A DNA stretch of 64,000 nt. It comes from Spirosoma taeanense. GTDB taxonomy: Bacteria > Bacteroidota > Bacteroidia > Cytophagales > Spirosomataceae. The stretch is from positions 4,650,001 through 4,714,000 of the forward strand of contig NZ_CP053435.1 of NCBI RefSeq assembly GCF_013127955.1, given 5' to 3'. Of this stretch, positions 1 through 64,000 are shown in pieces; within the stretch, counting starts at the first letter, position 1; each line of letters starts with the position of its first letter. Made by a program: the position numbers and the translations under genes. The notes beneath the pieces were generated by a model. The model saw only the letters and a list, made by a program, of their open reading frames with translations, had not been told where the DNA came from and did no database searches.

Positions 1-2991
1 GCTTACTACCTGCTGAAGGATTCAAAGCGCTATCTGTGGTTTCTTTCCCAGGATGGAATCACCCGGTTTGACGGAACACGATTTGTCAATTATGCGCCAT
101 CAACGGAGCCTCCGGACCAGAATCAATCGCGACCCGGCCCAACCGGCAATACAGGTAATGGACTAGCCGAAACGCCCAACGGCGACCTCTGGTTTGGCAC
201 GGAGCAATGCCTGAATCACTACGTTCGCGCAACAAATCGTTTCAAAACGGTTTTTGCCCGAGATCGTAACGGTAAACCTATCCGGACCATGACGCACGTT
301 ATTGACGCGGACAGTCAGGAGGTCTGGTATATTAACGAAGCTCAAGGTTTAATGAGCTTCAACTGGCGCACAGGCCGGTCTAAATTGCACTCGTCGTTGC
401 TGCGCCACAATCCGGCGCACGACATTCAATACATTAAACACCGGCGCGAATCGGCCGAGATCTGGCTTCTGCTGCCCGACAACGGGGTTGTGTGCTATAA
501 TTACCGAACCAAGCAGAGCCGCTCGTTTTTCAGCAGTCGTACGGATAACCAGGCGGGAGCACCACGGCCTTTCTCTACGCTCTACCTGGCGTCCAACGGC
601 CTTGTCTGGCTCGCTTATACCGACGTTTTAATCGCCCTGAACCCCGCTACCGGCGACAGTCAGACGTATCCTGTCCCGACTGCTATTGGGACGAGCATTC
701 CCACGGCCATTGTACCCGATCAGCGGGGGCAGTTATGGGTCCCATCAGGTAATGCCGGGATTTATATTTTTGGCCTTGCACAACGAGGCTGGGTAGCTTC
801 CCTGCACCATAATCCGTATGATCCAAACAGCATTGCCAGTGAGGCAATACCCGAGCTTCTCATTGATGAAGAGAACATTGTCTGGTGCAATGCCGATCCG
901 GCGGGACTGGACCAGCTGATTCCGGATATACACGGCGTGCGCCACTATAACAACGATTCGCTGCGACAACCCACGTTAAGCGATCATACCGTGATGCAGA
1001 TCGAGGAAGATCGGCATGGTCAGATCTGGATTGGTACTTACCTGAATGGAATTGATGTCCTGAACCCAAAAACCGACCAGATTCGGCACTACGCCGTGTC
1101 AAACGAGCCGGGCGCACTACCGTCCAAAGTAATTGAAACCTTGTATAAAGATCGTCAGAAGCGTATCTGGGTTGGCAGCGGACGTAATGATCTAAGTTGG
1201 TACGATGAGACTTCAGACCGGTTTGTTCGGGTTACCGGTGCCGGTTCTGACTCCCTGCCCGCCGGAGGCCGCATCTATCAACTGGCCGAACGGGATGACG
1301 GTCAATTCTTCGTCAGCACCCTAAAAGGTCTTTACCTGCTCAACCCAGCCACCAACCGGTTTCGACTGCTGGCCGACCAAGACGCATGGTTCACGCGGGC
1401 CCTGTACTACGACCAGAAGCGACGCTGGCTTTTTGCCGGCAGACGTCTGCACGATCTGGTCTGTTATGAAGATTTAGGCAACCAGATACGCGTACGGTAT
1501 ACTGCGCTGCCAGCAGTCAGTGTCTATGACATTTCGCCCGATACAGATACCAGTCGCCTTTGGGTAGCTACCTTGCAGGGGCTGTATTTGCTACAGGCTA
1601 AAGATGGAAAAATTCTGCGTCACTGGACTGAGCGGGATGGCCTCCCACACCATGTCGTTTATAGCTGCCTGCCCGACCAGGCCGGTAATCGCTGGATCAG
1701 TACGAACCGGGGCATTGCCGTGTTGAATCCGCATACGGGTCAAATCCGGCGCGTTCATTCCATACCGCCGACCGAATTCAACGGCAATTCATTTTTGAAG
1801 GCTCAGTCGGGCGAGTTCTATTTTGGCAGCACCATTGGTCTGTTCCGGTTTGACCCGCTGAAGCAAACGGCCCGGCCCCATGCCTTGTCCGTAGCGCTGA
1901 CCGGTCTGCTCATCAATGACCAGCCCATACAGCCTGATTCGAACGTAACCGAGCTAAACACCCTGAAACTGTTGCCCCAGCAGTACACCGTAACGCTACA
2001 GTTTGGCGCAATTGATTACGTTAGTCAGGGAATGAACCGCTACCGGTATCGATTAACGGGCTATGATCAGGACTGGGTGGAAAGCGGAATCGTCAATACG
2101 GCACGTTACGTCAATCTGCCCGCCGGCCAATATACCTTCGAGGTGCTGGCGGCTGACGCCGAAGGACGCTGGACCCCTTCCGCGCGCCGGCTGGTCGTAA
2201 CGGTTGTACCGCCTTTCTGGCAAAAAAGCTGGTTCGTAGCCTTGCTGGTGTTCTTAACCGGACTGATCGGCTATGTAAGTTTTCGCACATATCTGGTCGG
2301 GCAGTTACGTCGGCAGCGACGTGAGTTCAAACTTCAGGCAGTCTCGCAGGAAGCGGAACGCGAACGGATCGCCCGGGATCTGCACGACCACATCGGCCCC
2401 GATCTGGTGGCCTTAAAATTACAGTTGGAGGCCGCCAGCGAAGACGTAGAAACCGAACCTACGCGCCTGGTACTGGAACGCACTATCGAACAGGCTGATC
2501 GGATCATAACCGACCTTCGGCAGATATCACACGCACTCATGCCCACCGGCCTGCAACAGCAGGGATTGGCAATGACCCTGAGTAAGTTCGTTAGCCAGCT
2601 AAACGGCGGGTCCGGAAAACCCGAGATCAATTTCACGCACGCGCTCGACGAACCGTTGCCCGAATCGCATCAGCAGGCCCTGTTGCAGATTGCCAAAGAA
2701 CTGATCAATAACGTTCTGAAGCATGCTCAGGCTACCGTAATCGACGTTGAACTGTATGAGCAGAATAACGAGGTTTTTCTGACGGTCTCTGATAATGGCC
2801 GGGGGTACGATCCCCGGGTCACTTCGCCAGCAACCGGTATCGGGCTGCGGAATGTCCGCAAAACGGTTAACCGTCTGCAGGGCCAGTTCACTATTTTAGC
2901 GAAACCAACCGGTGGGATGAGCCATCAGGTCGTGATTAAAAATAAGCTTATCGCTCCCAGACGATCTTCGAAATCGACAGGGCAGCCATAG
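1..2991 (+). CDS. Two-component sensor histidine kinase with beta-propeller sensor (5' end outside window)
   Basis: The reading frame is open from base 1, so the start lies outside the window; 996 codons are visible. Repeated blades with WFGT/LWF-type motifs (such as LWFGTE near nt 190 and IWIGTY near nt 1027) are Reg_prop beta-propeller repeats. A Y_Y_Y domain follows (about nt 1990-2200, with YRYRLTGYDQDW), then one membrane helix (about nt 2230-2295), a HisKA_3 dimerisation box (RDLHDHIGPDL, about nt 2374-2406) and a HATPase domain (N-box ELINNVLKHA, G1 box DNGRGYD). This is the NarL-type architecture of periplasmic sensing, often of polysaccharides, but without the response regulator fused in classical hybrid systems; a LuxR-type partner would have to be encoded elsewhere. 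The 3' end overlaps the convergent lipoprotein gene by 44 bp. The family is clear; the ligand is unknown. Confidence 0.93.
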   Translation, partial: AYYLLKDSKRYLWFLSQDGITRFDGTRFVNYAPSTEPPDQNQSRPGPTGNTGNGLAETPNGDLWFGTEQCLNHYVRATNRFKTVFARDRNGKPIRTMTHVIDADSQEVWYINEAQGLMSFNWRTGRSKLHSSLLRHNPAHDIQYIKHRRESAEIWLLLPDNGVVCYNYRTKQSRSFFSSRTDNQAGAPRPFSTLYLASNGLVWLAYTDVLIALNPATGDSQTYPVPTAIGTSIPTAIVPDQRGQLWVPSGNAGIYIFGLAQRGWVASLHHNPYDPNSIASEAIPELLIDEENIVWCNADPAGLDQLIPDIHGVRHYNNDSLRQPTLSDHTVMQIEEDRHGQIWIGTYLNGIDVLNPKTDQIRHYAVSNEPGALPSKVIETLYKDRQKRIWVGSGRNDLSWYDETSDRFVRVTGAGSDSLPAGGRIYQLAERDDGQFFVSTLKGLYLLNPATNRFRLLADQDAWFTRALYYDQKRRWLFAGRRLHDLVCYEDLGNQIRVRYTALPAVSVYDISPDTDTSRLWVATLQGLYLLQAKDGKILRHWTERDGLPHHVVYSCLPDQAGNRWISTNRGIAVLNPHTGQIRRVHSIPPTEFNGNSFLKAQSGEFYFGSTIGLFRFDPLKQTARPHALSVALTGLLINDQPIQPDSNVTELNTLKLLPQQYTVTLQFGAIDYVSQGMNRYRYRLTGYDQDWVESGIVNTARYVNLPAGQYTFEVLAADAEGRWTPSARRLVVTVVPPFWQKSWFVALLVFLTGLIGYVSFRTYLVGQLRRQRREFKLQAVSQEAERERIARDLHDHIGPDLVALKLQLEAASEDVETEPTRLVLERTIEQADRIITDLRQISHALMPTGLQQQGLAMTLSKFVSQLNGGSGKPEINFTHALDEPLPESHQQALLQIAKELINNVLKHAQATVIDVELYEQNNEVFLTVSDNGRGYDPRVTSPATGIGLRNVRKTVNRLQGQFTILAKPTGGMSHQVVIKNKLIAPRRSSKSTGQP

Positions 2992-3652
2992 CCACCAAAG
3001 CCAGACCAAGTACACCCGTTCCGAGGAGAATGGCGCCCATCGCCCAGCCCTTACCCCGGTAGTGCTCTTTGTTGCGGTTAATGGTTGTCAGGCTGGCTAC
3101 ACCCAGCAGAGTTGCCGAAAGCGGAACGCTGACGGCCAGCACCCAGGCCATTGTTGTGCCGCCCGGTACGAACAATAATCCAAAGGACAACACGGCCAGG
3201 CCCAGCGCAATCAGAGCCGGTTTGTAGGTTTTCCGGCTCGTACTGTGTCGGTCAATCTGGTGCGACTTAGGCGCGACGTGCGCGGCTGTTACGGCCCCCA
3301 GTAACCGGCTGAAGCGATGCCCCTGGTAGCTATCCGGATTCCGATGCCGGGAAGATTTCTCATCGGCTAAACCAGCTTTACTGGCTGACCGACTTACCGA
3401 GGGAATCGGCTCAGCTACGGCTCCGGGTTCATCAGACACGGGCCGGGCTAATGCTTCCGACAGGTCAGCGCTCCGGGGTAACGTGTCGGTCGAAGCCGTC
3501 AAAACGGCTAATCCTGGTTTTTGGTGTTCGAACGTAGTAGCCTGAGACTGGTAGTAGGCGTAACGGGCCGGGCCACAACCCGATACCAGAAGAACAATAG
3601 ATAGAAGGAAGGCATGCCGACGGCCGCCAGATTGCGAACGAAGCAGGAACAT
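2948..3652 (-). CDS. Putative membrane lipoprotein with DUF4190-like C-terminus
   Basis: A 234-residue protein. The N-terminus has basic residues, a hydrophobic stretch and a lipobox ending in LVSGC at about residue 26, so it is predicted to be a lipoprotein. A low-complexity polar region follows (about 30-130). The C-terminal third holds hydrophobic helices (about 148-190 and 205-228) separated by NRNKEHYRGKGWAMG, a layout like that of DUF4190-type small membrane domains, where a GRGxA segment joins two helices. The gene is convergent with the sensor kinase and their last 44 bp overlap. I do not recognise a function. The frame is supported by the signal peptide and coherent helices; the exact start is less certain. 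Confidence 0.75.
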   Translation of the reverse strand: MFLLRSQSGGRRHAFLLSIVLLVSGCGPARYAYYQSQATTFEHQKPGLAVLTASTDTLPRSADLSEALARPVSDEPGAVAEPIPSVSRSASKAGLADEKSSRHRNPDSYQGHRFSRLLGAVTAAHVAPKSHQIDRHSTSRKTYKPALIALGLAVLSFGLLFVPGGTTMAWVLAVSVPLSATLLGVASLTTINRNKEHYRGKGWAMGAILLGTGVLGLALVAMAALSISKIVWER

Positions 3653-3687
3653 GTAAGAGGCAGTAAAGGTTAAGTCATACGGTTCAG

Positions 3688-3719
3688 TTGGGAAAACTAG
3701 GGAATTGACCGTATTTTTG
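3688..3719 (+). promoter_or_regulatory. Bacteroidota-type promoter for the nusB operon
   Basis: TTG at 3688-3690, a 21-nt spacer, then TATTTTTG at 3712-3719, matching the TTG / TAnnTTTG consensus of the Bacteroidota primary sigma factor. It would give a 5' leader of roughly 45 nt before nusB. Confidence 0.75.
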
Positions 3720-3772
3720 CAACCAATTCAGACAGTTCTTTTTTTATCGGTAGATTAAATAGTTTAGGCGGG

Positions 3773-4942
3773 ATGCTCAACAGGCGACTACTCCGAATCA
3801 AGGTCATGCAGGCGTTATACGCTCTTCGGCAGGCCGAATTCTCTAACCAGCAACTGGCCCTCGACGGCATTGCTGATCTTTTCCAGCCCGACCTCAACTC
3901 GATGGTGCCGCAGGACAAACGGCAACTGGAAGGTTATCGACAGCTTGCGGGTCTGCTCTTTGAAGAAGCCATCAAAACCAATCAGCCCGCTCAGGACGAA
4001 GATGCGCCCCAGAAAGTGCTCAAGGCAGCGAACGACGGTCTGCTGTTTTACCAGATCCGGGGCAAGAAAGATCGCCAGCACCTGGCTCAGATGATGATCA
4101 AGCAGGTAAACGGCATTTATGAAGATTACCTCCGCGTTTTGCTATTACTCGTTGAACTGGGACAGGCCGCCCGCATTGATCGCCAGCGTCAGTACCGCGA
4201 CGTTGACGAAACTCCATTCCCTTTCGAATCAGACCTCAATGACAACGGTGTTGTGCAGGCGCTGGCCGCGCATCAGCCGCTGCAGAACGAAGCTGTGCGG
4301 CATGGCATCTCGTGGGCCGATGATCTCGGCTTTGTGCGCAAGGCACTGCGCGAAGTCCTGAAAACCGACGAAACCTACCGCGCTTATTGCGAGAAAATAA
4401 AGCACACGTCCGATGAAGATCAGGCGCTGGTTCAGTACATTCTTCGGACGCTGATTTTCAAACATGAAGTTATCCGGGACCACCTGGCCGAGATTGACCT
4501 GAGCTGGATTGAAAACAGCGAGGTGGTGCGGGGACTGGCCATCCGTACGCTCAAATCGGCTCAGGGCCCGACCGGCCTGAAACTCGAACCCCTCACCGAT
4601 GACTGGGAAGAAGACGAGCTTTTCCTGAATACCCTGTTTCAGAAGTCGCTCGAAAACGACGCCGAGTATGAGCAGTTGCTGGCCGATCAATTGAAAAACT
4701 GGGATGTGGAGCGCGTAGCCATTCTCGACAAGATTATCCTTAAACTGGCTGTCTGCGAGTTGCTTAACTTCCCCAACATTCCAATAAAGGTGACCATTAA
4801 TGAATATATCGAACTGGCAAAGGCGTACAGTACGCCTAAAAGCGGTAAATTTGTCAATGGAATCCTCGACAACCTTTCCGAAAAGCTTCAGGCTACGGGG
4901 CGTTTACGTAAGAGTGGACGCGGGTTGTTAGACAATAAATAA
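3773..4942 (+). CDS. nusB: Transcription antitermination factor NusB
   Basis: A 389-residue NusB. The canonical all-helical NusB RNA-binding domain lies in the C-terminal part (about 255-375, including VERVAILDKIILKLAVCELL and PIKVTINEYIELAKAYSTPK, the family signature). In the known system NusB with NusE/S10 binds boxA of rRNA leaders and supports antitermination. Bacterial NusB is usually about 140 residues; the extra N-terminal roughly 250 residues, which resemble a diverged repeat of the same fold (MLNRRLLRIKVMQALYAL at the N-terminus), are usual in Bacteroidota. It is the first gene of a block that runs through YtxH, DUF1573, yajC, YbbR and coaE. Confidence 0.95.
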   Translation: MLNRRLLRIKVMQALYALRQAEFSNQQLALDGIADLFQPDLNSMVPQDKRQLEGYRQLAGLLFEEAIKTNQPAQDEDAPQKVLKAANDGLLFYQIRGKKDRQHLAQMMIKQVNGIYEDYLRVLLLLVELGQAARIDRQRQYRDVDETPFPFESDLNDNGVVQALAAHQPLQNEAVRHGISWADDLGFVRKALREVLKTDETYRAYCEKIKHTSDEDQALVQYILRTLIFKHEVIRDHLAEIDLSWIENSEVVRGLAIRTLKSAQGPTGLKLEPLTDDWEEDELFLNTLFQKSLENDAEYEQLLADQLKNWDVERVAILDKIILKLAVCELLNFPNIPIKVTINEYIELAKAYSTPKSGKFVNGILDNLSEKLQATGRLRKSGRGLLDNK

Positions 4943-5028
4943 GTTACGCAGTTATAGAGTATGACCGCTGGATAAACCCGGTAACTTTCGTTACTCATCA
5001 ACTGTATAACAGAAAAACTCTTTTTGCA

Positions 5029-5331
5029 ATGAGCAGAACTGGCCGCGATTTAACCTTTATTCTGACCGGAATTGCCACTGGCGCTATTATAGGCTTACTG
5101 TATGCCCCCGAACAGGGCAAGATTACGCGTGACCGATTGTCGTTTCGACTCTCGAAATACCGCGAACAGCTCGAACACATGATCAACGACCTGCTGAACT
5201 CAGCCGATCTGCCGGAGAACTTTTCGAAGAATGAAGGCCAGCGCGTGGTGAACGACGCCCGCGAGAAGGCCGAACGGCTCCTCGAGGACGTTGATCGGCT
5301 GATGGCGCAGATCAAGCAGCAGAACGCATAA
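5029..5331 (+). CDS. YtxH domain-containing protein
   Basis: A 100-residue protein with one N-terminal membrane helix (about 8-26, FILTGIATGAIIGLLYAP) followed directly by the GK(I/L) motif and a long charged helix rich in Glu, Arg and Lys, the YtxH (gas-vesicle/stress-like) pattern. The function of YtxH proteins is poorly defined; they are small membrane-anchored helical proteins often linked to envelope stress. It follows nusB by 86 bp on the same strand, which fits the conserved order of this block in Bacteroidota. Confidence 0.85.
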   Translation: MSRTGRDLTFILTGIATGAIIGLLYAPEQGKITRDRLSFRLSKYREQLEHMINDLLNSADLPENFSKNEGQRVVNDAREKAERLLEDVDRLMAQIKQQNA

Positions 5332-5437
5332 ATTACGTTAAAAAGGCTTTTACGGATTGTGGTTGGCTGACATAGCAGAAATCCTGTGGCTGCCAGCCAC
5401 TAACTATAAACAGCCTATCACAATCTGGTTTTCACAG

Positions 5438-5893
5438 ATGCACATCAGAAACTGGCTTCTCGTCGCGGCTCTGGCTGGTATTGGTCTCGGGCAGTTTAGC
5501 TGCGATAACCGGCAACAGGGCGAAACGGCAAAGGCGGCAGCGTCGGAGAAAATGCCGAGGATTACCTTCGCCGAGACAGGTGTCTTCGACTTTGGGCAAT
5601 TGACCGAAGGTGATACGGTTGAGCATGTTTTCAAATTCACCAACACGGGCGAATTTCCGCTGATCATCAACAACATAACCGCTTCCTGTGGCTGCACAAC
5701 GCCCGAATGGCCACGCGAACCGGTAGCCCCCGGCGCTACTTCCTCTATCCGGGTTCGGTTTAACAGCCGCGGCAAAAGCGGAGAGCAGAATAAGACCGTT
5801 ACGGTCTTCGCCAATACGAACCCGTCGATGACGGACCTTCAGTTCAGAGCTATGGTGAAGCCGAAATCGGATTCAACAGGTTCTAATTCTTAA
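5438..5893 (+). CDS. DUF1573 domain lipoprotein
   Basis: A 151-residue protein if the ATG at 5438 is used. That start is preferred over the one at 5357 because it begins a proper signal peptide (MHIRNWLLVAALAGIGLG) with a lipobox cysteine about 20 residues in (GQFSC). The body is a DUF1573 domain, an immunoglobulin-like fold: FDFGQLTEGDTVEHVFKFTN, then the conserved ASCGCTTPEWP and the VRFNSRGKSG strand. The protein is predicted to sit in the envelope facing the periplasm; the biochemical role of DUF1573 is unknown. It lies between YtxH and yajC in the nusB-coaE block. Confidence 0.9.
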   Translation: MHIRNWLLVAALAGIGLGQFSCDNRQQGETAKAAASEKMPRITFAETGVFDFGQLTEGDTVEHVFKFTNTGEFPLIINNITASCGCTTPEWPREPVAPGATSSIRVRFNSRGKSGEQNKTVTVFANTNPSMTDLQFRAMVKPKSDSTGSNS

Positions 5894-5920
5894 CAGGCCA
5901 ACCTTTTTATCACCCAGACT

Positions 5921-6244
5921 ATGTACTCCATTCTTTTACAGGCTTCGGCCAGCTCCAACACATCAATGATCTCCAATGTGCTGTTATGGGTCGGTATCAT
6001 TATCGTTTTTTACTTCTTCATGATTCGTCCGCAACAGAAAAAGCAGAAGGATCAGAAGAACTTTGTGGAAAACCTTAAAAAAGGAGATAATGTCGTAACC
6101 ATCGGTGGCTTGCACGGCCGCATCGTATCCGTTGAAGGCACAACCGTAACTCTTGAAGTTGACCGGGGCGTAAAGATGGTCTTTGAAAAGTCGTCTATTT
6201 CGCGGGAAGCTACCATTACCAAACCCGAAGAAACCGAAAAGTAA
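5921..6244 (+). CDS. yajC: Preprotein translocase subunit YajC
   Basis: A 107-residue protein with one membrane helix (about 18-38) followed by the diagnostic FMIRPQQKKQKD segment and a small beta domain with GDNVVTIGGLHGRIVSV. YajC is an accessory subunit of the SecDF-YajC complex, which assists SecYEG-dependent protein export at the inner membrane. It starts 27 bp after the DUF1573 gene, so co-transcription is likely. Length and motifs are normal for the family. Confidence 0.96.
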   Translation: MYSILLQASASSNTSMISNVLLWVGIIIVFYFFMIRPQQKKQKDQKNFVENLKKGDNVVTIGGLHGRIVSVEGTTVTLEVDRGVKMVFEKSSISREATITKPEETEK

Positions 6245-6336
6245 GGCTTTAAACCAAGTTGCGCCTGTGCTGTTGATAGGTCAGCACACCAGCCCGGCTT
6301 CCTATACCCACGTTCAGCAACTGCCCTGTTTTATCT

Positions 6337-7032
6337 GTGATACCCGCTCAAAACGCCCGCCCATTCCAGCCAACAAAAGCATTGCTTTGTTTGGGCGCAG
6401 CCACGCTGTTCTGGTTTCTGAGCGCCTTAAACAGAAATGGCTACACCCTGAATGTAGAGTATCCGGTGCGGTTTGTGTATAACGACTCGCTATATGTGCC
6501 GACCACGCCCCTCCCCCGCACCGTGCGCGTAAACGTTTCGGGCGATGGCTGGGCGCTGCTACGTCATTCGTGGCTGCCGTTCCGGGTCGAGCCGGTCGAT
6601 TACATGGTCAAAAACCCCTTGCAGGCATCGGTTATTAATACCTCCTCGCTGACCGCAGCGCTGGCTGAGCACATAAAAAAACTGCACGTAAATTACGTCG
6701 TGGCCGATACGCTCGAAATGGGCTTTGACCGGCGCATGATCAAAACGATCCGGCTCCTGCCCGATAGTCTGCACATTAATCTGGCCCCTCGTTTTATTGT
6801 GTCGAGCGTAATTAACCTAACCCCGCGTACCATTCAGGTTGAAGGTCCGGAACACCTCGTGCGCGGGCTGTCAGATACGGTGTTTGTGAAGATTCCCCGC
6901 AAACGTATTGTTGACAACTACGACGAAGAAGTCCCGCTGAACTATTTTCGCCATCCGCTCCTGCATACCAGCACCGACCGCGTTGCGGTGAGTTTTGAAG
7001 TTGGCGAACTCCTCTCTCCACCGGGTCAGTAA
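6337..7032 (+). CDS. YbbR-like domain-containing protein
   Basis: A 231-residue protein with an N-terminal membrane anchor (about 14-30, KALLCLGAATLFWFLSALN) and beta-rich YbbR-like repeats; FWFLSALN followed by a strand at VEYPVRFV is typical of the family, as is the later VEGPEHLVRGLSDTVFV. In other phyla YbbR proteins regulate the diadenylate cyclase CdaA; whether this copy does so is not known and no cyclase gene lies in the window. It sits between yajC and coaE, the usual place in Bacteroidota. Confidence 0.85.
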   Translation: MIPAQNARPFQPTKALLCLGAATLFWFLSALNRNGYTLNVEYPVRFVYNDSLYVPTTPLPRTVRVNVSGDGWALLRHSWLPFRVEPVDYMVKNPLQASVINTSSLTAALAEHIKKLHVNYVVADTLEMGFDRRMIKTIRLLPDSLHINLAPRFIVSSVINLTPRTIQVEGPEHLVRGLSDTVFVKIPRKRIVDNYDEEVPLNYFRHPLLHTSTDRVAVSFEVGELLSPPGQ

Positions 7033-7048
7033 CGGGTCTTCGCAACGC

Positions 7049-7675
7049 ATGAAAGCTCCCCTGCAGATTGGCGTAACGGGCGGTATTGGGTCGGGCAAGA
7101 GCCTGGTATGCCGTGTATTCCGTGCCCTCGGTATTCCGGTTTATGAAGCCGATGAACGCGCGAAATGGCTTACGGAACACGACCCTATCCTGAAAGCAGA
7201 CATAATCCGGGTGCTGGGACCCAATGCATATGACCCAATCGGGCGTTATGACCGGGCCTGGGTGGCGTCGCAGGTATTTTCTGATCCTGTCTTACTGTCC
7301 CGGCTCAATGCCGTTATTCACCCCCGCGTGGCCGCCGATACATTGGGCTGGACGAATGAGCACGCAGCCCAGCCTTACGTGATCAAGGAAGCCGCCCTGA
7401 TGGGAGCCGCCGGCGCCAATAATACGCTGCACAAAGTGGTTGTTGTACAGGCCCCTGCAACATTGCGTATCGAGCGGATTCGCCTGCGCGACCCGTTCCG
7501 CTCCGATCAGGAAATTAGCAACATCATCAACCGCCAGGTCAGCGACGCTGAGCGGCTCAGTATCGCTGATTACGTACTCGAAAACGACGAAAGGCAGTTA
7601 TTGCTTCCACAAATTATGGCGTTGCACCACGAATTTTTGCGACAGGCAGCCGAACAGCGCGTTACCAGACGGTAG
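7049..7675 (+). CDS. coaE: Dephospho-CoA kinase
   Basis: A 208-residue protein beginning at the ATG at 7049; an in-frame ATG at 6995 lies inside the YbbR gene and would add 18 atypical residues. The P-loop is GGIGSGKS (about residues 10-17), followed by the CoaE features EADERAKWL, IHPRV and NRQVSDAERL. CoaE phosphorylates the 3'-hydroxyl of dephospho-CoA with ATP, the last step of coenzyme A synthesis, in the cytoplasm. It starts 16 bp after the YbbR stop and probably ends the operon. Confidence 0.96.
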   Translation: MKAPLQIGVTGGIGSGKSLVCRVFRALGIPVYEADERAKWLTEHDPILKADIIRVLGPNAYDPIGRYDRAWVASQVFSDPVLLSRLNAVIHPRVAADTLGWTNEHAAQPYVIKEAALMGAAGANNTLHKVVVVQAPATLRIERIRLRDPFRSDQEISNIINRQVSDAERLSIADYVLENDERQLLLPQIMALHHEFLRQAAEQRVTRR

Positions 7676-7775
7676 TCAGAGAGGATACTTTCCACCCTAT
7701 AATTCGATCAGATTTTCTGAAACCTTTCGATATATCTACCAGTTCCATAGGAAAAATCTAAGCAACAAATACGTT

Positions 7776-8348
7776 ATGAAACAATTCCTGATGGTAGCTG
7801 GATTACTGACCGTAATCTATAGCTGTTCCCCCCGGGTAACTGTCGATAGCAACAGCCGGGTTAACTTTAACAAGTATAAAACATTTGCCTGGATGGATTC
7901 CGATGTTAAGGCAGGACAAAATCCATTGTACTACAACCAGCTGGCAACAGAGAGCGTCGAAAATACGATGGCAAAAGTTCTGCAGGATAAGGGCCTTCAA
8001 CAAGTTGAATCGCGCCCGGATCTGCTGGTGGGTTATCACTTCTTTGTTGAAGACAAAACACGCACCGTCGCACAGCCTGTTTCGCCAATCTATGGTCCTT
8101 ACTTAGGCTGGGGTCGATGGGGTTATGCGGGCTGGGGCCCCGGCTGGTGGGGCTGGGGCGGACAGCAGTACGTTCAGCAGGAGTATCAGTCCGGTACGTT
8201 GGTAGTTGATATGGTCGATGCCCGCACGCACCAGTTAGTGTGGCGGGGCTCTATTCAGAACGCCGTTGCTGATCCGGCCCGGATTACTGCGCAACTGACC
8301 CGCGAAGTGGAACGAATCACCGAGAAATTCCCCGATCGGAATAGCTAG
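7776..8348 (+). CDS. DUF4136 domain lipoprotein
   Basis: A 190-residue protein from the ATG at 7776. The signal peptide ends in a lipobox (TVIYSC, Cys at about 18). The DUF4136 body shows the opening FNKYKTFAWMD, a DLLVGYHFFVEDK strand, a Gly/Trp-rich loop (about 108-130) and the closing VVDMVDARTHQLVWRGSIQ. DUF4136 proteins are envelope lipoproteins of unknown function and often occur in several copies; another lies at 62028-62597. It is 100 bp downstream of coaE and is followed by a strong hairpin, so it may be its own transcription unit. Confidence 0.9.
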   Translation: MKQFLMVAGLLTVIYSCSPRVTVDSNSRVNFNKYKTFAWMDSDVKAGQNPLYYNQLATESVENTMAKVLQDKGLQQVESRPDLLVGYHFFVEDKTRTVAQPVSPIYGPYLGWGRWGYAGWGPGWWGWGGQQYVQQEYQSGTLVVDMVDARTHQLVWRGSIQNAVADPARITAQLTREVERITEKFPDRNS

Positions 8349-8358
8349 GTAGTTGATG

Positions 8359-8410
8359 AGAATACAAAACGGCCCCGACCTAACAGTACGTCGGGGCCGT
8401 TTTGTATTCT
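8359..8410. terminator. Bidirectional terminator hairpin
   Basis: Perfect 21-bp arms (8359-8379 and 8390-8410) around a 10-nt loop, GC-rich at the top and with A-rich/T-rich stem bases at the foot, so either strand yields a stem ending in T residues. It lies between the convergent DUF4136 and nucleotidyltransferase genes. Confidence 0.85.
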
Positions 8411-8421
8411 GTGCATTAACT

Positions 8422-9321
8422 TTAGGGCCAGAGCGTTGTCGGATAAGTTCCTTCGTCATGCAGGTTCCGGAGCGCAGCCTGAACAGTTGGCTTATCTTCC
8501 GGGTAAGTGACGCCAAACCAGGCCGAGCGGCTACGAAACACCTTGCAGTTGCCCGTGTTGGTCTGAATCAGATTCGTCATCACGGTCGGAATATAAAACT
8601 CGGCCTTGGGCGCATTGATGTTGGCAATGGCGTAGCTTTCAAACTGGTGCTGAACCAGCGGAAAAACAGAGGGTTTGAAACCCCAGAAATTCATAGAAAC
8701 TGGCGTGTCGGGTGCCAGTGGGGTTAATCCATCGGCTTCTTCGAAAACAATCTGCCCGTCTTTCTCGTAGATTTTTGTCCGCTCGATTACCGACGCCAGG
8801 TTACCATTTTCGCCTACGTCGCATACGCCCCGCGACACCGACCCATTCTCCGACAGGGTATTTTTTACTTCGTAGCCGACCATAGCGTGAAGCTGATCGT
8901 CGGTATTGGTCTTCAGGAAGTCGCTGATTAGCTGGAACGCTTCGAAACCATAAAAATCGTCGGCATTGATAACGGCAAACGGCGTGTCAACGTGGTTTTT
9001 GGCGCAGAGCATAGCATGGCCCGTTCCCCACGGTTTTGTCCGGACGACTTCTCCTACCTCAGCCGGTACATATGAATTCAATGCCTGAATGGCATAATCC
9101 ACCTCGATTTTACCGGCCAACTTTTTACCAAATATTTCTTTAAAATCGGCGCGGAGTTCTTCCCGAATGATGAACACCACCTTGCCAAAACCGGCTCGGA
9201 TAGCGTCAAATAACGAATAATCCATGATGGTTTCGCCGTTCGGCCCGAACTGGTCGAGCTGCTTGATACCACCATAACGGCTGCCCATACCGGCTGCCAG
9301 GATCAGAAGGGTAGGTTGCAT
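8422..9321 (-). CDS. Sugar-phosphate nucleotidyltransferase
   Basis: A 299-residue protein opening with the nucleotidyltransferase signature LILAAGMGSRYGGIKQLDQF, where LAAGxGxR binds the nucleotide and a downstream Lys contacts the phosphate. Further family features are INADDFYG (the metal-binding Asp) and SMNFWGFKP. These enzymes join a sugar-1-phosphate to an NTP to give an NDP-sugar for envelope or exopolysaccharide synthesis. GalU-like and RmlA-like relatives are both possible and the sequence alone does not settle the sugar. The gene stands alone, transcribed toward the hairpin at 8359-8410. Confidence 0.88.
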   Translation of the reverse strand: MQPTLLILAAGMGSRYGGIKQLDQFGPNGETIMDYSLFDAIRAGFGKVVFIIREELRADFKEIFGKKLAGKIEVDYAIQALNSYVPAEVGEVVRTKPWGTGHAMLCAKNHVDTPFAVINADDFYGFEAFQLISDFLKTNTDDQLHAMVGYEVKNTLSENGSVSRGVCDVGENGNLASVIERTKIYEKDGQIVFEEADGLTPLAPDTPVSMNFWGFKPSVFPLVQHQFESYAIANINAPKAEFYIPTVMTNLIQTNTGNCKVFRSRSAWFGVTYPEDKPTVQAALRNLHDEGTYPTTLWP

Positions 9322-9567
9322 TTTTAAGTCTGATAAAACAGTTGTCGATCGTCAAATAAGGCAAAGATTGCCCGGCACGTGTTGCCCGGCCAAAATTAGG
9401 AAAAACGCATCGGGCTACCTACCGAAAGCTACACTCCCTCCTCTATAACCGCTTTATCATTTATTTATAAAATTTTTTCTTAACAATATTCTATTTCTGG
9501 TAGTTGTCGTTATAATTGTGAGCAAAACAATAGTTGCTTTAACAAGTAATTATTTTTCATCACGCAG

Positions 9568-10746
9568 ATGCCTTTTTATCATTCACTCGGTCAGATTCCA
9601 GCTAAGCGGCACACGCAGTTTGCCATGCCGAACAAGGCTGGATTGTATTACGAACAACTGTTCGGAACCATCGGCTTCGATGGCATGTCGTCGCTGCTGT
9701 ATCATATTCACCGCCCGACCATGGTTCGCGAAGTTCTGGAAAGCGTGGACGTAACGCCAAAGCTGGCTGTGGCGAAGAATATGCTGGCGCGTAAGTTGAT
9801 CGGCTTTAAGGTTGAGCCAATTATAACCACTGCGCCCGACGATTTTCTGGAGAGTCGGGTGCCGCTGCTGGTCAACAACGATCTCATCATCGGGCTGGCG
9901 GCTCCGCGCCGGGGCCTGACAACGTATTTCTATAAAAATGCCGATGCCGATGAGCTGCTATTTGTTCATCGCGGCTCAGGGCGGCTCCGGACGCTGTTTG
10001 GCTCACTCGACTTTGGTTATGGCGATTATCTGGTCATCCCGCGCGGCATGATCTATCAGATTGAGTTCGAGACTTCCGAGCAGCCGCGGTTATTATACGT
10101 GGAGTCGCACTCGCCTATCTATACGCCCAAACGGTACCGCAACCACTTCGGGCAGATGCTCGAACACGCGCCGTTCTGCGAACGCGATATTCGGCGGCCG
10201 CAGAGCCTCGAAACCCACGACGAAATCGGCGATTTTTTGATTAAAATCAAGAAACAGGGCGCCTTGCACTCGCTGGTTTACGCCAGCCACCCGTTTGATG
10301 TGGTTGGCTGGGATGGCTACAATTATCCGTATGCGTTCAACATCCAGAATTTTGAACCCATTACGGGTCGGGTGCATCAGCCGCCCCCAGTCCATCAGAC
10401 CTTCCAGACCGATACGTTCGTGGTCTGTTCGTTCGTGCCGCGCCTGTTCGATTACCACCCCAAGGCGATTCCGGCGCCCTATAATCACTCGAACATCGAC
10501 TCCGACGAGATGATCTATTACGTTGACGGCGATTTCATGAGCCGCAACGACATTGCGCCCGGTCACATTACACTGCATCCGGGCGGCATACCACACGGTC
10601 CGGCTCCCGGCGCCATGGAGCGCAGTATTGGCAAGAAAGAAACCGTTGAATATGCGGTCATGGTCGATACGTTCCGGCCGCTCATGATTACCGAGCAGGC
10701 CCTGGCCATTGACGATGGAACGTACTACAAATCGTGGCTGGAGTAA
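9568..10746 (+). CDS. hmgA: Homogentisate 1,2-dioxygenase
   Basis: A 392-residue cupin-fold enzyme. The iron ligands expected from the family are visible as His and Glu in NHSNIDSDEMIYY and His in HPGGIPHGP; the N-terminal cupin half contains ADELLFVHRGSGRL and GDYLVIPRG. The reaction opens the ring of homogentisate with O2 to form maleylacetoacetate, the third step of tyrosine degradation after hydroxyphenylpyruvate dioxygenase. It is the first gene of a same-strand cluster with hppD (58 bp gap), phenylalanine hydroxylase, a MarR regulator and fumarylacetoacetase. About 245 bp of AT-rich non-coding DNA precede it and should contain the promoter, which I could not pin down. Confidence 0.95.
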   Translation: MPFYHSLGQIPAKRHTQFAMPNKAGLYYEQLFGTIGFDGMSSLLYHIHRPTMVREVLESVDVTPKLAVAKNMLARKLIGFKVEPIITTAPDDFLESRVPLLVNNDLIIGLAAPRRGLTTYFYKNADADELLFVHRGSGRLRTLFGSLDFGYGDYLVIPRGMIYQIEFETSEQPRLLYVESHSPIYTPKRYRNHFGQMLEHAPFCERDIRRPQSLETHDEIGDFLIKIKKQGALHSLVYASHPFDVVGWDGYNYPYAFNIQNFEPITGRVHQPPPVHQTFQTDTFVVCSFVPRLFDYHPKAIPAPYNHSNIDSDEMIYYVDGDFMSRNDIAPGHITLHPGGIPHGPAPGAMERSIGKKETVEYAVMVDTFRPLMITEQALAIDDGTYYKSWLE

Positions 10747-10804
10747 CTGGAAAACCAGAATTACGCGCTGTTACCCAAACCTGAACAACCATCAACAAAT
10801 CGTA

Positions 10805-11929
10805 ATGGAAGCCTTAGATCTTTTAGAACCTCAGTTAACCGACGATTTTCTGCCGCTCAACGGCACGGATTATCTGGAACTTTACGTCGGCAATGCCCGG
10901 CAGGCAGCGCATTATTTTCAGACGGCATTTGGCTTTCAGCCCGTTGCCCACGCCGGACTGGCCACGGGTCTACGCGACCGCGAATCCTACGTTGTGCAGC
11001 AGGGCAAAATCCGGCTGGTCCTGACCTCGCCCCTGCATGGCGACTCAGCAATTGGTCGGCACTTGGATCAGCACGGCGACGGCGTTCGGGTGGTGGCTCT
11101 GTGGGTCGACAACGCTACCAAAGCGTTTGAGGAAACCACCAGCCGGGGTGCCAGGGCGTTTATGGAGCCAACCCGCGAGCAGGATGAACATGGTTACGTG
11201 GTCCGGTCGGGCATTCATACCTACGGCGATACAGTGCATGTATTCGTTGAGCGGAACGACTATAGCGGCCCTTTCCTGCCCGGTTATGAAGCCTGGAATC
11301 CAGCCTATCGCCCGACTGATGTGGGCCTGAAGTACGTCGATCACATGGTGGGTAACGTGGGCTGGAATGAAATGAACAAATGGATGCAGTTCTATCAGGA
11401 CGTCATGGGGTTTCAGCAGCTCGTTTCGTTCGATGATAAAGACATCTCGACCGAATACACGGCCCTGATGAGCAAGGTCATGAGCAACGGCAATGGTCGG
11501 GTCAAATTCCCGATCAATGAACCTGCCGAGGGAAAGAAAAAGTCGCAGATTGAGGAATACCTCGATTTTTACGGTGGACCGGGCGTTCAGCACATTGCTG
11601 TTGCTACCGACAACATCGTTGAAACAGTGATGGCGCTGCGCGACCGGGGTGTTGAGTTCCTGACCGTGCCCGACACCTATTACGACGATCTGGCCAGCCG
11701 CGTCGGCCCCATTGACGAAGAGATTGCGACGCTCCGGCCGCTGGGCGTGCTGGTCGACCGGGACGACGAAGGCTATCTGCTTCAGATTTTCACCAAGCCG
11801 ATCTGTCCACGTCCAACGCTGTTTTTTGAAATCATTCAGCGCAAGGGCGCCCGCTCGTTCGGAAAAGGCAACTTCAAAGCGCTTTTCGAAGCCATCGAAC
11901 GCGAACAGGCCTTACGGGGAACATTATGA
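10805..11929 (+). CDS. hppD: 4-hydroxyphenylpyruvate dioxygenase
   Basis: A 374-residue protein from the ATG at 10805; the in-frame start at 10709 lies inside hmgA. Two vicinal-oxygen-chelate halves are present. The Fe(II) ligands are seen as His in VDHMVGNV, His in GVQHIAVAT and Glu near the C-terminus in RPTLFFEIIQRKG, and the C-terminal helix GKGNFKALFEAIEREQ is typical. The enzyme converts 4-hydroxyphenylpyruvate and O2 to homogentisate and CO2, feeding hmgA directly upstream. A stem-loop begins at its stop codon and separates it from the phenylalanine hydroxylase gene. Confidence 0.96.
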   Translation: MEALDLLEPQLTDDFLPLNGTDYLELYVGNARQAAHYFQTAFGFQPVAHAGLATGLRDRESYVVQQGKIRLVLTSPLHGDSAIGRHLDQHGDGVRVVALWVDNATKAFEETTSRGARAFMEPTREQDEHGYVVRSGIHTYGDTVHVFVERNDYSGPFLPGYEAWNPAYRPTDVGLKYVDHMVGNVGWNEMNKWMQFYQDVMGFQQLVSFDDKDISTEYTALMSKVMSNGNGRVKFPINEPAEGKKKSQIEEYLDFYGGPGVQHIAVATDNIVETVMALRDRGVEFLTVPDTYYDDLASRVGPIDEEIATLRPLGVLVDRDDEGYLLQIFTKPICPRPTLFFEIIQRKGARSFGKGNFKALFEAIEREQALRGTL

Positions 11930-11988
11930 TTTAGTGAATGAGCGATTGAGTGAATTAGGGTTAGCTCTTTTCACTCAATCACTAAATC
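11928..11988. repeat. Intercistronic GAGTGA-type hairpin
   Basis: GATTTAGTGA (11928-11937) pairs with TCACTAAATC (11979-11988), and TTGAGTGAA (11946-11954) pairs with TTCACTCAA (11970-11978), leaving an 8-nt bulge on the left arm. The sequence is built from short AGTGA/GAGTGA words and resembles the hairpin at 53475-53534. It could end or weaken transcription between hppD and the hydroxylase gene, or be a small dispersed intergenic repeat. Confidence 0.6.
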
Positions 11989-12006
11989 GCCAACTCACTC
12001 AATATC

Positions 12007-12732
12007 ATGATTCAGGATTATTCAAAATATACTGACGACGATCAGGCGGTCTGGAAACTCCTGTTCGAGCGGCAGATGGAGCGGTTACCCGGCCGGGCCA
12101 GTCAGGCGTATATGGACGGGATAATCGCGACGGGTTTTCCGAACGTGCGGATTCCGGACTTTGAACGGGATCTGAACCCGCGGCTGGCCCCGCTGACGGG
12201 CTGGCGCGTGGTAGCCGTGCCCGGACTGATTGGCAATCGCGAGTTCTTTGAACTCATGGCCGACCGCCGGTTTCCGGCAACGACCTGGCTACGCAGCCGC
12301 GATCAGCTCGATTACCTGCCCGAGCCCGATATGTTCCACGATACGTTCGGGCACGTGCCTGTGCTGACGAATCAGGCTTTCTGCGACTTTCTGGCGGCCC
12401 TGAGTCATATTGCTCTGCGGTTTGTCGATCACGAAGAAGCTATTGAGATGATTTCACGGCTCTACTGGTACACCGTCGAATTTGGGCTGATTCGGGAAGC
12501 CAATGGGCTGCGTATTTACGGCGGGGGCATCCTTTCATCGCCGGGTGAGACGATTTACAGCCTGGAAAGCGACGTCCCTAAACGAATACCGTATGACGTA
12601 GCTACGCTGCTTCAAACGCCCTATATCATTGATCATTTTCAGGAGCAGTATTTCGTGATCGATTCCTACGAGCAGTTGTACCACTCCGTGCCGGAGATCG
12701 AAGCGACGCTGGAGGGATTACTGGTTAGTTAA
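12007..12732 (+). CDS. phhA: Phenylalanine 4-monooxygenase (catalytic core only)
   Basis: A 241-residue aromatic amino acid hydroxylase. The 2-His-1-Glu iron site is visible: both His in FHDTFGHVP and Glu in YWYTVEFGLI. PGLIGNREFFELMADR and LRSRDQLDYLPEPD are further family segments. It uses tetrahydropterin and O2 to make tyrosine from phenylalanine, the entry to the pathway of the two upstream genes. It is short like other bacterial enzymes and lacks the N-terminal ACT regulatory domain of animal enzymes. Tyrosine or tryptophan hydroxylation cannot be excluded from sequence, but the gene context favours phenylalanine. Confidence 0.93.
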   Translation: MIQDYSKYTDDDQAVWKLLFERQMERLPGRASQAYMDGIIATGFPNVRIPDFERDLNPRLAPLTGWRVVAVPGLIGNREFFELMADRRFPATTWLRSRDQLDYLPEPDMFHDTFGHVPVLTNQAFCDFLAALSHIALRFVDHEEAIEMISRLYWYTVEFGLIREANGLRIYGGGILSSPGETIYSLESDVPKRIPYDVATLLQTPYIIDHFQEQYFVIDSYEQLYHSVPEIEATLEGLLVS

Positions 12733-12844
12733 CTAATTGGTCATTAGCTTCGCGGCAGTAAGTCGTCATTGGGTGTTGCATTACGTTTTACGTTGGCCAC
12801 GATGACGACAACTGCCGTAATGATAACCTATGCGCTTTTAGTCG

Positions 12845-13282
12845 ATGACCCATCCTTCTGATAACCGGGCTTATTTCTTCAAGATTGATACCACCATCAA
12901 GAAAATTCGTAATGCGCTGCAGAAGCAGTTCAACGATGCAGCCTTTGGTCTGACGGTCGATCAGTGGGTGGTTATCGATCACCTGTTTCGCAATCCGGGC
13001 ATCAGTCAGAATACCCTCTCGGAACTGACGACCAAGGATGCACCTACGGTTACCCGCATTATTGACCTGCTCTGCCAGAAGGGTCTGACCGAACGGCGCA
13101 TGGCCGACACCGACCGCCGAAAGTTTCTGGTGTATCTGACCGAAGCCGGCGAAGCAAAGCACGGCGAGGTGCTGCCGGTTGTATCGGCCATGCGCCGGAA
13201 GGGCTGGGGTAGTTTAAGCGATGAAGATTATCACCACCTCGTCCGGATTATGGATTCGATTTATCAGAATGTAAGCGAATGA
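12845..13282 (+). CDS. MarR family transcriptional regulator
   Basis: A 145-residue protein with the MarR winged helix: LTVDQWVVIDHLFRNPGISQNTLS then the recognition helix KDAPTVTRIIDLL and the wing RRMADTDRRKFLVYLTEAG. MarR proteins bind palindromic operators as dimers and are usually released by phenolic or aromatic ligands. It is embedded between the phenylalanine hydroxylase and fumarylacetoacetase genes, so regulation of this aromatic amino acid pathway is a reasonable inference. The 112-bp gap before it and the 69-bp gap after it may contain its operators, but I saw no convincing palindrome. Confidence 0.9.
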   Translation: MTHPSDNRAYFFKIDTTIKKIRNALQKQFNDAAFGLTVDQWVVIDHLFRNPGISQNTLSELTTKDAPTVTRIIDLLCQKGLTERRMADTDRRKFLVYLTEAGEAKHGEVLPVVSAMRRKGWGSLSDEDYHHLVRIMDSIYQNVSE

Positions 13283-13351
13283 TTGCCAACCGGGGCTGGT
13301 TGTCAGCCCGGTTGACGTAAACACTAACTGACGGCCCGCGTTACTGACTCT

Positions 13352-14551
13352 ATGTACGGAATCTTCAGTTACGACATTGCCAGCCCCCGCGTTGGCTTCA
13401 AACACCGCGATCATATTCTTGATCTGGAAGTGGTCGGCCTGTTAGGCTATTTCAGCGAGCTGAATCTCGATCCGGCCGTATTTGCCCGACCTACGCTGAA
13501 CGACTTCATGAAGCTCGGTAAGCCTACCTGGCAGGCGGTGAACCACCGGATTAAAGACCTGCTTTCCAATGAAAACGTAGCGTTCGAGGGAGTTCACGAC
13601 CAGGTGCTTATTCGTGAGTCGCGGGCGATGATGCACCTGCCGGTACGTATCGGTGATTACACCGATTTTTACGCGGGGATTCACCATGCCGAAAACGTCG
13701 GGCGGATGTTTCGGCCGGATGGCGAGCCGCTGCTGCCGAATTACAAACAGATGCCAGTAGCCTACCACGGTCGGGCGTCATCCATTGTTGTGTCAGGCAC
13801 ACCCATTCGTCGGCCGCAGGGCCAATTTATGCAGGGTGGCAAACTGACGTTCGGACCATCGCAGGCGCTTGATTTTGAGCTGGAGCTGGGACTCATTATT
13901 GGTAAAGAATCCAGGTTAGGCCAGCCCGTATCCATCGCCGACGCGGAAGACTATGTTTTCGGCCTTGTGCTGTTCAACGACTGGTCGGCGCGTGACATTC
14001 AGCGGTGGGAGTATCAGCCTTTGGGACCTTTTCTGGGTAAAAACTTTGGCTCATCCATGTCGGCCTGGGTGGTACCGTTTGAGGATTTACATCCGTTTCG
14101 CGTTGAAAGTCCGAGGCAAGAGCCAGCCCTGTTGCCCTACCTGCAATCGTCCCCAACGGAAGGCACTATCTCAAACCATTTTGATTTAACCCTCGAAGTG
14201 CTTCTGAATGATGTGGTTATCAGCCAGACGAATGCCCGGTATTTATATTGGAGCTTTGCGCAGATGATCGCCCACCATACCGTCAACGGCTGTAACCTGA
14301 ACGTTGGCGATGTGCTGGCCTCCGGCACAATTTCAGGTACCGAACCCGGTTCGTATGGATCGCTGCTGGAGCTGAGCTGGAATGGCGAACGGCCGCTGGT
14401 GCTGCCGGGCGAGACTGCCGAGCCAGAGGGTAGAAAGCGAACATTTTTGCAGGACGGCGATACCGTTACGATGCGCGGCATTTCCATTAAACACGGCCAT
14501 ACCCTTAAGTTCGGCGAAGTAACCGGCACCATCCAGCCGTCAGCTCAATAA
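13352..14551 (+). CDS. fahA: Fumarylacetoacetase
   Basis: A 399-residue enzyme of the FAH family in its long, eukaryote-like form with an N-terminal SH3-like domain. Key residues known from mouse FAH are recognisable: Asp and His in DYTDFYAGIHHAENVG, the metal-binding glutamates in FELELGLIIG, and Asp, Arg, Gln and Lys in NDWSARDIQRWEYQ and GPFLGKNFGSS. It hydrolyses fumarylacetoacetate to fumarate and acetoacetate, the final step of tyrosine breakdown. It follows the MarR gene by 69 bp. A maleylacetoacetate isomerase, which would link HmgA to this enzyme, is not encoded in the window. Confidence 0.95.
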   Translation: MYGIFSYDIASPRVGFKHRDHILDLEVVGLLGYFSELNLDPAVFARPTLNDFMKLGKPTWQAVNHRIKDLLSNENVAFEGVHDQVLIRESRAMMHLPVRIGDYTDFYAGIHHAENVGRMFRPDGEPLLPNYKQMPVAYHGRASSIVVSGTPIRRPQGQFMQGGKLTFGPSQALDFELELGLIIGKESRLGQPVSIADAEDYVFGLVLFNDWSARDIQRWEYQPLGPFLGKNFGSSMSAWVVPFEDLHPFRVESPRQEPALLPYLQSSPTEGTISNHFDLTLEVLLNDVVISQTNARYLYWSFAQMIAHHTVNGCNLNVGDVLASGTISGTEPGSYGSLLELSWNGERPLVLPGETAEPEGRKRTFLQDGDTVTMRGISIKHGHTLKFGEVTGTIQPSAQ

Positions 14552-14613
14552 GTGATTTTTCGCCTTGACAACGTTCACTGGTGTCCGGGCGGCTCAATTT
14601 GTCGTTCACAATT

Positions 14614-15531
14614 ATGAAAACCATTAACCCGGCCGACGTAACACAACTGGAATTTTATCGCTACCTGACCGGCGCCATTGGCCCGCGTCCGATAGCTTTC
14701 GCCAGCACGGTTGATGCCGTTGGGCGCGTGAATCTAAGTCCATTCAGCTTCTTTAACGTATTTGGGTCGAATCCGCCGACGCTGGTTTTTTCGCCGAACG
14801 TAAACCGGCTGGGGCAGCAGAAAAATACGCTCGATAACCTGCACGAAGTTGCCGAAGTGGTAATTAACATTGTCAGTTACGCAATGGTGGAGCAGGTTTC
14901 GCTCGCCAGCGCCGAATACGAAAAAGGCGTAAATGAATTTGTTAAAGCAGGGTTTACAGAGGCTCAGTCCGATCGGGTGCGACCACCGCGAGTAGCTGAA
15001 TCGCCAGCCGCGTTTGAATGTATCGTCAAGCAGATCATCGCGACCGGCACGGGGCCGGGGGCCGCCAACCTGGTTATCTGTGAGGTAGTAACGGCCCACT
15101 TCCACGACGACATTTTCGGGGAAAACAACCTGATAGACCCCCGCAAGATTGACCTTATTGGCCGATTGGGCGCCGACTGGTACTGCCGGGCCAATGGCGA
15201 TGCGCTGTTTGAAGTGGCCCGCCCGAAAGTAGGCATTGGCGTAGACGGCATTCCGGCCGACATTCGTAACAGCGCCATTTTGACGGGTAACGACTTGGGG
15301 AAATTAGGCAGCTTTCCCACCATGCCCACCCCTGAGGAAATCCGCCAGTATCAGGCGACGGGCATACTGAACGAGTTAGTTGACGAAGCCCATTACGGCT
15401 GCCAATACCTGCCCGATTTGCTGCATCTGCGAGCCAAACAACTGCTGACGGCCAACAACATTCGGGAAGCCTGGCTGACACTGCTCCAAACCAGCCTCAT
15501 TGCCAATCCGGTTGAAGGTCATCGGCAATAA
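14614..15531 (+). CDS. Flavin reductase family protein
   Basis: A 305-residue protein starting at the ATG at 14614, preferred over a GTG at 14581. The N-terminal half is a split-barrel FMN-binding domain: GAIGPRPIAFASTVDA, VNLSPFSFFNVFGSNPP and LVFSPNV are the usual flavin-contacting segments, with EVVINIVSYAM after them. The C-terminal roughly 100 residues are extra relative to short flavin reductases. The family includes NAD(P)H:flavin reductases and flavin-dependent oxidoreductases. It lies 62 bp after fahA, so it may belong to the aromatic pathway; its exact reaction is unknown. Confidence 0.88.
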   Translation: MKTINPADVTQLEFYRYLTGAIGPRPIAFASTVDAVGRVNLSPFSFFNVFGSNPPTLVFSPNVNRLGQQKNTLDNLHEVAEVVINIVSYAMVEQVSLASAEYEKGVNEFVKAGFTEAQSDRVRPPRVAESPAAFECIVKQIIATGTGPGAANLVICEVVTAHFHDDIFGENNLIDPRKIDLIGRLGADWYCRANGDALFEVARPKVGIGVDGIPADIRNSAILTGNDLGKLGSFPTMPTPEEIRQYQATGILNELVDEAHYGCQYLPDLLHLRAKQLLTANNIREAWLTLLQTSLIANPVEGHRQ

Positions 15532-15613
15532 GGATTACGTTGAGCGCTCCCCTGTATTCGAACAAGCGTTACGTTTATCCGTTCTAAGGAGACAACAAAC
15601 GCTACTCAAGAAC

Positions 15614-16204
15614 ATGAAATCCAACCGAGTAACCGCTCTCCTGCTCGTTGGCCTTATCCTAAATTACGGCTGCTCATCGCGTAACGACAGCACCGAAAAG
15701 GCAGAAAAAATCAATGCCGAACGTATTGATAAACAGGCCGTGGCCATCAGTAGCGATGCCAAAGATGAGGCCAAGGGCGTAACCAAAAACATGGTTGAAC
15801 TGGCGAACAGCAGCCAGACCGAGTATGAACTGAGTAAACTAGCTGTTCAGAAGGCGAGTAATCCGCAGGTAAAGATTCTGGCCCGACAGATCATGACCGA
15901 CCATCAGCAGGGAGACAGGGAACTCCAGAACCTGGCTAAGCTGATGAACGTGGTCTTGCCGGTTGGTTTATCGAATGACAGCAAAAATCAGGTGGGCCGA
16001 TTAAGCGACATGCGCACCAGCACGGAGTTTGATCTCCAGTACCTCGACTACATGACCAGCGTGAACGACGACGCGCTCGATATTGCCGATGACCTCCGGG
16101 ATGATGCCCCAACCGATGCCGTCAAGACCTACGCCAAAAAGGTGCTTAACAACGATAAGAAGCATAAAGAACAGGCAAAACAGCTCCGAAAGGCGCTGGA
16201 TTAA
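15614..16204 (+). CDS. DUF4142 domain lipoprotein
   Basis: A 196-residue protein from the ATG at 15614, chosen because it begins a clean signal peptide (MKSNRVTALLLVGLILNYG) with lipobox Cys at about 20; in-frame starts farther upstream lie inside the flavin reductase gene. The body is the helical, ferritin-like DUF4142 domain (about 60-190), with LAVQKASNPQVKILARQIM and FDLQYLDYMTSVNDDALDI. DUF4142 proteins are periplasmic or outer-membrane lipoproteins of unknown function. Gene order suggests the last gene of the strand block, ending at the hairpin 16211-16250. Confidence 0.9.
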   Translation: MKSNRVTALLLVGLILNYGCSSRNDSTEKAEKINAERIDKQAVAISSDAKDEAKGVTKNMVELANSSQTEYELSKLAVQKASNPQVKILARQIMTDHQQGDRELQNLAKLMNVVLPVGLSNDSKNQVGRLSDMRTSTEFDLQYLDYMTSVNDDALDIADDLRDDAPTDAVKTYAKKVLNNDKKHKEQAKQLRKALD

Positions 16205-16210
16205 GCAAAA

Positions 16211-16250
16211 CAGAGCCAGTTCCGTTGTATGCATTTAGGTACTGGCTCTG
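16211..16250. terminator. Bidirectional terminator hairpin
   Basis: Ten-bp perfect arms CAGAGCCAGT (16211-16220) and ACTGGCTCTG (16241-16250) around a 20-nt loop, with A-rich flanks on both sides. It separates the convergent DUF4142 and gamma-glutamyltransferase genes. Confidence 0.7.
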
Positions 16251-16257
16251 CTAAAAC

Positions 16258-18063
16258 CTAATAGCCACGAGCTGTATTGTCGGCCCTTGGATCAGAGGCT
16301 CCCTCGAAAGATCCGTCTGGCCGAACCAGCACGCAATCCATCCGACCCAGGGTATTGGTTAGCCGTTCCAGCACGTAACCGCGACTCTGCATGGCCTGAA
16401 TCGTTGCGTCGGAGAAGGCTCCGTTCTCAAAAATCGTTTTATCAGGCAACCACTGGTGGTGAAACTTCAGCGCGTTGACCGCCTGCTGCATTGTCATCCC
16501 GTGCTCAATTACGTTTAGGATCGTCTGGTATACCGACGTAATAATCGTAGAGCCGCCCGGCGTTCCAACCACCATAAACAGCTTCCCATCCTTCTCCAGA
16601 ATCGTCGGCGTCATGGACGACAGCATCCTCTTGTTGGGCGCGATGGCATTCGCCTGATTACCAATCAGTCCAAACATATTCGGTACGCCCGGCTTTACGC
16701 TGAAATCGTCCATCTCGTTGTTCATAAAGAACCCGGCTCCACCCACCACCACGCGGCTGCCGTAACCGCCGTTCAGCGTAGTGGTTATACTCACAGCGTT
16801 GCCTTCTTTGTCAACAACGGAGAAGTGGGTAGTTTCGAGACTCTCGTAGCCCGGAATCGTGCCACCCTTCACGGCCCGGCTGTCGGTGGCTTTGGCAAAC
16901 GAAAAGTCGGTCCAGCGGGTGCGGAGGTAATCCGGGCTGATTAGTTTATCCACCGGCACATTCACAAAATCGGGATCACCCAGAAATTTGGCCCGGTCGG
17001 CATACACGCGCCGTTCGGCTTCAATCATGACCTGCGCGGTGCTGTCGCGGTTCCAGCCCCACCGACGTAATGGAAAGGGCTCGGTAAAGCGCATCAGCTG
17101 AATGAGCGCAACACCCCCGCTGGAGGTTGGCGGCATCGTAATGACGTTGTAATTTTTGTATTTCGCCTGAAGCGGATTACGCCAGACAGCGTGGTAATTT
17201 CGCAGATCCTCTTCGGTAATCAGTCCGCCCCCGCGCTGCATTTCTTCGGCTAACAGCCGCGCCGTTTCGCCTTCGTAGAAACCCGCCCGTCCCTGCGCCT
17301 GAATGCGCTGCAGCGTTTGGGCGAGATCGGCTTGCACTAGTATATCGCCTTTGTGCCAGGTTGTCGTATCGGTCGGGAGCAGGCTTTTCAGGAAATAAGG
17401 CTTGCCGGGATTAATGGTATTCAGGTCTGTTTTGATCCGGTTCAGGCCGAGGGCGTCGCGCACTGTCAGGGCAAATCCTTTCTGAGCCAGATCAACGGCC
17501 GGTTGCAGCACCTGCGCCCACGGCAGTTTCCCAAATCGTTTGTGCGCTTCAACCATCCCATCGACCGAGCCCGGTACGCCACTCGCCAGATGGCCGCTGA
17601 TACTGAGGCCCGGCCGAACGTTACCCAGCGAGTCGAGATACATATTCTGCGTGGCCCGGCCGGGTGCTTTTTCGCGGTAGTCGAGCGTAAAAGCTTTTCC
17701 GGCATTGTCGCGGTAAACCATGAAACCGCCCCCGCCAATGTTGCCCGCGCCGGGATAGACCACCGCCAGAGCAAACTGAACCGCTACGGCCGCATCCACC
17801 GCATTACCACCGGCCTGCAGGATGGTCAGCCCGACCTGCGACGCTTCGGGATGCGCCGACGCCACCATGCCGTTCCGCCCGATTACGCCCTGCCGGTCGG
17901 AGAAGAACGGCTTTACGGTTGGGTCTTCGTCACGGTACTGATAAACCCCCTGACTTTGGCTGACTTTTGAATCGGCTGAGCCAGAGGGCGACTGTGTTTT
18001 ACAGGACGCGATGGCTAGAGCGATGAAAAGAGAAGCCGAGTAAAGAGCAATGCGTTTTTCCAT
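16258..18063 (-). CDS. ggt: Gamma-glutamyltransferase
   Basis: A 601-residue Ntn-hydrolase precursor. The autoprocessing and nucleophile threonine is visible at the start of TTHFSVVDKEGNAVS (about residue 400), followed by TTTLNGGYGSRV; the conserved GGGFMVYRD lies near residue 110 and MTPTILEKDGK with GTPGGSTIITS near 500. The enzyme is cleaved into large and small subunits and transfers or hydrolyses gamma-glutamyl groups such as that of glutathione. The N-terminus has a signal peptide with a lipobox-like IASC at about 20, so the enzyme is probably an exported lipoprotein. It is monocistronic. Confidence 0.95.
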   Translation of the reverse strand: MEKRIALYSASLFIALAIASCKTQSPSGSADSKVSQSQGVYQYRDEDPTVKPFFSDRQGVIGRNGMVASAHPEASQVGLTILQAGGNAVDAAVAVQFALAVVYPGAGNIGGGGFMVYRDNAGKAFTLDYREKAPGRATQNMYLDSLGNVRPGLSISGHLASGVPGSVDGMVEAHKRFGKLPWAQVLQPAVDLAQKGFALTVRDALGLNRIKTDLNTINPGKPYFLKSLLPTDTTTWHKGDILVQADLAQTLQRIQAQGRAGFYEGETARLLAEEMQRGGGLITEEDLRNYHAVWRNPLQAKYKNYNVITMPPTSSGGVALIQLMRFTEPFPLRRWGWNRDSTAQVMIEAERRVYADRAKFLGDPDFVNVPVDKLISPDYLRTRWTDFSFAKATDSRAVKGGTIPGYESLETTHFSVVDKEGNAVSITTTLNGGYGSRVVVGGAGFFMNNEMDDFSVKPGVPNMFGLIGNQANAIAPNKRMLSSMTPTILEKDGKLFMVVGTPGGSTIITSVYQTILNVIEHGMTMQQAVNALKFHHQWLPDKTIFENGAFSDATIQAMQSRGYVLERLTNTLGRMDCVLVRPDGSFEGASDPRADNTARGY

Positions 18064-18207
18064 ACGGACTTTCGGTTAGGCGGTTGTAATCCCCTAAACT
18101 ACAAAATAGGTTTATCCGAACGACTCAGACAGTCAGAACATCGGAAGTATAGCTGCGGCACAGCCCATCTTTTATCGAAAAATGGTATTTTTCAACAAAA
18201 AAAGCCT

Positions 18208-19020
18208 ATGCCTTATTTGACTACGAATGGCACTGAGTTGTACTACGAGTCAACCGGTACCGGGCCTGAAACAATTGTTTTCTCGCATGGGCTTCTCTGG
18301 AGCGGCCATATGTTTCACAGCCAGGTGGCCGCTCTGCGCAATCGCTACCGGGTTATTACGTATGACCATCGGGGACAGGGCCGCAGCCGCGTTACGCGGG
18401 AAGGCTACGACATGGATACGGTCTACGAGGATGTTGTCGGATTAATTGAGCAGTTAGGGGTTGGCCCGTGCCATTTTGCGGGGCTTTCGATGGGCGGCTT
18501 TATGGGCATGCGGCTGGCTGCCCGGCGACCCGACCTGATTAAATCACTCACATTGCTTGAAACCTCTGCCGATCCGGAACCGGCTGAAAATGTACCCAAA
18601 TACCAGCGACTCTGTACGGTGGTAAAGTGGCTGGGGACCTGGCCGGTAGTAGACCCTGTGATGAAAATCATGTTTGGCAAAACCTTCCTGACCGACCCTA
18701 GCCGAGCCGCCGAACGCCAACACTGGATTGATCAGCTGAAACAGAACAAACGTACAATTGTCCGGGCGGTTCAGGGCGCCATTGATCGTAAGGGTGTGTT
18801 CGATGAGCTAAAAAACATTACAGCCCCTACGCTTGTCATTGTCGGCGACGAAGACGTAGCGACGGTACCAGCCAAAGCACAGCGGATTCACGACAACATT
18901 GCCGGTTCGCGGTTAGTGATTGTGCCGGGGGCCGGTCACTCGTCCAGCGTTGAGCAGCCAGAAGCCGTCAACGAGGCCATTACGTCGTTTCTGAAGTCAA
19001 TTAACAGTTCGAACCGCTGA
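18208..19020 (+). CDS. Alpha/beta hydrolase
   Basis: A 270-residue alpha/beta hydrolase. The nucleophile elbow is GLSMGG (Ser at about 95), the oxyanion region is IVFSHGLLWSG, the acid is likely Asp in VIVGDEDVATVP, and the His is in VPGAGHSSSVEQP. It resembles the 3-oxoadipate enol-lactonase/haloperoxidase branch in length and motifs, but the substrate cannot be told from the sequence. It is followed by a MacB-type permease after a 142-bp gap. No signal peptide is seen, so it is likely cytoplasmic. Confidence 0.9.
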   Translation: MPYLTTNGTELYYESTGTGPETIVFSHGLLWSGHMFHSQVAALRNRYRVITYDHRGQGRSRVTREGYDMDTVYEDVVGLIEQLGVGPCHFAGLSMGGFMGMRLAARRPDLIKSLTLLETSADPEPAENVPKYQRLCTVVKWLGTWPVVDPVMKIMFGKTFLTDPSRAAERQHWIDQLKQNKRTIVRAVQGAIDRKGVFDELKNITAPTLVIVGDEDVATVPAKAQRIHDNIAGSRLVIVPGAGHSSSVEQPEAVNEAITSFLKSINSSNR

Positions 19021-19162
19021 CCAAACCAACCATTTATCCGGCCGTAGCCCATACTTGTCCGAAACTCTTTGGGGTTGGCCTTTGTAAATCGTTATTTTGT
19101 TAACCCTTTGTTTCTTCCATTCGACGGCTTTCGTAAGGTTGGTGAAAGCAAATCAGAACGCC

Positions 19163-20404
19163 ATGCAATTTTTTCGTCAGGTCCTGGAGAGTTTTCGGTT
19201 CGCGTGGCAGGCCCTGCGTTCAAATCTGCTGCGTACGACGCTGTCGCTGCTGGGCGTAACGATCGGGATTTTTGCCATCATTGCCGTCTTCACCCTGGTC
19301 GATTCGCTGGAGCGAAATATCCGAACGAGTCTGTCGTTTATTGGCGACAAAGTAGTTTACCTCGACAAATGGCCCTGGACGTTCGGGACTGAATATCAAT
19401 GGTGGAAATATTTTCAGCGGCCTGAGGTCAACTACACGGAGTATCGCTTCCTGAGCGAACGACTCGAAAATGCCCAGGCCGTAGTAGCCATGGACTTTAA
19501 AGGGCGGGTTACGGTCAAGCAGGGCAATAACAGCATGCTGGCCCTCATTCAGGGCACTACGTTCGATTACAATAAAATATCTGACGTACCCATTTCAGAA
19601 GGCCGGTACTTTACCCAGCAGGAAATTGATGTAGCCCGCAATGTCGCTATAATCGGGGCCGATGTAGTCGACAACCTGTTTCCCGGTCAGAATCCCATCG
19701 GCAAACCATTTAAGCTCAACGGCCTGAATTTCGTGGTTATTGGCGTTCAGGAGCGAAAAGGAGAAAGTCTGCTCAACGTGGGTGGTAATCCCGACGTTAA
19801 ATGCCTGATTCCATACGGCGCGTTTGCCAAGATGTTCCATTCGCTAAACCCCAGTATAAACATCGCTATCAAGGGCTACAGCGATGACGAAGGCCTGCTC
19901 GAACTCGAAAGCGAGATTAGAGGACTGATGCGCACCCGGCGCGGATTACGGCCCACTCAGGACGACAATTTTGCCATTAACCGACCCGAAGCGGCCGCTA
20001 AAGCCATCAGCGGCATTTTCTCTGTATTGACAGTAGCAGGCTGGGTAATTGGTGGCTTTTCCATCCTGATCGGCGGTTTCGGGATAGCCAATATTATGTT
20101 CGTCAGCGTTAAGGAACGAACCAATATTATCGGTATTCAGAAATCGCTGGGCGCTAAAAATTATTTTATTCTTTTTCAGTTTCTGTTCGAAGCGGTTCTG
20201 CTAAGTCTGGTGGGTGGGCTGGCCGGTATTGTACTGGTCTATTTGCTGTCGTTCCTGCAGTTGGGCAGTTTGGAACTGCAGCTAACCGCCGATAATATTG
20301 CGCTTGGACTGGGCGTATCGAGCATTATCGGTATCCTGTCGGGTATTATTCCGGCCTTCTCGGCGGCCCGGCTCGACCCGGTCATTGCCATTCGGGCTAA
20401 ATAA
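19163..20404 (+). CDS. ABC transporter permease (MacB/FtsX type)
   Basis: A 413-residue permease from the ATG at 19163; an earlier in-frame start at 19097 would add a non-typical N-terminus. It has one N-terminal membrane helix (LSLLGVTIGIFAIIAVFTL), a large periplasmic MacB_PCD domain (about 45-270) and three C-terminal helices of the FtsX domain with the family motif ERTNIIGIQKSLGAKN. Such permeases pair with a LolD-like ATPase, in macrolide export, lipoprotein transport or cell-division signalling; no ATPase gene is adjacent here. Confidence 0.9.
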   Translation: MQFFRQVLESFRFAWQALRSNLLRTTLSLLGVTIGIFAIIAVFTLVDSLERNIRTSLSFIGDKVVYLDKWPWTFGTEYQWWKYFQRPEVNYTEYRFLSERLENAQAVVAMDFKGRVTVKQGNNSMLALIQGTTFDYNKISDVPISEGRYFTQQEIDVARNVAIIGADVVDNLFPGQNPIGKPFKLNGLNFVVIGVQERKGESLLNVGGNPDVKCLIPYGAFAKMFHSLNPSINIAIKGYSDDEGLLELESEIRGLMRTRRGLRPTQDDNFAINRPEAAAKAISGIFSVLTVAGWVIGGFSILIGGFGIANIMFVSVKERTNIIGIQKSLGAKNYFILFQFLFEAVLLSLVGGLAGIVLVYLLSFLQLGSLELQLTADNIALGLGVSSIIGILSGIIPAFSAARLDPVIAIRAK

Positions 20405-20541
20405 TTCAGTTTCGGTAGTTGTCACGGGTCTGTTCTCCAGTGTCAGCGAACAATTCACGGGCCGCGCTGTTCCCTTTCTGGTTATATCTGAAAATTTTTG
20501 TCTATTTGAGCGTTCTTACCGCTACTAAACAACCAAGTTCC

Positions 20542-21075
20542 ATGCGAGGGTTACTGTATTTCCTGTTGTTTTTATTAGTCGTTTTTGGCGTCTTATATAT
20601 CCTGACCGGCTGGAGTTTCAGCGACGGCGAACGCGCCGGCACGGTTTCTAAATTCAGTCGCCGGGGGTATATTTTCAAAACTTACGAAGGCGTCCTGAAC
20701 GTTGGTGGCTTCTCGGGCGAAACCGGTTCGCTGACGCCCCAGTACTTCGATTTCTCGGTGAAAGACGAGGCTGTTGCCAAACAAATTACCGAAGCCGTCA
20801 AAACCGGACAGCGGGTAACGCTCCATTATGAGGAGAAGATTCTGAAGTTACCCTGGAACGGCGAAACCAAATATTATATTACCAATGTCGAATTCATTGG
20901 CTCAACCCAGCGCCCTTATGGCGACGCTTCAGCTTACCCGGGGTATCAGCCCCAGGGCCAACCGCAGCAGGGTTACCAACAGCCCGGCTATCCACAACAG
21001 CAGAGTAATCCGCAGGGTGGATATCCCCAGCAGCCCGTTCAGCAACAGCCTATGACTGCCGATTCGACGTTATAG
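20542..21075 (+). CDS. Small membrane protein with Pro/Gln-rich tail
   Basis: A 177-residue protein starting at the ATG at 20542. The first 22 residues form one membrane helix (GLLYFLLFLLVVFGVLYIL). The following domain (about 25-130, with GERAGTVSKFSRRGYIFKTYEG and VTLHYEEKILKLPWNGETKYYIT) is a compact beta-rich region seen in small Bacteroidota proteins of unknown role; some relatives may carry misleading enzyme names. The tail (about 132-177) is low-complexity Pro, Gln, Gly and Tyr. It follows the permease by 137 bp and ends at a strong palindromic terminator. I do not assign a function. Confidence 0.8.
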   Translation: MRGLLYFLLFLLVVFGVLYILTGWSFSDGERAGTVSKFSRRGYIFKTYEGVLNVGGFSGETGSLTPQYFDFSVKDEAVAKQITEAVKTGQRVTLHYEEKILKLPWNGETKYYITNVEFIGSTQRPYGDASAYPGYQPQGQPQQGYQQPGYPQQQSNPQGGYPQQPVQQQPMTADSTL

Positions 21076-21100
21076 ATCGCCTATATTAAACAATATGGTT

Positions 21101-21131
21101 GGCCATACGCTCCGGAGCGTATGGCCTTTTT
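21101..21131 (+). terminator. Rho-independent terminator
   Basis: A perfect 26-bp palindrome (21101-21126, 13-bp half-sites, tip TCCGGA) followed by five T residues. It ends transcription of the small membrane protein gene. Confidence 0.85.
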
Positions 21132-21235
21132 ATGGCCCGTCGAAATGAATGAATACCCGACCGTTTAGTTACTGATCCTTTGAGTTTTAGCTGTTGAATA
21201 GCAAACTTTATGCATCTCCTTGACCACTATTCATC

Positions 21236-24200
21236 ATGCTTTCCGCCCTTCCCCAAAATTCACCGGAATCCAGCAGCGATTCCCATTTATCGCTCCGCAT
21301 GGAGCAGTTCGCCAAACGATGGTACCGCTACCGTGTTCCTCTGCTACTGTTATCTATCCTGGTGGCCTCGGTTCTGCTTTTTCTGGAGTCTCCTTTCGGC
21401 GAGTACCATATCCATGCCTTAAGCCAAAAACTGGCCTTTAGCCATCAGTCACCTTTTCTTACTATTCAGTCCTGGAGCGCCAGCCAGCAGCAGCTGGCCC
21501 AGCTGGAGATTCTGATCGATAATGGATTCATCCTCATCTACGGTCTTACGCTGTTTACCTGGTGCGTTTTCTTTGCGCTTCACTCGCTGTTTGTTGTGGG
21601 TGCCGATGGCTCAGAGCTTCATACTCCAACCGCCCGGTTCATGAAGCGCATGGGGCTGATAATAGCCTTATTGGTACTAGTCGGAATGACCGCCGACTTC
21701 ATCGAAAATATCATAATGAACACCTGGTTCTATAGCCAAGAGGATTCAGGTACGTCCGGGCTGCCCTGGCTCTGGACGATACTCATCATTCTAAAATTTT
21801 TTCCTGTCGTCGCGGCTGTCTGGTATATTCTGCTTCATCCGCTGGGTATACTCTACTCATTTATTGAGTTAGGTCCAGGCCAGAAAGAAGCTTATGCAAT
21901 CAAACAGAATAGCATACAGACGTACGCCCAAACCCAGCAGCACTACATGGCGGAGGTTAAGCAGGCAACCCTGCTAAAGACGGCAAACCCCAATTTATCG
22001 CAACGCCTTAACGACCGGGGAAAGCCGCCCGGCGACCCGAAAAAACGACGATTTCATTGGCTCCTGGCCTTCTGGAGTAGTTTACTCGGGGTTCAGTTTC
22101 TGATTTACCTGCTCATTTTCATGGGCATCATCATCAATCTGGACCAGTTCGACGAAATCTTCTTTCTATGGCTGTCTACTAAGGGTAATTTGCAGATTGC
22201 AGGAACCGTGTTGTTTCTGCTTCTGACTCTGGTAGGCTTAGGCGCTATGCTTTACGTGACCAGCAAGATTTTACTGTACCTGAAACCGATCAAAGGCATA
22301 GCGCCCCCTACGCAATCGGTGAGTATATCGGCGAATACGCTGACCAACCACTTCTCCGACTACAGGTTTGTCCAGCTTTTACCCCTGGTTTTTGTCGCAC
22401 TGCCTTTTGTGATTACGGGATGGGCGTTTGTTAGTAGTTATAGAGACCTGCCAGCCATCGAACGGGATACCCCATTGTATATTCTCCGATTTGTGCTGCT
22501 GATAATCGCGCTGATATTGACAGGTCTGGTTACGGTTTACCGCTTCTGGCGCAGTCACCGGCCGAACGAAGAAACCGAGATGCTGCTGTTCACTTCAACA
22601 ACGCCTACCCGCGATTATGCCTTACTGGTACGTCTGATTCCCGGCAGCATGATCTTTGGCCAGGCCTTACTGAATATTCTGCTGCTCGTCTTCATTCCAT
22701 CCGTAGGCCTGACGGTTGCGCAGCTTATTGGTTTACACGCCGTCTTGCTACTGTGGCTGTGTGCAGTAGCTTATCTGGGAACGCTCCTGATCCAGTTTAA
22801 TAAACTCCCGCTTTATCCGCTTATTCTGATCGTAGTCCTGTATGCGCTGATAGTCTCTATGTTCAATGATAACAGCGCCATCCGGCAAACCCCTGATACA
22901 GCCGCCATCGTCAGCAGTCGCCCCACCTTTGAGAATTATTTCGATCGGTGGTATCGGGATCGAACAAAGAAACTGACAGACACATCCGAAATTCCGGTAG
23001 TGATCATTGCTGCGGAGGGAGGAGGTATCCGGGCTGCAGCCTGGACAGCCGCTTGTTTGTACCAGTTAGACAGTTTGATTCCGGATTTTAGCCGGTATGT
23101 TTTCGGCATTAGTGGCGTATCAGGTGGTAGTGTTGGCGCAGCGACCTATATTGCCCTACAGCGTGCCAATGCTGCCCGAGTTCATAATTTATCCTTGATA
23201 GGCGCTCAGTCAAGGGATATTGTGTCGCACGATCTGATTGCCCCTACGGTGGCTTCAATGCTGTTTCGGGGCGGTGTGCATAATCTTTCTCCTGCTCCTG
23301 TTTATGCACTGGACCGGAATCGGTGGCTCGAAGACGCCTGGGAGAAGGCGTTGTTTGATCATATACCAGACGAGAGGGAGGCAGTACGCCTGACACTGGA
23401 GAAGTCTTTTCTTACCTATTACGACTCACCGGCCGACAGTACCCGCTTTCCGCTTCTTTTTCTGAACTCGTCCGTCGCTGAAACCGGCCAGAAGGCTCTT
23501 TTATCACCGCTGAATTTGGGCAACCCGCCCCTGTCACCAACGAACAAACAGGCGTCCAACAGCCATTTTTACGATGTCGTTGATCTGTTCGCGGTCACCA
23601 GAGCCGACATACCGTTTAAAACCGCAACTTTCCTGTCTGCTCGTTTCCCATTCGTGACCAGCGGAGGACGGGTTGACGGTCAGTTGCCCAATATGAAATC
23701 AGTCTGCTTTCCGGCCTTTCACCTCATTGATGGCGGCTACGTTGAAAACACGGGTATCATGACTGCTATTCAGCTTATCCGGCGTCTGCAGCAGCTAAGC
23801 CAGCGGGACACGACCAGATACCGAGTCCGGTATTATCTGCTTTCATTGCACAACGGACAGGCTACTGATAATGCGGCAGCTAAATTAACCTTCCGGTTTC
23901 TGAGCGAACCACTAACCGGCTTCCTGAGCGCAGCCGGCCGACAGGGTTTCGCCCTGGATCAACTGGTTGCCTATACCCTCAAGAAACATTCCGATCCCTT
24001 AAACGACCAGCCAAATGACCTGCAGTTCACGTACATTAATTTTTCGCTCGACCGAACCAGAGGGCATCAATATCCCCTGGGCTGGTACTTATCACCAACG
24101 GCTGCCGATTCGTTGAACGCCACGGCCGCAAGGCAGTTGTGCTGTCTGTTAAACACACCACAAATGAAGTCCCTGGAGGCTTACATCGCCCGAAAATCGG

Positions 24201-24244
24201 GAACTGCGCAAACCCCACTTAACAGGTCTTGTAGCTGTAATTAA
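21236..24244 (+). CDS. Membrane-anchored patatin-like phospholipase
   Basis: A 1002-residue protein in two parts. Residues 1-560 contain about ten or eleven predicted membrane helices (for example [17 protein letters not shown] and [19 protein letters not shown]). From about 580 a patatin-like lipase domain follows, with the oxyanion motif GGGIRAAAW, the nucleophile elbow GVSGGS (GxSxG) and the second catalytic residue in [10 protein letters not shown] (DG[GA]). Patatin enzymes hydrolyse acyl esters of phospholipids with a Ser-Asp dyad. Joining the domain to a long polytopic membrane part is unusual. An alternative start is the ATG at 21299, 21 residues in. The gene is monocistronic, between two terminator-bounded units, and precedes recA. 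Confidence 0.87.
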
Positions 24245-24315
24245 AAGTTGCATTTCTGCTCATTTCAGGCCGTTTTTTCAGACCCAAAAACCTCTTAACT
24301 ATTTCCGGAAAGCGT

Positions 24316-24346
24316 TTGGTAATCCGAGCTTTTTTCGCTAATTTTA
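24316..24346 (+). promoter_or_regulatory. Promoter of recA
   Basis: TTG at 24316-24318, a 20-nt spacer and TAATTTTA at 24339-24346 (one mismatch to TAnnTTTG), ending 23 bp before the recA start. No obvious SOS-box palindrome was seen around it. Confidence 0.6.
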
Positions 24347-24369
24347 TCTGTTTAAACAACCATCCTAAC

Positions 24370-25461
24370 ATGGCAAAATCAGATACGGCGCAAGCCACAG
24401 CATCTGCTAATGACAGCAAGTTAAAAGCCCTGCAAACCACCATTGAGAAACTAGATAAAGCGTTCGGTAAAGGTACCGTTATGCGCCTGAGCGAAAGCAA
24501 AGTTGTGGACGTTCCGGTTATCTCGACGGGTTCACTGGGGCTGGATCTCGCGCTGGGTATCGGCGGTATGCCACGCGGCCGCGTCGTCGAAATCTATGGT
24601 CCTGAATCATCGGGTAAAACCACGCTTACGATGCACTGCATCGCCGAAGCGCAGAAGGCGGGTGGTCTGGCAGCTTTTATTGATGCCGAGCACGCGTTTG
24701 ACCGGGTGTACGCTGAAAAACTAGGTATTGATACCAAAAACCTGCTTATCTCGCAGCCCGATAACGGCGAGCAGGCTCTCGAAATCGCGGAGCACCTGAT
24801 CAGCTCCGGCGCCATTGATATTATCGTTATTGACTCCGTGGCTGCTCTTGTGCCAAAAGCCGAGATTGAAGGCGAAATGGGCGAAAGCAAGATGGGTCTG
24901 CAGGCCCGTCTGATGTCGCAGGCTCTGCGGAAGCTGACCGGTACGATCAATAAAACCGGCTGCTGCTGCATTTTTATCAACCAGCTGCGCGAAAAGATCG
25001 GCGTCATGTTCGGTAACCCCGAAACGACGACGGGCGGTAACGCACTGAAGTTCTATTCGTCTGTTCGGTTAGACATCCGGCGCATTGGTCAGATTAAGGA
25101 AGGTGCCGACAACGTAGTAGGTAACCGCACAAAGGTGAAGGTTGTCAAGAACAAACTGGCGGCTCCCTTCAAAGTAGTTGAGTTTGACATCATGTATGGT
25201 CAGGGCATCTCAAAGGTAGGCGAAGTGCTTGATTTGGCCGTTGAGATGGACATCGTTAAGAAGTCGGGCTCCTGGTTCTCGTATGGTACCAGCCGTCTGG
25301 CGCAGGGCCGCGACGCTGTTAAAGAGCTGCTGCTCGATAATCCGGAACTGATGGCTGAGCTGGAAGGTAAAATCCGCGCGAAGATCAACGAAGACGAAAA
25401 CGCCCTGCTCGATCCCATTGGTGCTACCGAAGATGACGACGAAGGCGAAATCGACGATTAA
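24370..25461 (+). CDS. recA: Recombinase RecA
   Basis: A 363-residue RecA beginning at the ATG at 24370; the frame is open upstream but that part is the promoter region. Walker A is GPESSGKT, Walker B is in [12 protein letters not shown], loop 2 is [14 protein letters not shown], and the MAW-like [11 protein letters not shown] segment is present. RecA forms filaments on single-stranded DNA, carries out strand exchange and stimulates LexA/UmuD-type cleavage. The C-terminus is acidic ([10 protein letters not shown]), as usual. Length and all core motifs are intact. Confidence 0.98.
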
Positions 25462-25489
25462 TCAACAGTGCTGTTTCTTTCAGCATGAG

Positions 25490-25523
25490 AAGCGATGGCT
25501 GGTTTTCCGGTCATCGCTTTTTT
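25490..25523 (+). terminator. Rho-independent terminator of recA
   Basis: AAGCGATG (25490-25497) pairs with CATCGCTT (25512-25519), with a 14-nt loop, and a run of six T ends at 25523. Confidence 0.8.
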
Positions 25524-25528
25524 ATTTA

Positions 25529-25582
25529 TACCAAAGCCAGACAGCCCCAACCTGCTCAGGTTGGGGCTGTCTGGCTTTGGTA
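25529..25582. terminator. Long bidirectional hairpin between recA and gltA
   Basis: Perfect 26-bp arms (25529-25554 and 25557-25582) with a nominal 2-nt loop. It follows the recA terminator by 5 bp and is 12 bp from the gltA stop, so it most likely ends gltA transcription and backs up the recA terminator. Confidence 0.8.
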
Positions 25583-25593
25583 CAGAACAATGC

Positions 25594-26880
25594 TTACCGC
25601 TGTTCAATGGAAACAAACTCCCGCAGGGTCGGGCCGGTATAAATCTGGCGCGGACGACCAATCGGTTCTTTCTGCTCTCGCATCTCTTTCCACTGGGCAA
25701 TCCAGCCCGGCAGACGGCCAATGGCAAACATCACCGTAAACATATTCGTTGGAATGCCCAGAGCTCGGTAGATGATACCCGAATAGAAATCAACGTTCGG
25801 GTAAAGCTTACGTTGCACGAAGTATTCGTCGTTCAGAGCGGCTTCTTCCAGTCCTTTCGCAATATCTAGCACCGGGTCGTTGACGCCCAGTTTTGCCAGT
25901 ACGTCGTCGGCTGCTTTCTTGATAATCTTAGCGCGAGGGTCGAAGTTTTTATAGACCCGGTGCCCGAAGCCGAAAAGTCGGAAACCAGTTTGCTTCGCGT
26001 TTTTGGCCATATCAATATACTTCGAAACATCTCCGCCGTCGGCTTTTATATCTTCGAGCATCTCGATCACTTCCTGATTGGCGCCACCGTGCAGTGGGCC
26101 CCATAGGGCATTGATGCCTGCCGAAATCGACGAATAAATATTCGCGCGCGACGAGCCAACGAGCCGTACAGTCGAGGTCGAGCAGTTCTGCTCGTGATCG
26201 GCGTGCAGAATCAGGAGTACGTTCAGAGCCTCCGCCACAACCGGGTCCACCTGGTATTCGGCAACTGGCAGGGCAAACATCATATGCAGGAAGTTAGCCG
26301 TGTAGTTGAGGGTATTTTTCGGGTAATTGACCGGGTGACCCTGCGACTTTTTGAACGACCAGGTCGCTATTGTCGGTAGCTTGGCCAGAAGACGAATGAT
26401 GTGCAGATCCGTTTTATCCTCAGCCCGTTCGTCATAGGAATCCGGGTAGAACGCGCTCATCGCACTTACCAGCGACGACAGAACGCCCATCGGATGCGCA
26501 TTGACCGGGAAGCCTTCAAAAATCTTCCGCATGTCTTCGTTCACAATCGTATGGTGACGAATGGCATTCTCAAACTGGTCAAACTGACTTTTGGTGGGCA
26601 GTTCACCGTAAATGAGCAAATATGCCACTTCCAGAAACGACGCCTTAGCCGCTAAATCTTCGATGGAATAGCCCCGATAGCGCAGGATTCCTTCCTCGCC
26701 ATCTAAAAAGGTGATGGCGCTCTGGGTTGCGCCGGTGTTTTTGTAGCCCCGGTCTAACGTAACATAGCCGGTTTGGTCACGGAGGTTAGAAATGTCGAAG
26801 GCTTTCTCATGTTCGCTTCCTTCAAGCGTTGGAAACGAAAACGATTTACCATCAACGGTTAGTTCAGCAGCGTTTGCCAT
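25594..26880 (-). CDS. gltA: Citrate synthase
   Basis: A 428-residue type II (hexameric, NADH-sensitive in Gram-negatives) citrate synthase. Catalytic His and Asp residues sit in HADHEQNCSTSTVRLVGSS, GALWGPLHGGANQEVIEM-type sequence and FGHRVYKNFDPRAK, all intact, and the N-terminal small beta domain (LTVDGKSFSFPTLEGSEHEK) is that of type II enzymes. It condenses acetyl-CoA and oxaloacetate to citrate, the first step of the TCA cycle. The gene is monocistronic; its 163-bp upstream region separates it from the amidohydrolase gene, which reads the same way and ends at 27044. Confidence 0.97.
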   Translation of the reverse strand: MANAAELTVDGKSFSFPTLEGSEHEKAFDISNLRDQTGYVTLDRGYKNTGATQSAITFLDGEEGILRYRGYSIEDLAAKASFLEVAYLLIYGELPTKSQFDQFENAIRHHTIVNEDMRKIFEGFPVNAHPMGVLSSLVSAMSAFYPDSYDERAEDKTDLHIIRLLAKLPTIATWSFKKSQGHPVNYPKNTLNYTANFLHMMFALPVAEYQVDPVVAEALNVLLILHADHEQNCSTSTVRLVGSSRANIYSSISAGINALWGPLHGGANQEVIEMLEDIKADGGDVSKYIDMAKNAKQTGFRLFGFGHRVYKNFDPRAKIIKKAADDVLAKLGVNDPVLDIAKGLEEAALNDEYFVQRKLYPNVDFYSGIIYRALGIPTNMFTVMFAIGRLPGWIAQWKEMREQKEPIGRPRQIYTGPTLREFVSIEQR

Positions 26881-27043
26881 ACAAAAAATCAGGGTAGAGT
26901 ATTCAGAAATAAGGAATTAGCGGCTTGTCGAGCGTCGGGGCGAAATTAGCCCAAAATCCCAAACGACGGGTGAAAACGAAAGAAAAAAGCCGCCTTACTT
27001 ATGGATTAGGTTGTAACCCTTAGAAGACGCAATAAGTTTTATC

Positions 27044-28294
27044 CTACTGCCGGTAAAGAATTCCGCCCTTCAGCACTAGGCGAATACGCCGTATATCAGC
27101 TATTTCACGGACTGGATTGCCTTCAACCGCTACCAGATCGGCCAGTAAACCGGGCCGGATACGCCCCCGGTCGTTCAGATGAAAAACATCGGCGTTTACC
27201 GACGTAGCCGAACGCAGCACATCGAGCGGCTTCATACCGTAATCCACCATCATTTCCAGCTCGCGGGCGTTATCGCCGTGGGAAAATACCCCAACATCGC
27301 CCCCGGCGCAGATCGTTACGCCCGCGTCCAGCGCCTGTTTGAACGTAACCCGTTTTTGCCGAAGTCGTTCCGGCTCGGGCTCCTGTCCTTTTTTCCAGCC
27401 CCGGTACTGACTGACGGCGTCGCCAGCAGCCAGCGTTGGGCACAGGACAGTGCCGTGCTGCTTCATAAGTGCAAACACGTCGGGCGTTCCGGCATCGCCA
27501 TGCTCAATGGTTTCGCAGCCGCCCAGTATTGCCCGACGCATACCTTCGGCCGTGCCCGCATGCGCTACCACGCCCCGTCCACTGCTGCGGGCCGTTTCGA
27601 CAATCAGTCTGATTTCGTCAATAGAGAATGTCGGCCGGGCCTCGGCCATCAATCCCCAGCGGTAATCAGCGTAAATTTTTATGGCGTCGGCGCCTTTACC
27701 AATCTGCGTTCGAACGGCCCGAATGAGGGCGTCGTGCCCATCGGCCTCCTCGGCACCTTGCGGCACATTAATATCGGGACTGAATCCCTTGGGTGCATAG
27801 CTGCCGGTTGCAATCAGCGCCTTGGTCACGACGATCATGCGTGGTCCGGGAATGATGCCTTGATTAATGGCCTGCTTTAGTCCTACGTCGTCATATTCGG
27901 CTCCTTCCGTACCAAGGTCGCGAACGGTCGTAAAACCAGCCATCAGCGTTTTCTTCGCATGGACCGTAGCGCGCGCAACCCGTAACGACCGGGCTTCTTT
28001 CAGCACCTGATCATCCCAGGGTGTTTCGTTATAGGGATGTAGTAGCAGATGCGAGTGACCTTCGATCAGACCTGGCAGTAAGGTTGTGCCTTTCAGGTCT
28101 ATCACTTCCGCTCCGTTTCCCGAAACGCTGGTCGCCGGACCGGCAGCTTCAATCCTCTCGCCTTTTACCCGTACAACCCAGCCTTCATGCACGGCTTCGC
28201 CATCAAATACGCGGTCGGGTTTAAGCAAATACGTGGTTTGTGCCATAACCGTACTTACCCAAAAAACCGCCCATAACGCTATCAAGTATCTCAT
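27044..28294 (-). CDS. Secreted amidohydrolase family protein
   Basis: A 416-residue metallo-dependent hydrolase. A signal peptide (cleavage after about residue 18, VMAQTTY) precedes the barrel. Metal and catalytic residues are visible: HxH in EGHSHLLLHP, Lys in AIKIYADYRWG, His in VVAHAGTAEG and in CETIEHGD, and Asp in CAGGDVGVF. This matches the imidazolonepropionase-like/Xaa-Pro dipeptidase amidohydrolases that cleave cyclic amides or dipeptides; the substrate is unknown. Its ATG overlaps the stop of the upstream membrane protein gene by 4 bp, so the two are translationally coupled. Confidence 0.9.
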   Translation of the reverse strand: MRYLIALWAVFWVSTVMAQTTYLLKPDRVFDGEAVHEGWVVRVKGERIEAAGPATSVSGNGAEVIDLKGTTLLPGLIEGHSHLLLHPYNETPWDDQVLKEARSLRVARATVHAKKTLMAGFTTVRDLGTEGAEYDDVGLKQAINQGIIPGPRMIVVTKALIATGSYAPKGFSPDINVPQGAEEADGHDALIRAVRTQIGKGADAIKIYADYRWGLMAEARPTFSIDEIRLIVETARSSGRGVVAHAGTAEGMRRAILGGCETIEHGDAGTPDVFALMKQHGTVLCPTLAAGDAVSQYRGWKKGQEPEPERLRQKRVTFKQALDAGVTICAGGDVGVFSHGDNARELEMMVDYGMKPLDVLRSATSVNADVFHLNDRGRIRPGLLADLVAVEGNPVREIADIRRIRLVLKGGILYRQ

Positions 28295-28701
28295 CGGCGA
28301 TTGGCTTTGGTTTGAAGAAGATCGAACAGACGCATACCAAAGACAAGCACCAGTAAGCCCGGAAGCAGGATAGCCCCAGCCCGGAAGCCCGCGCCGGTGA
28401 GTTTATAGACACCGCTATTGTATTGCGTAAAACTTTGAAACAGATAAAAAGCCGAAGCCGCTAGTAGGGCAACCGAACCGACAATGGCTACCGGCCGCCC
28501 AAGCCGACCTACGAGCCACGCAATCAACAGGCCAATACCCACCACAATTGCCACCGTACCCAAGGCTTTGGGGAACGTTTCGAGGTAGTCGTACTCAAAA
28601 AAGAACACCCCAGCCTGACCAATCAGATTGGGGTGCGCCAGCAGCCAGCCGTCCAGAACGACCAGCACGAGCAATAAAATATAAAAGAAAGGATTCCGCA
28701 T
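28291..28701 (-). CDS. Small integral membrane protein
   Basis: A 136-residue hydrophobic protein with about four predicted membrane helices (for example PFFYILLLVLVVLDGWLL, ALGTVAIVVGIGLLIAWLV, PVAIVGSVALLAASAFYLF and AILLPGLLVLVFGMRLF). I recognise no family. It lies 57 bp downstream of uvrA and overlaps the start of the amidohydrolase gene by ATGA, so it is probably the middle gene of a uvrA - membrane protein - amidohydrolase transcription unit. Confidence 0.8.
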   Translation of the reverse strand: MRNPFFYILLLVLVVLDGWLLAHPNLIGQAGVFFFEYDYLETFPKALGTVAIVVGIGLLIAWLVGRLGRPVAIVGSVALLAASAFYLFQSFTQYNSGVYKLTGAGFRAGAILLPGLLVLVFGMRLFDLLQTKANRR

Positions 28702-28758
28702 AAATCAGTTTTCGCAGGTTGTGTTGAGACCGGCGAAGATAACGGATTTTGCGGCTTG

Positions 28759-31617
28759 CTACCCGTTCAGCTCCATTTTCAAAAACTTACCGGTATAGCT
28801 TCCCTTCACCTCAGCGACCTTTTCGGGCGTTCCTTCGGCAATGATCTGGCCCCCTTTATTGCCGCCTTCGGGACCGAGATCAATCAGATGGTCCGAAACT
28901 TTAATAACGTCCAGGTTATGTTCGATGATCAGAACGGTGTTACCTTTATTGGCCAGTTTGTTCAGAACATCCAGCAGGTGCGAAATATCCTGAAAATGCA
29001 GACCCGTTGTGGGCTCATCGAGAATGTACAGCGTCTTGCCCGTGTCTTTCTTCGACAACTCTTCGGCTAATTTAACCCGCTGCGCTTCGCCACCCGACAA
29101 CGTGGTGGCGTGCTGACCAAGCGTAATGTAACCCAGACCGACATCATTGAGCGTCGTTACCTTCCGCAGAATCTTCGGCTGACTGGCAAAGAACTCCAGC
29201 GCCTGCTCAACGGTCATGTCCAGTACATCGGCGATGGATTTGCCTTTGAATCGCACTTCCAGCGTTTCGCGGTTGAAGCGTTTACCTTTACAGGTTTCGC
29301 ACATAACGTGTACGTCCGGCAAAAACTCCATCTCAATTTTCTTCATGCCCGCGCCTTCGCAGTCTTCGCAGCGGCCACCCTTTACATTGAACGAGAACCG
29401 ACCGGGTTTGTAGCCCCGGATTTTGGCTTCGGGCAGTTCGGCAAACAAGGTCCGGATTTCAGAAAACATACCCGTGTAGGTAGCCGGATTCGAGCGGGGT
29501 GTCCGGCCAATGGGCGACTGATCGACCTCAATTACTTTGTCCAGATGCTCCAGCCCGTCGACGGTCTTGAACGGTAGCGGCTCGCGCTTTGACTTATAGA
29601 AATGCCGGTTCAGCACCGGGAACAGGGTTTCGTGGATCAGCGACGATTTGCCGCTGCCCGACACGCCCGTAATGGTCACCATTTTGCCAAGCGGCAATTT
29701 CAGCGTTACGTTCTTGAGGTTATGACCGGTGGCGTTTTTAATAATCAGGAATTTGCCGTTGCCTTTACGTCGTTCGGCTGGCACTTCGATGTTCCGGCGA
29801 CCGCTCAGATAGTCGGCAGTGGTGCTGCCGTTCCGCAGAAATTCTTCGGGGGTACCGATGCCGACCACCTGACCACCATGCCGACCCGCGCCGGGACCGA
29901 TGTCGAGGATAAAGTCTGATTCGAGCATCATGTCTTTGTCGTGCTCGACCACCAGAACCGTATTCCCAAGGTCACGTAGATTTTTCAGCGAATCGATCAG
30001 CTTGACGTTATCACGCTGATGCAGACCAATGCTCGGCTCGTCCATGATATACAGCACACCGACCAGTTGCGTGCCAATCTGCGTAGCCAGCCGGATACGC
30101 TGCGCTTCGCCACCCGACAGCGTCCGCAGAGGGCGGTCGAGCGTCAGATAATCCAGGCCAATATCCAGCAGGAAGCCAATCCGTTTACGGATTTCCTTAA
30201 GGATTTCCTTAGCTATGGTATTCTGGCGGTCGGTCAGGCGGCTTTCCAGCCCGTTAAACCAGTCGGTCAGCTCCGAAATGTCCATGCGGGCCAGTTCGGA
30301 GATGTTTTTCTGATCAATCTTGAAGTAGAGCGATTCTTTCTTCAGGCGGGCGCCCTCGCATTCAGGACAGGTCTTGACGACCATAAAGTCCTTGAGCCAT
30401 TCCTGAATCTTGTCGGTGCTGTTTTCCTGCTGCCGTTTCAGAAAATTGACAATTCCCTCAAATTTGAAGCTGTAGTAGTCCTGACCGGGGTATTTCTTCG
30501 AAGGAACTGCAGCTTCCTCTTCCGTGCCATACATCAGGGCGTGCAGCAGTTCGTCAGGGTATTTGGTAACCGGAGTGCTAAGGTTCAGCTTGTATTTTTT
30601 GAGAATAACCTCAATCTCCTTAAAAATCCACAACTCCCGGAACTCGCCCAAAGGCGCAATGGCACCGCGACTAATACTCAACGACTTGTCGGGGATGACT
30701 GATTCTTCCGTGATTTCTTCGACGACGCCCAGCCCATTACAGACCGCACAGGCACCGTAGGGCGAGTTAAACGAGAACGAGTTGGGCGAGGGTTCGTCGT
30801 AGCTAATGCCCGATTCCGGGTCCATCAGGTTCTGCGAAAAGTAAATAAGCTGCCCCGCCCCGTCGAGCATCTGCATGGCACCTTTGCCCTGTTTCAACGC
30901 CGTCTGCACCGATTGGCTAAGCCGGTACCGGTCTTCGGCTTTGGGAACGAGCCGGTCAATGACAATCTCGATGTCGTGAATCTTATACCGATCCAGCTGC
31001 ATCTTGGGAACAATATCCTGCACAACGCCATCGACCCGCACTTTGGTGTAGCCGGTTTTGGCAATCTGGACAAACAATTCGCGGTAATGGCCTTTACGTC
31101 CTCGAATAACGGGAGCCAGCAGGGTGGTCTTCTGACCAGCGTATTGACTCAAAATCGTGTCAATAATCTGGTCCTGCGACTGGCGTTCCATCTTCCGACC
31201 CGTTACGTACGAAAATGCTTCGCCAGCGCGGGCATAGAGCAATCGTAGAAAGTCATAGATTTCGGTTGTAGTGCCGACTGTTGAGCGGGGATTTTTAGAG
31301 GTTGTCTTCTGCTCAATGGAAATTACCGGACTCAGCCCGTTGATTTTGTCTACATCGGGCCGTTCCATATCGCCGATAAACGAGCGGGCATAGGCCGAAA
31401 AGCTCTCCATGTAGCGCCGTTGGCCCTCGGCGTAGATTGTATCAAACGCCAGCGACGACTTGCCACTGCCACTAATACCCGTCACCACCACCAGCTTATT
31501 GCGGGGAATCGTGACGTCAATGTTCTTCAGATTATGTTCACGGGCACCCAGAACTTCAATCTGGTCGTAACCCGTCAGGTCAATATCGGTAAGTGCTGCT
31601 TTCTCTTCAGTCGTCAC
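28759..31617 (-). CDS. uvrA: Excinuclease ABC subunit UvrA
   Basis: A 952-residue UvrA with two ABC ATPase modules (Walker [10 protein letters not shown] and [17 protein letters not shown] signature twice) and zinc modules with cysteine pairs [25 protein letters not shown] and CETCKGKRF. UvrA2 with UvrB scans DNA, recognises bulky lesions and loads UvrB in nucleotide excision repair. All ATPase and Zn elements are intact. The lagging minus-strand unit continues with the small membrane protein and the amidohydrolase. Confidence 0.98.
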
Positions 31618-31862
31618 GTTGCGTCGGACCGCCGATGCGGTTGGCTTATTCCAAAGAACAACGTAAAGCAGGCAAGTGAAGTTTCCTTCTGTTTCGACTT
31701 ACGGCCTACTTTAAGCCTATGAAATAGAGTATGCACCGTTCCATGTCAAAGAGCGCTGTTCAAATTCGGAACAAATCAGATGCTCACAAGGATTACCAAG
31801 CTTACACACCCATTAGCGATACTACATATCGGCTTATAAGTATGTCGATGAGGTTATCAATG

Positions 31863-31877
31863 TGTATCTTTGATACA
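31863..31877 (+). promoter_or_regulatory. Promoter -7 element with overlapping operator of the toxin-antitoxin operon
   Basis: TATCTTTG at 31865-31872 matches the TAnnTTTG -7 consensus. It is embedded in the inverted repeat TGTATC-TTT-GATACA (31863-31877), so a repressor bound here would cover the -7 box. The -33 box is weak. This is the arrangement expected for autoregulation by the antitoxin or the complex. Confidence 0.55.
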
Positions 31878-31889
31878 AACAATTTAGTT

Positions 31890-32132
31890 ATGCTAACCGC
31901 AGTAAAAGGCACTTACGAAAATGGTCAGATCATCTGGCATGAAGCGCCCCCTGTTCAGGAGCGGACAGAAGTGATTGTTACGTTCCTGGAAAGCGAACCT
32001 TCTGCCGAACATAGTTCACGTAAAACTGGCCTACCTAATCAATCGGGGATTCGTTTTGGCTCCCTAACCGGAAAAATTCGCGTACCAGCTGATTTTAACG
32101 AACCGCTTGACGACCTTAGTGAGTATATGTAG
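31890..32132 (+). CDS. DUF2281-like antitoxin
   Basis: An 80-residue protein from the ATG at 31890, 13 bp after the promoter/operator; longer in-frame starts back to 31731 lie upstream of that promoter. The N-terminus (TAVKGTYENGQIIWHEAPP) looks like a small beta/AbrB-like DNA-binding region, and the C-terminus ends in GSLTGKIRVPADFNEPLDDL and a final EYM, the toxin-neutralising tail of DUF2281-type antitoxins. It is 5 bp upstream of the PIN toxin. It should bind and inhibit VapC and repress the operon. Confidence 0.8.
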   Translation: MLTAVKGTYENGQIIWHEAPPVQERTEVIVTFLESEPSAEHSSRKTGLPNQSGIRFGSLTGKIRVPADFNEPLDDLSEYM

Positions 32133-32137
32133 CTGGC

Positions 32138-32536
32138 ATGAACGTACTCATTGACACCCAGATTCTTATCTGGATTCAGGAAAATAATTCAGCTGTCTCA
32201 GCTACGGCCCGCGCCGTTCTTACGAATCCAGAGAACCGTATTTATATTTCCAAAATCAGTTTCTTTGAGTTAGCTATAAAACTCAAGATAGGTAAACTCC
32301 CCGGCTTTCAGATTACAATCGACGAATTGATTAGGCAAACCGTTCAGGATGGTATTAATGTAATTGAATTGAGTAATCGCCATATTGCTGCCTACAATCA
32401 GATTCCACTTTACGCTGACCATCGCGATCCGTTTGACCGACTTCTCCTGGCTACTGCTTTAGTTGAGAAGATGCCGGTTATTTCCGCAGACGAGAAGTTT
32501 AACCGCTATCAGGACCAGTTAGAGATAATCTGGTAA
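32138..32536 (+). CDS. VapC-type PIN-domain toxin
   Basis: A 132-residue PIN-domain protein with the acidic metal-binding quartet in place: Asp6 in MNVLIDTQI, Glu44 in SFFELAIKL, Asp97/Asp100 in DHRDPFDRLL and Asp118 in SADEKF. VapC toxins are Mg-dependent RNases that often cleave tRNA or rRNA. The DHRDPFDRLL motif is typical of the Sll0205-like subgroup that pairs with DUF2281 antitoxins. It lies 5 bp after the antitoxin gene and is followed by a terminator. It appears intact. Confidence 0.92.
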   Translation: MNVLIDTQILIWIQENNSAVSATARAVLTNPENRIYISKISFFELAIKLKIGKLPGFQITIDELIRQTVQDGINVIELSNRHIAAYNQIPLYADHRDPFDRLLLATALVEKMPVISADEKFNRYQDQLEIIW

Positions 32537-32559
32537 TGTTTGTAGCATTCCATAAAAAA

Positions 32560-32598
32560 CAGGGGCCAGCTACTGCGCATGACAGTAGCTGGCCCCTG
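32560..32598. terminator. Bidirectional terminator hairpin
   Basis: Sixteen-bp perfect arms (32560-32575 and 32583-32598) with a 7-nt loop, flanked by A-rich sequence on the left and AT-rich on the right. It lies between the convergent VapC and S8 peptidase genes. Confidence 0.8.
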
Positions 32599-32615
32599 AT
32601 AATAAAATTTGGCTC

Positions 32616-34220
32616 TTACTTGCCCTTGTTGGCAGCACCTTCCTGCGCCAGAGCCAGCTTTACGGCTTCGTACAGGTTGACAATCCCGCCCGTTTTCGAA
32701 AGGCTCGCAAACTCAACGGTGTCGTTGCTTTCGGGTTTGCGGACTTTGGTTTTATAAGGCGTTGCCGACTGAAGGATGATACGTTTGATGTCGGCATACG
32801 TCAGTTTTGGGAAGTACGACTTCAGAACAGCCGCAACACCCGCTACCACCGGCGAGGCCATGCTCGTACCACTGTTGTTTTCGTACTTACTACCAGGCAC
32901 GGTCGAATAAATATCCTTACCCGGTGCAAATACATCTACGTTCTGCTTCCCGTAGTTCGAGAAACTCGCTACGAGATCATTGGTGTTCGGTTCGGCACTG
33001 GCCCCGACCGTAATGACGTTCGGGATAGCCGAACCATCCATGAAGCGGGGAGCGGGGTAGTTCGCTGCCGTATCGATGTCTTTTCCGTCGTTACCGGCGG
33101 CATGAATTAAGAGAACGCCTTTTGACAGCGCATACCGCTCTGCATCTTCAACAACTTTACGTTGGGGCGAATAGTCCTTTCCAAAACTCATGTTGATGAT
33201 CTGAGCGCCGTTATCCACTGCATAACGAATGGCATTGGCTACGTCCTTATCGCGCTCGTCGCCATCCGGTACCGCCCGCACGCCCATAATCTGGACCGCA
33301 TCGGCAATACCCTGTATACCGAGATTATTGGTCCGGTCGGCCGCGATAATGCCCGCTACGTGCGTACCATGATCGGCGCGAGGGCCCATAATGTCGGCGT
33401 TACCATAGTCGCGCTGGTTCAGGTCGTCCGGATTATCGCCTACGATACTACGGCTGTCAAAATCCGGATTATAGTTATACTCAGCACGTCCCTTGAGCTG
33501 CTCATTATACTTTTCCAGCTCACCCATCAACGCATCGGCATCGGCCGCATTCTGCTGGCGTAAGACCTGCAAAATGCCCAGTGCCGGCCGCTTCAGCGTT
33601 GCGCTCGTCAGCGTGTCGGCGGCCCGGCGCAGCGTAGTCGTATCGAGCTTCGTTACGTTCAGCGCCTGTTTCAGCATGCTGACCGCCGTTGTGTATTGCG
33701 TATAGAACTGGTTAATACCCCGGTATTGAGCCTTATACTGCGCCTGGTTCTTTTCGACTTCGGCTTTCGTTTTCTGGTAAAGATCGTATTCCTTCTGTTG
33801 GTCGGGCTTCAGCGCCTTCCGGTCTTTGCCTTCGTACTTAGGCTTTAGCTGAGCATAAAGTCGGGTAACTTCAGCCGTTTCGTAGCTGACGTTACGGCCA
33901 TCCTTGCCACCAATGAAGTTCCAGCCATGGATATCATCCACATAGCCGTTCCTATCATCGTCCTTACCGTTTCCGGGAATCTCCTTTGGATTGACCCAGA
34001 GTACCCGACGGAGATCTTCATGGGTTGTGTCGATACCACCGTCAATAACGGCCACCAATACAGGGGTTGGCTTCCGGTCTTTAAGTAGTTCGCGGTAGGT
34101 CCGGTCAACACTGATACCAGCCGTACCATCAGTCTTATCGTGGAGATACCACTGTGAGTCCTGCGCCGAAGCCGCCACCGATAGCAGACAGACCGACGCA
34201 CTAATGAGGAGTTTCTTCAT
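32616..34220 (-). CDS. S8 (subtilisin-like) serine peptidase
   Basis: A 534-residue exported peptidase starting at 34220; this ATG begins a clean signal peptide (KKLLISASVCLLSVAASA), whereas an in-frame ATG at 34244 adds eight extra residues before it. The Ser-His-Asp triad is visible as Asp in VAVIDGGIDTTHE (about 60), His in DHGTHVAGIIAAD (about 285) and Ser in NNSGTSMASPVVAG (about 460). The Asp and His are separated by about 225 residues instead of the usual 30-40; the insert is charged and helical. The protein is probably periplasmic or outer-membrane associated. The C-terminus looks like an end of domain rather than a sorting tail. Confidence 0.93.
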   Translation of the reverse strand: MKKLLISASVCLLSVAASAQDSQWYLHDKTDGTAGISVDRTYRELLKDRKPTPVLVAVIDGGIDTTHEDLRRVLWVNPKEIPGNGKDDDRNGYVDDIHGWNFIGGKDGRNVSYETAEVTRLYAQLKPKYEGKDRKALKPDQQKEYDLYQKTKAEVEKNQAQYKAQYRGINQFYTQYTTAVSMLKQALNVTKLDTTTLRRAADTLTSATLKRPALGILQVLRQQNAADADALMGELEKYNEQLKGRAEYNYNPDFDSRSIVGDNPDDLNQRDYGNADIMGPRADHGTHVAGIIAADRTNNLGIQGIADAVQIMGVRAVPDGDERDKDVANAIRYAVDNGAQIINMSFGKDYSPQRKVVEDAERYALSKGVLLIHAAGNDGKDIDTAANYPAPRFMDGSAIPNVITVGASAEPNTNDLVASFSNYGKQNVDVFAPGKDIYSTVPGSKYENNSGTSMASPVVAGVAAVLKSYFPKLTYADIKRIILQSATPYKTKVRKPESNDTVEFASLSKTGGIVNLYEAVKLALAQEGAANKGK

Positions 34221-34342
34221 GAATTGAGAACAAATAATCTTCACAAATTACGAAGAAACGGTTAATTAATAGGCTTAAAAGTTGTTAAAATGAGCGTCCG
34301 TCAACCTGACAATAACCCTAGGCTAATCCAAAACAGCGTTTT

Positions 34343-35446
34343 TTAGTGCTTGGTTGCCTGGTAGTGCTCGCGCAGCAAATCTTCGCCCCAGTCATTCGTT
34401 AGGTCACGCACAACCGTATGAACGTGATTGGCGTTAGTCTGGGTGTTGTCGTATTCAATCAGGATGGTGGGACCGTGAATCCGGTAATACCAGCCTTTCC
34501 CCTCGCCAAGCTGTGGCGTCAGATCGCCCGCCCAGGCAAAGCGTAAATTTTCAAGATTATTTTTTTCCAGTTTATCCAGTTGCTGTTTTGCCAGCGTAAC
34601 CCGGTAGTTATTCAGATAAACCTGCAGCAAATCCATAAACAGTTTCCGCTGCTCGGCGGTCATCTCAGACATTTTCAGTCCGTCCATTCGCTCCAGCGAG
34701 GCTGTGCGTTTGTTACTGGTAACGATTTCAGGATAGGCTACAGCGGCTATGATGGTCTGTTTTCGCTGGTCGGCAGTGAGGGTGTTCAGCAGCGCAAAGG
34801 CACGTTCGCTTTCCTGTTTTAAAATCTGTTTGCCCCGTTGCGGCAAATCAGCCACCTTCGGGTTCGCCATTCGTTTATCGGCCATGGTAGAGTCAAACTG
34901 CACAATGGCCGGATTACTACCAAAGAAGGTGGGTGTCTGGGCAATTATTTTCCCGTTTAACGATAGGAACTGTACGGACAGATGATGCCCTTCTACCCGC
35001 CAGCTCCAGGGCTCGGTTTTGGTTGGGTCGCCAAAGACCGTGAACGAATAGTTTTCAGGATCGCGGTAGGTATCATTGGGCGGCCGGTTATCCACAACCC
35101 GTAAGACGTTTTCCCAATCCATGATAGACGTTGCTTTGCCGTATCCCTGATCGCTCAGCCCGGTCCGGAGCAGACTCATTGCCAGCTTCCGCTGATTCGG
35201 ATTCATTTGCTTTAGCGGCAACCCTTTACGTTCGCGGGGCACAAAATGCCAGTTAAACCGCTCGGGGTCTTCAAAGGAAAAGGCCACCTGTTGCCGCTGC
35301 TCGGCTGTTAACGATTGCAAAAACGTCTGGGCAGCCTCGCGCATCTCATCGCGAACACGTTGTGAGGTTGCTTTAGGCGCGCTTGGCGCAACGGTCTGTG
35401 CCAGCGTCTGCCCAACCAGCAGGCATCCAAACAGAATACGAATCAT
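34343..35446 (-). CDS. DUF3500 domain-containing protein
   Basis: A 367-residue protein with a signal peptide (FGCLLVGQTLA, cleavage near 18). The body repeats a pattern of LTAEQRQQVAFSFEDPERFNW, MNPNQRKLAMSLLRTGLS and LTADQRKQTI, with SFTVFGDPTKTEPWSWRVEG and HLSVQFLSL, as in DUF3500 proteins. Their function is unknown, but secretion and relation to metal- or peptide-binding has been suggested only by context, so I make no assignment. The neighbouring S8 peptidase, 122 bp downstream on the same strand, may be co-transcribed. Confidence 0.88.
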   Translation of the reverse strand: MIRILFGCLLVGQTLAQTVAPSAPKATSQRVRDEMREAAQTFLQSLTAEQRQQVAFSFEDPERFNWHFVPRERKGLPLKQMNPNQRKLAMSLLRTGLSDQGYGKATSIMDWENVLRVVDNRPPNDTYRDPENYSFTVFGDPTKTEPWSWRVEGHHLSVQFLSLNGKIIAQTPTFFGSNPAIVQFDSTMADKRMANPKVADLPQRGKQILKQESERAFALLNTLTADQRKQTIIAAVAYPEIVTSNKRTASLERMDGLKMSEMTAEQRKLFMDLLQVYLNNYRVTLAKQQLDKLEKNNLENLRFAWAGDLTPQLGEGKGWYYRIHGPTILIEYDNTQTNANHVHTVVRDLTNDWGEDLLREHYQATKH

Positions 35447-35658
35447 AGCGATCTAAATGGTTAGTCCCTTGGTAAAGCCCCCGTTTTATTGAATTTACTG
35501 AATTGGCAGACAGACTTTATCCAGTTAGCAGGCTTTACGTAGCTGTTTGTGGTTTTTTACCGTTTAATCAATCCAGATTTGTCAAATCTGGCATTCCCGC
35601 TAACAACCCGACCCGTTCTGTAGTTGTAGAAATAAATCCACTGTTACACACGTAAATC

Positions 35659-36768
35659 ATGTCAACCCGGCCTCCGAATAACAGCCCTGGTCCCCTCGAC
35701 CATCTGGCAATGCGCTACATACGGCAGGCACTCGATACAGTTCATCCTACCGATGAACCTTACGTCCTGAATCCCGTTGAGAGTCGTGTTATCCGGCGTA
35801 CAAAGGTTCTTACTCTTAGCTTTGCGGCTCTGCTGGGCGTTCTGGGGGTATTACTATTGTACATTCCTCAGTATAGCTGGCCGCATATTTTCCAGAATAC
35901 GACTGTAACGGTATTCAGTACAGTTTACGATCTTCCCATTGTTACGACCCTCTATGGGCTGCTGCTGGTCTATGTGGAAGTTAATCTTTTGCTTGCGCTG
36001 AATGGCTTCGGTGTCAAGACAATTATGGAAGTCTGTCAGTTTCCGCGGGCTCATGATGCGCAGTATGATCGTCACCTGCAGGCCCTGGCAGATGCCGCTT
36101 TTGAAATACCCAATCAAAGACTCTTACGCTTTGGTATAGATCCTTACCTCAATCTGCCGCGTTGGGGGCTAATGATTTTCTTTCTCATCAATATCGCCAA
36201 AGCAGCATTGAGCCATATCTTTTTAAAATTGGTGGCTAAACGGCTGGTCGGACGATACGCTCTGCGTCAGGTAACGGATCTGGCCGCTATGCCTTTCTAC
36301 GCTGCCTGGAACGCTTATGCGTCCTGGCAGGTGTTGCGCGAGGCTCAGGTTCGGGTTATGGCCCCGTTGACCATTCGTGAGTTTGTCAATGAGCTTTATG
36401 ACGAATGGGGTAGTAATGAGCAGCTTCGGCCGCTCATCCTGGAAGCGCTGCAGTACGTAGCAATTCTAAAGCGCCAGTACAACTACGCTCACTTTCTGCT
36501 TACTGAGACGCTGGTAGACCGCTTTAAACTGCGAACCGACGCTACTCTGACCGGCCATTTTGCAGAACAGGCCATGCATGCACCACTTGAAGTTCGGCAA
36601 AGTCTGGAACGGCTGATTGTGTTTGGTGTACTGGTTGACGGTAGGCTTTCGTGGTTTGAAAAACGGCGCTTACGCCAACTCCGGAAGAAAGGCTTGCTGA
36701 CGTATTCCCCCGACGAAATTCAACGGATTGGCGCTGAGTATAATCAAGGGCGGGGTCTGTGGGTTTGA
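35659..36768 (+). CDS. LBF_2804-like integral membrane protein
   Basis: A 369-residue protein with three or four predicted membrane helices in the first 215 residues (for example LTLSFAALLGVLGVLLLYI, LYGLLLVYVEVNLLLALNG and LMIFFLINIAKAALSHIF) and a long soluble C-terminal part with RRLRQLRKKG near the end. The overall form resembles the LBF_2804 family of Leptospira and Bacteroidota, whose function is unknown; this match is from memory of the pattern only. It is a lone gene ending at a strong hairpin. Confidence 0.75.
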   Translation: MSTRPPNNSPGPLDHLAMRYIRQALDTVHPTDEPYVLNPVESRVIRRTKVLTLSFAALLGVLGVLLLYIPQYSWPHIFQNTTVTVFSTVYDLPIVTTLYGLLLVYVEVNLLLALNGFGVKTIMEVCQFPRAHDAQYDRHLQALADAAFEIPNQRLLRFGIDPYLNLPRWGLMIFFLINIAKAALSHIFLKLVAKRLVGRYALRQVTDLAAMPFYAAWNAYASWQVLREAQVRVMAPLTIREFVNELYDEWGSNEQLRPLILEALQYVAILKRQYNYAHFLLTETLVDRFKLRTDATLTGHFAEQAMHAPLEVRQSLERLIVFGVLVDGRLSWFEKRRLRQLRKKGLLTYSPDEIQRIGAEYNQGRGLWV

Positions 36769-36779
36769 ATCCGGAACAG

Positions 36780-36832
36780 AAACTCCGTATAGAGGCTACC
36801 GTGTAGTGAACCGTAGCCTCTATACGGAGTTT
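36780..36832. terminator. Bidirectional terminator hairpin
   Basis: Twenty-bp perfect arms (36780-36799 and 36813-36832) around a 13-nt loop, followed by a T-rich run on the plus strand. It ends the LBF_2804-like gene and probably also gldE on the minus strand. Confidence 0.82.
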
Positions 36833-36910
36833 TTATTTTAAATAATTTTCTGGCTGCGAAACTGTTCTTCAGGTGTGTAGCCAGAACGGGCTAAAACCCG
36901 ATTGCCGTAG

Positions 36911-38260
36911 TTACAGACTTGGTACCGGTTCATCCTGTGTATTCCGGGTAACCCGTACTTCATTAATCCGCTTGTCGTCGGCCGATAGAATATCAAAGGT
37001 AAAGCCGGAGTAAATGGTTTTTTCGCCGGGCTTGGGAAGCCGATTAAACAGTTCAAGCAGCAGTCCACCCAGCGATTCAGTGCCGCCCTGAACAGCCTCG
37101 AATGTAGTTGCATCTACGTTCAGCACCCGACAAACATCCGTTAGCAGCATTTTCCCCTCGAAGATGACTGTTCGTTCATCTTCGCGTCGATAGCCAATGG
37201 GAGTTTCATCGTCAAATTCATCGTTGATATCGCCGAATATCTCCTCGATAATATCCTCCAGTGTTACCAGACCGCGCGTTCCGCCGTATTCATCAACGAC
37301 AATCGCTATGTGCACGCGCCGTTTCTGAAAGTCCTGCAGCAGATCATCGACTTTCTTGTTTTCAGGAATAAAGAACGCCGGACGCATCAGCGACTGCCAC
37401 TGAAAAGAGTCGTCGTTGTGAATATGCGGCAAAAGATCCTTGATATAAAGAATACCTTCTAACTGATCCAGCGACTCATGGTAGACCGGCACCCGGGAGT
37501 AGCCCGATGCGTTGATCTGGGCCAGCAGTTCAGAAAACGGCAGATCGTCCTCTACGGCCGTAATATCCATCCGCGTACGCATTACCTGCCGGGCCGTCAG
37601 ATTACTGAAATTGACAATACCTTTCAGGATTTCCTTTTCCTCGGTAGTTGCATCTGAACCCGTTAACTCAACAGCCTGGCTGAGTTCCTCAACCGACAGT
37701 TTGTAGCCCCGACGCTGAATACGTTTATCAACCTGATTACTCAAACTGACCAGTAACGCTGACAGGGGTCGGAACACCGCCAGCCCTACCTGCGCCAGGG
37801 GCGCCGTTCGGCGAGCCACCCGCAGATTATTCTGACTGGCATATACTTTAGGGACGATCTCACCGAATAGAACGATAGCCACGGTGGTTACCAGCGTTAC
37901 GCCCGACAACACCCAGCCCGACTGGTGCGACGCCTGCGAAAACTCCCAGGTCAGGAGAGTGACAATGACAACGATCGCAATGTTAAGCAGGTTGTTGAAG
38001 ATGACGAGCGATGCCAGCAGCCGTTTGGGCCGGTCCAACAACATAGCGATTCGCTGATCATCCACCAGCCGACTATCGCGGCATCGAGCCCGGTCGTCGG
38101 GAGAAAGCGAGAAAAAAGCGGCTTCCGACGCGGATACCAGACCGGCCAGCGTCAGAAGCAATAAAATCAGGGCTACGTAAGGCCCGTATAAATCAAAATA
38201 GGTGCCCCAGCCGTCTGCGGCTGGGAACACCTGTCTGGGAAGCGGATCACTAGGGTCCAT
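36911..38260 (-). CDS. gldE: Gliding motility-associated protein GldE / CorC-HlyC family
   Basis: A 449-residue protein with a DUF21-type membrane region (three or four helices in residues 25-180, including LVSASEAAFFSLSPDDR), a CBS pair (about 205-325, with ISELL-type MRTRMDITAVEDD and KRRVHIAIVVDEYGGT-type strands) and a C-terminal CorC/HlyC-associated domain. The DUF21-CBS-CorC order matches the HlyC/CorC transporters. The gene sits directly after mutY and ssb, the order in which GldE is found in gliding Bacteroidota, and that context is the basis for the name. GldD, its usual downstream partner, is not next to it here. Confidence 0.88.
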   Translation of the reverse strand: MDPSDPLPRQVFPAADGWGTYFDLYGPYVALILLLLTLAGLVSASEAAFFSLSPDDRARCRDSRLVDDQRIAMLLDRPKRLLASLVIFNNLLNIAIVVIVTLLTWEFSQASHQSGWVLSGVTLVTTVAIVLFGEIVPKVYASQNNLRVARRTAPLAQVGLAVFRPLSALLVSLSNQVDKRIQRRGYKLSVEELSQAVELTGSDATTEEKEILKGIVNFSNLTARQVMRTRMDITAVEDDLPFSELLAQINASGYSRVPVYHESLDQLEGILYIKDLLPHIHNDDSFQWQSLMRPAFFIPENKKVDDLLQDFQKRRVHIAIVVDEYGGTRGLVTLEDIIEEIFGDINDEFDDETPIGYRREDERTVIFEGKMLLTDVCRVLNVDATTFEAVQGGTESLGGLLLELFNRLPKPGEKTIYSGFTFDILSADDKRINEVRVTRNTQDEPVPSL

Positions 38261-38313
38261 GTAACTTAAATCTCGTTCAACAATCGAGCTCCGGGGCTCG
38301 TCAATACACTGGC

Positions 38314-38862
38314 TTAGAACGGCAAATCGTCGTCACCACTGTTGCTCTCAAAAGGCACCGGGTCGGGCTCCCGACGGCGTTCCTGTGCGGGGCGTGCGGC
38401 TGTCTGCTGACGGGGCGCTGCCTGCGGAGCCGGGGCTGGTGCAGGAGCCGCCTGCTGACGTGGGCGCTCAGGCGCTGCGGCTGGCTGAGCCTGCGGAGCG
38501 GGCGTGTCGTAGCCACCCTCCTGCCGATCGTTTGGTCCACCCAAAAACTGGAACGTAGTGGCCCGGACACCCAGCGAGAAGCGCTCCTTACCTTCTTTAT
38601 CCGTATATGTCTCTGTACGCAAACGGCCCTCTACATAAATCTGCTGTCCCTTACGTACATATTTTTCAACCGTTTTTGCCTGATCATTCCAGACTTCCAC
38701 CCGAAACCATTCAGTGGATTCAACCTGCTCACCGGTGCGGGTCGTATATCGTTCATTCGTAGCAACGCTGAACTTAGCAACAACCGAACCGCCATCCAGA
38801 TAACGGACGTCCGGATCGTTCCCAACGTTGCCAATTAAAATCACTTTGTTAAGGCTTGCCAT
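38314..38862 (-). CDS. ssb: Single-stranded DNA-binding protein
   Basis: A 182-residue SSB with an OB fold in residues 1-110 (LNKVILIGNVGNDPDVRY, STEWFRVEVWNDQA, GQQIYVEGRLRTETYTD), a linker rich in Ala, Pro and Gln, and the acidic DDDLPF tip that binds partner repair proteins. SSB coats single-stranded DNA in replication, recombination and repair. It lies between gldE and mutY on the same strand with gaps of 53 and 74 bp. Confidence 0.97.
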   Translation of the reverse strand: MASLNKVILIGNVGNDPDVRYLDGGSVVAKFSVATNERYTTRTGEQVESTEWFRVEVWNDQAKTVEKYVRKGQQIYVEGRLRTETYTDKEGKERFSLGVRATTFQFLGGPNDRQEGGYDTPAPQAQPAAAPERPRQQAAPAPAPAPQAAPRQQTAARPAQERRREPDPVPFESNSGDDDLPF

Positions 38863-38936
38863 CGTCTTGTTTTAGTGGTTACGTATGAAAAATTGCGTGG
38901 GGCTTAAGAAGGATAAAGTTACTGAAATCAACCGAC

Positions 38937-40025
38937 TTAACCAAACGTCTTTTCCAAATAGTTTGTCACTAATAGAGGCTTGGGTAACTGCTCAACTTCG
39001 GCCATTGTATACCATGCTAAACCCATTGGTAAACGTCCATTTGCGTCATCGGGCAACTCAATTCGAAAGAAAACAGCCCGGATTCGCTGGTGCGAAAGCA
39101 GTTGAACGGCTTCCGTCGGCGGGGTAGCCTGGCCGTGCCGCTGCACGAATTCCTGAATCGAATCAGGCAGCGGCAACTCGCGCAGCTGCTTCTTCGGTTC
39201 GTCGGTTTCGACCAGATAAAACTCGTGCAGATTTTGCCAGATATCCCGATCTGTCCGTTCGCGCATCGCCAGTTTCGAACCATGCTGAAAAATAAGGTAA
39301 TGAAAATAACGCTCCCGCACCGGCGCTTTTTTGGCCTTTACGGGTAACAGATGCTGCCGACCGGTCTGAAAGGCTACGCACTCTTGCTGAAGCGGACACA
39401 GCAGACAATCCGGCGCAACTGGCGTACACTGAATTGCCCCGAATTCCATAATCGCCTGATTATACGTGGCCGGATCATCGGCTCGCTGAATTAACCGCAT
39501 AGCCAGCCAGGAAAACGTCTTTTTTGCAGCGGTCGTCGTGATATCTTCCGAAACTCCAAACACCCGGGCCAGCACCCTGTATACGTTTCCATCAACCACC
39601 GGCACTCGCTCGCCAAAAGCAAACGATGCTATAGCTGCAGCCGTATAAACGCCTATCCCCTTCATTTTCAACAGATTTTGAAACGTATCGGGAAACTTAC
39701 CGACCAGTTCGTCGGTTATGTAGCGGGCAGTCTGATGGAGATTTCGGGCGCGGGAATAGTAGCCTAGTCCCTGCCAGAGCCGGAGTAGTTCACGCTCGTC
39801 GGCACGGGCCATATCCGTAATGGTTGGATAAGCCGCCAGAAAGCGTTCGTAATAAGGTTTTCCCTGCGCGACCCGCGTTTGTTGAAGAATGATTTCGGAT
39901 AGCCAGATACTATACGGATCGCGGGTGTGCCGCCACGGCAAGTCGCGTTTATGGCGCTCATACCACCGTTCGAGCGTGGGCGCAAAATTCGTTTCGATGA
40001 CGTTACCGTCTGATTGCCAATTCAA
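38937..40025 (-). CDS. mutY: A/G-specific adenine glycosylase MutY
   Basis: A 362-residue glycosylase. The N-terminal HhH-GPD domain contains WLSEIILQQTRV, with the catalytic Glu and Gln, and the helix-hairpin-helix KMKGIGVYTAAAIASFAFG followed by VPVVDGNVYRVLAR, which has the conserved Asp. A [4Fe-4S] cluster site C-x6-C-x2-C-x5-C is present (CTPVAPDCLLCPLQQEC). The C-terminal NUDIX-like MutT domain recognises 8-oxoguanine. MutY removes adenine mispaired with 8-oxoG. It is the first gene of a mutY-ssb-gldE unit. Confidence 0.97.
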   Translation of the reverse strand: MNWQSDGNVIETNFAPTLERWYERHKRDLPWRHTRDPYSIWLSEIILQQTRVAQGKPYYERFLAAYPTITDMARADERELLRLWQGLGYYSRARNLHQTARYITDELVGKFPDTFQNLLKMKGIGVYTAAAIASFAFGERVPVVDGNVYRVLARVFGVSEDITTTAAKKTFSWLAMRLIQRADDPATYNQAIMEFGAIQCTPVAPDCLLCPLQQECVAFQTGRQHLLPVKAKKAPVRERYFHYLIFQHGSKLAMRERTDRDIWQNLHEFYLVETDEPKKQLRELPLPDSIQEFVQRHGQATPPTEAVQLLSHQRIRAVFFRIELPDDANGRLPMGLAWYTMAEVEQLPKPLLVTNYLEKTFG

Positions 40026-40075
40026 AATAAAAGCGAAAAAAGTAACATCGGATGTAAAAACGGACGCCGGGAGCT

Positions 40076-40105
40076 TTTATAATTTACGGGAAACCTCTAC
40101 CTTTG
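40076..40105 (+). promoter_or_regulatory. Promoter of the HU-like gene
   Basis: TTT at 40076-40078 (a weak -33 box), a 19-nt spacer and TACCTTTG at 40098-40105, a perfect -7 match. The predicted leader is about 55 nt. Confidence 0.65.
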
Positions 40106-40166
40106 TGCTCCCATTTTTGACACCCGAATTTTCAACAACACAGTAAACGTTAAAGTTTAAGAAGTC

Positions 40167-40469
40167 GTGACGAAAGCAGACGTAATTGCAGAGATCGCCG
40201 ATAAGACCGGAATTGACAAGGCAGAGGTAACCAACACCTTGGAGACTTTTTTTTCGGTAGTTAAGGACTCATTGGCCGAGGGAGAGAACATCTATGTGCG
40301 AGGGTTCGGCAGTTTCATCAACAAGAAAAGAGCCAAGAAAGTAGCCCGGAACATCTCGAAGAACACCGCTATGGTGATTGACGAGCATTACATCCCGAGC
40401 TTCAAACCCGCCAAGGTTTTCGTTGAGCAAGTGAAAACCAGCGACAAGGCCAAAGTAGCGGCTGAGTAA
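40167..40469 (+). CDS. HU/IHF family DNA-binding protein (GTG start)
   Basis: A 100-residue HU-family protein starting with GTG at 40167; no ATG lies nearby upstream. The sequence TKADVIAEIADKTGIDKAEV, the flexible arm region RGFGSFINKKRAKKVARN and IPSFKPAKVF make the family clear. The arm tip reads NTAMVIDEHYIPSF, as in Bacteroidota HU-like proteins, in place of the usual NPRTG. The protein should bind and bend DNA. It heads a same-strand row with the TPR protein, a ribosomal-type peptide and RNase G. Confidence 0.95.
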   Translation: MTKADVIAEIADKTGIDKAEVTNTLETFFSVVKDSLAEGENIYVRGFGSFINKKRAKKVARNISKNTAMVIDEHYIPSFKPAKVFVEQVKTSDKAKVAAE

Positions 40470-40530
40470 GACAACCTGTTCAAACGGTTGCCAGTCTGGC
40501 TGGGCGTTTGCGACGTGACGACTATCCTTT

Positions 40531-41385
40531 ATGAACAAATATGTGCTGATTGTTATCGTACTGGCTACGGCCCTGACGGCAGGTCTATATTCCCTTCCAA
40601 AGGTGGTGGTGCGCAACGAAAACAAACAGTTAGGAGGCCGGACGACGCAAACGCCTACTGCTGATTCGCTCAACGTAGCGGCTAATACGGGTACGCCGGA
40701 TCGCTCAGCGATTCACGAGAAACCCGTATCGCCGGAACAGCAGAAGCAACTTGAAACGCTTCGCACTACGTTTGTCTCGGCTGCCGATGGGGTTCAGAAG
40801 CAGGCTGCAGGCGAAAAGCTTATTACGTTCTTCCGGGAAATAACCCGCTATGACAGCGCGGCTCACTACGCGGGCCTGCTGGCAGCGGCTCAACCCGATG
40901 AATCGAATCTGCTGCGGGCGGGCGATCAGTATTTTGAAGCTTATACGTTTGCCGTCGACGCAGCAAAAACGGCAGCTCTGGGCCAGAAAACGCGGGATTA
41001 CTACCAGAAAGCGCTCGATAAGAACCCGAACCTCCTGGCGGCTAAGGCGAACATGGCCATGACCTATGTGAACACCGACACGCCGATGCAGGGAATTATG
41101 CTGCTGCGTGAGGTGTTGAAGCAGGAACCGACTAATGAGTTGGCTTTATTCAATCTAGGTCTGCTTTCGATGCGGTCGAACCAGTACGAACGGGCGATTG
41201 AGCGATTCCAGCAGATTCTGGTCAATAATCCAACGAGCCGAAAAGCGCAGTTTTATCTGGGTATAAGCCTGGCGGAAGCCGGCCATAAAGCCGAAGCGAA
41301 ACAGGTTCTCGCGCAGGTAAAACAGCAGGAAAAAGACCCGCAGATTCTGGCCGCCATCCGCGAGTACGAAGAACGGCTTAAGTAA
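40531..41385 (+). CDS. Tetratricopeptide repeat protein, membrane-anchored
   Basis: A 284-residue protein with an N-terminal membrane anchor (KYVLIVIVLATALTAGLY) and a linker rich in Ser and Thr. TPR motifs occupy roughly 100-280, including TRDYYQKALDKNPNLLAAKA, LREVLKQEPTNELALFNLGL and AIERFQQILVNNPTSRKAQF. TPR domains bind partner proteins; no enzymatic domain is seen. The gene is 61 bp downstream of the HU-like gene. Similar TPR proteins often sit between hupB-like and rng genes in Bacteroidota. Confidence 0.88.
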   Translation: MNKYVLIVIVLATALTAGLYSLPKVVVRNENKQLGGRTTQTPTADSLNVAANTGTPDRSAIHEKPVSPEQQKQLETLRTTFVSAADGVQKQAAGEKLITFFREITRYDSAAHYAGLLAAAQPDESNLLRAGDQYFEAYTFAVDAAKTAALGQKTRDYYQKALDKNPNLLAAKANMAMTYVNTDTPMQGIMLLREVLKQEPTNELALFNLGLLSMRSNQYERAIERFQQILVNNPTSRKAQFYLGISLAEAGHKAEAKQVLAQVKQQEKDPQILAAIREYEERLK

Positions 41386-41488
41386 AGACGATTGAGCTGT
41401 CAGCTTTGCAGGCTTACAGCGTGACTGATAGGGCTTGACCGGGTGGTCGGCCGACACGTATTTTCAACTATAAAACACTGTTTACATT

Positions 41489-41578
41489 ATGCCTTGCGGT
41501 AAGAAACGGAAACGGCACAAGATTGCCACCCACAAGCGGAAGAAACGGCTCAGAAAAAACCGGCACAAGAAGAAATAG
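41489..41578 (+). CDS. 29-residue ribosomal-type peptide (AURKAIP1/COX24-like)
   Basis: An ATG at 41489 opens a 29-codon frame, too short for ordinary gene calling. The product begins MPCGKKRKRHKIATHKRKK and consists almost wholly of Lys, Arg and His (pI extremely basic), ending in RHKKK. This pattern matches the bacterial AURKAIP1/COX24-domain peptides, which are homologous to mitochondrial ribosomal protein mS38 and the mycobacterial bS22. Bacteroidota carry it next to rng, as here (rng starts 159 bp downstream). It likely binds rRNA of the small subunit. Identification is from the peptide pattern and the position; no search was run. Confidence 0.85.
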   Translation: MPCGKKRKRHKIATHKRKKRLRKNRHKKK

Positions 41579-41581
41579 TTT

Positions 41582-41650
41582 GTAGTTTGTGGTTTGATGT
41601 TTGTAGTTAGCTGACGCAACAACTGTGAACTACAAACTGCAAACTACACC
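41582..41650. repeat. Low-complexity inverted repeat GTAGTTTG / CAAACTAC
   Basis: Several copies of GTTTGTAGTT and GTAGTTTG (from 41582) face AACTACAAAC and CAAACTAC (ending near 41646), giving an imperfect hairpin after the 29-residue peptide gene. It looks like a dispersed AT-rich intergenic element rather than a factor-independent terminator. Confidence 0.5.
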
Positions 41651-41658
41651 TTATTTAG

Positions 41659-41707
41659 AGAAGCCTCGGCCGGTCTGTAAAGTCCGAACGTGGCTTCTTT
41701 CTTTTTT
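41659..41707 (+). terminator. Possible terminator/attenuator ahead of RNase G
   Basis: AGAAGCC (41659-41665) pairs with GGCTTCT (41692-41698) around a 26-nt loop, followed by a T-rich run (TTCTTTTTT to about 41707), just 30 bp before the rng start. Stem is short, so this is moderate evidence only; it could attenuate transcription into rng. Confidence 0.45.
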
Positions 41708-41737
41708 CTACAGCCATTCTAACCGTATATTCATCTT

Positions 41738-43300
41738 GTGAGTAATGAATTAGTTATCAGTTCGACTCAGAAAGGTGATCGGATTGCACTCTTGCAGAAC
41801 AAGAGATTGCTGGAGTATCACGAAGAAGAGTTAGACAGCAGCTTCACCGTTGGCGATCTTTACTTAGGAACAGTCAAAAAACTTTCGTCGGGCCTTAATG
41901 CGGCTTTCGTGGACGTTGGTCACGAAAAAGATGGTTTTTTGCACTATCAGGACTTAGGGCCGAATATTAATTCGCTCAATAAGTTTGTCAAAGATATAAT
42001 CGCTAAACGTGTCAGCACCGGTCGGCTGAACGGCATCAAGCTGGAGCCGGCAATCGAGAAAATCGGAAAAATCGATAAGGTACTGACGAAAAATGCCCCG
42101 ATTCTGGTTCAGGTGGTCAAAGAGCCCATCTCAACCAAAGGCCCACGCCTTTCCTGCGACATTTCTATTGCGGGTCGCTATCTGGTTCTTGTCCCATTTT
42201 CAGATGGCGTAAACCTGTCCAAAAAAATTACCGATCGTGCAGAGCGGTCACGGCTGCTACGGCTCATGTCATCCCTGAAGCCGCAGAACTTTGGCATTAT
42301 TGTGCGCACCGTGGCGCAGGATAAAGATGTTGAAGAACTCGACCGGGATTTACAAAACTCCCTGGCCAAGTGGGAGCAGGCCGTAAAAACGCTGGCCGAT
42401 GCGAAACCCCGCGATCGGGTACTGGGCGAGATGAACCGGGCTTCTTCCATTCTGCGGGATATGCTGAACGAATCGTTCGAAAGCATTACGGTCGATACAA
42501 AAGAGTCGTTTGATGAGATTCGGACCTACATTCACACCATCGCGCCCGAAAAAGAGAAGATCGTAAAACTCCACACGGGCAAAACCAAGGTTTTCGAAGC
42601 CTTGGGATTAGAGAAACAGCTCAAATCACTGTTTGGCCGTTCGGTTAGCCTGCCGGGTGGAGGTTATCTGATTATTGAGCACACAGAAGCGCTCCACGTC
42701 ATTGACGTTAACAGCGGGAACAAGTCTAACTCGGAGGAGGATCAGGAGGCTACGGCGATCAGCGTAAACCGCGAGGCTGCGAAAGAGATTGCCCGCCAGC
42801 TGCGGCTGCGCGACATGGGGGGCATCATCGTCGTGGACTTCATCGACATGAAAAAAGCAGAGAATAAAAAGCTTCTGCAGGACATCATGCGCGACGAGAT
42901 GAAAGCCGACCGCTCGAAATTTACCATCCTGCCGCTAACGAAGTTTGGCCTGATGCAGATTACGCGCCAGCGCGTCCGGCCTGAAATGAACATCGTTACC
43001 CGCGAAGTTTGCCCGACTTGTGGCGGCACCGGCACGATCCAAGCCAGCGTTCTGGTTACGGACGTGATCGAGACCAACCTTGATTATATGCTGACAAAAC
43101 AAAACGAACACGGAATTTCGATTGCGCTGCATCCGTTTTTATACGCCTATTACACCAAAGGGCTCTATTCGAAACAGATGCAGTGGTATATGAAATACAA
43201 AACGTGGGTCAAGATTGTAAAGGACAGCTCATTGGGGATTGTTAACTTCAAATTCTTCAATAAGTCCGGCGAAGAGATTGAAGTGAGCAATAACGTTTGA
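41738..43300 (+). CDS. rng: Ribonuclease E/G
   Basis: A 520-residue RNase G-type enzyme, starting with GTG at 41738. An N-terminal S1 RNA-binding domain (GDLYLGTVKKLSSGLNAAFVDVG) is followed by the RNase H-like and catalytic regions with Asp in HVIDVNSGNKS and Asp in GGIIVVDFIDMKK, and the Zn-link CPTCGGTG. It cleaves single-stranded RNA endonucleolytically, trimming rRNA and turning over mRNA. It lacks the long degradosome-scaffold tail of RNase E, fitting RNase G. It ends at a strong hairpin. Confidence 0.95.
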   Translation: MSNELVISSTQKGDRIALLQNKRLLEYHEEELDSSFTVGDLYLGTVKKLSSGLNAAFVDVGHEKDGFLHYQDLGPNINSLNKFVKDIIAKRVSTGRLNGIKLEPAIEKIGKIDKVLTKNAPILVQVVKEPISTKGPRLSCDISIAGRYLVLVPFSDGVNLSKKITDRAERSRLLRLMSSLKPQNFGIIVRTVAQDKDVEELDRDLQNSLAKWEQAVKTLADAKPRDRVLGEMNRASSILRDMLNESFESITVDTKESFDEIRTYIHTIAPEKEKIVKLHTGKTKVFEALGLEKQLKSLFGRSVSLPGGGYLIIEHTEALHVIDVNSGNKSNSEEDQEATAISVNREAAKEIARQLRLRDMGGIIVVDFIDMKKAENKKLLQDIMRDEMKADRSKFTILPLTKFGLMQITRQRVRPEMNIVTREVCPTCGGTGTIQASVLVTDVIETNLDYMLTKQNEHGISIALHPFLYAYYTKGLYSKQMQWYMKYKTWVKIVKDSSLGIVNFKFFNKSGEEIEVSNNV

Positions 43301-43341
43301 TTAGCCGAACAATACCTGAAGTAACACGCCGAAAGGGTTCT

Positions 43342-43390
43342 AACCGAGAGAAGGCGGGGTCACTGTTGTGAATCCCGCCTTCTCTCGGTT
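43342..43390. terminator. Bidirectional terminator hairpin
   Basis: Seventeen-bp perfect arms (43342-43358 and 43374-43390) around a 15-nt loop. It lies between the convergent rng and acyltransferase genes. Confidence 0.8.
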
Positions 43391-43406
43391 TAAGCTTTTC
43401 AGGGTA

Positions 43407-44522
43407 TTAGTGGAGTATCTCCATTTCTACCAATTCCTCGAACATCTCCTCGCCCACTACTCCTTCAACTGAATCAATCGTGTTCAGATTGAGGAGCAGA
43501 TCGCGCAGATCTTCGGTAATCTCATACGTCTGGTATAACCTTCGGTCAAACAGGATTGGGGCCTGCTCAAGATCGCATAGAGTATAGCGGTCTTCATTGA
43601 AAGCGGGGTGCTCAGGACGCCGGCCATACATGGCATGTTTTGGAAGTTCGGGTTCCAGGAAAGATTGGATGTAATTCCAGCCCTCCCACTGACCAGGATA
43701 ACGGGTCAGGTAAGACCAGAAGGCATCGTACAGTTGCTGCATTGCCTCGCGGCAATACATTTCGCGGTCGCTCTGCCGAATCGGACGGATTGGATCCAGA
43801 CAATGCAATACGTTGGTCAGATCCGGCTGGCGATAACTCACTACGGGCACGATAGGAACACCCGATGTGTGCGACAGATAGCCCACGCCCTTACGTGTCA
43901 GCACGTTTCGCTGCCCGAAACGAACGGAAAGAAGTTTATCTTCCTCGCCGGGCTGCGGAGCCGTTTCGGGACTACCATCTACGTAAACTATCAGCGATCG
44001 ACCGGCTTTTAACTCTCGTAAAATGGTCAGTCCGGCTGAGGCCTGCCCGGTATCTACGATTCGGAACACATTGGTCAGGCCGTGTTTCTGGCGTAGCGCT
44101 TCGATATGCTCCAGCATATCGTCACCCTGGTGGCGGTTCATATTGCTGCCGACCAGTAAGACACAGTCTACGCCCCGGCGAAACAGAACGCTCGTCAGCA
44201 GACGATACGATCCTAAATGATAAGTACAATAAATTCGGGGGCCATCTGGCTTGGTAATCGCTTCTTTCGCCCCGCGAAACTTCACCAGATCGCCGGCCGT
44301 GAGGCACTGCTGATCAAAGGTGGTAAACACTTGCTGCAGCAGCAGTTCCTGAAACAGACGCTCGTGACTGCTGCGGGGGATGAAGGGCATGATATTCTCT
44401 ACGTTGGCGGAGAAAGTCGTGAACTTCATCAGATATCCCCGCTCCTTCCGTAGGTTGACTCGCTCGAAGTGCTCACGACAACGAGCGAGTTCCTGTTTAT
44501 ACAGATGCTGCGCAGATGGCAT
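43407..44522 (-). CDS. LpxL-like acyltransferase with a PqqD-like C-terminal extension
   Basis: A 371-residue protein of the lipid A biosynthesis acyltransferase-like superfamily. Residues 95-290 show IYCTYHLGSYRLL (His102), SLIVYVDGSPETA (about 176-188), IVPVVSYRQ (about 224-232) and YPGQWEGW (about 275-282), where the last is typical of LpxL/HtrB proteins. The usual HX4[DE] acyltransferase motif reads HX4R here, so the catalytic mechanism is uncertain. The last 65 residues (about 307-371: strand ILFDRRLYQTYEI, helix EDLRDLLLNL, helix FEELVEMEIL) look like the winged-helix PqqD/RRE fold that binds leader peptides of ribosomally made natural products; this match is by eye. A 54-residue peptide gene lies 12 bp upstream in the same operon. 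Inference: an acyltransferase acting on that peptide. Confidence 0.8.
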   Translation of the reverse strand: MPSAQHLYKQELARCREHFERVNLRKERGYLMKFTTFSANVENIMPFIPRSSHERLFQELLLQQVFTTFDQQCLTAGDLVKFRGAKEAITKPDGPRIYCTYHLGSYRLLTSVLFRRGVDCVLLVGSNMNRHQGDDMLEHIEALRQKHGLTNVFRIVDTGQASAGLTILRELKAGRSLIVYVDGSPETAPQPGEEDKLLSVRFGQRNVLTRKGVGYLSHTSGVPIVPVVSYRQPDLTNVLHCLDPIRPIRQSDREMYCREAMQQLYDAFWSYLTRYPGQWEGWNYIQSFLEPELPKHAMYGRRPEHPAFNEDRYTLCDLEQAPILFDRRLYQTYEITEDLRDLLLNLNTIDSVEGVVGEEMFEELVEMEILH

Positions 44523-44534
44523 GATTGCTGCTGA

Positions 44535-44699
44535 TTAAAGTGAAAAAGACAGCTTATTCGAAAGCCCCTGAATTGCCATCACCTTGCAGCATTCATCAGG
44601 TTTCATAAATTTGAGCAGATTTGCCGACTCAGACTTGGCAGCAGAGATGATCGTGTTTTTCGATACTTGTACAGCTTTGATGGCGAATGATTTTTTCAT
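44535..44699 (-). CDS. 54-residue peptide, candidate precursor of a modified peptide
   Basis: A frame from the ATG at 44699 to TAA at 44535 encodes 54 residues. It begins MKKSFAIKAVQVSKNT, is rich in Lys (9), Ser and Ala, and carries a Cys pair (CCK at 37-39) after MKPDE, ending in LSNKLSFSL. It was found by reading the strand; it is too short for usual gene calling. Supporting facts: it is the first reading frame after a good promoter at 44772-44802 (leader about 65 nt), and it ends 12 bp before the acyltransferase start. A RiPP precursor has a leader that binds an RRE and a core that is modified; the Lys/Cys content and the partner gene make that plausible. It could instead be an ordinary small protein or leader peptide. 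Confidence 0.65.
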   Translation of the reverse strand: MKKSFAIKAVQVSKNTIISAAKSESANLLKFMKPDECCKVMAIQGLSNKLSFSL

Positions 44700-44771
44700 G
44701 ACGACTGTTTGTTTTGAGATTACCGTTAGTTGTTCTATTTATCGGGTGTTTTATGCCCCGTTTGATAGATA

Positions 44772-44802
44772 CAAAGGTATAGTCGCCACCAAGGGTCATC
44801 AA
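44772..44802 (-). promoter_or_regulatory. Promoter of the peptide-acyltransferase operon
   Basis: On the minus strand, TTG (44802-44800), a 20-nt spacer and TACCTTTG (44779-44772), a full match to the Bacteroidota consensus. The predicted start of transcription is near 44765, about 65 nt before the 54-residue peptide. Confidence 0.75.
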
Positions 44803-44881
44803 TCGCAAAAAAGTCTTAACATTGCGTTGTAGATTAGTCAATAATTACCAGTATATTAGTTCATATTTTTGCTAAGGGCAC

Positions 44882-45904
44882 ATGAAAGTAGTTCAACTGA
44901 CCAGAACTTTCCTGAAGAAGCCGCTATATAGCGTTGCCCTTATTGTAGGGGTTGCTTTGCTGGTAGAAGGCTTGTCATGGACCTCCGCCTTTGATACAAA
45001 AATTAAAATACTCAATAGCTATGGTGGTGCATGGCCGTATGTCAGTCTGCTCTTACGCGGGCTGATTCTGCCTGAGGTTTGCACCGCCTGCATTCTGGTT
45101 TTTCTGGTTAATCAGCATCATATCCGCTTTGGTATCCATTCTGTTGAGTTAACTCCCCGAGCCATAGGACTTTATCAGCTTAGCCTGTTACCAACCGTCC
45201 TTCTGTCGTTCTTTATATTCAATCCCATTACGGAAACGGTCCGTTTTCTGTTAGAACAGTACCCAGCCTATACCTTCTCCGTTTACTGGAAGTCTTACGT
45301 CAGTGGTACGTTTTCCTGGGACATCTATTTCCGCTATCTGATTCCTGTTCTGTTAATCAGCTATTTACCAGTCAATATCTCCCTGTTGTCTGACTATTCC
45401 CAGCAACGGCAACAAGCTCAGGAAGCCGCCGAAGCCAAAGCAGCTCAGGCAGTCCAGGAAGCCCAGGCGGTTATAGCCGCCCGTGCAAGCTCCTCATCGG
45501 TACCTGCACCGACGTATCTGGCTTCCCTTAAAGGCAAAAATTCGCACGGCGAACTCGATTTTCCGGTTGAAGACGTTTTTTATTTCACCATAGAAGAACG
45601 CTATTATTACGCTGAACTAGCCAAAGGCCGCTATCTGGTTGCCAAAACGCTTAACGATCTGGAGGCCGAGCTTGATCCAAGCCGGTTCTTCCGCATCAAG
45701 CGTGATTATATCGTTAACCGAACTGCCGTTCTGAACTATGCTTACTGGGAAAACGGTAAATACATAGTCAGGCTAAACACACCTGATCGGTACGAAATCG
45801 TTGTACCCCGCGCCCGAATGCAAATTTTTCGGGAGTGGCTACAGGGAAGCCAGCAACCGCTCCTCGACGAAGCGGGCACTGGTCCTTTTATGCTTACCGC
45901 CTAG
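44882..45904 (+). CDS. Membrane-bound LytTR domain regulator
   Basis: A 340-residue protein with four predicted membrane helices (for example LYSVALIVGVALLVEGLSW, LYQLSLLPTVLLSFFIF and YLIPVLLISYLPVNISL) followed by an Ala/Gln-rich linker (about 178-205) and a LytTR DNA-binding domain (about 220-325, with EDVFYFTIEERYYYAELA, FFRIKRDYIVNRTAV and YEIVVPRARMQIFREWL). LytTR proteins bind short direct-repeat sites. Here the DNA-binding domain is fused to a membrane part, so the regulator could sense a membrane or peptide signal directly. It is divergent from the peptide/acyltransferase operon with its start 80 bp from that operon's -33 box, a likely regulatory pairing. Confidence 0.88.
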   Translation: MKVVQLTRTFLKKPLYSVALIVGVALLVEGLSWTSAFDTKIKILNSYGGAWPYVSLLLRGLILPEVCTACILVFLVNQHHIRFGIHSVELTPRAIGLYQLSLLPTVLLSFFIFNPITETVRFLLEQYPAYTFSVYWKSYVSGTFSWDIYFRYLIPVLLISYLPVNISLLSDYSQQRQQAQEAAEAKAAQAVQEAQAVIAARASSSSVPAPTYLASLKGKNSHGELDFPVEDVFYFTIEERYYYAELAKGRYLVAKTLNDLEAELDPSRFFRIKRDYIVNRTAVLNYAYWENGKYIVRLNTPDRYEIVVPRARMQIFREWLQGSQQPLLDEAGTGPFMLTA

Positions 45905-46635
45905 AGATAGCTTTTTACCTCAATGCCATACCGGGGCAATTGGCGGCAACTGCTCAAATCCAGTTTCTTCGCTATGTGCGCTTTATGGTTTACGGCCGTA
46001 CGATAGCTAATGCCTAACTCATCCGCTATTTCATTGGCTGTATGTCCGTTTGCAATCATACGTAGTACCTGCCGTTCACGGTCAGTAAGCCGGCTCAGTT
46101 CATCCCGCCTTGCCTCCGACAAAACTTCTACGCCATAATTTTTCAACAGGTTCATAAATCCGCTACTATAGTAACATCCCCCGCTGCTTACAGTCTGGAA
46201 ACAGCGGTACAACTCTTCCAGTCCATCACTGGCATACAGAAAGCCAAAGAAACCCATCTGCATAGCGCGAGCAACCATCCGAAGATCGGGTTTGCTGGTA
46301 TATAGGATGAATTTAGTCTGCATGTTTGACTGCTGCATCTGCTCGACGATGTCAAAGCTGCGCCTTCCGGAGATTTCAGATTCGAGAATAACGCACTGCG
46401 GACGCTTCACCCGAATTTGCTGAAGTGTGTCGTCCATTTCAACAGCACGGCCCACTACGTTGTACCCCTGCTCCTTGAGAAGTTGACTTAACACCTCACA
46501 AGTGAATAGTTCTGACTGCGCAACGAGAATCGAAAAATCCCGGCGACGTAAAGAGAAATTTTTGGTGGCCTCCTGGCCTGTAGATAATTGATTCATGTCT
46601 GTGAGTTCGTATCGGGTGGATGAATCTAACACCAT
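45901..46635 (-). CDS. LuxR-type response regulator with a degenerate receiver
   Basis: A 244-residue protein with a receiver-like domain (about 34-148) and a LuxR/FixJ helix-turn-helix (about 182-240, LTDRERQVLRMIANGHTANE and ISYRTAVNHKAHI). In the receiver the usual acidic pair reads QS (residues 40-41 of ILVAQSE), the phospho-acceptor position is Glu85 (VILES) and the Lys of the switch region is replaced by Ala (GFLYAS), while the Thr in LYTSK is kept. It therefore should not be phosphorylated in the standard way. The gene shares CTAG (45901-45904) with the LytTR gene, each stop overlapping the other. An alternative start is the ATG at 46596. Confidence 0.88.
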   Translation of the reverse strand: MVLDSSTRYELTDMNQLSTGQEATKNFSLRRRDFSILVAQSELFTCEVLSQLLKEQGYNVVGRAVEMDDTLQQIRVKRPQCVILESEISGRRSFDIVEQMQQSNMQTKFILYTSKPDLRMVARAMQMGFFGFLYASDGLEELYRCFQTVSSGGCYYSSGFMNLLKNYGVEVLSEARRDELSRLTDRERQVLRMIANGHTANEIADELGISYRTAVNHKAHIAKKLDLSSCRQLPRYGIEVKSYL

Positions 46636-46663
46636 ATTTCTAAGTCTAGCAAATATCGTTCCC

Positions 46664-46745
46664 TGAAATCACCATTTCCCCGGACGAAATCACCCATAAT
46701 CAACCCTCGTTTTGGGTGATTTCGTCCGGGGAAATGGTGATTTCA
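46664..46745. repeat. Perfect 33-bp inverted repeat with four GAAATCACC sites
   Basis: The arms are 46664-46696 and 46713-46745, with a 16-nt loop and no mismatch. Each arm holds two copies of GAAATCACC (46665-46673 and 46686-46694, mirrored in the right arm) spaced by 12 nt, so the region is also an array of four 9-bp words. It lies in the space between the divergent LuxR-type gene (start 46635) and the small gene at 46828, and its right end is 12 bp from the -33 box of the promoter at 46757-46788. A multi-site operator or a large RNA hairpin are both possible. Confidence 0.85.
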
Positions 46746-46756
46746 CGCAAAACGGC

Positions 46757-46788
46757 TTGTTTTAAGGTATAAACACACTCTACTTTTG
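46757..46788 (+). promoter_or_regulatory. Promoter of the small helical protein gene
   Basis: TTG at 46757-46759, a 21-nt spacer and TACTTTTG at 46781-46788. The start of gene 46828 is about 40 bp downstream. The 33-bp inverted repeat lies immediately upstream, where an activator or repressor would act. Confidence 0.72.
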
Positions 46789-46827
46789 ATCAACAGCCGA
46801 TTATATATCTGTCAAGAAAAGTAGCGT

Positions 46828-47211
46828 ATGATAAGCCAGGAAGAATCAGCGTCGTCGGCATACGAAGCATCGACGACTGAAGTACAGAATGTAATTATGG
46901 AATGGGTCGAAGCAACTGAGCAGTTTCATAACCGCTACGCCAAGCTGACCGAAGTAATCAACGCCTTACAGGTTGTTGCCCGTCGGCAACCGACTGCCAA
47001 TCGTTCCCGTTTACGTCATCTGACGATGCTGCGTCAGCACATGAGCGATGTTCTAATGACGCTTTTACTGGATATGAGCGGTCAAAAATCAAGCCGTACA
47101 ACCCAACCCTCCAAATCGGGTCAGCTCCACTCGCACGCACGCCTGCTGGCAGAACTGAACCGTAAAATCGATGCCGAACTGACAAGCGTCAGAACGGTGG
47201 CTCAGGCATAG
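46828..47211 (+). CDS. Small all-helical protein of unknown function
   Basis: A 127-residue hydrophilic protein, mostly helical by composition (EVQNVIMEWVEATEQFHNRY and HLTMLRQHMSDVLMTLLL), with no signal peptide or recognisable domain. It is preceded by a good promoter and by the 33-bp inverted repeat, and followed by a terminator, so it is a complete single-gene unit. Expression is probably controlled through that repeat. I cannot assign a function. Confidence 0.75.
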   Translation: MISQEESASSAYEASTTEVQNVIMEWVEATEQFHNRYAKLTEVINALQVVARRQPTANRSRLRHLTMLRQHMSDVLMTLLLDMSGQKSSRTTQPSKSGQLHSHARLLAELNRKIDAELTSVRTVAQA

Positions 47212-47239
47212 TGTTCATCCCTCCCTCTTGATAAAGGTG

Positions 47240-47268
47240 AAGCTCCCCGATTCGTTGGGGAGCTTTTT
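47240..47268 (+). terminator. Rho-independent terminator
   Basis: AAGCTCCCC (47240-47248) pairs with GGGGAGCTT (47257-47265) around an 8-nt loop, followed by T residues. It ends the gene at 46828-47211. Confidence 0.82.
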
Positions 47269-47400
47269 ATTGGTAATCAATAGTAACTTTTTACTATTTT
47301 AAGTCCTTCGGAGAGTAATACAAAAACTTGCCCATTTAGGTCTAAGGGTAACTTAAAGTAAGTGCTGATAACTTTAGTGGCCGTCAATTCCAGAGTTGAT

Positions 47401-49452
47401 TTATCCCGAAATAACCGTTCCCAGCAAACGCGAAATCTCTATATCGATTCGCTTAAAGTGCATAAATTCAGTTAGAATCTGATCGGCTTCTTCCGGTGCT
47501 TTCATGCTTGCCTCCCTGAGTTGCTGCTGCAGACTACTCATTCGCTGTTCGGCCAGCATTTTCTTGATCCGCAGTATATTTCGGTAGGCCGCATCGGCCA
47601 GGATTCCGATTTCCTCTTCAGAAGGTACGTGAATTTCGTGTTTGAGCCAGCCATCGCTGATCTCGTAGCGCGGTGTTGTCAGGTGAATGGCTTCCTGCTG
47701 CATATCGACCTCATCAGCTGACTGTCGATTAAGAAAGTCATCAGCGGTCAGAATTTCGCCCCGACTATAGGCTTCCCTAAAAAGCGATAGAATCAACTTA
47801 AATGTGGGCGTCTGAAAGTCGATTTCGTGCAACTCACTGAGCACATATTGACACAGCGTAATGCCCGGTTCCAGCTCCCGTACGCCATAATTAATTAAGA
47901 GTCGAACGCACTCCTCTTCCTGGTACGATAAGGGCGTACGGGCGACTTTTGATCGGTCAGGTGAGGGGTTAGATGGCTGCGGTATGGCACCCTCAGTGAA
48001 CTCTGCTGGTGCAGTATCGATTTCCAGTGCGTTCAGTAAACCATTAATCTCATCAAAAGAGGGCTCGTCAGGAGTGGCGACGGGTGGTTGCTGACGCATT
48101 TCCCGTTCTTTCTGACGGTCGGTTTCTTTGCGGCTACGGTCCTGTTGCTGACGCAGTTGCCGGTTAATTTCGGAAATAACCGACTGCTCGCTGACATGGA
48201 AAACCTGGGCTACGCGCTGCGAGAGCGTCTGCCGTTTGAGAGGATCGGGAATTTTGGTAATGCTGGTGCAAACGTCGGAAATGCCCTCGGCCCGTTTAAG
48301 AGGGTTATCCCCAGCTTCGCTTAGCCACCGATTAGCTTTAAAATCAATAAAATCCTGCGAATGCTGTTGTATATACGCCTTAAATGCTTCGGCTCCAACT
48401 TTATGGACGTAACTATCTGGGTCTTCGCCATCAGGCAGCAATAATAGCCTCAAATTAAGCCCTTCTTCCAGCACCATATCCAGACCGCGCAGGGCCGCTT
48501 TAATCCCGGCCGCATCGCCGTCATAAAGTATTGTAACGTTTGGCGTAAAGCGGGCGATGAGCCGGATTTGCTCGGTCGTCAGCGAAGTCCCTGATGAAGC
48601 GACCACGTTTTTAATCCCCGCCTGATGTAAGGAGATTACATCAGTATAGCCTTCTGTAAGATAACAGACGTCTTCCTGACGGATGGTTTGTTTTGCCTGG
48701 AAGATGCCGTAAAGTACCTGGCTCTTATGATAAACTGGCGTTTCGGGCGAGTTTAAGTACTTGGGCTGGTTCTTATCGGTTTTCAGGATTCGGGCGCCAA
48801 ACGCAATAACCCGGCCTGAAACGTTATGAATTGGAAACATTACCCGGCCCCGGAAACGGTCGAATACTTTCCCACCCTCTTTGCTCAGTATCAGCCCGGC
48901 TTTTTCGAGGACATCACGGCTATAGCCCCGGCGTAGGGCTGCCTGCATCAGCGCATCCCACTGGTCGAAACTGTAGCCTAGTTCAAACGCATCGATGGTC
49001 GGATTGGTAAATCCCCGCTCGCGGAAATAGCTCAAACCAATACTTTTGCCTTCATCACTCGTCTGCAGCGTTTCCTGAAAAAACGTTTTGGCAAAATTCA
49101 GAACGATCAGCAAACTCTCGCGCTCGTTCTGCCGAAGCAGATCTTCGGGCGTCTGTTCCTGCTCCTCGATCTCAATGCCATATTTCTTGGCCAGATACCG
49201 CAGAGCCTCACCGTAACCGATATTTTCGATGTCCATGACAAACCGGACGGCATCACCTGCTTTGCCGCAGCCAAAACACTTATAGATCTGGCGCGTCGGA
49301 TTAACGTTAAATGACGGGGTCTTCTCGTTGTGGAACGGGCAGCAGGCTATGTAATTACTGCCGCGCTTTTTGAGCGACACAAAATCATTGATTACCTCCA
49401 GAATATCGGCAGACTGACGAATACGGTCAACTGTTTCTTCAGGGATACGCAT
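47401..49452 (-). CDS. dnaG: DNA primase
   Basis: A 683-residue DnaG starting at 49452 (MRIPEETVDRIRQSADILEV); an in-frame ATG at 49482 would add ten atypical residues. The zinc-binding domain has CCPFHNEKTPSF and CFGCG, and the TOPRIM core contains YLTEGYTDVISLHQAGIKNV and ILYDGDAAGIKAALRGLD. The helicase-binding C-terminal domain is present (about 470-680). Primase makes RNA primers for replication. Its neighbours are a haloperoxidase-like gene and a small regulated gene, so it is monocistronic. Confidence 0.97.
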   Translation of the reverse strand: MRIPEETVDRIRQSADILEVINDFVSLKKRGSNYIACCPFHNEKTPSFNVNPTRQIYKCFGCGKAGDAVRFVMDIENIGYGEALRYLAKKYGIEIEEQEQTPEDLLRQNERESLLIVLNFAKTFFQETLQTSDEGKSIGLSYFRERGFTNPTIDAFELGYSFDQWDALMQAALRRGYSRDVLEKAGLILSKEGGKVFDRFRGRVMFPIHNVSGRVIAFGARILKTDKNQPKYLNSPETPVYHKSQVLYGIFQAKQTIRQEDVCYLTEGYTDVISLHQAGIKNVVASSGTSLTTEQIRLIARFTPNVTILYDGDAAGIKAALRGLDMVLEEGLNLRLLLLPDGEDPDSYVHKVGAEAFKAYIQQHSQDFIDFKANRWLSEAGDNPLKRAEGISDVCTSITKIPDPLKRQTLSQRVAQVFHVSEQSVISEINRQLRQQQDRSRKETDRQKEREMRQQPPVATPDEPSFDEINGLLNALEIDTAPAEFTEGAIPQPSNPSPDRSKVARTPLSYQEEECVRLLINYGVRELEPGITLCQYVLSELHEIDFQTPTFKLILSLFREAYSRGEILTADDFLNRQSADEVDMQQEAIHLTTPRYEISDGWLKHEIHVPSEEEIGILADAAYRNILRIKKMLAEQRMSSLQQQLREASMKAPEEADQILTEFMHFKRIDIEISRLLGTVISG

Positions 49453-49636
49453 GAACCGGGAATGGATTAAAATCTTAATCAAATGTACGTCGAAGGGCTG
49501 ACCTTTCGGAAAAATATCCGTCTAATTACAACCCACGACCCGTTTTCTCTGTCTGTACCTGTGTTTGCATTCATTCGATGAAAGCCGGCTTAGTTTAATG
49601 ATTCTGCCCAGCACCTTGTACTCCACTTAAACTTGT

Positions 49637-51031
49637 ATGAAACCTTATCTATCCCCTCCCCACAAAGCCTTCCTGTCAGATAATCGAAGGTGGCCATGGC
49701 TCTTTGTAGTCTTTCTTGGTATCGTTTTACAGTCCTGCCAGCCAACTGACCCCACTACCCCGGCACCGATAGGAAAAACGGCGGATCAATACACCGCCGA
49801 AGTGGCTTCCAGATGGGCCACCCTGCAATTGAAACTGACCCAGTTAACGCCTGGCTTTAGCCCTCCGGTAGCCTCGCGTGCTTATGGTTACGCCGGTCTG
49901 GCTATGTACGAAGCCGTTGTTCCCGGCATTCCAAACCGCCGGTCGCTGGCTGGCCAGCTTCAGGGTTTAACGGCTTTGCCGGTACCCGAATCGGGTAAGG
50001 CCTATAACTGGGCCCTGAGCGCCAATACGGCTCAGGCGGTCATCCTGAAGCGTCTGTATGGCAACGCATCTGACCTGAGTAAAGCTCAGATCGATTCGCT
50101 GGAAAAAGCGTTACAGGCACAATTTAAAGATACTGACCAGGCCGTTAACGACCGGTCGGCCGCATTTGGCAGGCAGATTGCAGAAGCTTTGTTTGCCTGG
50201 TCGAAAACGGACGGGGGCCATGAAAGTTATGGCCGTAATTTCCCGGCCGATTACGTGGTTCCGGTTGGGCCAGACCTTTGGAAGCCCACGGAAAACGGCC
50301 AGAAAATCCCGATGCAGCCCTACTGGGGTAGCAATCGGACGTTCATCAGGGCGAACAATGAGTTGCCAATGCCTAAACCCTTGGGCTATTCAACGGATGC
50401 TAAATCGGCAACCTTTGCGCAGTATATGGACGTATATACTAAGTCGAAAACCCTGACCCAAACCGAGAAAGAAATTGCGGTTTGGTGGGCCGACAATCCG
50501 GCCGAGTCATTCACTCCTCCCGGACACTCGTATAATATCGCCAACATCGCCGTTAAAACCGCAAAAGCGAACCTCGCCACAGCTGCTGAAGCCTTCGCCC
50601 GAACAGGGCTGTCCGTGGCTGACGCATTTATCCTCTGCTGGCGGTGCAAATACACTTACAACAATATGCGCCCATACACGTATGTCCGGGTAGCGATTGA
50701 CCCAACCTGGGTACCCTTCTGGCCCGCCCCACCGTTTCCGGGGTATCCGTCAGGTCATGCCACGCAGTCATCGTCAGCGGCAACGGTACTCACTGCCATA
50801 TTCGGCGAGGGTTTTACGTTCGTTGACGATTCACACGTTGGCCGTTTAAGAGACCCCCTGCGCAACGTAGAGTTCAGACCCCGCCAGTTTAAGTCATTCG
50901 CCGAGGCAGCGCAGGAATCCGCCGATTCGCGCTTCTACGGGAATATTCATACGCGCCAGGACAATGAAACTGGTCTGGTTGAAGGGAAAAAGATTGGCGC
51001 TAACGTAAATGCGTTGTCCTGGGTGAAATAA
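49637..51031 (+). CDS. Vanadium-dependent haloperoxidase / PAP2-type phosphatase lipoprotein
   Basis: A 464-residue lipoprotein (lipobox in IVLQSCQ, Cys at about 34). The PAP2/vanadate-binding motifs are visible: KX6RP as KYTYNNMRP, PSGH as GYPSGHATQ and SRX5H as ADSRFYGNIHTRQD. The family includes vanadium haloperoxidases and acid phosphatases, which share the active site. A haloperoxidase versus phosphatase role cannot be decided by sequence alone; both bind vanadate or phosphate. It is exported and likely outer-membrane or periplasmic. Confidence 0.88.
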   Translation: MKPYLSPPHKAFLSDNRRWPWLFVVFLGIVLQSCQPTDPTTPAPIGKTADQYTAEVASRWATLQLKLTQLTPGFSPPVASRAYGYAGLAMYEAVVPGIPNRRSLAGQLQGLTALPVPESGKAYNWALSANTAQAVILKRLYGNASDLSKAQIDSLEKALQAQFKDTDQAVNDRSAAFGRQIAEALFAWSKTDGGHESYGRNFPADYVVPVGPDLWKPTENGQKIPMQPYWGSNRTFIRANNELPMPKPLGYSTDAKSATFAQYMDVYTKSKTLTQTEKEIAVWWADNPAESFTPPGHSYNIANIAVKTAKANLATAAEAFARTGLSVADAFILCWRCKYTYNNMRPYTYVRVAIDPTWVPFWPAPPFPGYPSGHATQSSSAATVLTAIFGEGFTFVDDSHVGRLRDPLRNVEFRPRQFKSFAEAAQESADSRFYGNIHTRQDNETGLVEGKKIGANVNALSWVK

Positions 51032-51035
51032 ACGG

Positions 51036-51275
51036 CTATCGCATGTTCTCCAGCAGTTCGTTCCGGGTTGGCCGGTCGGCTGTCAAATCGTACGTAATAC
51101 CTTCCCGGTCAAGGTAATCAACAAAAGCGGTATAGCTGCCTTTCTCGACCGAGAAAACATACCAGCTTTCGTAGGGTTCGTTAAACAGTTCAACTTCAGT
51201 CAGCGAAGACCGCTTTTGCAACGACCGATACTGAGCTGTTTCGAGGACGTTCTGTTTGATGAGAAAATACCACAT
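51036..51275 (-). CDS. Small hypothetical protein
   Basis: A 79-residue hydrophilic protein (MWYFLIKQNVLETAQYRSLQ to a final ELLENMR) with alternating strands and helices and no recognised domain. It lies 5 bp from the stop of the convergent haloperoxidase-like gene and downstream of the prc terminator on the same strand. The codon usage resembles that of its neighbours. It could be real, but no promoter or homology supports it here. Confidence 0.55.
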   Translation of the reverse strand: MWYFLIKQNVLETAQYRSLQKRSSLTEVELFNEPYESWYVFSVEKGSYTAFVDYLDREGITYDLTADRPTRNELLENMR

Positions 51276-51321
51276 GCAGAGTTTTATGAATTGACCAGAG
51301 TTTGTTTACGTGAATAAATAC

Positions 51322-51355
51322 AAACCCCCGCACAACGTTTGCTGTACGGGGGTTT
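51322..51355 (-). terminator. Terminator of prc
   Basis: AAACCCCCG (51322-51330) pairs with CGGGGGTTT (51347-51355) around a 16-nt loop; the stem base provides T residues when read on the minus strand. It lies 25 bp after the prc stop. Confidence 0.75.
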
Positions 51356-51379
51356 AATGAATCAGAACGAACCAGCCGC

Positions 51380-53455
51380 TTATTTGTTAACGGCCAGGAT
51401 GTAATCGGCCAGTACCATTCCGGCTTCATTCAGGTACGTATCTTTTTTCTTTTTAGCCGTGGCTGGTACCGGAGCACCTGTTTCATCAACCGGTGCTGAC
51501 ATCTGCGATACTTTATTGGCCGCAGCCCGTTTACGCTCAGCCTCTTCGCGTTCTTTCCGACGTTTGGATTCCTGCAGCGAAACAACCGTGTTTTCCTTGG
51601 CTTTTTTGAAATCAGCCAGGTCCTGCGCCAGTTGCTTCAGTTCCGGATCTGACTTGAGCCGCTGCTCGAAACGTTCACGCAAACGAGTCAACACCTTGTC
51701 GTTGATGCCATGCGACAACTCATAGCGGGTCGAGTTAATCTGATCCCAGGGAAGAGCGCTTGGCTGCGAACTTTCGCCATATTCCTCAGCGGAGAACGCC
51801 GACGGCAATTCGATATCCGGCGTTACGCCCTTGTGCTGCGTGCTGCTACCATTGATGCGATAGAATTTCTGAATCGTCATCTTCACCTGCCCCACCTTCT
51901 CGGGTTCTTTCGGCAACCATTGGTTCAAATCAATCAGCGTCTGCACGGTACCTTTACCAAAGGTCTGTCCACCCACGATAATTCCCCGCTTATAATCCTG
52001 AATCGCAGCCGCGAAGATCTCCGAAGCTGAAGCGCTGAACCGGTTCACCAGAACCGCCATTGGGCCATCATACGTAACGGATGGATCGGGGTCCGTGTAA
52101 ACCTCGGTTTCACCCGACGACTCACGCACCTGCACTACCGGTCCTTTCGGGATGAACAGGCCCGTCAGGTTAATAGCCTCCGTGAGCGAACCGCCCCCAT
52201 TGTCACGCAGGTCGATAACGATACCGTCTACTTTCTCGGCTTTCAGTTCTTCAATAAACTTCTTAACGTCGCTGGTCGTGCTGCTGAAGCCTTCTTCCCG
52301 CTTGCGGGCACCTTCAAAATCGCGGTAGAACATAGGAATGTTCACGACGCCTATCTTGAATGAACGGCCGTTGTCAGATACTTCAATAATTTCTTTCTTG
52401 GCACGCTGTTCTTCCAGCTTGATTTTCTCCCGGACCAGGCGGATTTCCTTCGGGGGTGCGCCCGCCAGCGCGCCTGGCGAGATAATCTGCAGACGCACTA
52501 CGGTTCCCTTGGGCCCTTTGATAAGCTTCACAACTTCATCTACCTGCCAGTTCATTGTGTTCACCATCGGGCCGTTATCGCCCTGTGCTACCCCGGCAAT
52601 TTTATCGTCCTTGTTCAGCAGTTTACTCTTAAACGCCGGACCACCGGGAACCAGATCGGTTATACGGATATAATCGTTGTCTTCGCGCAACATAGCCCCG
52701 ATTCCTTCCAGCGACTGACTCATATCCTGGTTGAACCGATCCGCATTAATTGGCGACAGATAATTCGTGTGCGGATCGAGTGCTTCGGCAAACGAGTTCA
52801 TGTAGAACTGAAAGACATCGGCACTCTTAATCCGGTTATATGCCTTATCGAGGTTGTTATACCGCTGCGTCATCAGAGCCACAACTGCGCTATCGCTTCG
52901 GCTGCCAAGCTTTAGTTCGAGCGCCTGATTTTTCAGAATTTTACGCCACAGATCATTCTGCTCTTCAATGGTTTTAGGCCAGGCAGCTTTTTCGCGGTCA
53001 GTATTGAACGTTTCGTCGGCCGTAAACGAAAATGGCTTCTTGATCTGCTCTTTAATAAATGCGCTCCGCTCCTGATAACGCTTCCGGAACACATTATAAA
53101 GATCATAGGCCGCCGTCAGATCGCCGTTGATCAGCGCGTCGTCAATCTGATAGCGGTATTTTTCAAAAGCAGCTACGTCCGATGCCAGCAAAAACGTTTT
53201 GCTATTGTCCAGTTCTTTCAGATAGTTGTCCCAGACTACCGACGACAGCGAATCATTCAGCCGCACCTTGCGGTAATGATAGGTCGTTAACAGCTTGGCC
53301 ACCAGCGTTTCCACTTTTTCCTGCGAGATAGACGGCTTTAACTCGTCGGTCGGCGACGACGTGGGTAAAGCCTGCAGGGGCGCACCGCCCGAGGGAGAAT
53401 CCGGCTGAAAACTTAGCATCAGCACGGGCACAAGGGTTACCAGATACTTCTTCAT
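51380..53455 (-). CDS. prc: Carboxy-terminal processing protease (tail-specific protease)
   Basis: A 691-residue S41 peptidase with a signal peptide (YLVTLVPVLMLSF). It has the N-terminal Tsp region, a PDZ domain (about 250-330, with GIGAMLREDNDYIRITDLV), the S41 core with Ser in NRFSASASEIFAAAI and Lys in GQTFGKGTVQ (catalytic dyad), and a C-terminal DUF3340 domain. The family cleaves envelope proteins from the C-terminus. It is downstream of the FKBP-type isomerase gene on the same strand, which suggests a shared envelope protein quality-control role. The hairpin at 53475-53534 separates the two. Confidence 0.95.
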   Translation of the reverse strand: MKKYLVTLVPVLMLSFQPDSPSGGAPLQALPTSSPTDELKPSISQEKVETLVAKLLTTYHYRKVRLNDSLSSVVWDNYLKELDNSKTFLLASDVAAFEKYRYQIDDALINGDLTAAYDLYNVFRKRYQERSAFIKEQIKKPFSFTADETFNTDREKAAWPKTIEEQNDLWRKILKNQALELKLGSRSDSAVVALMTQRYNNLDKAYNRIKSADVFQFYMNSFAEALDPHTNYLSPINADRFNQDMSQSLEGIGAMLREDNDYIRITDLVPGGPAFKSKLLNKDDKIAGVAQGDNGPMVNTMNWQVDEVVKLIKGPKGTVVRLQIISPGALAGAPPKEIRLVREKIKLEEQRAKKEIIEVSDNGRSFKIGVVNIPMFYRDFEGARKREEGFSSTTSDVKKFIEELKAEKVDGIVIDLRDNGGGSLTEAINLTGLFIPKGPVVQVRESSGETEVYTDPDPSVTYDGPMAVLVNRFSASASEIFAAAIQDYKRGIIVGGQTFGKGTVQTLIDLNQWLPKEPEKVGQVKMTIQKFYRINGSSTQHKGVTPDIELPSAFSAEEYGESSQPSALPWDQINSTRYELSHGINDKVLTRLRERFEQRLKSDPELKQLAQDLADFKKAKENTVVSLQESKRRKEREEAERKRAAANKVSQMSAPVDETGAPVPATAKKKKDTYLNEAGMVLADYILAVNK

Positions 53456-53474
53456 CTATATTACCCAGGTTTAC

Positions 53475-53534
53475 AGCGAACGAGTGAAATAGCGAACGAG
53501 TGAGGTCAATAACTTACTCGTTCACTCATTCGCT
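53475..53534. repeat. Intercistronic GAGTGA-type repeat
   Basis: AGCGAACGAGTGA occurs twice in direct orientation (53475-53487 and 53491-53503) and once inverted with one mismatch (53522-53534). The resulting hairpin lies between the FKBP-type isomerase and prc genes. Its word content resembles the hairpin at 11928-11988. Confidence 0.65.
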
Positions 53535-53547
53535 CTTGCACGCTTTA

Positions 53548-54318
53548 TTATTTAACAATATCAAGCAATTCAACATCAAATACCAGGGTTGAACCAGGTT
53601 TGATTTCGGCGCCCGCACCACGATCGCCATAAGCAAGCTCGGCGGGGATGTATAATTTCCATTTTGAACCAACCGGCATCAGTTGCAGCGCTTCGGTCCA
53701 GCCCCGGATTACTTCGCCAACGCCGAATTCAGCAGGCTGTCCGCGTTCAACCGAGCTGTCGAACACTTTCCCATCCAGCAATCGACCGGTATAATGTACC
53801 TTAACCCGATCCGTAGCCGTTGGTTTAGCACCCGTGCCCTCTTTCTCAATAGAATATTGCAGACCGCTGGCAGTAGTAGTGACGCCCGACTTGGTTTTAT
53901 TTTCGGCTAGGAAAGCTTCACCAATTTTTTTGTTCTCAGCCGACGCTTTCAGATTCTCGGCATTATGGATAGCGTATTGCTTCTGCGCGTAAGCATTCAG
54001 AATCTGACCGGCCTGCTCCTGCGACAACTGCGTTTTGCCGCCTTTGAGCGCATCTTCGATACCACGGCTTAGCAGGGTACTGTTCAAGTCGGTCATTCCC
54101 TGCTGTTTCAGGTTCTGGGCCATGTACAGGCCAATCGAGTAACTAATCGAATCCAGCGAAGAAGTAAGGGTCGCGCCAGCGGTAGATTTGGCCGTTGCTG
54201 CCGGTTTAGCCCCCGTAACGGGCTTCTTAGCGGCAGGCTTTTTGACTTGAGCGTTGGCAGAACCAGCTACAAAAACAGCCGATACTATGCCGGCCAACAT
54301 CCATTGGTTGAACTTCAT
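53548..54318 (-). CDS. FKBP-type peptidyl-prolyl cis-trans isomerase
   Basis: A 256-residue exported isomerase. A signal peptide ([17 protein letters not shown]) and a Lys/Ala/Pro-rich spacer precede an N-terminal helical dimerisation region (about 60-130, [19 protein letters not shown]) and the FKBP domain (about 145-256, with [18 protein letters not shown] and [19 protein letters not shown]). This is the FkpA/Mip layout. It accelerates prolyl isomerisation in the periplasm and often acts as a chaperone. It is upstream of prc on the same strand. Confidence 0.94.
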
Positions 54319-54649
54319 GAAACAAAAAAACGGAGTGTATGTACTAAAACCTATTTCGTTAATAAAACGTGAAATAGTAGTAGAAAAGTTTGGTTAATGC
54401 TGCTTTCTGTAAAATTTTGCTTTAGCCGGACGGGCCATCCGGAAATGGGCAAGATCTGTAAGGAGCAGCCTATAAAACTAACCAGAACGGCGTATTATTG
54501 CTAATCGCATCTGAGCAAGGCCGGAAAAATGGGACGAACGGTTCCAGGATTCTGCCAGCGGCCATACTTAACAGATAGCTGGTATTGGAAAAGTCTAACA
54601 TTCAGCCGTTACTTTCGCCGTAGTACGCGTTTTTATTAAATTTTAGTCG
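54319..54649. other. Non-coding region upstream of atpA
   Basis: This stretch of about 330 bp (377 bp to the atpA start) separates the divergent isomerase gene and atpA. It contains a weak hairpin CCGGA-CGGGCCA-TCCGG (54426-54442) and AT-rich sequence near the isomerase start. I saw no reading frame, RNA gene or repeat worth naming. Confidence 0.5.
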
Positions 54650-54657
54650 TACCTTTG
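54650..54657 (+). promoter_or_regulatory. Promoter -7 element of atpA
   Basis: TACCTTTG at 54650-54657 is a full -7 match, 38 bp before the atpA start. The -33 region is T-rich without a clear TTG. Confidence 0.55.
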
Positions 54658-54695
54658 CGGCCGAAAAATCAATCTCAAAATTTCATTATACACAT

Positions 54696-56270
54696 ATGGA
54701 ATCCGTAAGACCCGACGAGATCTCGGCCATACTGCGTCAGCAATTAGCCGGTACGCAAACCGAGGCTGAACTCGAAGAAGTCGGTACGGTGCTGCAAATC
54801 GGCGACGGCGTAGCGCGTATCTACGGCCTCTCGAAAGTGCAGGCCGGCGAGTTGCTGTCGTTCGACAATGGGCTTCAGGCTATGGCTCTGAACCTTGAAG
54901 AAGATAACGTTGGTGCCGTATTGCTCGGCGACTACTCGGAAATTAAAGAAGGCGATACCGTAAAGCGTACGGATCAGATCGCTTACGTAAACGTCGGCGA
55001 CGGTATTCTGGGCCGCGTTGTAAACACCCTTGGTCTGCCAATTGACGGTATGGGTCCAATTCAGGGCGAGTTGTTCCAGATGCCGCTGGAGCGCAAAGCA
55101 CCGGGGGTTATTTATCGCCAGCCAGTTAACGAGCCCCTGCAAACGGGTATTAAGGCTATCGATGCCATGATTCCGATCGGTCGAGGCCAGCGCGAGCTGA
55201 TCATTGGTGACCGCCAGACGGGTAAAACCGCCGTGGCTATCGACACGATCATCAACCAGAAAGAATTTTACGACAAAGGCCAGCCCGTATACTGTATTTA
55301 CGTTGCCTGCGGTCAAAAGGCCTCGACCGTAAAGCAGGTTGAAGCTACGTTGCGTAAGGCCGGTGCTATGGAATATACGGTAATCGTATCGGCCAATGCA
55401 TCAGACCCATCACCAATGCAGTTCTTTGCGCCGTTTACGGGTGCTGCCATTGGTGAGTTCTTCCGCGATACGGGCCGTCCAGCACTGGTTGTTTATGACG
55501 ACCTGTCCAAACAGGCCGTTGCTTACCGCGAAGTATCGCTGCTGCTGCGTCGTCCGCCGGGCCGCGAGGCTTATCCGGGTGACGTCTTCTACCTGCACAG
55601 CCGTCTGCTGGAGCGGGCCGCCAAGATCAACGCCAACGACGACATCGCCAGGAATATGAACGACCTGCCCCCTTCGCTGCAAGGCAAGGTGAAAGGTGGT
55701 GGTTCGCTGACGGCTCTGCCGATTATCGAAACCCAGGCTGGTGACGTATCGGCTTACATTCCTACCAACGTAATCTCAATCACGGATGGGCAGATCTTCC
55801 TGGAGTCGAACCTGTTTAACGCGGGTATCCGGCCAGCCATCAACGTAGGTATTTCGGTATCGCGCGTGGGTGGTAACGCGCAGATCAAATCCATGAAGAA
55901 AGTGGCCGGTACGCTAAAACTGGACCAGGCACAGTTCCGCGAACTGGAAGCCTTTTCCAAATTTGGCTCTGACCTTGATGCATCGACCAAACTAACTATT
56001 GAACGGGGTCGGCGTAACCAGGAGATGCTGAAGCAGCCCCAGTATTCGCCGGTTCCGGTCGATCAGCAGGTGGCGATCATCTATGCATCGACCAACGGTT
56101 TGCTCGATAAAGTGCCGGTCAACAAAGTGAAAGCGTTCGAAAGCGAGTTTGCTATGGTGTTGAACGCACAGTACCCGAACGTACTGAGCGACCTGCGCGC
56201 CGGTAAACTAACCGACGAAGCAACGGCAACCCTGAAGAAAGTAGCGGCTGACCTGTCGGCGAACTATTAA
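54696..56270 (+). CDS. atpA: ATP synthase F1 subunit alpha
   Basis: A 524-residue alpha subunit with the P-loop GDRQTGKTA, the arginine-finger region in [11 protein letters not shown] and the N-terminal beta barrel ([21 protein letters not shown]). With the beta subunit it forms the catalytic hexamer of F1. It is followed by atpG after a hairpin. No other ATP synthase subunit gene is adjacent: the upstream neighbour on the other strand is the FKBP isomerase. The remaining subunits must be encoded elsewhere. Confidence 0.98.
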
Positions 56271-56284
56271 TCATCGGTTCGGTT

Positions 56285-56336
56285 GTTTGCCGGTCAGTGG
56301 GCTCTGGAAAAGAAACGAACAGACTGACCGGCAAAC
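56285..56336 (+). repeat. Hairpin between atpA and atpG
   Basis: GTTTGCCGGTCAG (56285-56297) pairs with CTGACCGGCAAAC (56324-56336), 13-bp perfect arms around a 26-nt loop, without a following T run. It could stabilise the 3' end of the atpA message or reduce read-through into atpG, whose product is needed at one third of the alpha level. Confidence 0.7.
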
Positions 56337-56359
56337 GAATTAACAACCAAACATCACGC

Positions 56360-57247
56360 ATGGCAAGTCTCAAAGAAGTACGCAGCCGAATTGCATCGGT
56401 AAACTCGACGCAGCAGATTACCAAAGCTATGAAAATGGTGGCGGCTGCTAAACTGCGCCGGGCACAGGATAACATTACGCAACTGCGCCCCTATGCCCAG
56501 AAGCTGAGCCAGATGCTGGGTACAATTTCGGCTGGGGCTGAAATTGCGTCAGAAAGTCCGTACAAACAGGCCCGGCCTGTTGAACGGGTTCTAATTATCG
56601 TCGTTACGTCGGACCGGGGTCTTTGCGGTGCGTTCAACACGAACGCCGTTAAAGGCGCGCTGGCGCTGATGGAAGAAAAATACCCAACGCAGGCTCGCCT
56701 GGGCCACGTTGAGATAATGGCCATCGGCAAAAAGGGGGCAGAAGCCTTCCAGCGCCGTGGTTTTAAAGTAAACACCAACCACGTCGATGCCTTTAGCTCG
56801 CTGAGTTTTGCTACCGTAAAGGCCGCAGCCGAAGAAGCCATGGCAGGCTTCGCCAATGGCCGTTACGATATAGTGGATGTAGTGTATAACGAATTCCGGA
56901 ACGCAGCCGTGCAGTTTGTGCGGGCCGAGCAGATGCTCCCCATCGTAGCCACGCAGGCTCCGGCTGGTGTAGCGGCTCCGGCCATCAACTACACCTTCGA
57001 GCCTTCGGAAGAAGAAATCATTACGGAGCTGATTCCGAAAACGCTGAAGATTCAGCTGTACAAAGCCGTGCTGGACTCAAACGCATCGGAACACGGTGCG
57101 CGGATGACGGCCATGGACAAAGCGACTGAAAACGCCGGTGAACTATTGAAAGAACTGCGACTGGTTTACAACCGGACGCGTCAGGCGGCCATCACGACCG
57201 AGATCCTCGAAATCGTGGGTGGTGCCGAGGCCCTGGCAAGCGCCTAA
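56360..57247 (+). CDS. atpG: ATP synthase F1 subunit gamma
   Basis: A 295-residue gamma subunit from the ATG at 56360; the in-frame start at 56297 lies inside the hairpin. The N-terminal (SLKEVRSRIASVNSTQQITK) and C-terminal (GELLKELRLVYNRTRQAAIT) helices of the coiled-coil shaft are clear, as is the central TSDRGLCGAFNT. Gamma rotates inside the alpha/beta hexamer and couples proton flow to ATP synthesis. The gene ends with a perfect 23-bp hairpin. Confidence 0.97.
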   Translation: MASLKEVRSRIASVNSTQQITKAMKMVAAAKLRRAQDNITQLRPYAQKLSQMLGTISAGAEIASESPYKQARPVERVLIIVVTSDRGLCGAFNTNAVKGALALMEEKYPTQARLGHVEIMAIGKKGAEAFQRRGFKVNTNHVDAFSSLSFATVKAAAEEAMAGFANGRYDIVDVVYNEFRNAAVQFVRAEQMLPIVATQAPAGVAAPAINYTFEPSEEEIITELIPKTLKIQLYKAVLDSNASEHGARMTAMDKATENAGELLKELRLVYNRTRQAAITTEILEIVGGAEALASA

Positions 57248-57266
57248 GCTTTACTTCAATCTTTGG

Positions 57267-57314
57267 AATAGCAATAAACCCACCGCCGGAACCGGCGGTG
57301 GGTTTATTGCTATT
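57267..57314. terminator. Terminator hairpin after atpG
   Basis: Perfect 23-bp arms (57267-57289 and 57292-57314) with a 2-nt nominal loop. The foot of the stem is AT-rich, so it can terminate on either strand. Confidence 0.75.
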
Positions 57315-57365
57315 TGCGGGTACAGGTTATCGGTAACTGCTCCGTTAATTCAATTTTCATTTTAC

Positions 57366-57373
57366 TACATTTG
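57366..57373 (+). promoter_or_regulatory. Promoter -7 element of the stressosome operon
   Basis: TACATTTG at 57366-57373 matches the consensus, 25 bp before the rsbR-like start. The -33 box is only a TTA at a spacing of about 18 nt. Confidence 0.55.
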
Positions 57374-57398
57374 ATATAATATTGACACAACTGACCTA

Positions 57399-58265
57399 AT
57401 GAGCGATTCCATCGTTGGCTTACTGCGCCAGAAAAAAAATCAAATCCTGACTTTGTGGATGAAAAACCAGCTGGCCGATGGTAGCCTGCGCGACGATCTG
57501 ATGAGCAATGCCGAATTGCGAAACCAGTCGGAGGAGCTTCTGGACACGCTCACTGAGGTCATGACCGACGAAACCTTCACTCAGCTGGACGATCCGGCCC
57601 TGGAGCCCCTGTTCGATTTACTCGCCGGCATCTCCCTATCGCGTGCCAGACAGGGTTTTACCCCCCGGGAAACAGGCACTTATATTTTTAGCCTGAAAGC
57701 CGCCTTGCTGGAAATTCTACAGCACGACCGCAAAAACGATTTACCGCTGCTCTTGGCCAACACGCTGCAGATCAGCAAGTTTATTGATAATCTGGGTATT
57801 CGGACGTTCGAAACCTTTATTCAGGGCCGCGAAGAGGTTATTATCCGCCAGACGGATGAGATGACGGACATGATGACCCCCGTAGTGCAGATCTGGGATG
57901 GGATTCTGGCTATGCCGCTCATTGGTACACTGGACAGTTCGCGAACGCTGGTGGTCATGGAAAACCTGCTTCAGGAAATTGTTCGTACGGGTAGTGAAAT
58001 CGCCATTCTAGACATATCGGGCGTTCCTACCGTCGATTCAATGGTGGCTCAGCACCTGATTAAAACCGTCAACGCCACCCGTCTTATGGGGGCCGAATGC
58101 ATTATCAGCGGTATCCGCCCAGAAATTGCGCAGACTATTGTTCACCTGGGCATTGATCTGTCGTACGTAATCACTAAAGCCACGCTGGCCAGCGCGCTTA
58201 AGCATGCGTTTACCGTCATGCGGCTCGAAGTCCGTAAAGCAGGAACTACTTCCTTTTCTAACTGA
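57399..58265 (+). CDS. rsbR: RsbRD-type stressosome sensor protein with STAS domain
   Basis: A 288-residue protein with an RsbRD-type N-terminal domain (about 5-155, helical, no haem or PAS motifs) and a C-terminal STAS domain (about 165-280, WDGILAMPLIGTLDSSRTLV, LDISGVPTVDSMVAQHLI and GIRPEIAQTIVHLGIDL). In Bacillus RsbR and RsbS build the stressosome and RsbR is phosphorylated on Thr by RsbT; here the equivalent positions read Ser (TVDSMV) and Thr (AQTIVHL), so phosphorylation is possible. It is the first of five tightly packed genes (RsbR, RsbS, RsbT, phosphatase, kinase). Confidence 0.92.
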   Translation: MSDSIVGLLRQKKNQILTLWMKNQLADGSLRDDLMSNAELRNQSEELLDTLTEVMTDETFTQLDDPALEPLFDLLAGISLSRARQGFTPRETGTYIFSLKAALLEILQHDRKNDLPLLLANTLQISKFIDNLGIRTFETFIQGREEVIIRQTDEMTDMMTPVVQIWDGILAMPLIGTLDSSRTLVVMENLLQEIVRTGSEIAILDISGVPTVDSMVAQHLIKTVNATRLMGAECIISGIRPEIAQTIVHLGIDLSYVITKATLASALKHAFTVMRLEVRKAGTTSFSN

Positions 58266-58277
58266 TCGTAATGCTAT

Positions 58278-58667
58278 ATGGAACGCATACCGATTCTGAA
58301 AATGGGACAGTTTCTGCTGGTGACCATTCAGGTAGACCTATACGACCGGCTCGCGCTTGACCTCGAAGCCGACCTCATCAAACAAATCTCCGAGTACGAA
58401 TCGCGCGCCGTTATGATTGATATATCGGCGGTAACGATTGTAGACTCTTTTATGGGACGCATACTGAACAATATTGCCAGTATGGCCCGTATTCTGGATG
58501 CTGAAACGGTGGTGGTTGGTATGCAGCCCTCAGTAGCCATAACCCTGGTTGAACTGGGTCTGCCCCTGGCCGGTATCCATACGGCTCTGAACGTAGAACG
58601 GGGCATTGCTTTGCTTCAGAGTAAAGTAGGCACCGACCGCAGGACGCTCCAATCGAACAATGATTGA
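58278..58667 (+). CDS. rsbS: RsbS-type STAS antagonist
   Basis: A 129-residue single STAS domain protein. IDISAVTIVDSFMGRIL contains the Ser equivalent to RsbS Ser59, and GMQPSVAITLVELGLPL is the second family segment. RsbS forms the scaffold of the stressosome with RsbR and holds RsbT until phosphorylated. It starts 12 bp after rsbR and its end overlaps rsbT by 8 bp, so translation is coupled. Confidence 0.94.
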   Translation: MERIPILKMGQFLLVTIQVDLYDRLALDLEADLIKQISEYESRAVMIDISAVTIVDSFMGRILNNIASMARILDAETVVVGMQPSVAITLVELGLPLAGIHTALNVERGIALLQSKVGTDRRTLQSNND

Positions 58668-59073
58668 GACGCTATCGACCGAAACGTTGCCGATTCGGCA
58701 GGAGAGCGATGTGATCCTGCTCGGTCAGCTCATTCGCCAGCAGTCTACGCAGGTGGGGATGAGCAGCCTGAATAAAACCAAACTTGTCACAGCCGCCAGC
58801 GAACTCGCCCGCAACATGCTCAACTACGCCGTAAATGGCCGTGTTGAGATTGAACGGATCCGGCGGCATCATAAAATCGGAATTCGGTTAACTTTCGCCG
58901 ACAAGGGCCCCGGTATTGCGGATATTGACAAGGCCATGCTGGATGGCTATTCGACCGGTAGCGGCATGGGCGTAGGGCTGCCAGGAGCCAAACGACTGGT
59001 GGATGAATTCAGTCTGATTAGTGTAATTGATGAAGGAACTACAATTATCGTTATTAAATGGTTAAATGATTAA
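58660..59073 (+). CDS. rsbT: RsbT-type serine/threonine kinase
   Basis: A 137-residue GHKL kinase with the N-box AASELARNMLNYA, G1 box FADKGPGI and G2 box GSGMGVGLPGAKRLVDEF. RsbT phosphorylates RsbR and RsbS and, once freed, activates its target phosphatase. It overlaps rsbS by 8 bp and the phosphatase gene by 8 bp. It is full length with all motifs intact. Confidence 0.95.
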   Translation: MIETLSTETLPIRQESDVILLGQLIRQQSTQVGMSSLNKTKLVTAASELARNMLNYAVNGRVEIERIRRHHKIGIRLTFADKGPGIADIDKAMLDGYSTGSGMGVGLPGAKRLVDEFSLISVIDEGTTIIVIKWLND

Positions 59074-60079
59074 TACGCCCCATCGCTCTTATCCCGTCAC
59101 GGATCGCTCCTATGTGGCTATTCTTAAACGGGAAGTACGTTTGCTGGCAACCGAACTAAGCTTCTCAGCAAAAAAACTTGGGGAAATTGATATTATTATC
59201 GCCGAACTGACCTCCAATTTAGTTAAGTATGCCAGGGAAGGCGAGCTATTGGTCCGTCCCATCACTCGTACAGTTAATCCAGGCCTTGAATTCATTAGTC
59301 TTGACAATGGGCCCGGTATGGTTGATACCAGACGGATGATGACAGACGGCGTCTCGACAGGGGGCTCACTGGGACAAGGTTTGGGAGCCATTGGTCGCCT
59401 GGCCGACGTATTCCAGCTTTACTCGTTACCCGGCCGGGGGACAGTCGGCCTGGTGCGTGTGTTTCAGAAACCGGTCAGTCCGCCCATCCAGCCAGCGCTG
59501 GCCGACGTTCAGGCCGTGATTGTACCCAGGTTAGGTGAAACAGCCTGTGGCGACGGAATCTATAGCCGATTGACGACAACCGCCCTGAAAGTCTTTCTGA
59601 GCGATGGTCTGGGGCATGGTTTGCTGGCCCAGAAAGCGACTCAACAAGCCCTCCGGACGCTTGAATCACAATACGAGCTTAATCCTGCAACCTGGCTAAC
59701 GGCCGTGCATCGGGCAACCATCAACAGTCGTGGACTGGCAGGCACCGGTGCGGTTTTTGAATTTGCCAGCCGGAAATGGAAACTCTGCGGGGTAGGTAAT
59801 ATCCGTGCGCAGATAAATGGCTCACAAAAAACAAGAGGTTACATGGCGCAAAACGGCATCCTTGGTTATAACATTCCCCGCACGTTAATCGAGCAGGAGT
59901 TTTCTTATGAACCAGGACAATGCCTGATTATGGCCTCCGATGGTATCCAGACACGCTGGAACCCAGCCCGCTACCCAGGCGCGGGCCGGTATGACCCAAC
60001 CATTCTGGCCGCTGCGATTTACAAAGAACATGCCCGCCGAACGGATGATGTGTCGGTGTTGGTTGCCCGGATTTATTGA
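59066..60079 (+). CDS. ATPase-PP2C fusion: SpoIIE-type phosphatase with RsbW/RsbT-like domain
   Basis: A 337-residue protein. The N-terminal half (about 1-135) is a GHKL domain with N-box IIAELTSNLVKYA, G1 box LDNGPGM and G2 region GQGLGAIGRLAD, related to RsbW/RsbT. The C-terminal half is a SpoIIE/PP2C phosphatase with the metal-binding aspartates in CGDGIYSR, LSDGLGHGLLA, MASDGIQTRW and RRTDDVSVL. In Bacillus the phosphatases RsbX and RsbU act on this pathway; here the two activities are joined. It probably resets phosphorylated RsbR/RsbS, or is the target of RsbT. Its stop is 4 bp before the next gene. Confidence 0.92.
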   Translation: MINTPHRSYPVTDRSYVAILKREVRLLATELSFSAKKLGEIDIIIAELTSNLVKYAREGELLVRPITRTVNPGLEFISLDNGPGMVDTRRMMTDGVSTGGSLGQGLGAIGRLADVFQLYSLPGRGTVGLVRVFQKPVSPPIQPALADVQAVIVPRLGETACGDGIYSRLTTTALKVFLSDGLGHGLLAQKATQQALRTLESQYELNPATWLTAVHRATINSRGLAGTGAVFEFASRKWKLCGVGNIRAQINGSQKTRGYMAQNGILGYNIPRTLIEQEFSYEPGQCLIMASDGIQTRWNPARYPGAGRYDPTILAAAIYKEHARRTDDVSVLVARIY

Positions 60080-60082
60080 CTT

Positions 60083-61750
60083 ATGCAAGAACTCACCAAA
60101 CTGAACCTGGATAATGAGATGGATTTGATCCTGGTTCATAAACGCAGTATGAAACTGGGCGAACTGGCGGGCATGTCTCTGGCCTCACAAACGACCTTTG
60201 CAACAGCAGTATCCGAAGTGGCGCGGCTTGCTCTGGCCGAACGAGGTCGTGGTTCTCTGGCCCTGGGCGTAAATGCCGATGAGCAGGGCTGGCATATTAT
60301 GGCTTGCCTGCAGGATCGGCGTCGCTACCAGACGGAAGCCGCCGATACCGCTCTGAATAATGCCCGGCGTCTGGTTGACGAATTAACCATTTCTGTCACC
60401 GATCAGGGTACAGATATTCGGCTATCCTGTCCGGTCTCTGATCTTCAGACGGTTAGTATGGCCCGCGTAGAAAGCTGGAAACGGTTGTTTAACCGCGAGC
60501 CACCGGCATCGCCCTACGACGATATCAAGCGTAAAAACAGCCAGTTGCAGGAGTTGGCCGAGCGGCTCCAGATCAGCGACCAGCAATACCGGCAGATGAC
60601 CAATTCGCTGCCTCTGTTGATTTTTTCGCTGACGCCGGAGGGGAGATTAATTTATGCCAATCAGGGCCTAACGATCTTCTCCGGCAAAACCTTACCTGAG
60701 CTGAACGCGGTCGGCTGGCTTTCTCTTTTTCACGAAGATGATCAGACCGCTGTCCGGATGGCCTGGGCCGACAGCGTGGCTACCGGTCTGCCTTTCCGGG
60801 GTGAATGGCGGGTTCGTCATGCCGCAACCGGCGAGGGTATGTGGCATATGGTTTCGGCCAGTCCCCAACGCGACGCGGCTCAGCAGCTCCTGCACTGGAA
60901 TGGCTTCATGGCCGATATTCACGCCCAAAAGGTGATAGAGCAGACGCTGCGCGATAACGAAGAACTGCGGCAAAGCCAAAGCCAGCTGGAAAACAGCCGT
61001 CAGCGGCTGGAAGGCGACATCAGTGAATTAAGCCGAAGCAATACCGAACTGGCGCAGTTTGCTTACGTAGCGAGCCATGATTTACAGGAACCTCTACGTA
61101 AAATTCAGGCGTTCAGCACGATGCTGACCGAGCAGTATGCTCCCGTACTCGACCCCACCGCCCAGGACATCATCCGACGGATGCAGGGGGCTACCGGCCG
61201 AATGCAGGAACTGATTCGTGGCCTGCTGGCCTACTCCCGACTAAATACAGAAACGCCGTCGTTCCGGCCCGTTGGCTTAAATCAACTAGTGACAGAGGTT
61301 CTGAGCGATCTGGAAACGGCCATTCAGGATCGGCAGGCAGATATTCAGGTTGGCCCGCTGCCGACGATACAGGGTAACAATCTGCAGCTCCGGCAAATGT
61401 TTCAGAATCTGCTGAGTAATGCCCTGAAATTTACTCCTTCTGAACGGGTCCCACTGGTTCATATCAGCGCCTTGGTGCTCAACGACCCCCAGGTTCAGGG
61501 CTTATCCTACTCCAGCCTGCTGGGAAACTATGTTGAAATCAGCATACGGGATAATGGAATCGGCTTCGACCAGAAACATACCGACCGGATTTTCAACCTG
61601 TTTCAACGGCTACACGGCCGTAATGAGTACGCCGGTACGGGCATCGGTCTGGCAGTCTGCAAAAAAGTAGTTGATAACCACGGCGGTTACCTCACGGCTC
61701 GCAGCCAACCCGGCCAGGGCGCTACGTTTATTATTTATCTACCTCTGTAA
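60083..61750 (+). CDS. Histidine kinase with an N-terminal degenerate RsbT-like domain and a PAS domain
   Basis: A 555-residue soluble kinase. Residues 1-118 align with RsbT (TAVSEVARLAL for the N-box and NARRLVDELTISVTDQGTD for the end, compared with AKRLVDEFSLISVIDEGTT in the neighbouring RsbT), but the N-box Asn is lost and G1 and G2 are missing, so it is a pseudo-ATPase. A coiled region follows (about 150-175), then a PAS domain (about 175-285), HisKA with the phospho-His in FAYVASHDLQEPLRK and HATPase with DNGIGFDQ and GTGIGLAVC. No receiver or membrane region is present. It is the last gene of the stressosome operon and may couple stressosome state to a two-component output. Confidence 0.92.
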   Translation: MQELTKLNLDNEMDLILVHKRSMKLGELAGMSLASQTTFATAVSEVARLALAERGRGSLALGVNADEQGWHIMACLQDRRRYQTEAADTALNNARRLVDELTISVTDQGTDIRLSCPVSDLQTVSMARVESWKRLFNREPPASPYDDIKRKNSQLQELAERLQISDQQYRQMTNSLPLLIFSLTPEGRLIYANQGLTIFSGKTLPELNAVGWLSLFHEDDQTAVRMAWADSVATGLPFRGEWRVRHAATGEGMWHMVSASPQRDAAQQLLHWNGFMADIHAQKVIEQTLRDNEELRQSQSQLENSRQRLEGDISELSRSNTELAQFAYVASHDLQEPLRKIQAFSTMLTEQYAPVLDPTAQDIIRRMQGATGRMQELIRGLLAYSRLNTETPSFRPVGLNQLVTEVLSDLETAIQDRQADIQVGPLPTIQGNNLQLRQMFQNLLSNALKFTPSERVPLVHISALVLNDPQVQGLSYSSLLGNYVEISIRDNGIGFDQKHTDRIFNLFQRLHGRNEYAGTGIGLAVCKKVVDNHGGYLTARSQPGQGATFIIYLPL

Positions 61751-62027
61751 CAAAGGCTTATTCATCATATTTCCGTCCGGGGCCGCTGACTCAATTGCAT
61801 CCTGAATTAACTTATTTTAACATTAGCGGCTTTGCCACCAGCGTCAAGCCATCCAACGAGATAACTACCTGATTCACAAACGATAAAACGTCTGCTCTGT
61901 CACTATACGCGTCCAATAAACTGGAACTAACCCAGCGGGTTTTTAGTTATTCTAGTGTCATATACGAACGACTATTTTCTTAGCGTTTAGTAGTTGGTTG
62001 ACACCACTTAACGATCTCTAAAAACAC

Positions 62028-62597
62028 ATGAAACTTAAAGGCATAATCAGCAGTCTGTTCGTCGTCGGTACGCTGGCGTCCTGCGCCCCGGCCATTACGG
62101 TCAAGTACGATTACGACCCGAAGGTAAACGTCCGCCAGTTCACGACGTACCGGATTGAAGCGGACCGGCAGCGTAACGCCGACCCCATTGTAGGCAGTAG
62201 CCTGAACCAGCGCCGGATTGCCGACGCCCTGGATCAGTCGCTCAAAGCACGTGGCTACAAGCCCGTTACGCAGGGCGAAGCGGATCTGGTCGTCCGGTTC
62301 TTTACCGATTCACGCGATCGTCAGCAAATCCAGTCAAACAACATGTACTCGCCTTATTCCTGGTGGTATGGCGGCATGGGTAACAACGTGTACTCGCGTC
62401 AATACGAAGAAAACCGCGTGGTTGTCAACGTTATTGATGCCCGCACCAACGACATCGTCTGGCAGGGCTGGGCAACGGGTCAGCTGAACAACCGCAACAA
62501 AGAGCGCGACCGCGATCAGGCTTTCCGTGAGACGGTAACCAGCATCATGAAGAACTTCCCGGAAAGTGCCGGGCAGGACTACGGTGCAGCCCGATAA
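62028..62597 (+). CDS. DUF4136 domain lipoprotein
   Basis: A 189-residue lipoprotein with lipobox VGTLASC (Cys at about 19). The DUF4136 body shows VNVRQFTTYRIEAD, EADLVVRFFTDSRD and the ending VVNVIDARTNDIVWQGWATG, the same features as the copy at 7776-8348, with a Tyr/Trp/Ser-rich loop in the middle. The function of the family is unknown. It is 277 bp downstream of the kinase gene, a gap in which I saw no gene, and is followed by a terminator. Confidence 0.9.
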   Translation: MKLKGIISSLFVVGTLASCAPAITVKYDYDPKVNVRQFTTYRIEADRQRNADPIVGSSLNQRRIADALDQSLKARGYKPVTQGEADLVVRFFTDSRDRQQIQSNNMYSPYSWWYGGMGNNVYSRQYEENRVVVNVIDARTNDIVWQGWATGQLNNRNKERDRDQAFRETVTSIMKNFPESAGQDYGAAR

Positions 62598-62619
62598 GCG
62601 TTTAACTGCTTAGGTTCAG

Positions 62620-62651
62620 GCCCTCAGCTCCAACGAGTTGAGGGCTTTTTT
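62620..62651 (+). terminator. Rho-independent terminator
   Basis: GCCCTCAGCTC (62620-62630) pairs with GAGTTGAGGGC (62635-62645) with one G-U pair and a 4-nt loop, followed by six T. It ends the DUF4136 gene. Confidence 0.82.
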
Positions 62652-62693
62652 GTATTATCTATCCTCCGTAAACTTGCTTCCTTAGTTTTTACC

Positions 62694-62975
62694 ATGCCTT
62701 CATCAACCAGCCAGCGAGCGATTTACTCACTCCTGACGGTAATTGTTGTTCTCCTGGTGGGCATAATGGCGTTGCTACAGGTGGCCGACCGACGGCACCA
62801 GCGCCTGGAAGATGAAGCTCAGGATCTCCGGCAGACTATTGCTCGACAGAAACGCCGGATTGACGACCTGACGCAACAACTCCGGGTAAGTAGGGCGGCT
62901 ACGACTGCCCCGATTGACTCCTTACCGGGTGCAGTCTCAGGTAACGATTCGCTACGTGTTTTCAAAAGACTGTAA
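62694..62975 (+). CDS. Small membrane protein with coiled coil
   Basis: A 93-residue protein with one membrane helix (about 10-30, YSLLTVIVVLLVGIMALLQV) and a charged coiled coil (about 35-68, RHQRLEDEAQDLRQTIARQK). The tail is short and Ser/Pro-rich. The layout resembles FtsL/FtsB-like or septum-associated small proteins, but I do not recognise the family. It is convergent with the M23 peptidase gene, whose stop is 15 bp away. Confidence 0.7.
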   Translation: MPSSTSQRAIYSLLTVIVVLLVGIMALLQVADRRHQRLEDEAQDLRQTIARQKRRIDDLTQQLRVSRAATTAPIDSLPGAVSGNDSLRVFKRL

Positions 62976-62990
62976 TGCTGTATTGCCCCT

Positions 62991-64000
62991 TTACCGGCGT
63001 GTTTGTCCGTCGGATTCAGTAGATAAGGTCAGCCAGCCCGTTTGGCCGTCGGCTCCACGCACCAGCTGGAATGAACCAACTTTAGCCAGAATATCCACCG
63101 AAGAACCCGGCGAAAGCGTTTTGATAATAGCCGCCGAAGGGTTGGCAGCGTCCAGCAAATTGCTGGTTGTCGGCAGATTCAGACGCCGGAGTGGTCGGCT
63201 GACCGTTTCGGTAGTGCTGCTTGCGACGTAACCCGTCTGGCCATCAGGCAGTTCGACGCGTAACCAGGACTCAGTGCCACCCACAATGGTCATTAATGCG
63301 GCTTTTGGAAGCTCCTGTAAAACGGATGCGTCGCTGCCGGGACCTGACCGCACTACCGAGCGAGCCGCCGATACTCGTACCGAATCGCCCAGTCGCGATT
63401 CGGCTAATAAAGTTTGTTTTGCCGGGCCCCGCCCGAGCCGGATGAAGGGCAGCGGATCGGTTGCTCCTTCGCCGAAACCGTAAATACCAAAATGCAGGTG
63501 CGGGCCGGTTGTCCGGGCATTCCCCGTATTGCCAACGAAACCGACCGTATCGCCTGCCGCAACTCGCTGGCCATTGGCCACATTCCAGCGGTCAAGGTGG
63601 GCGTAATAAAGCCGGATGCTCCGTTCATTATTAGACAGGAAGACGACGTTACCGCCCAGCCGGTTGGTACCTACCCCCGAAATAATTCCATCAACAGACG
63701 CAATGGCCGGGGTACCCCTCGGAGCGAAAATATCTACGCCTTCGTGCCGGCGACGGCCGGCATCGCGGGATGCGCCAAAGAAACTGCTGATCTGACGACC
63801 GTCGCGCCCCTGCACCGGAAAGCTCAGGGCAGGTTCGCGGGTAATTGAAATCGTATAGCTGGCGCTCCGAAGCAGTTCGGGCTGAATACGAATCAGGTAG
63901 CTCTGCGTACGGCGTGGCTCCCAGGCTAAAATATTTGTGTCGGCTTTGGAAGAAGCCAGCAGACTGGTTTTTCCCCGAGCCTCCAGCGCAAACACATCGA
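62991..64000 (-). CDS. M23 metallopeptidase with SH3-like domains (5' end outside window)
   Basis: The frame runs off the window end; the visible part is about 336 codons and the first in-frame ATG at 63995 is probably internal. A LytM/M23 core carries the Zn ligands in RRHEGVDIFAP (HxxxD) and GPHLHFGIYG (HxH), with the catalytic-side His in YYAHLDRW. Two SH3b-like domains follow (about 215-330 of the visible part, with SWLRVELPDGQTGYVAS and QLVRGADGQTGWLTL). The enzyme should cut peptidoglycan cross-bridges or act as a lytic regulator in the periplasm; the SH3 domains would bind the wall. Confidence 0.9.
   Translation of the reverse strand, partial: DVFALEARGKTSLLASSKADTNILAWEPRRTQSYLIRIQPELLRSASYTISITREPALSFPVQGRDGRQISSFFGASRDAGRRRHEGVDIFAPRGTPAIASVDGIISGVGTNRLGGNVVFLSNNERSIRLYYAHLDRWNVANGQRVAAGDTVGFVGNTGNARTTGPHLHFGIYGFGEGATDPLPFIRLGRGPAKQTLLAESRLGDSVRVSAARSVVRSGPGSDASVLQELPKAALMTIVGGTESWLRVELPDGQTGYVASSTTETVSRPLRRLNLPTTSNLLDAANPSAAIIKTLSPGSSVDILAKVGSFQLVRGADGQTGWLTLSTESDGQTRR

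Follow-up and report, generated by a model that had tools for sequence, protein, structure and literature searches.

A conserved gene pair in Spirosoma and its relatives: a short peptide and an LpxM/PatA-fold acyltransferase with a predicted leader-binding domain, a candidate minimal lipidated-RiPP system

A gene for a 54-residue peptide and, immediately downstream of it, a gene for an acyltransferase that carries a predicted RRE at its C-terminus form a conserved pair in Spirosoma and related genera. The reading favoured here, with a probability of about 0.7, is that the two make up a minimal RiPP-type system under local regulation, in which an RRE-guided enzyme of the LpxM/PatA fold would lipidate a ribosomal peptide. 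The pair lies in a window of 64,000 nucleotides from the genome of Spirosoma taeanense (contig NZ_CP053435.1, positions 4,650,001 to 4,714,000), and all positions given below are those of the window.

The peptide and its pairing with the enzyme

The peptide ORF is found on the minus strand at 44535-44699 (MKKSFAIKAVQVSKNTIISAAKSESANLLKFMKPDECCKVMAIQGLSNKLSFSL) and is separated by 12 bp from the ORF of the acyltransferase on the same strand (43407-44522). Among named loci, those closest to the window belong to Spirosoma species. The peptide is directly upstream of the enzyme in all 30 Spirosoma loci examined, with two copies in three of them, and the pair is also present in named genomes of Fibrisoma, Larkinella, Runella, Rhabdobacter, Arundinibacter and Persicitalea, which gives 45 peptides at 39 named loci with the peptide missing at none. 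Within 150 genomes of the family an orthologous enzyme, defined by a threshold of E<=2.2e-65, occurs in 45, and the peptide is found in the same 45, always adjacent and directly upstream. No credible copy of the peptide was found in the other 105 genomes, the sole extra match outside the 45 being marginal (E 0.005) and containing stops, and two further family genomes have only a more distant relative of the enzyme. The co-occurrence of peptide and enzyme exceeds chance, and the arrangement in 45 of 45 genomes is the one expected of a RiPP locus, a conserved short precursor gene, here with an apparent leader and a more variable core, beside its maturase.

The N-terminus of the peptide is leader-like, with a KKxFxIK stretch that is followed by an AKxE motif, and an alignment of 25 sequences from 7 genera has M1, F5, E24 and C38 as invariant positions. 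The context of the Cys is CC in Spirosoma, Fibrisoma and Larkinella and SC in Runella and its relatives, with one Cys that never varies in the window or in the 45 peptides at the 39 loci. Lys22 was considered as a universal acylation site and was rejected, as two Spirosoma peptides have Gln there. By inspection of the aligned peptides no hydrophobic signal segment precedes the Cys, as would be found in a lipoprotein-type signal peptide with a lipobox, and searches of Pfam and NCBIfam with the peptide returned nothing useful.

Over 435 pairs of Spirosoma peptides the mean pN is 0.36 against a pS of 0.71, with pN below pS in 99.8% of pairs, although the ratio is indicative only as synonymous sites are near saturation. 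The value of pN is lowest (0.30) in the first 31 columns, the putative leader, and highest (0.48) after the Cys pair. To judge from these values the frame is under purifying selection and the profile is that of a leader and core, with the variable part C-terminal. The original prediction, which had proposed an uncalled coding peptide next to an acyltransferase and expected it to be conserved beside homologous enzymes, is therefore borne out by the 45 genomes and by the selection on the frame. It had also described the peptide as Lys-rich with a Cys pair, of which the Lys content is not the telling feature and the one invariant Cys is.

The acyltransferase and its C-terminal domain

The enzyme of 371 residues is not readily recognised from its sequence. 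Pfam gave no match, GNAT families included, the NCBIfam match to LpxL is weak and below the cut-off, and no relatives came up when PDB sequences were searched with the enzyme family. The AlphaFold2 model (pLDDT 88.6, pTM 0.86) resembles PatA and LpxM with Z scores of 21-22 over 231-246 residues, the values being 21.8 to 5kn7 and 22.1 to 5f2t, so that the catalytic domain is predicted to have the LpxM/PatA (LPLAT) fold, in keeping with the LpxL-like acyltransferase first proposed for the locus.

All relatives that could be aligned over the relevant positions keep His102, Asp182, Gln278 and Trp282 without change, and a QWExW motif is present in the enzyme. The HX4(D/E) motif has lost its acid and reads HLGSYR in the window enzyme. 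Every orthologue has Arg at position 107, and the distant relatives also have non-acidic residues there, in most cases Arg, Lys or Gln. The title of the LpxM entry 5knk names Glu127 as catalytic, which we take to be the glutamate of HX4E. With this acid replaced by a non-acidic residue, catalysis must therefore differ from that of LpxL/LpxM and another acid is needed, for which the invariant Asp182, as the likely relay acid, is the candidate.

The C-terminal domain (residues 304-371, at 43410-43613 on the minus strand) is predicted to consist of three strands and three helices, and when these residues are modelled alone with AlphaFold2 they give a b-b-b-a-a-a topology with a pLDDT of 92. The first six Foldseek matches in the PDB are RREs of leader-bound lasso-peptide B1 proteins (probability 0.84-0.98), with the RREs of ThcOx, SuiB, CteB and PbtF lower in the list and a few unrelated WW-domain rows in between. 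The Foldseek E-values are weak, at 0.08 and above, as is expected for a tail of only 68 residues, and the case for an RRE therefore draws jointly on ranking, probability and topology. In VIA-align the tail has a Z of 6.5 to 6jx3 (67 residues, 2.6 A) and 6.0 to 5v1v, and eleven of the first twelve rows belong to RREs or to RiPP enzymes that bear one, the exception being row 8, the BmdC oxidase of an NRPS; comparison of the whole enzyme structure also places 5v1v on residues 304-371. The Pfam PqqD model PF05402 has no match to the enzyme or to the tail at E<=10, and an NCBIfam search with the tail gave nothing useful. Alignment with hhalign to PqqD proteins of the class is weak and that to the N-terminal domains of the linked arginases (described below) is somewhat better (P 7e-4), a result on which the RRE claim is not built. 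The model thus gives the tail the b3-a3 fold of an RRE, and it is by fold only that an RRE is recognised on the proposed maturase. The PqqD/RRE tail of the original prediction survives as a fold with leader-bound RREs as its best PDB matches, and not as a match to the PqqD sequence family.

Distant relatives in RiPP clusters

A genome-wide scan for relatives of the enzyme yielded 73 loci. The distant relatives, with roughly 22-31% identity, occur in Bacteroidota and a few Proteobacteria, and mostly keep the tail, which is sometimes shortened. Neighbouring genes were counted by clustering 43 loci, some of them near-duplicates, together with family searches. M50 proteases that are related to the daptide protease and have a PqqD-like N-terminal part are found at 16 of the 43, and arginase-family enzymes, also with a PqqD-like N-terminal part, at 9 (PF00491 at E<=1e-46 in those tested). 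Grasp-with-spasm pairs and radical SAM/SPASM maturases each occur at 3 loci, LanB-type genes at several, and genes of polyene or fatty-acid type at about 17. About 13 of these loci have short precursors, frequently in tandem, whose leader carries an 'ELEERLE'-like motif and whose core contains one Cys or more, with other short Cys-containing ORFs directly upstream at several more, and most arginase loci have an 'RC' pair in the core. The presence of distant relatives in RiPP clusters assigns the family to the RiPP tailoring enzymes on grounds that do not depend on the window.

Some of these clusters are of interest in their own right. A locus in a Spirosoma-type genome (L038:5209-9011) has an M50 protease and the acyltransferase together with five precursors in tandem (LEERLETVELAAEAAYTSC), followed by polyene/flexirubin-type biosynthetic genes that include an ammonia-lyase-like ORF, and this is possibly a RiPP-polyene hybrid cluster. 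Six loci (L079, L089, L097, L099, L100 and L109), one of them in Segatella copri, combine an arginase with the PqqD-like N-terminus, an M50 protease and the acyltransferase with 'RC'-pair precursors, and are candidates for acylated-ornithine or thiomorpholine-type RiPPs; ornithine formed by peptide arginases is an acylation site in selidamides (PMC12703449). At L033:5261-7867 and the related L034-L036 and L094, proteins of about 860 residues adjoin the acyltransferase and fatty-acid/polyene genes. The protein of L033 matches the N-terminal lantibiotic dehydratase domain only, and no precursor was found at these loci.

Promoter and linked regulators

Upstream of the peptide is a promoter with the layout TTG-N20-TACCTTTG, which we take to be the Bacteroidota-type consensus, with the -7 element TACCTTTG at 44772-44779 and the -33 TTG at 44800-44802 on the minus strand; a promoter had already been noted in the original prediction and the assignment stands. 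It is accompanied by a conserved dyad, TRGTNA-N4-TNACTA (44835-44850, minus strand). In 36 of 40 loci its distance from the -7 element is 70-71 bp. This genome has a single instance of the combined dyad and promoter, which is also present in 32 of 36 genomes of the genus, all but one of them with one copy, whilst a reversed control pattern has essentially no matches. A multi-site regulon was considered and rejected, the pattern being found once in this genome and once in most genomes of the genus.

Two regulator genes that had been overlooked when the peptide-enzyme pair was correctly described complete the locus, and both are linked to the pair in all 7 genera. The first (44882-45904, plus strand) is divergent from the peptide and encodes a membrane-bound regulator with about 4 hydrophobic segments and a C-terminal LytTR domain; it holds this position in the window and at 38 of the 39 named loci, the exception being a short contig. 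Of the 45 family genomes that have the enzyme, 40 have a LytTR regulator at E<=1e-40, as against 2 of the 105 others. The second (45901-46635, minus strand) is a response regulator of the NarL/LuxR type, convergent with the LytTR gene in nearly all of those loci. Its receiver has a Glu at the position of the acceptor Asp in 9 of 9 sequences inspected, which suggests a control that is independent of phosphorylation. We infer that the dyad would be bound by the adjacent NarL-type regulator, by the membrane LytTR regulator, or by both. The LytTR regulator's membrane domain also occurs by itself, as stand-alone copies of about 185-197 residues with no LytTR domain, elsewhere in some genomes (G006, G031, G110, G136, G162 and G195).

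Proposed mechanism and alternatives

In the proposed mechanism the N-terminus of the peptide (KKxFxIK) would act as a leader and pair, as an added strand, with the C-terminal RRE of the enzyme. The LpxM/PatA-fold domain, using His102 and probably Asp182 as relay acid, would then move a fatty acyl group, with acyl-ACP the probable donor, onto the C-terminal part of the peptide, where the invariant Cys is the most likely site. The product would be a small lipopeptide that associates with membranes. Transcription would be under local control at the one dyad and promoter, where the NarL-type and membrane LytTR regulators encoded alongside would probably act. The results support the original proposal that an LpxL-type enzyme has been recruited to acylate a ribosomal peptide. 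No protease or exporter/transporter gene is present in the conserved four-gene block, a linkage that is not strict for the RiPP class.

It is also conceivable, if unlikely, that the peptide serves as carrier or scaffold, in the manner of scaffold-peptide pathways, and that its Cys is loaded by the enzyme with acyl or other groups, with the product released later and the peptide itself not the final product. A Cys that never varies would suit loading as a thioester, and relatives of the enzyme are often beside KAS, ketoreductase, dehydratase and AMP-ligase genes of polyene or fatty-acid type. However, the conserved block is without a release enzyme or biosynthetic partner, and the genes beyond it vary among Spirosoma, Larkinella, Runella and others, so that outer neighbours change between genera.

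Little probability is also given to the idea that the enzyme is an ordinary acyltransferase of envelope lipids and the peptide an unmodified regulatory or targeting subunit. The RRE fold and the occurrence of relatives in several types of RiPP cluster speak against it, as do the invariant Cys and the tandem copies of the peptide at several loci, which are typical of substrates, even though the fold is that of the lipid acyltransferases LpxM and PatA and the gene of a membrane-bound regulator adjoins. That loss of the HX4 acid, with the Arg of all orthologues and the mostly Arg, Lys or Gln of distant relatives at position 107, has left a domain that no longer transfers acyl groups and merely binds the peptide is very improbable, since the invariance of His102, Asp182, Gln278 and Trp282 would not be expected and another invariant acid could be the relay.

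With lipidation of the peptide as the preferred reading, a further step can be put forward tentatively, and is doubtful in its entirety, namely that this is a locus of peptide signalling in which the membrane LytTR protein senses the acylated peptide and joins the NarL-type regulator in exerting feedback at the one dyad and promoter. The linked regulators make such a role directly testable and, if true, Bacteroidota would have a lipidated-peptide circuit that stems from a previously unrecorded class of RiPP acyltransferase.

Comparison with known systems

No description of an LpxL-type or lysophospholipid acyltransferase with RiPPs was found in the open-licence literature, an absence that is not proof. 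If the lipidation reading is true, the enzyme would add a third superfamily for acylated RiPPs beside the GNATs and the lipoprotein pathway described in that literature. An acyltransferase fused to its own leader-binding domain, spread across Bacteroidota in several types of RiPP cluster, would widen the range of ribosomal-peptide products, and the two genes would provide a simple tool for lipidating peptides.

The predicted tail has in common with lasso B1, SuiB, CteB and ThcOx the winged b3-a3 leader-binding fold, whereas it differs in being C-terminal, of about 65 residues, on an acyltransferase and missed by the Pfam PqqD model. In selidamides, lipolanthines and goadvionins, the acyl group is added by GNATs to Orn/Lys side chains or to the N-terminus, in most cases alongside lanthionine synthetases (PMC9505594, PMC13060382). 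The likeness is that of a ribosomal peptide fatty-acylated, as is proposed here, by an enzyme encoded beside it, whereas the enzyme here has, in place of a GNAT domain, the LpxM/PatA fold and a predicted RRE of its own, is accompanied by no other maturase, and is paired with a peptide in which one Cys is invariant. DAG-RiPPs, which also come from Bacteroidota, have a signal peptide and are lipidated through the general lipoprotein pathway (PMC12636315); they share with the window their phylum and, as proposed, their lipidation, but the window peptide differs in having no hydrophobic signal segment. The lipid acyltransferases LpxL/LpxM and PatA share the fold (Z 21-22) and the invariant His of catalytic type, and from these the window enzyme is set apart by an Arg in place of the HX4(D/E) acid, the QWExW motif, the predicted C-terminal RRE and a partner peptide.
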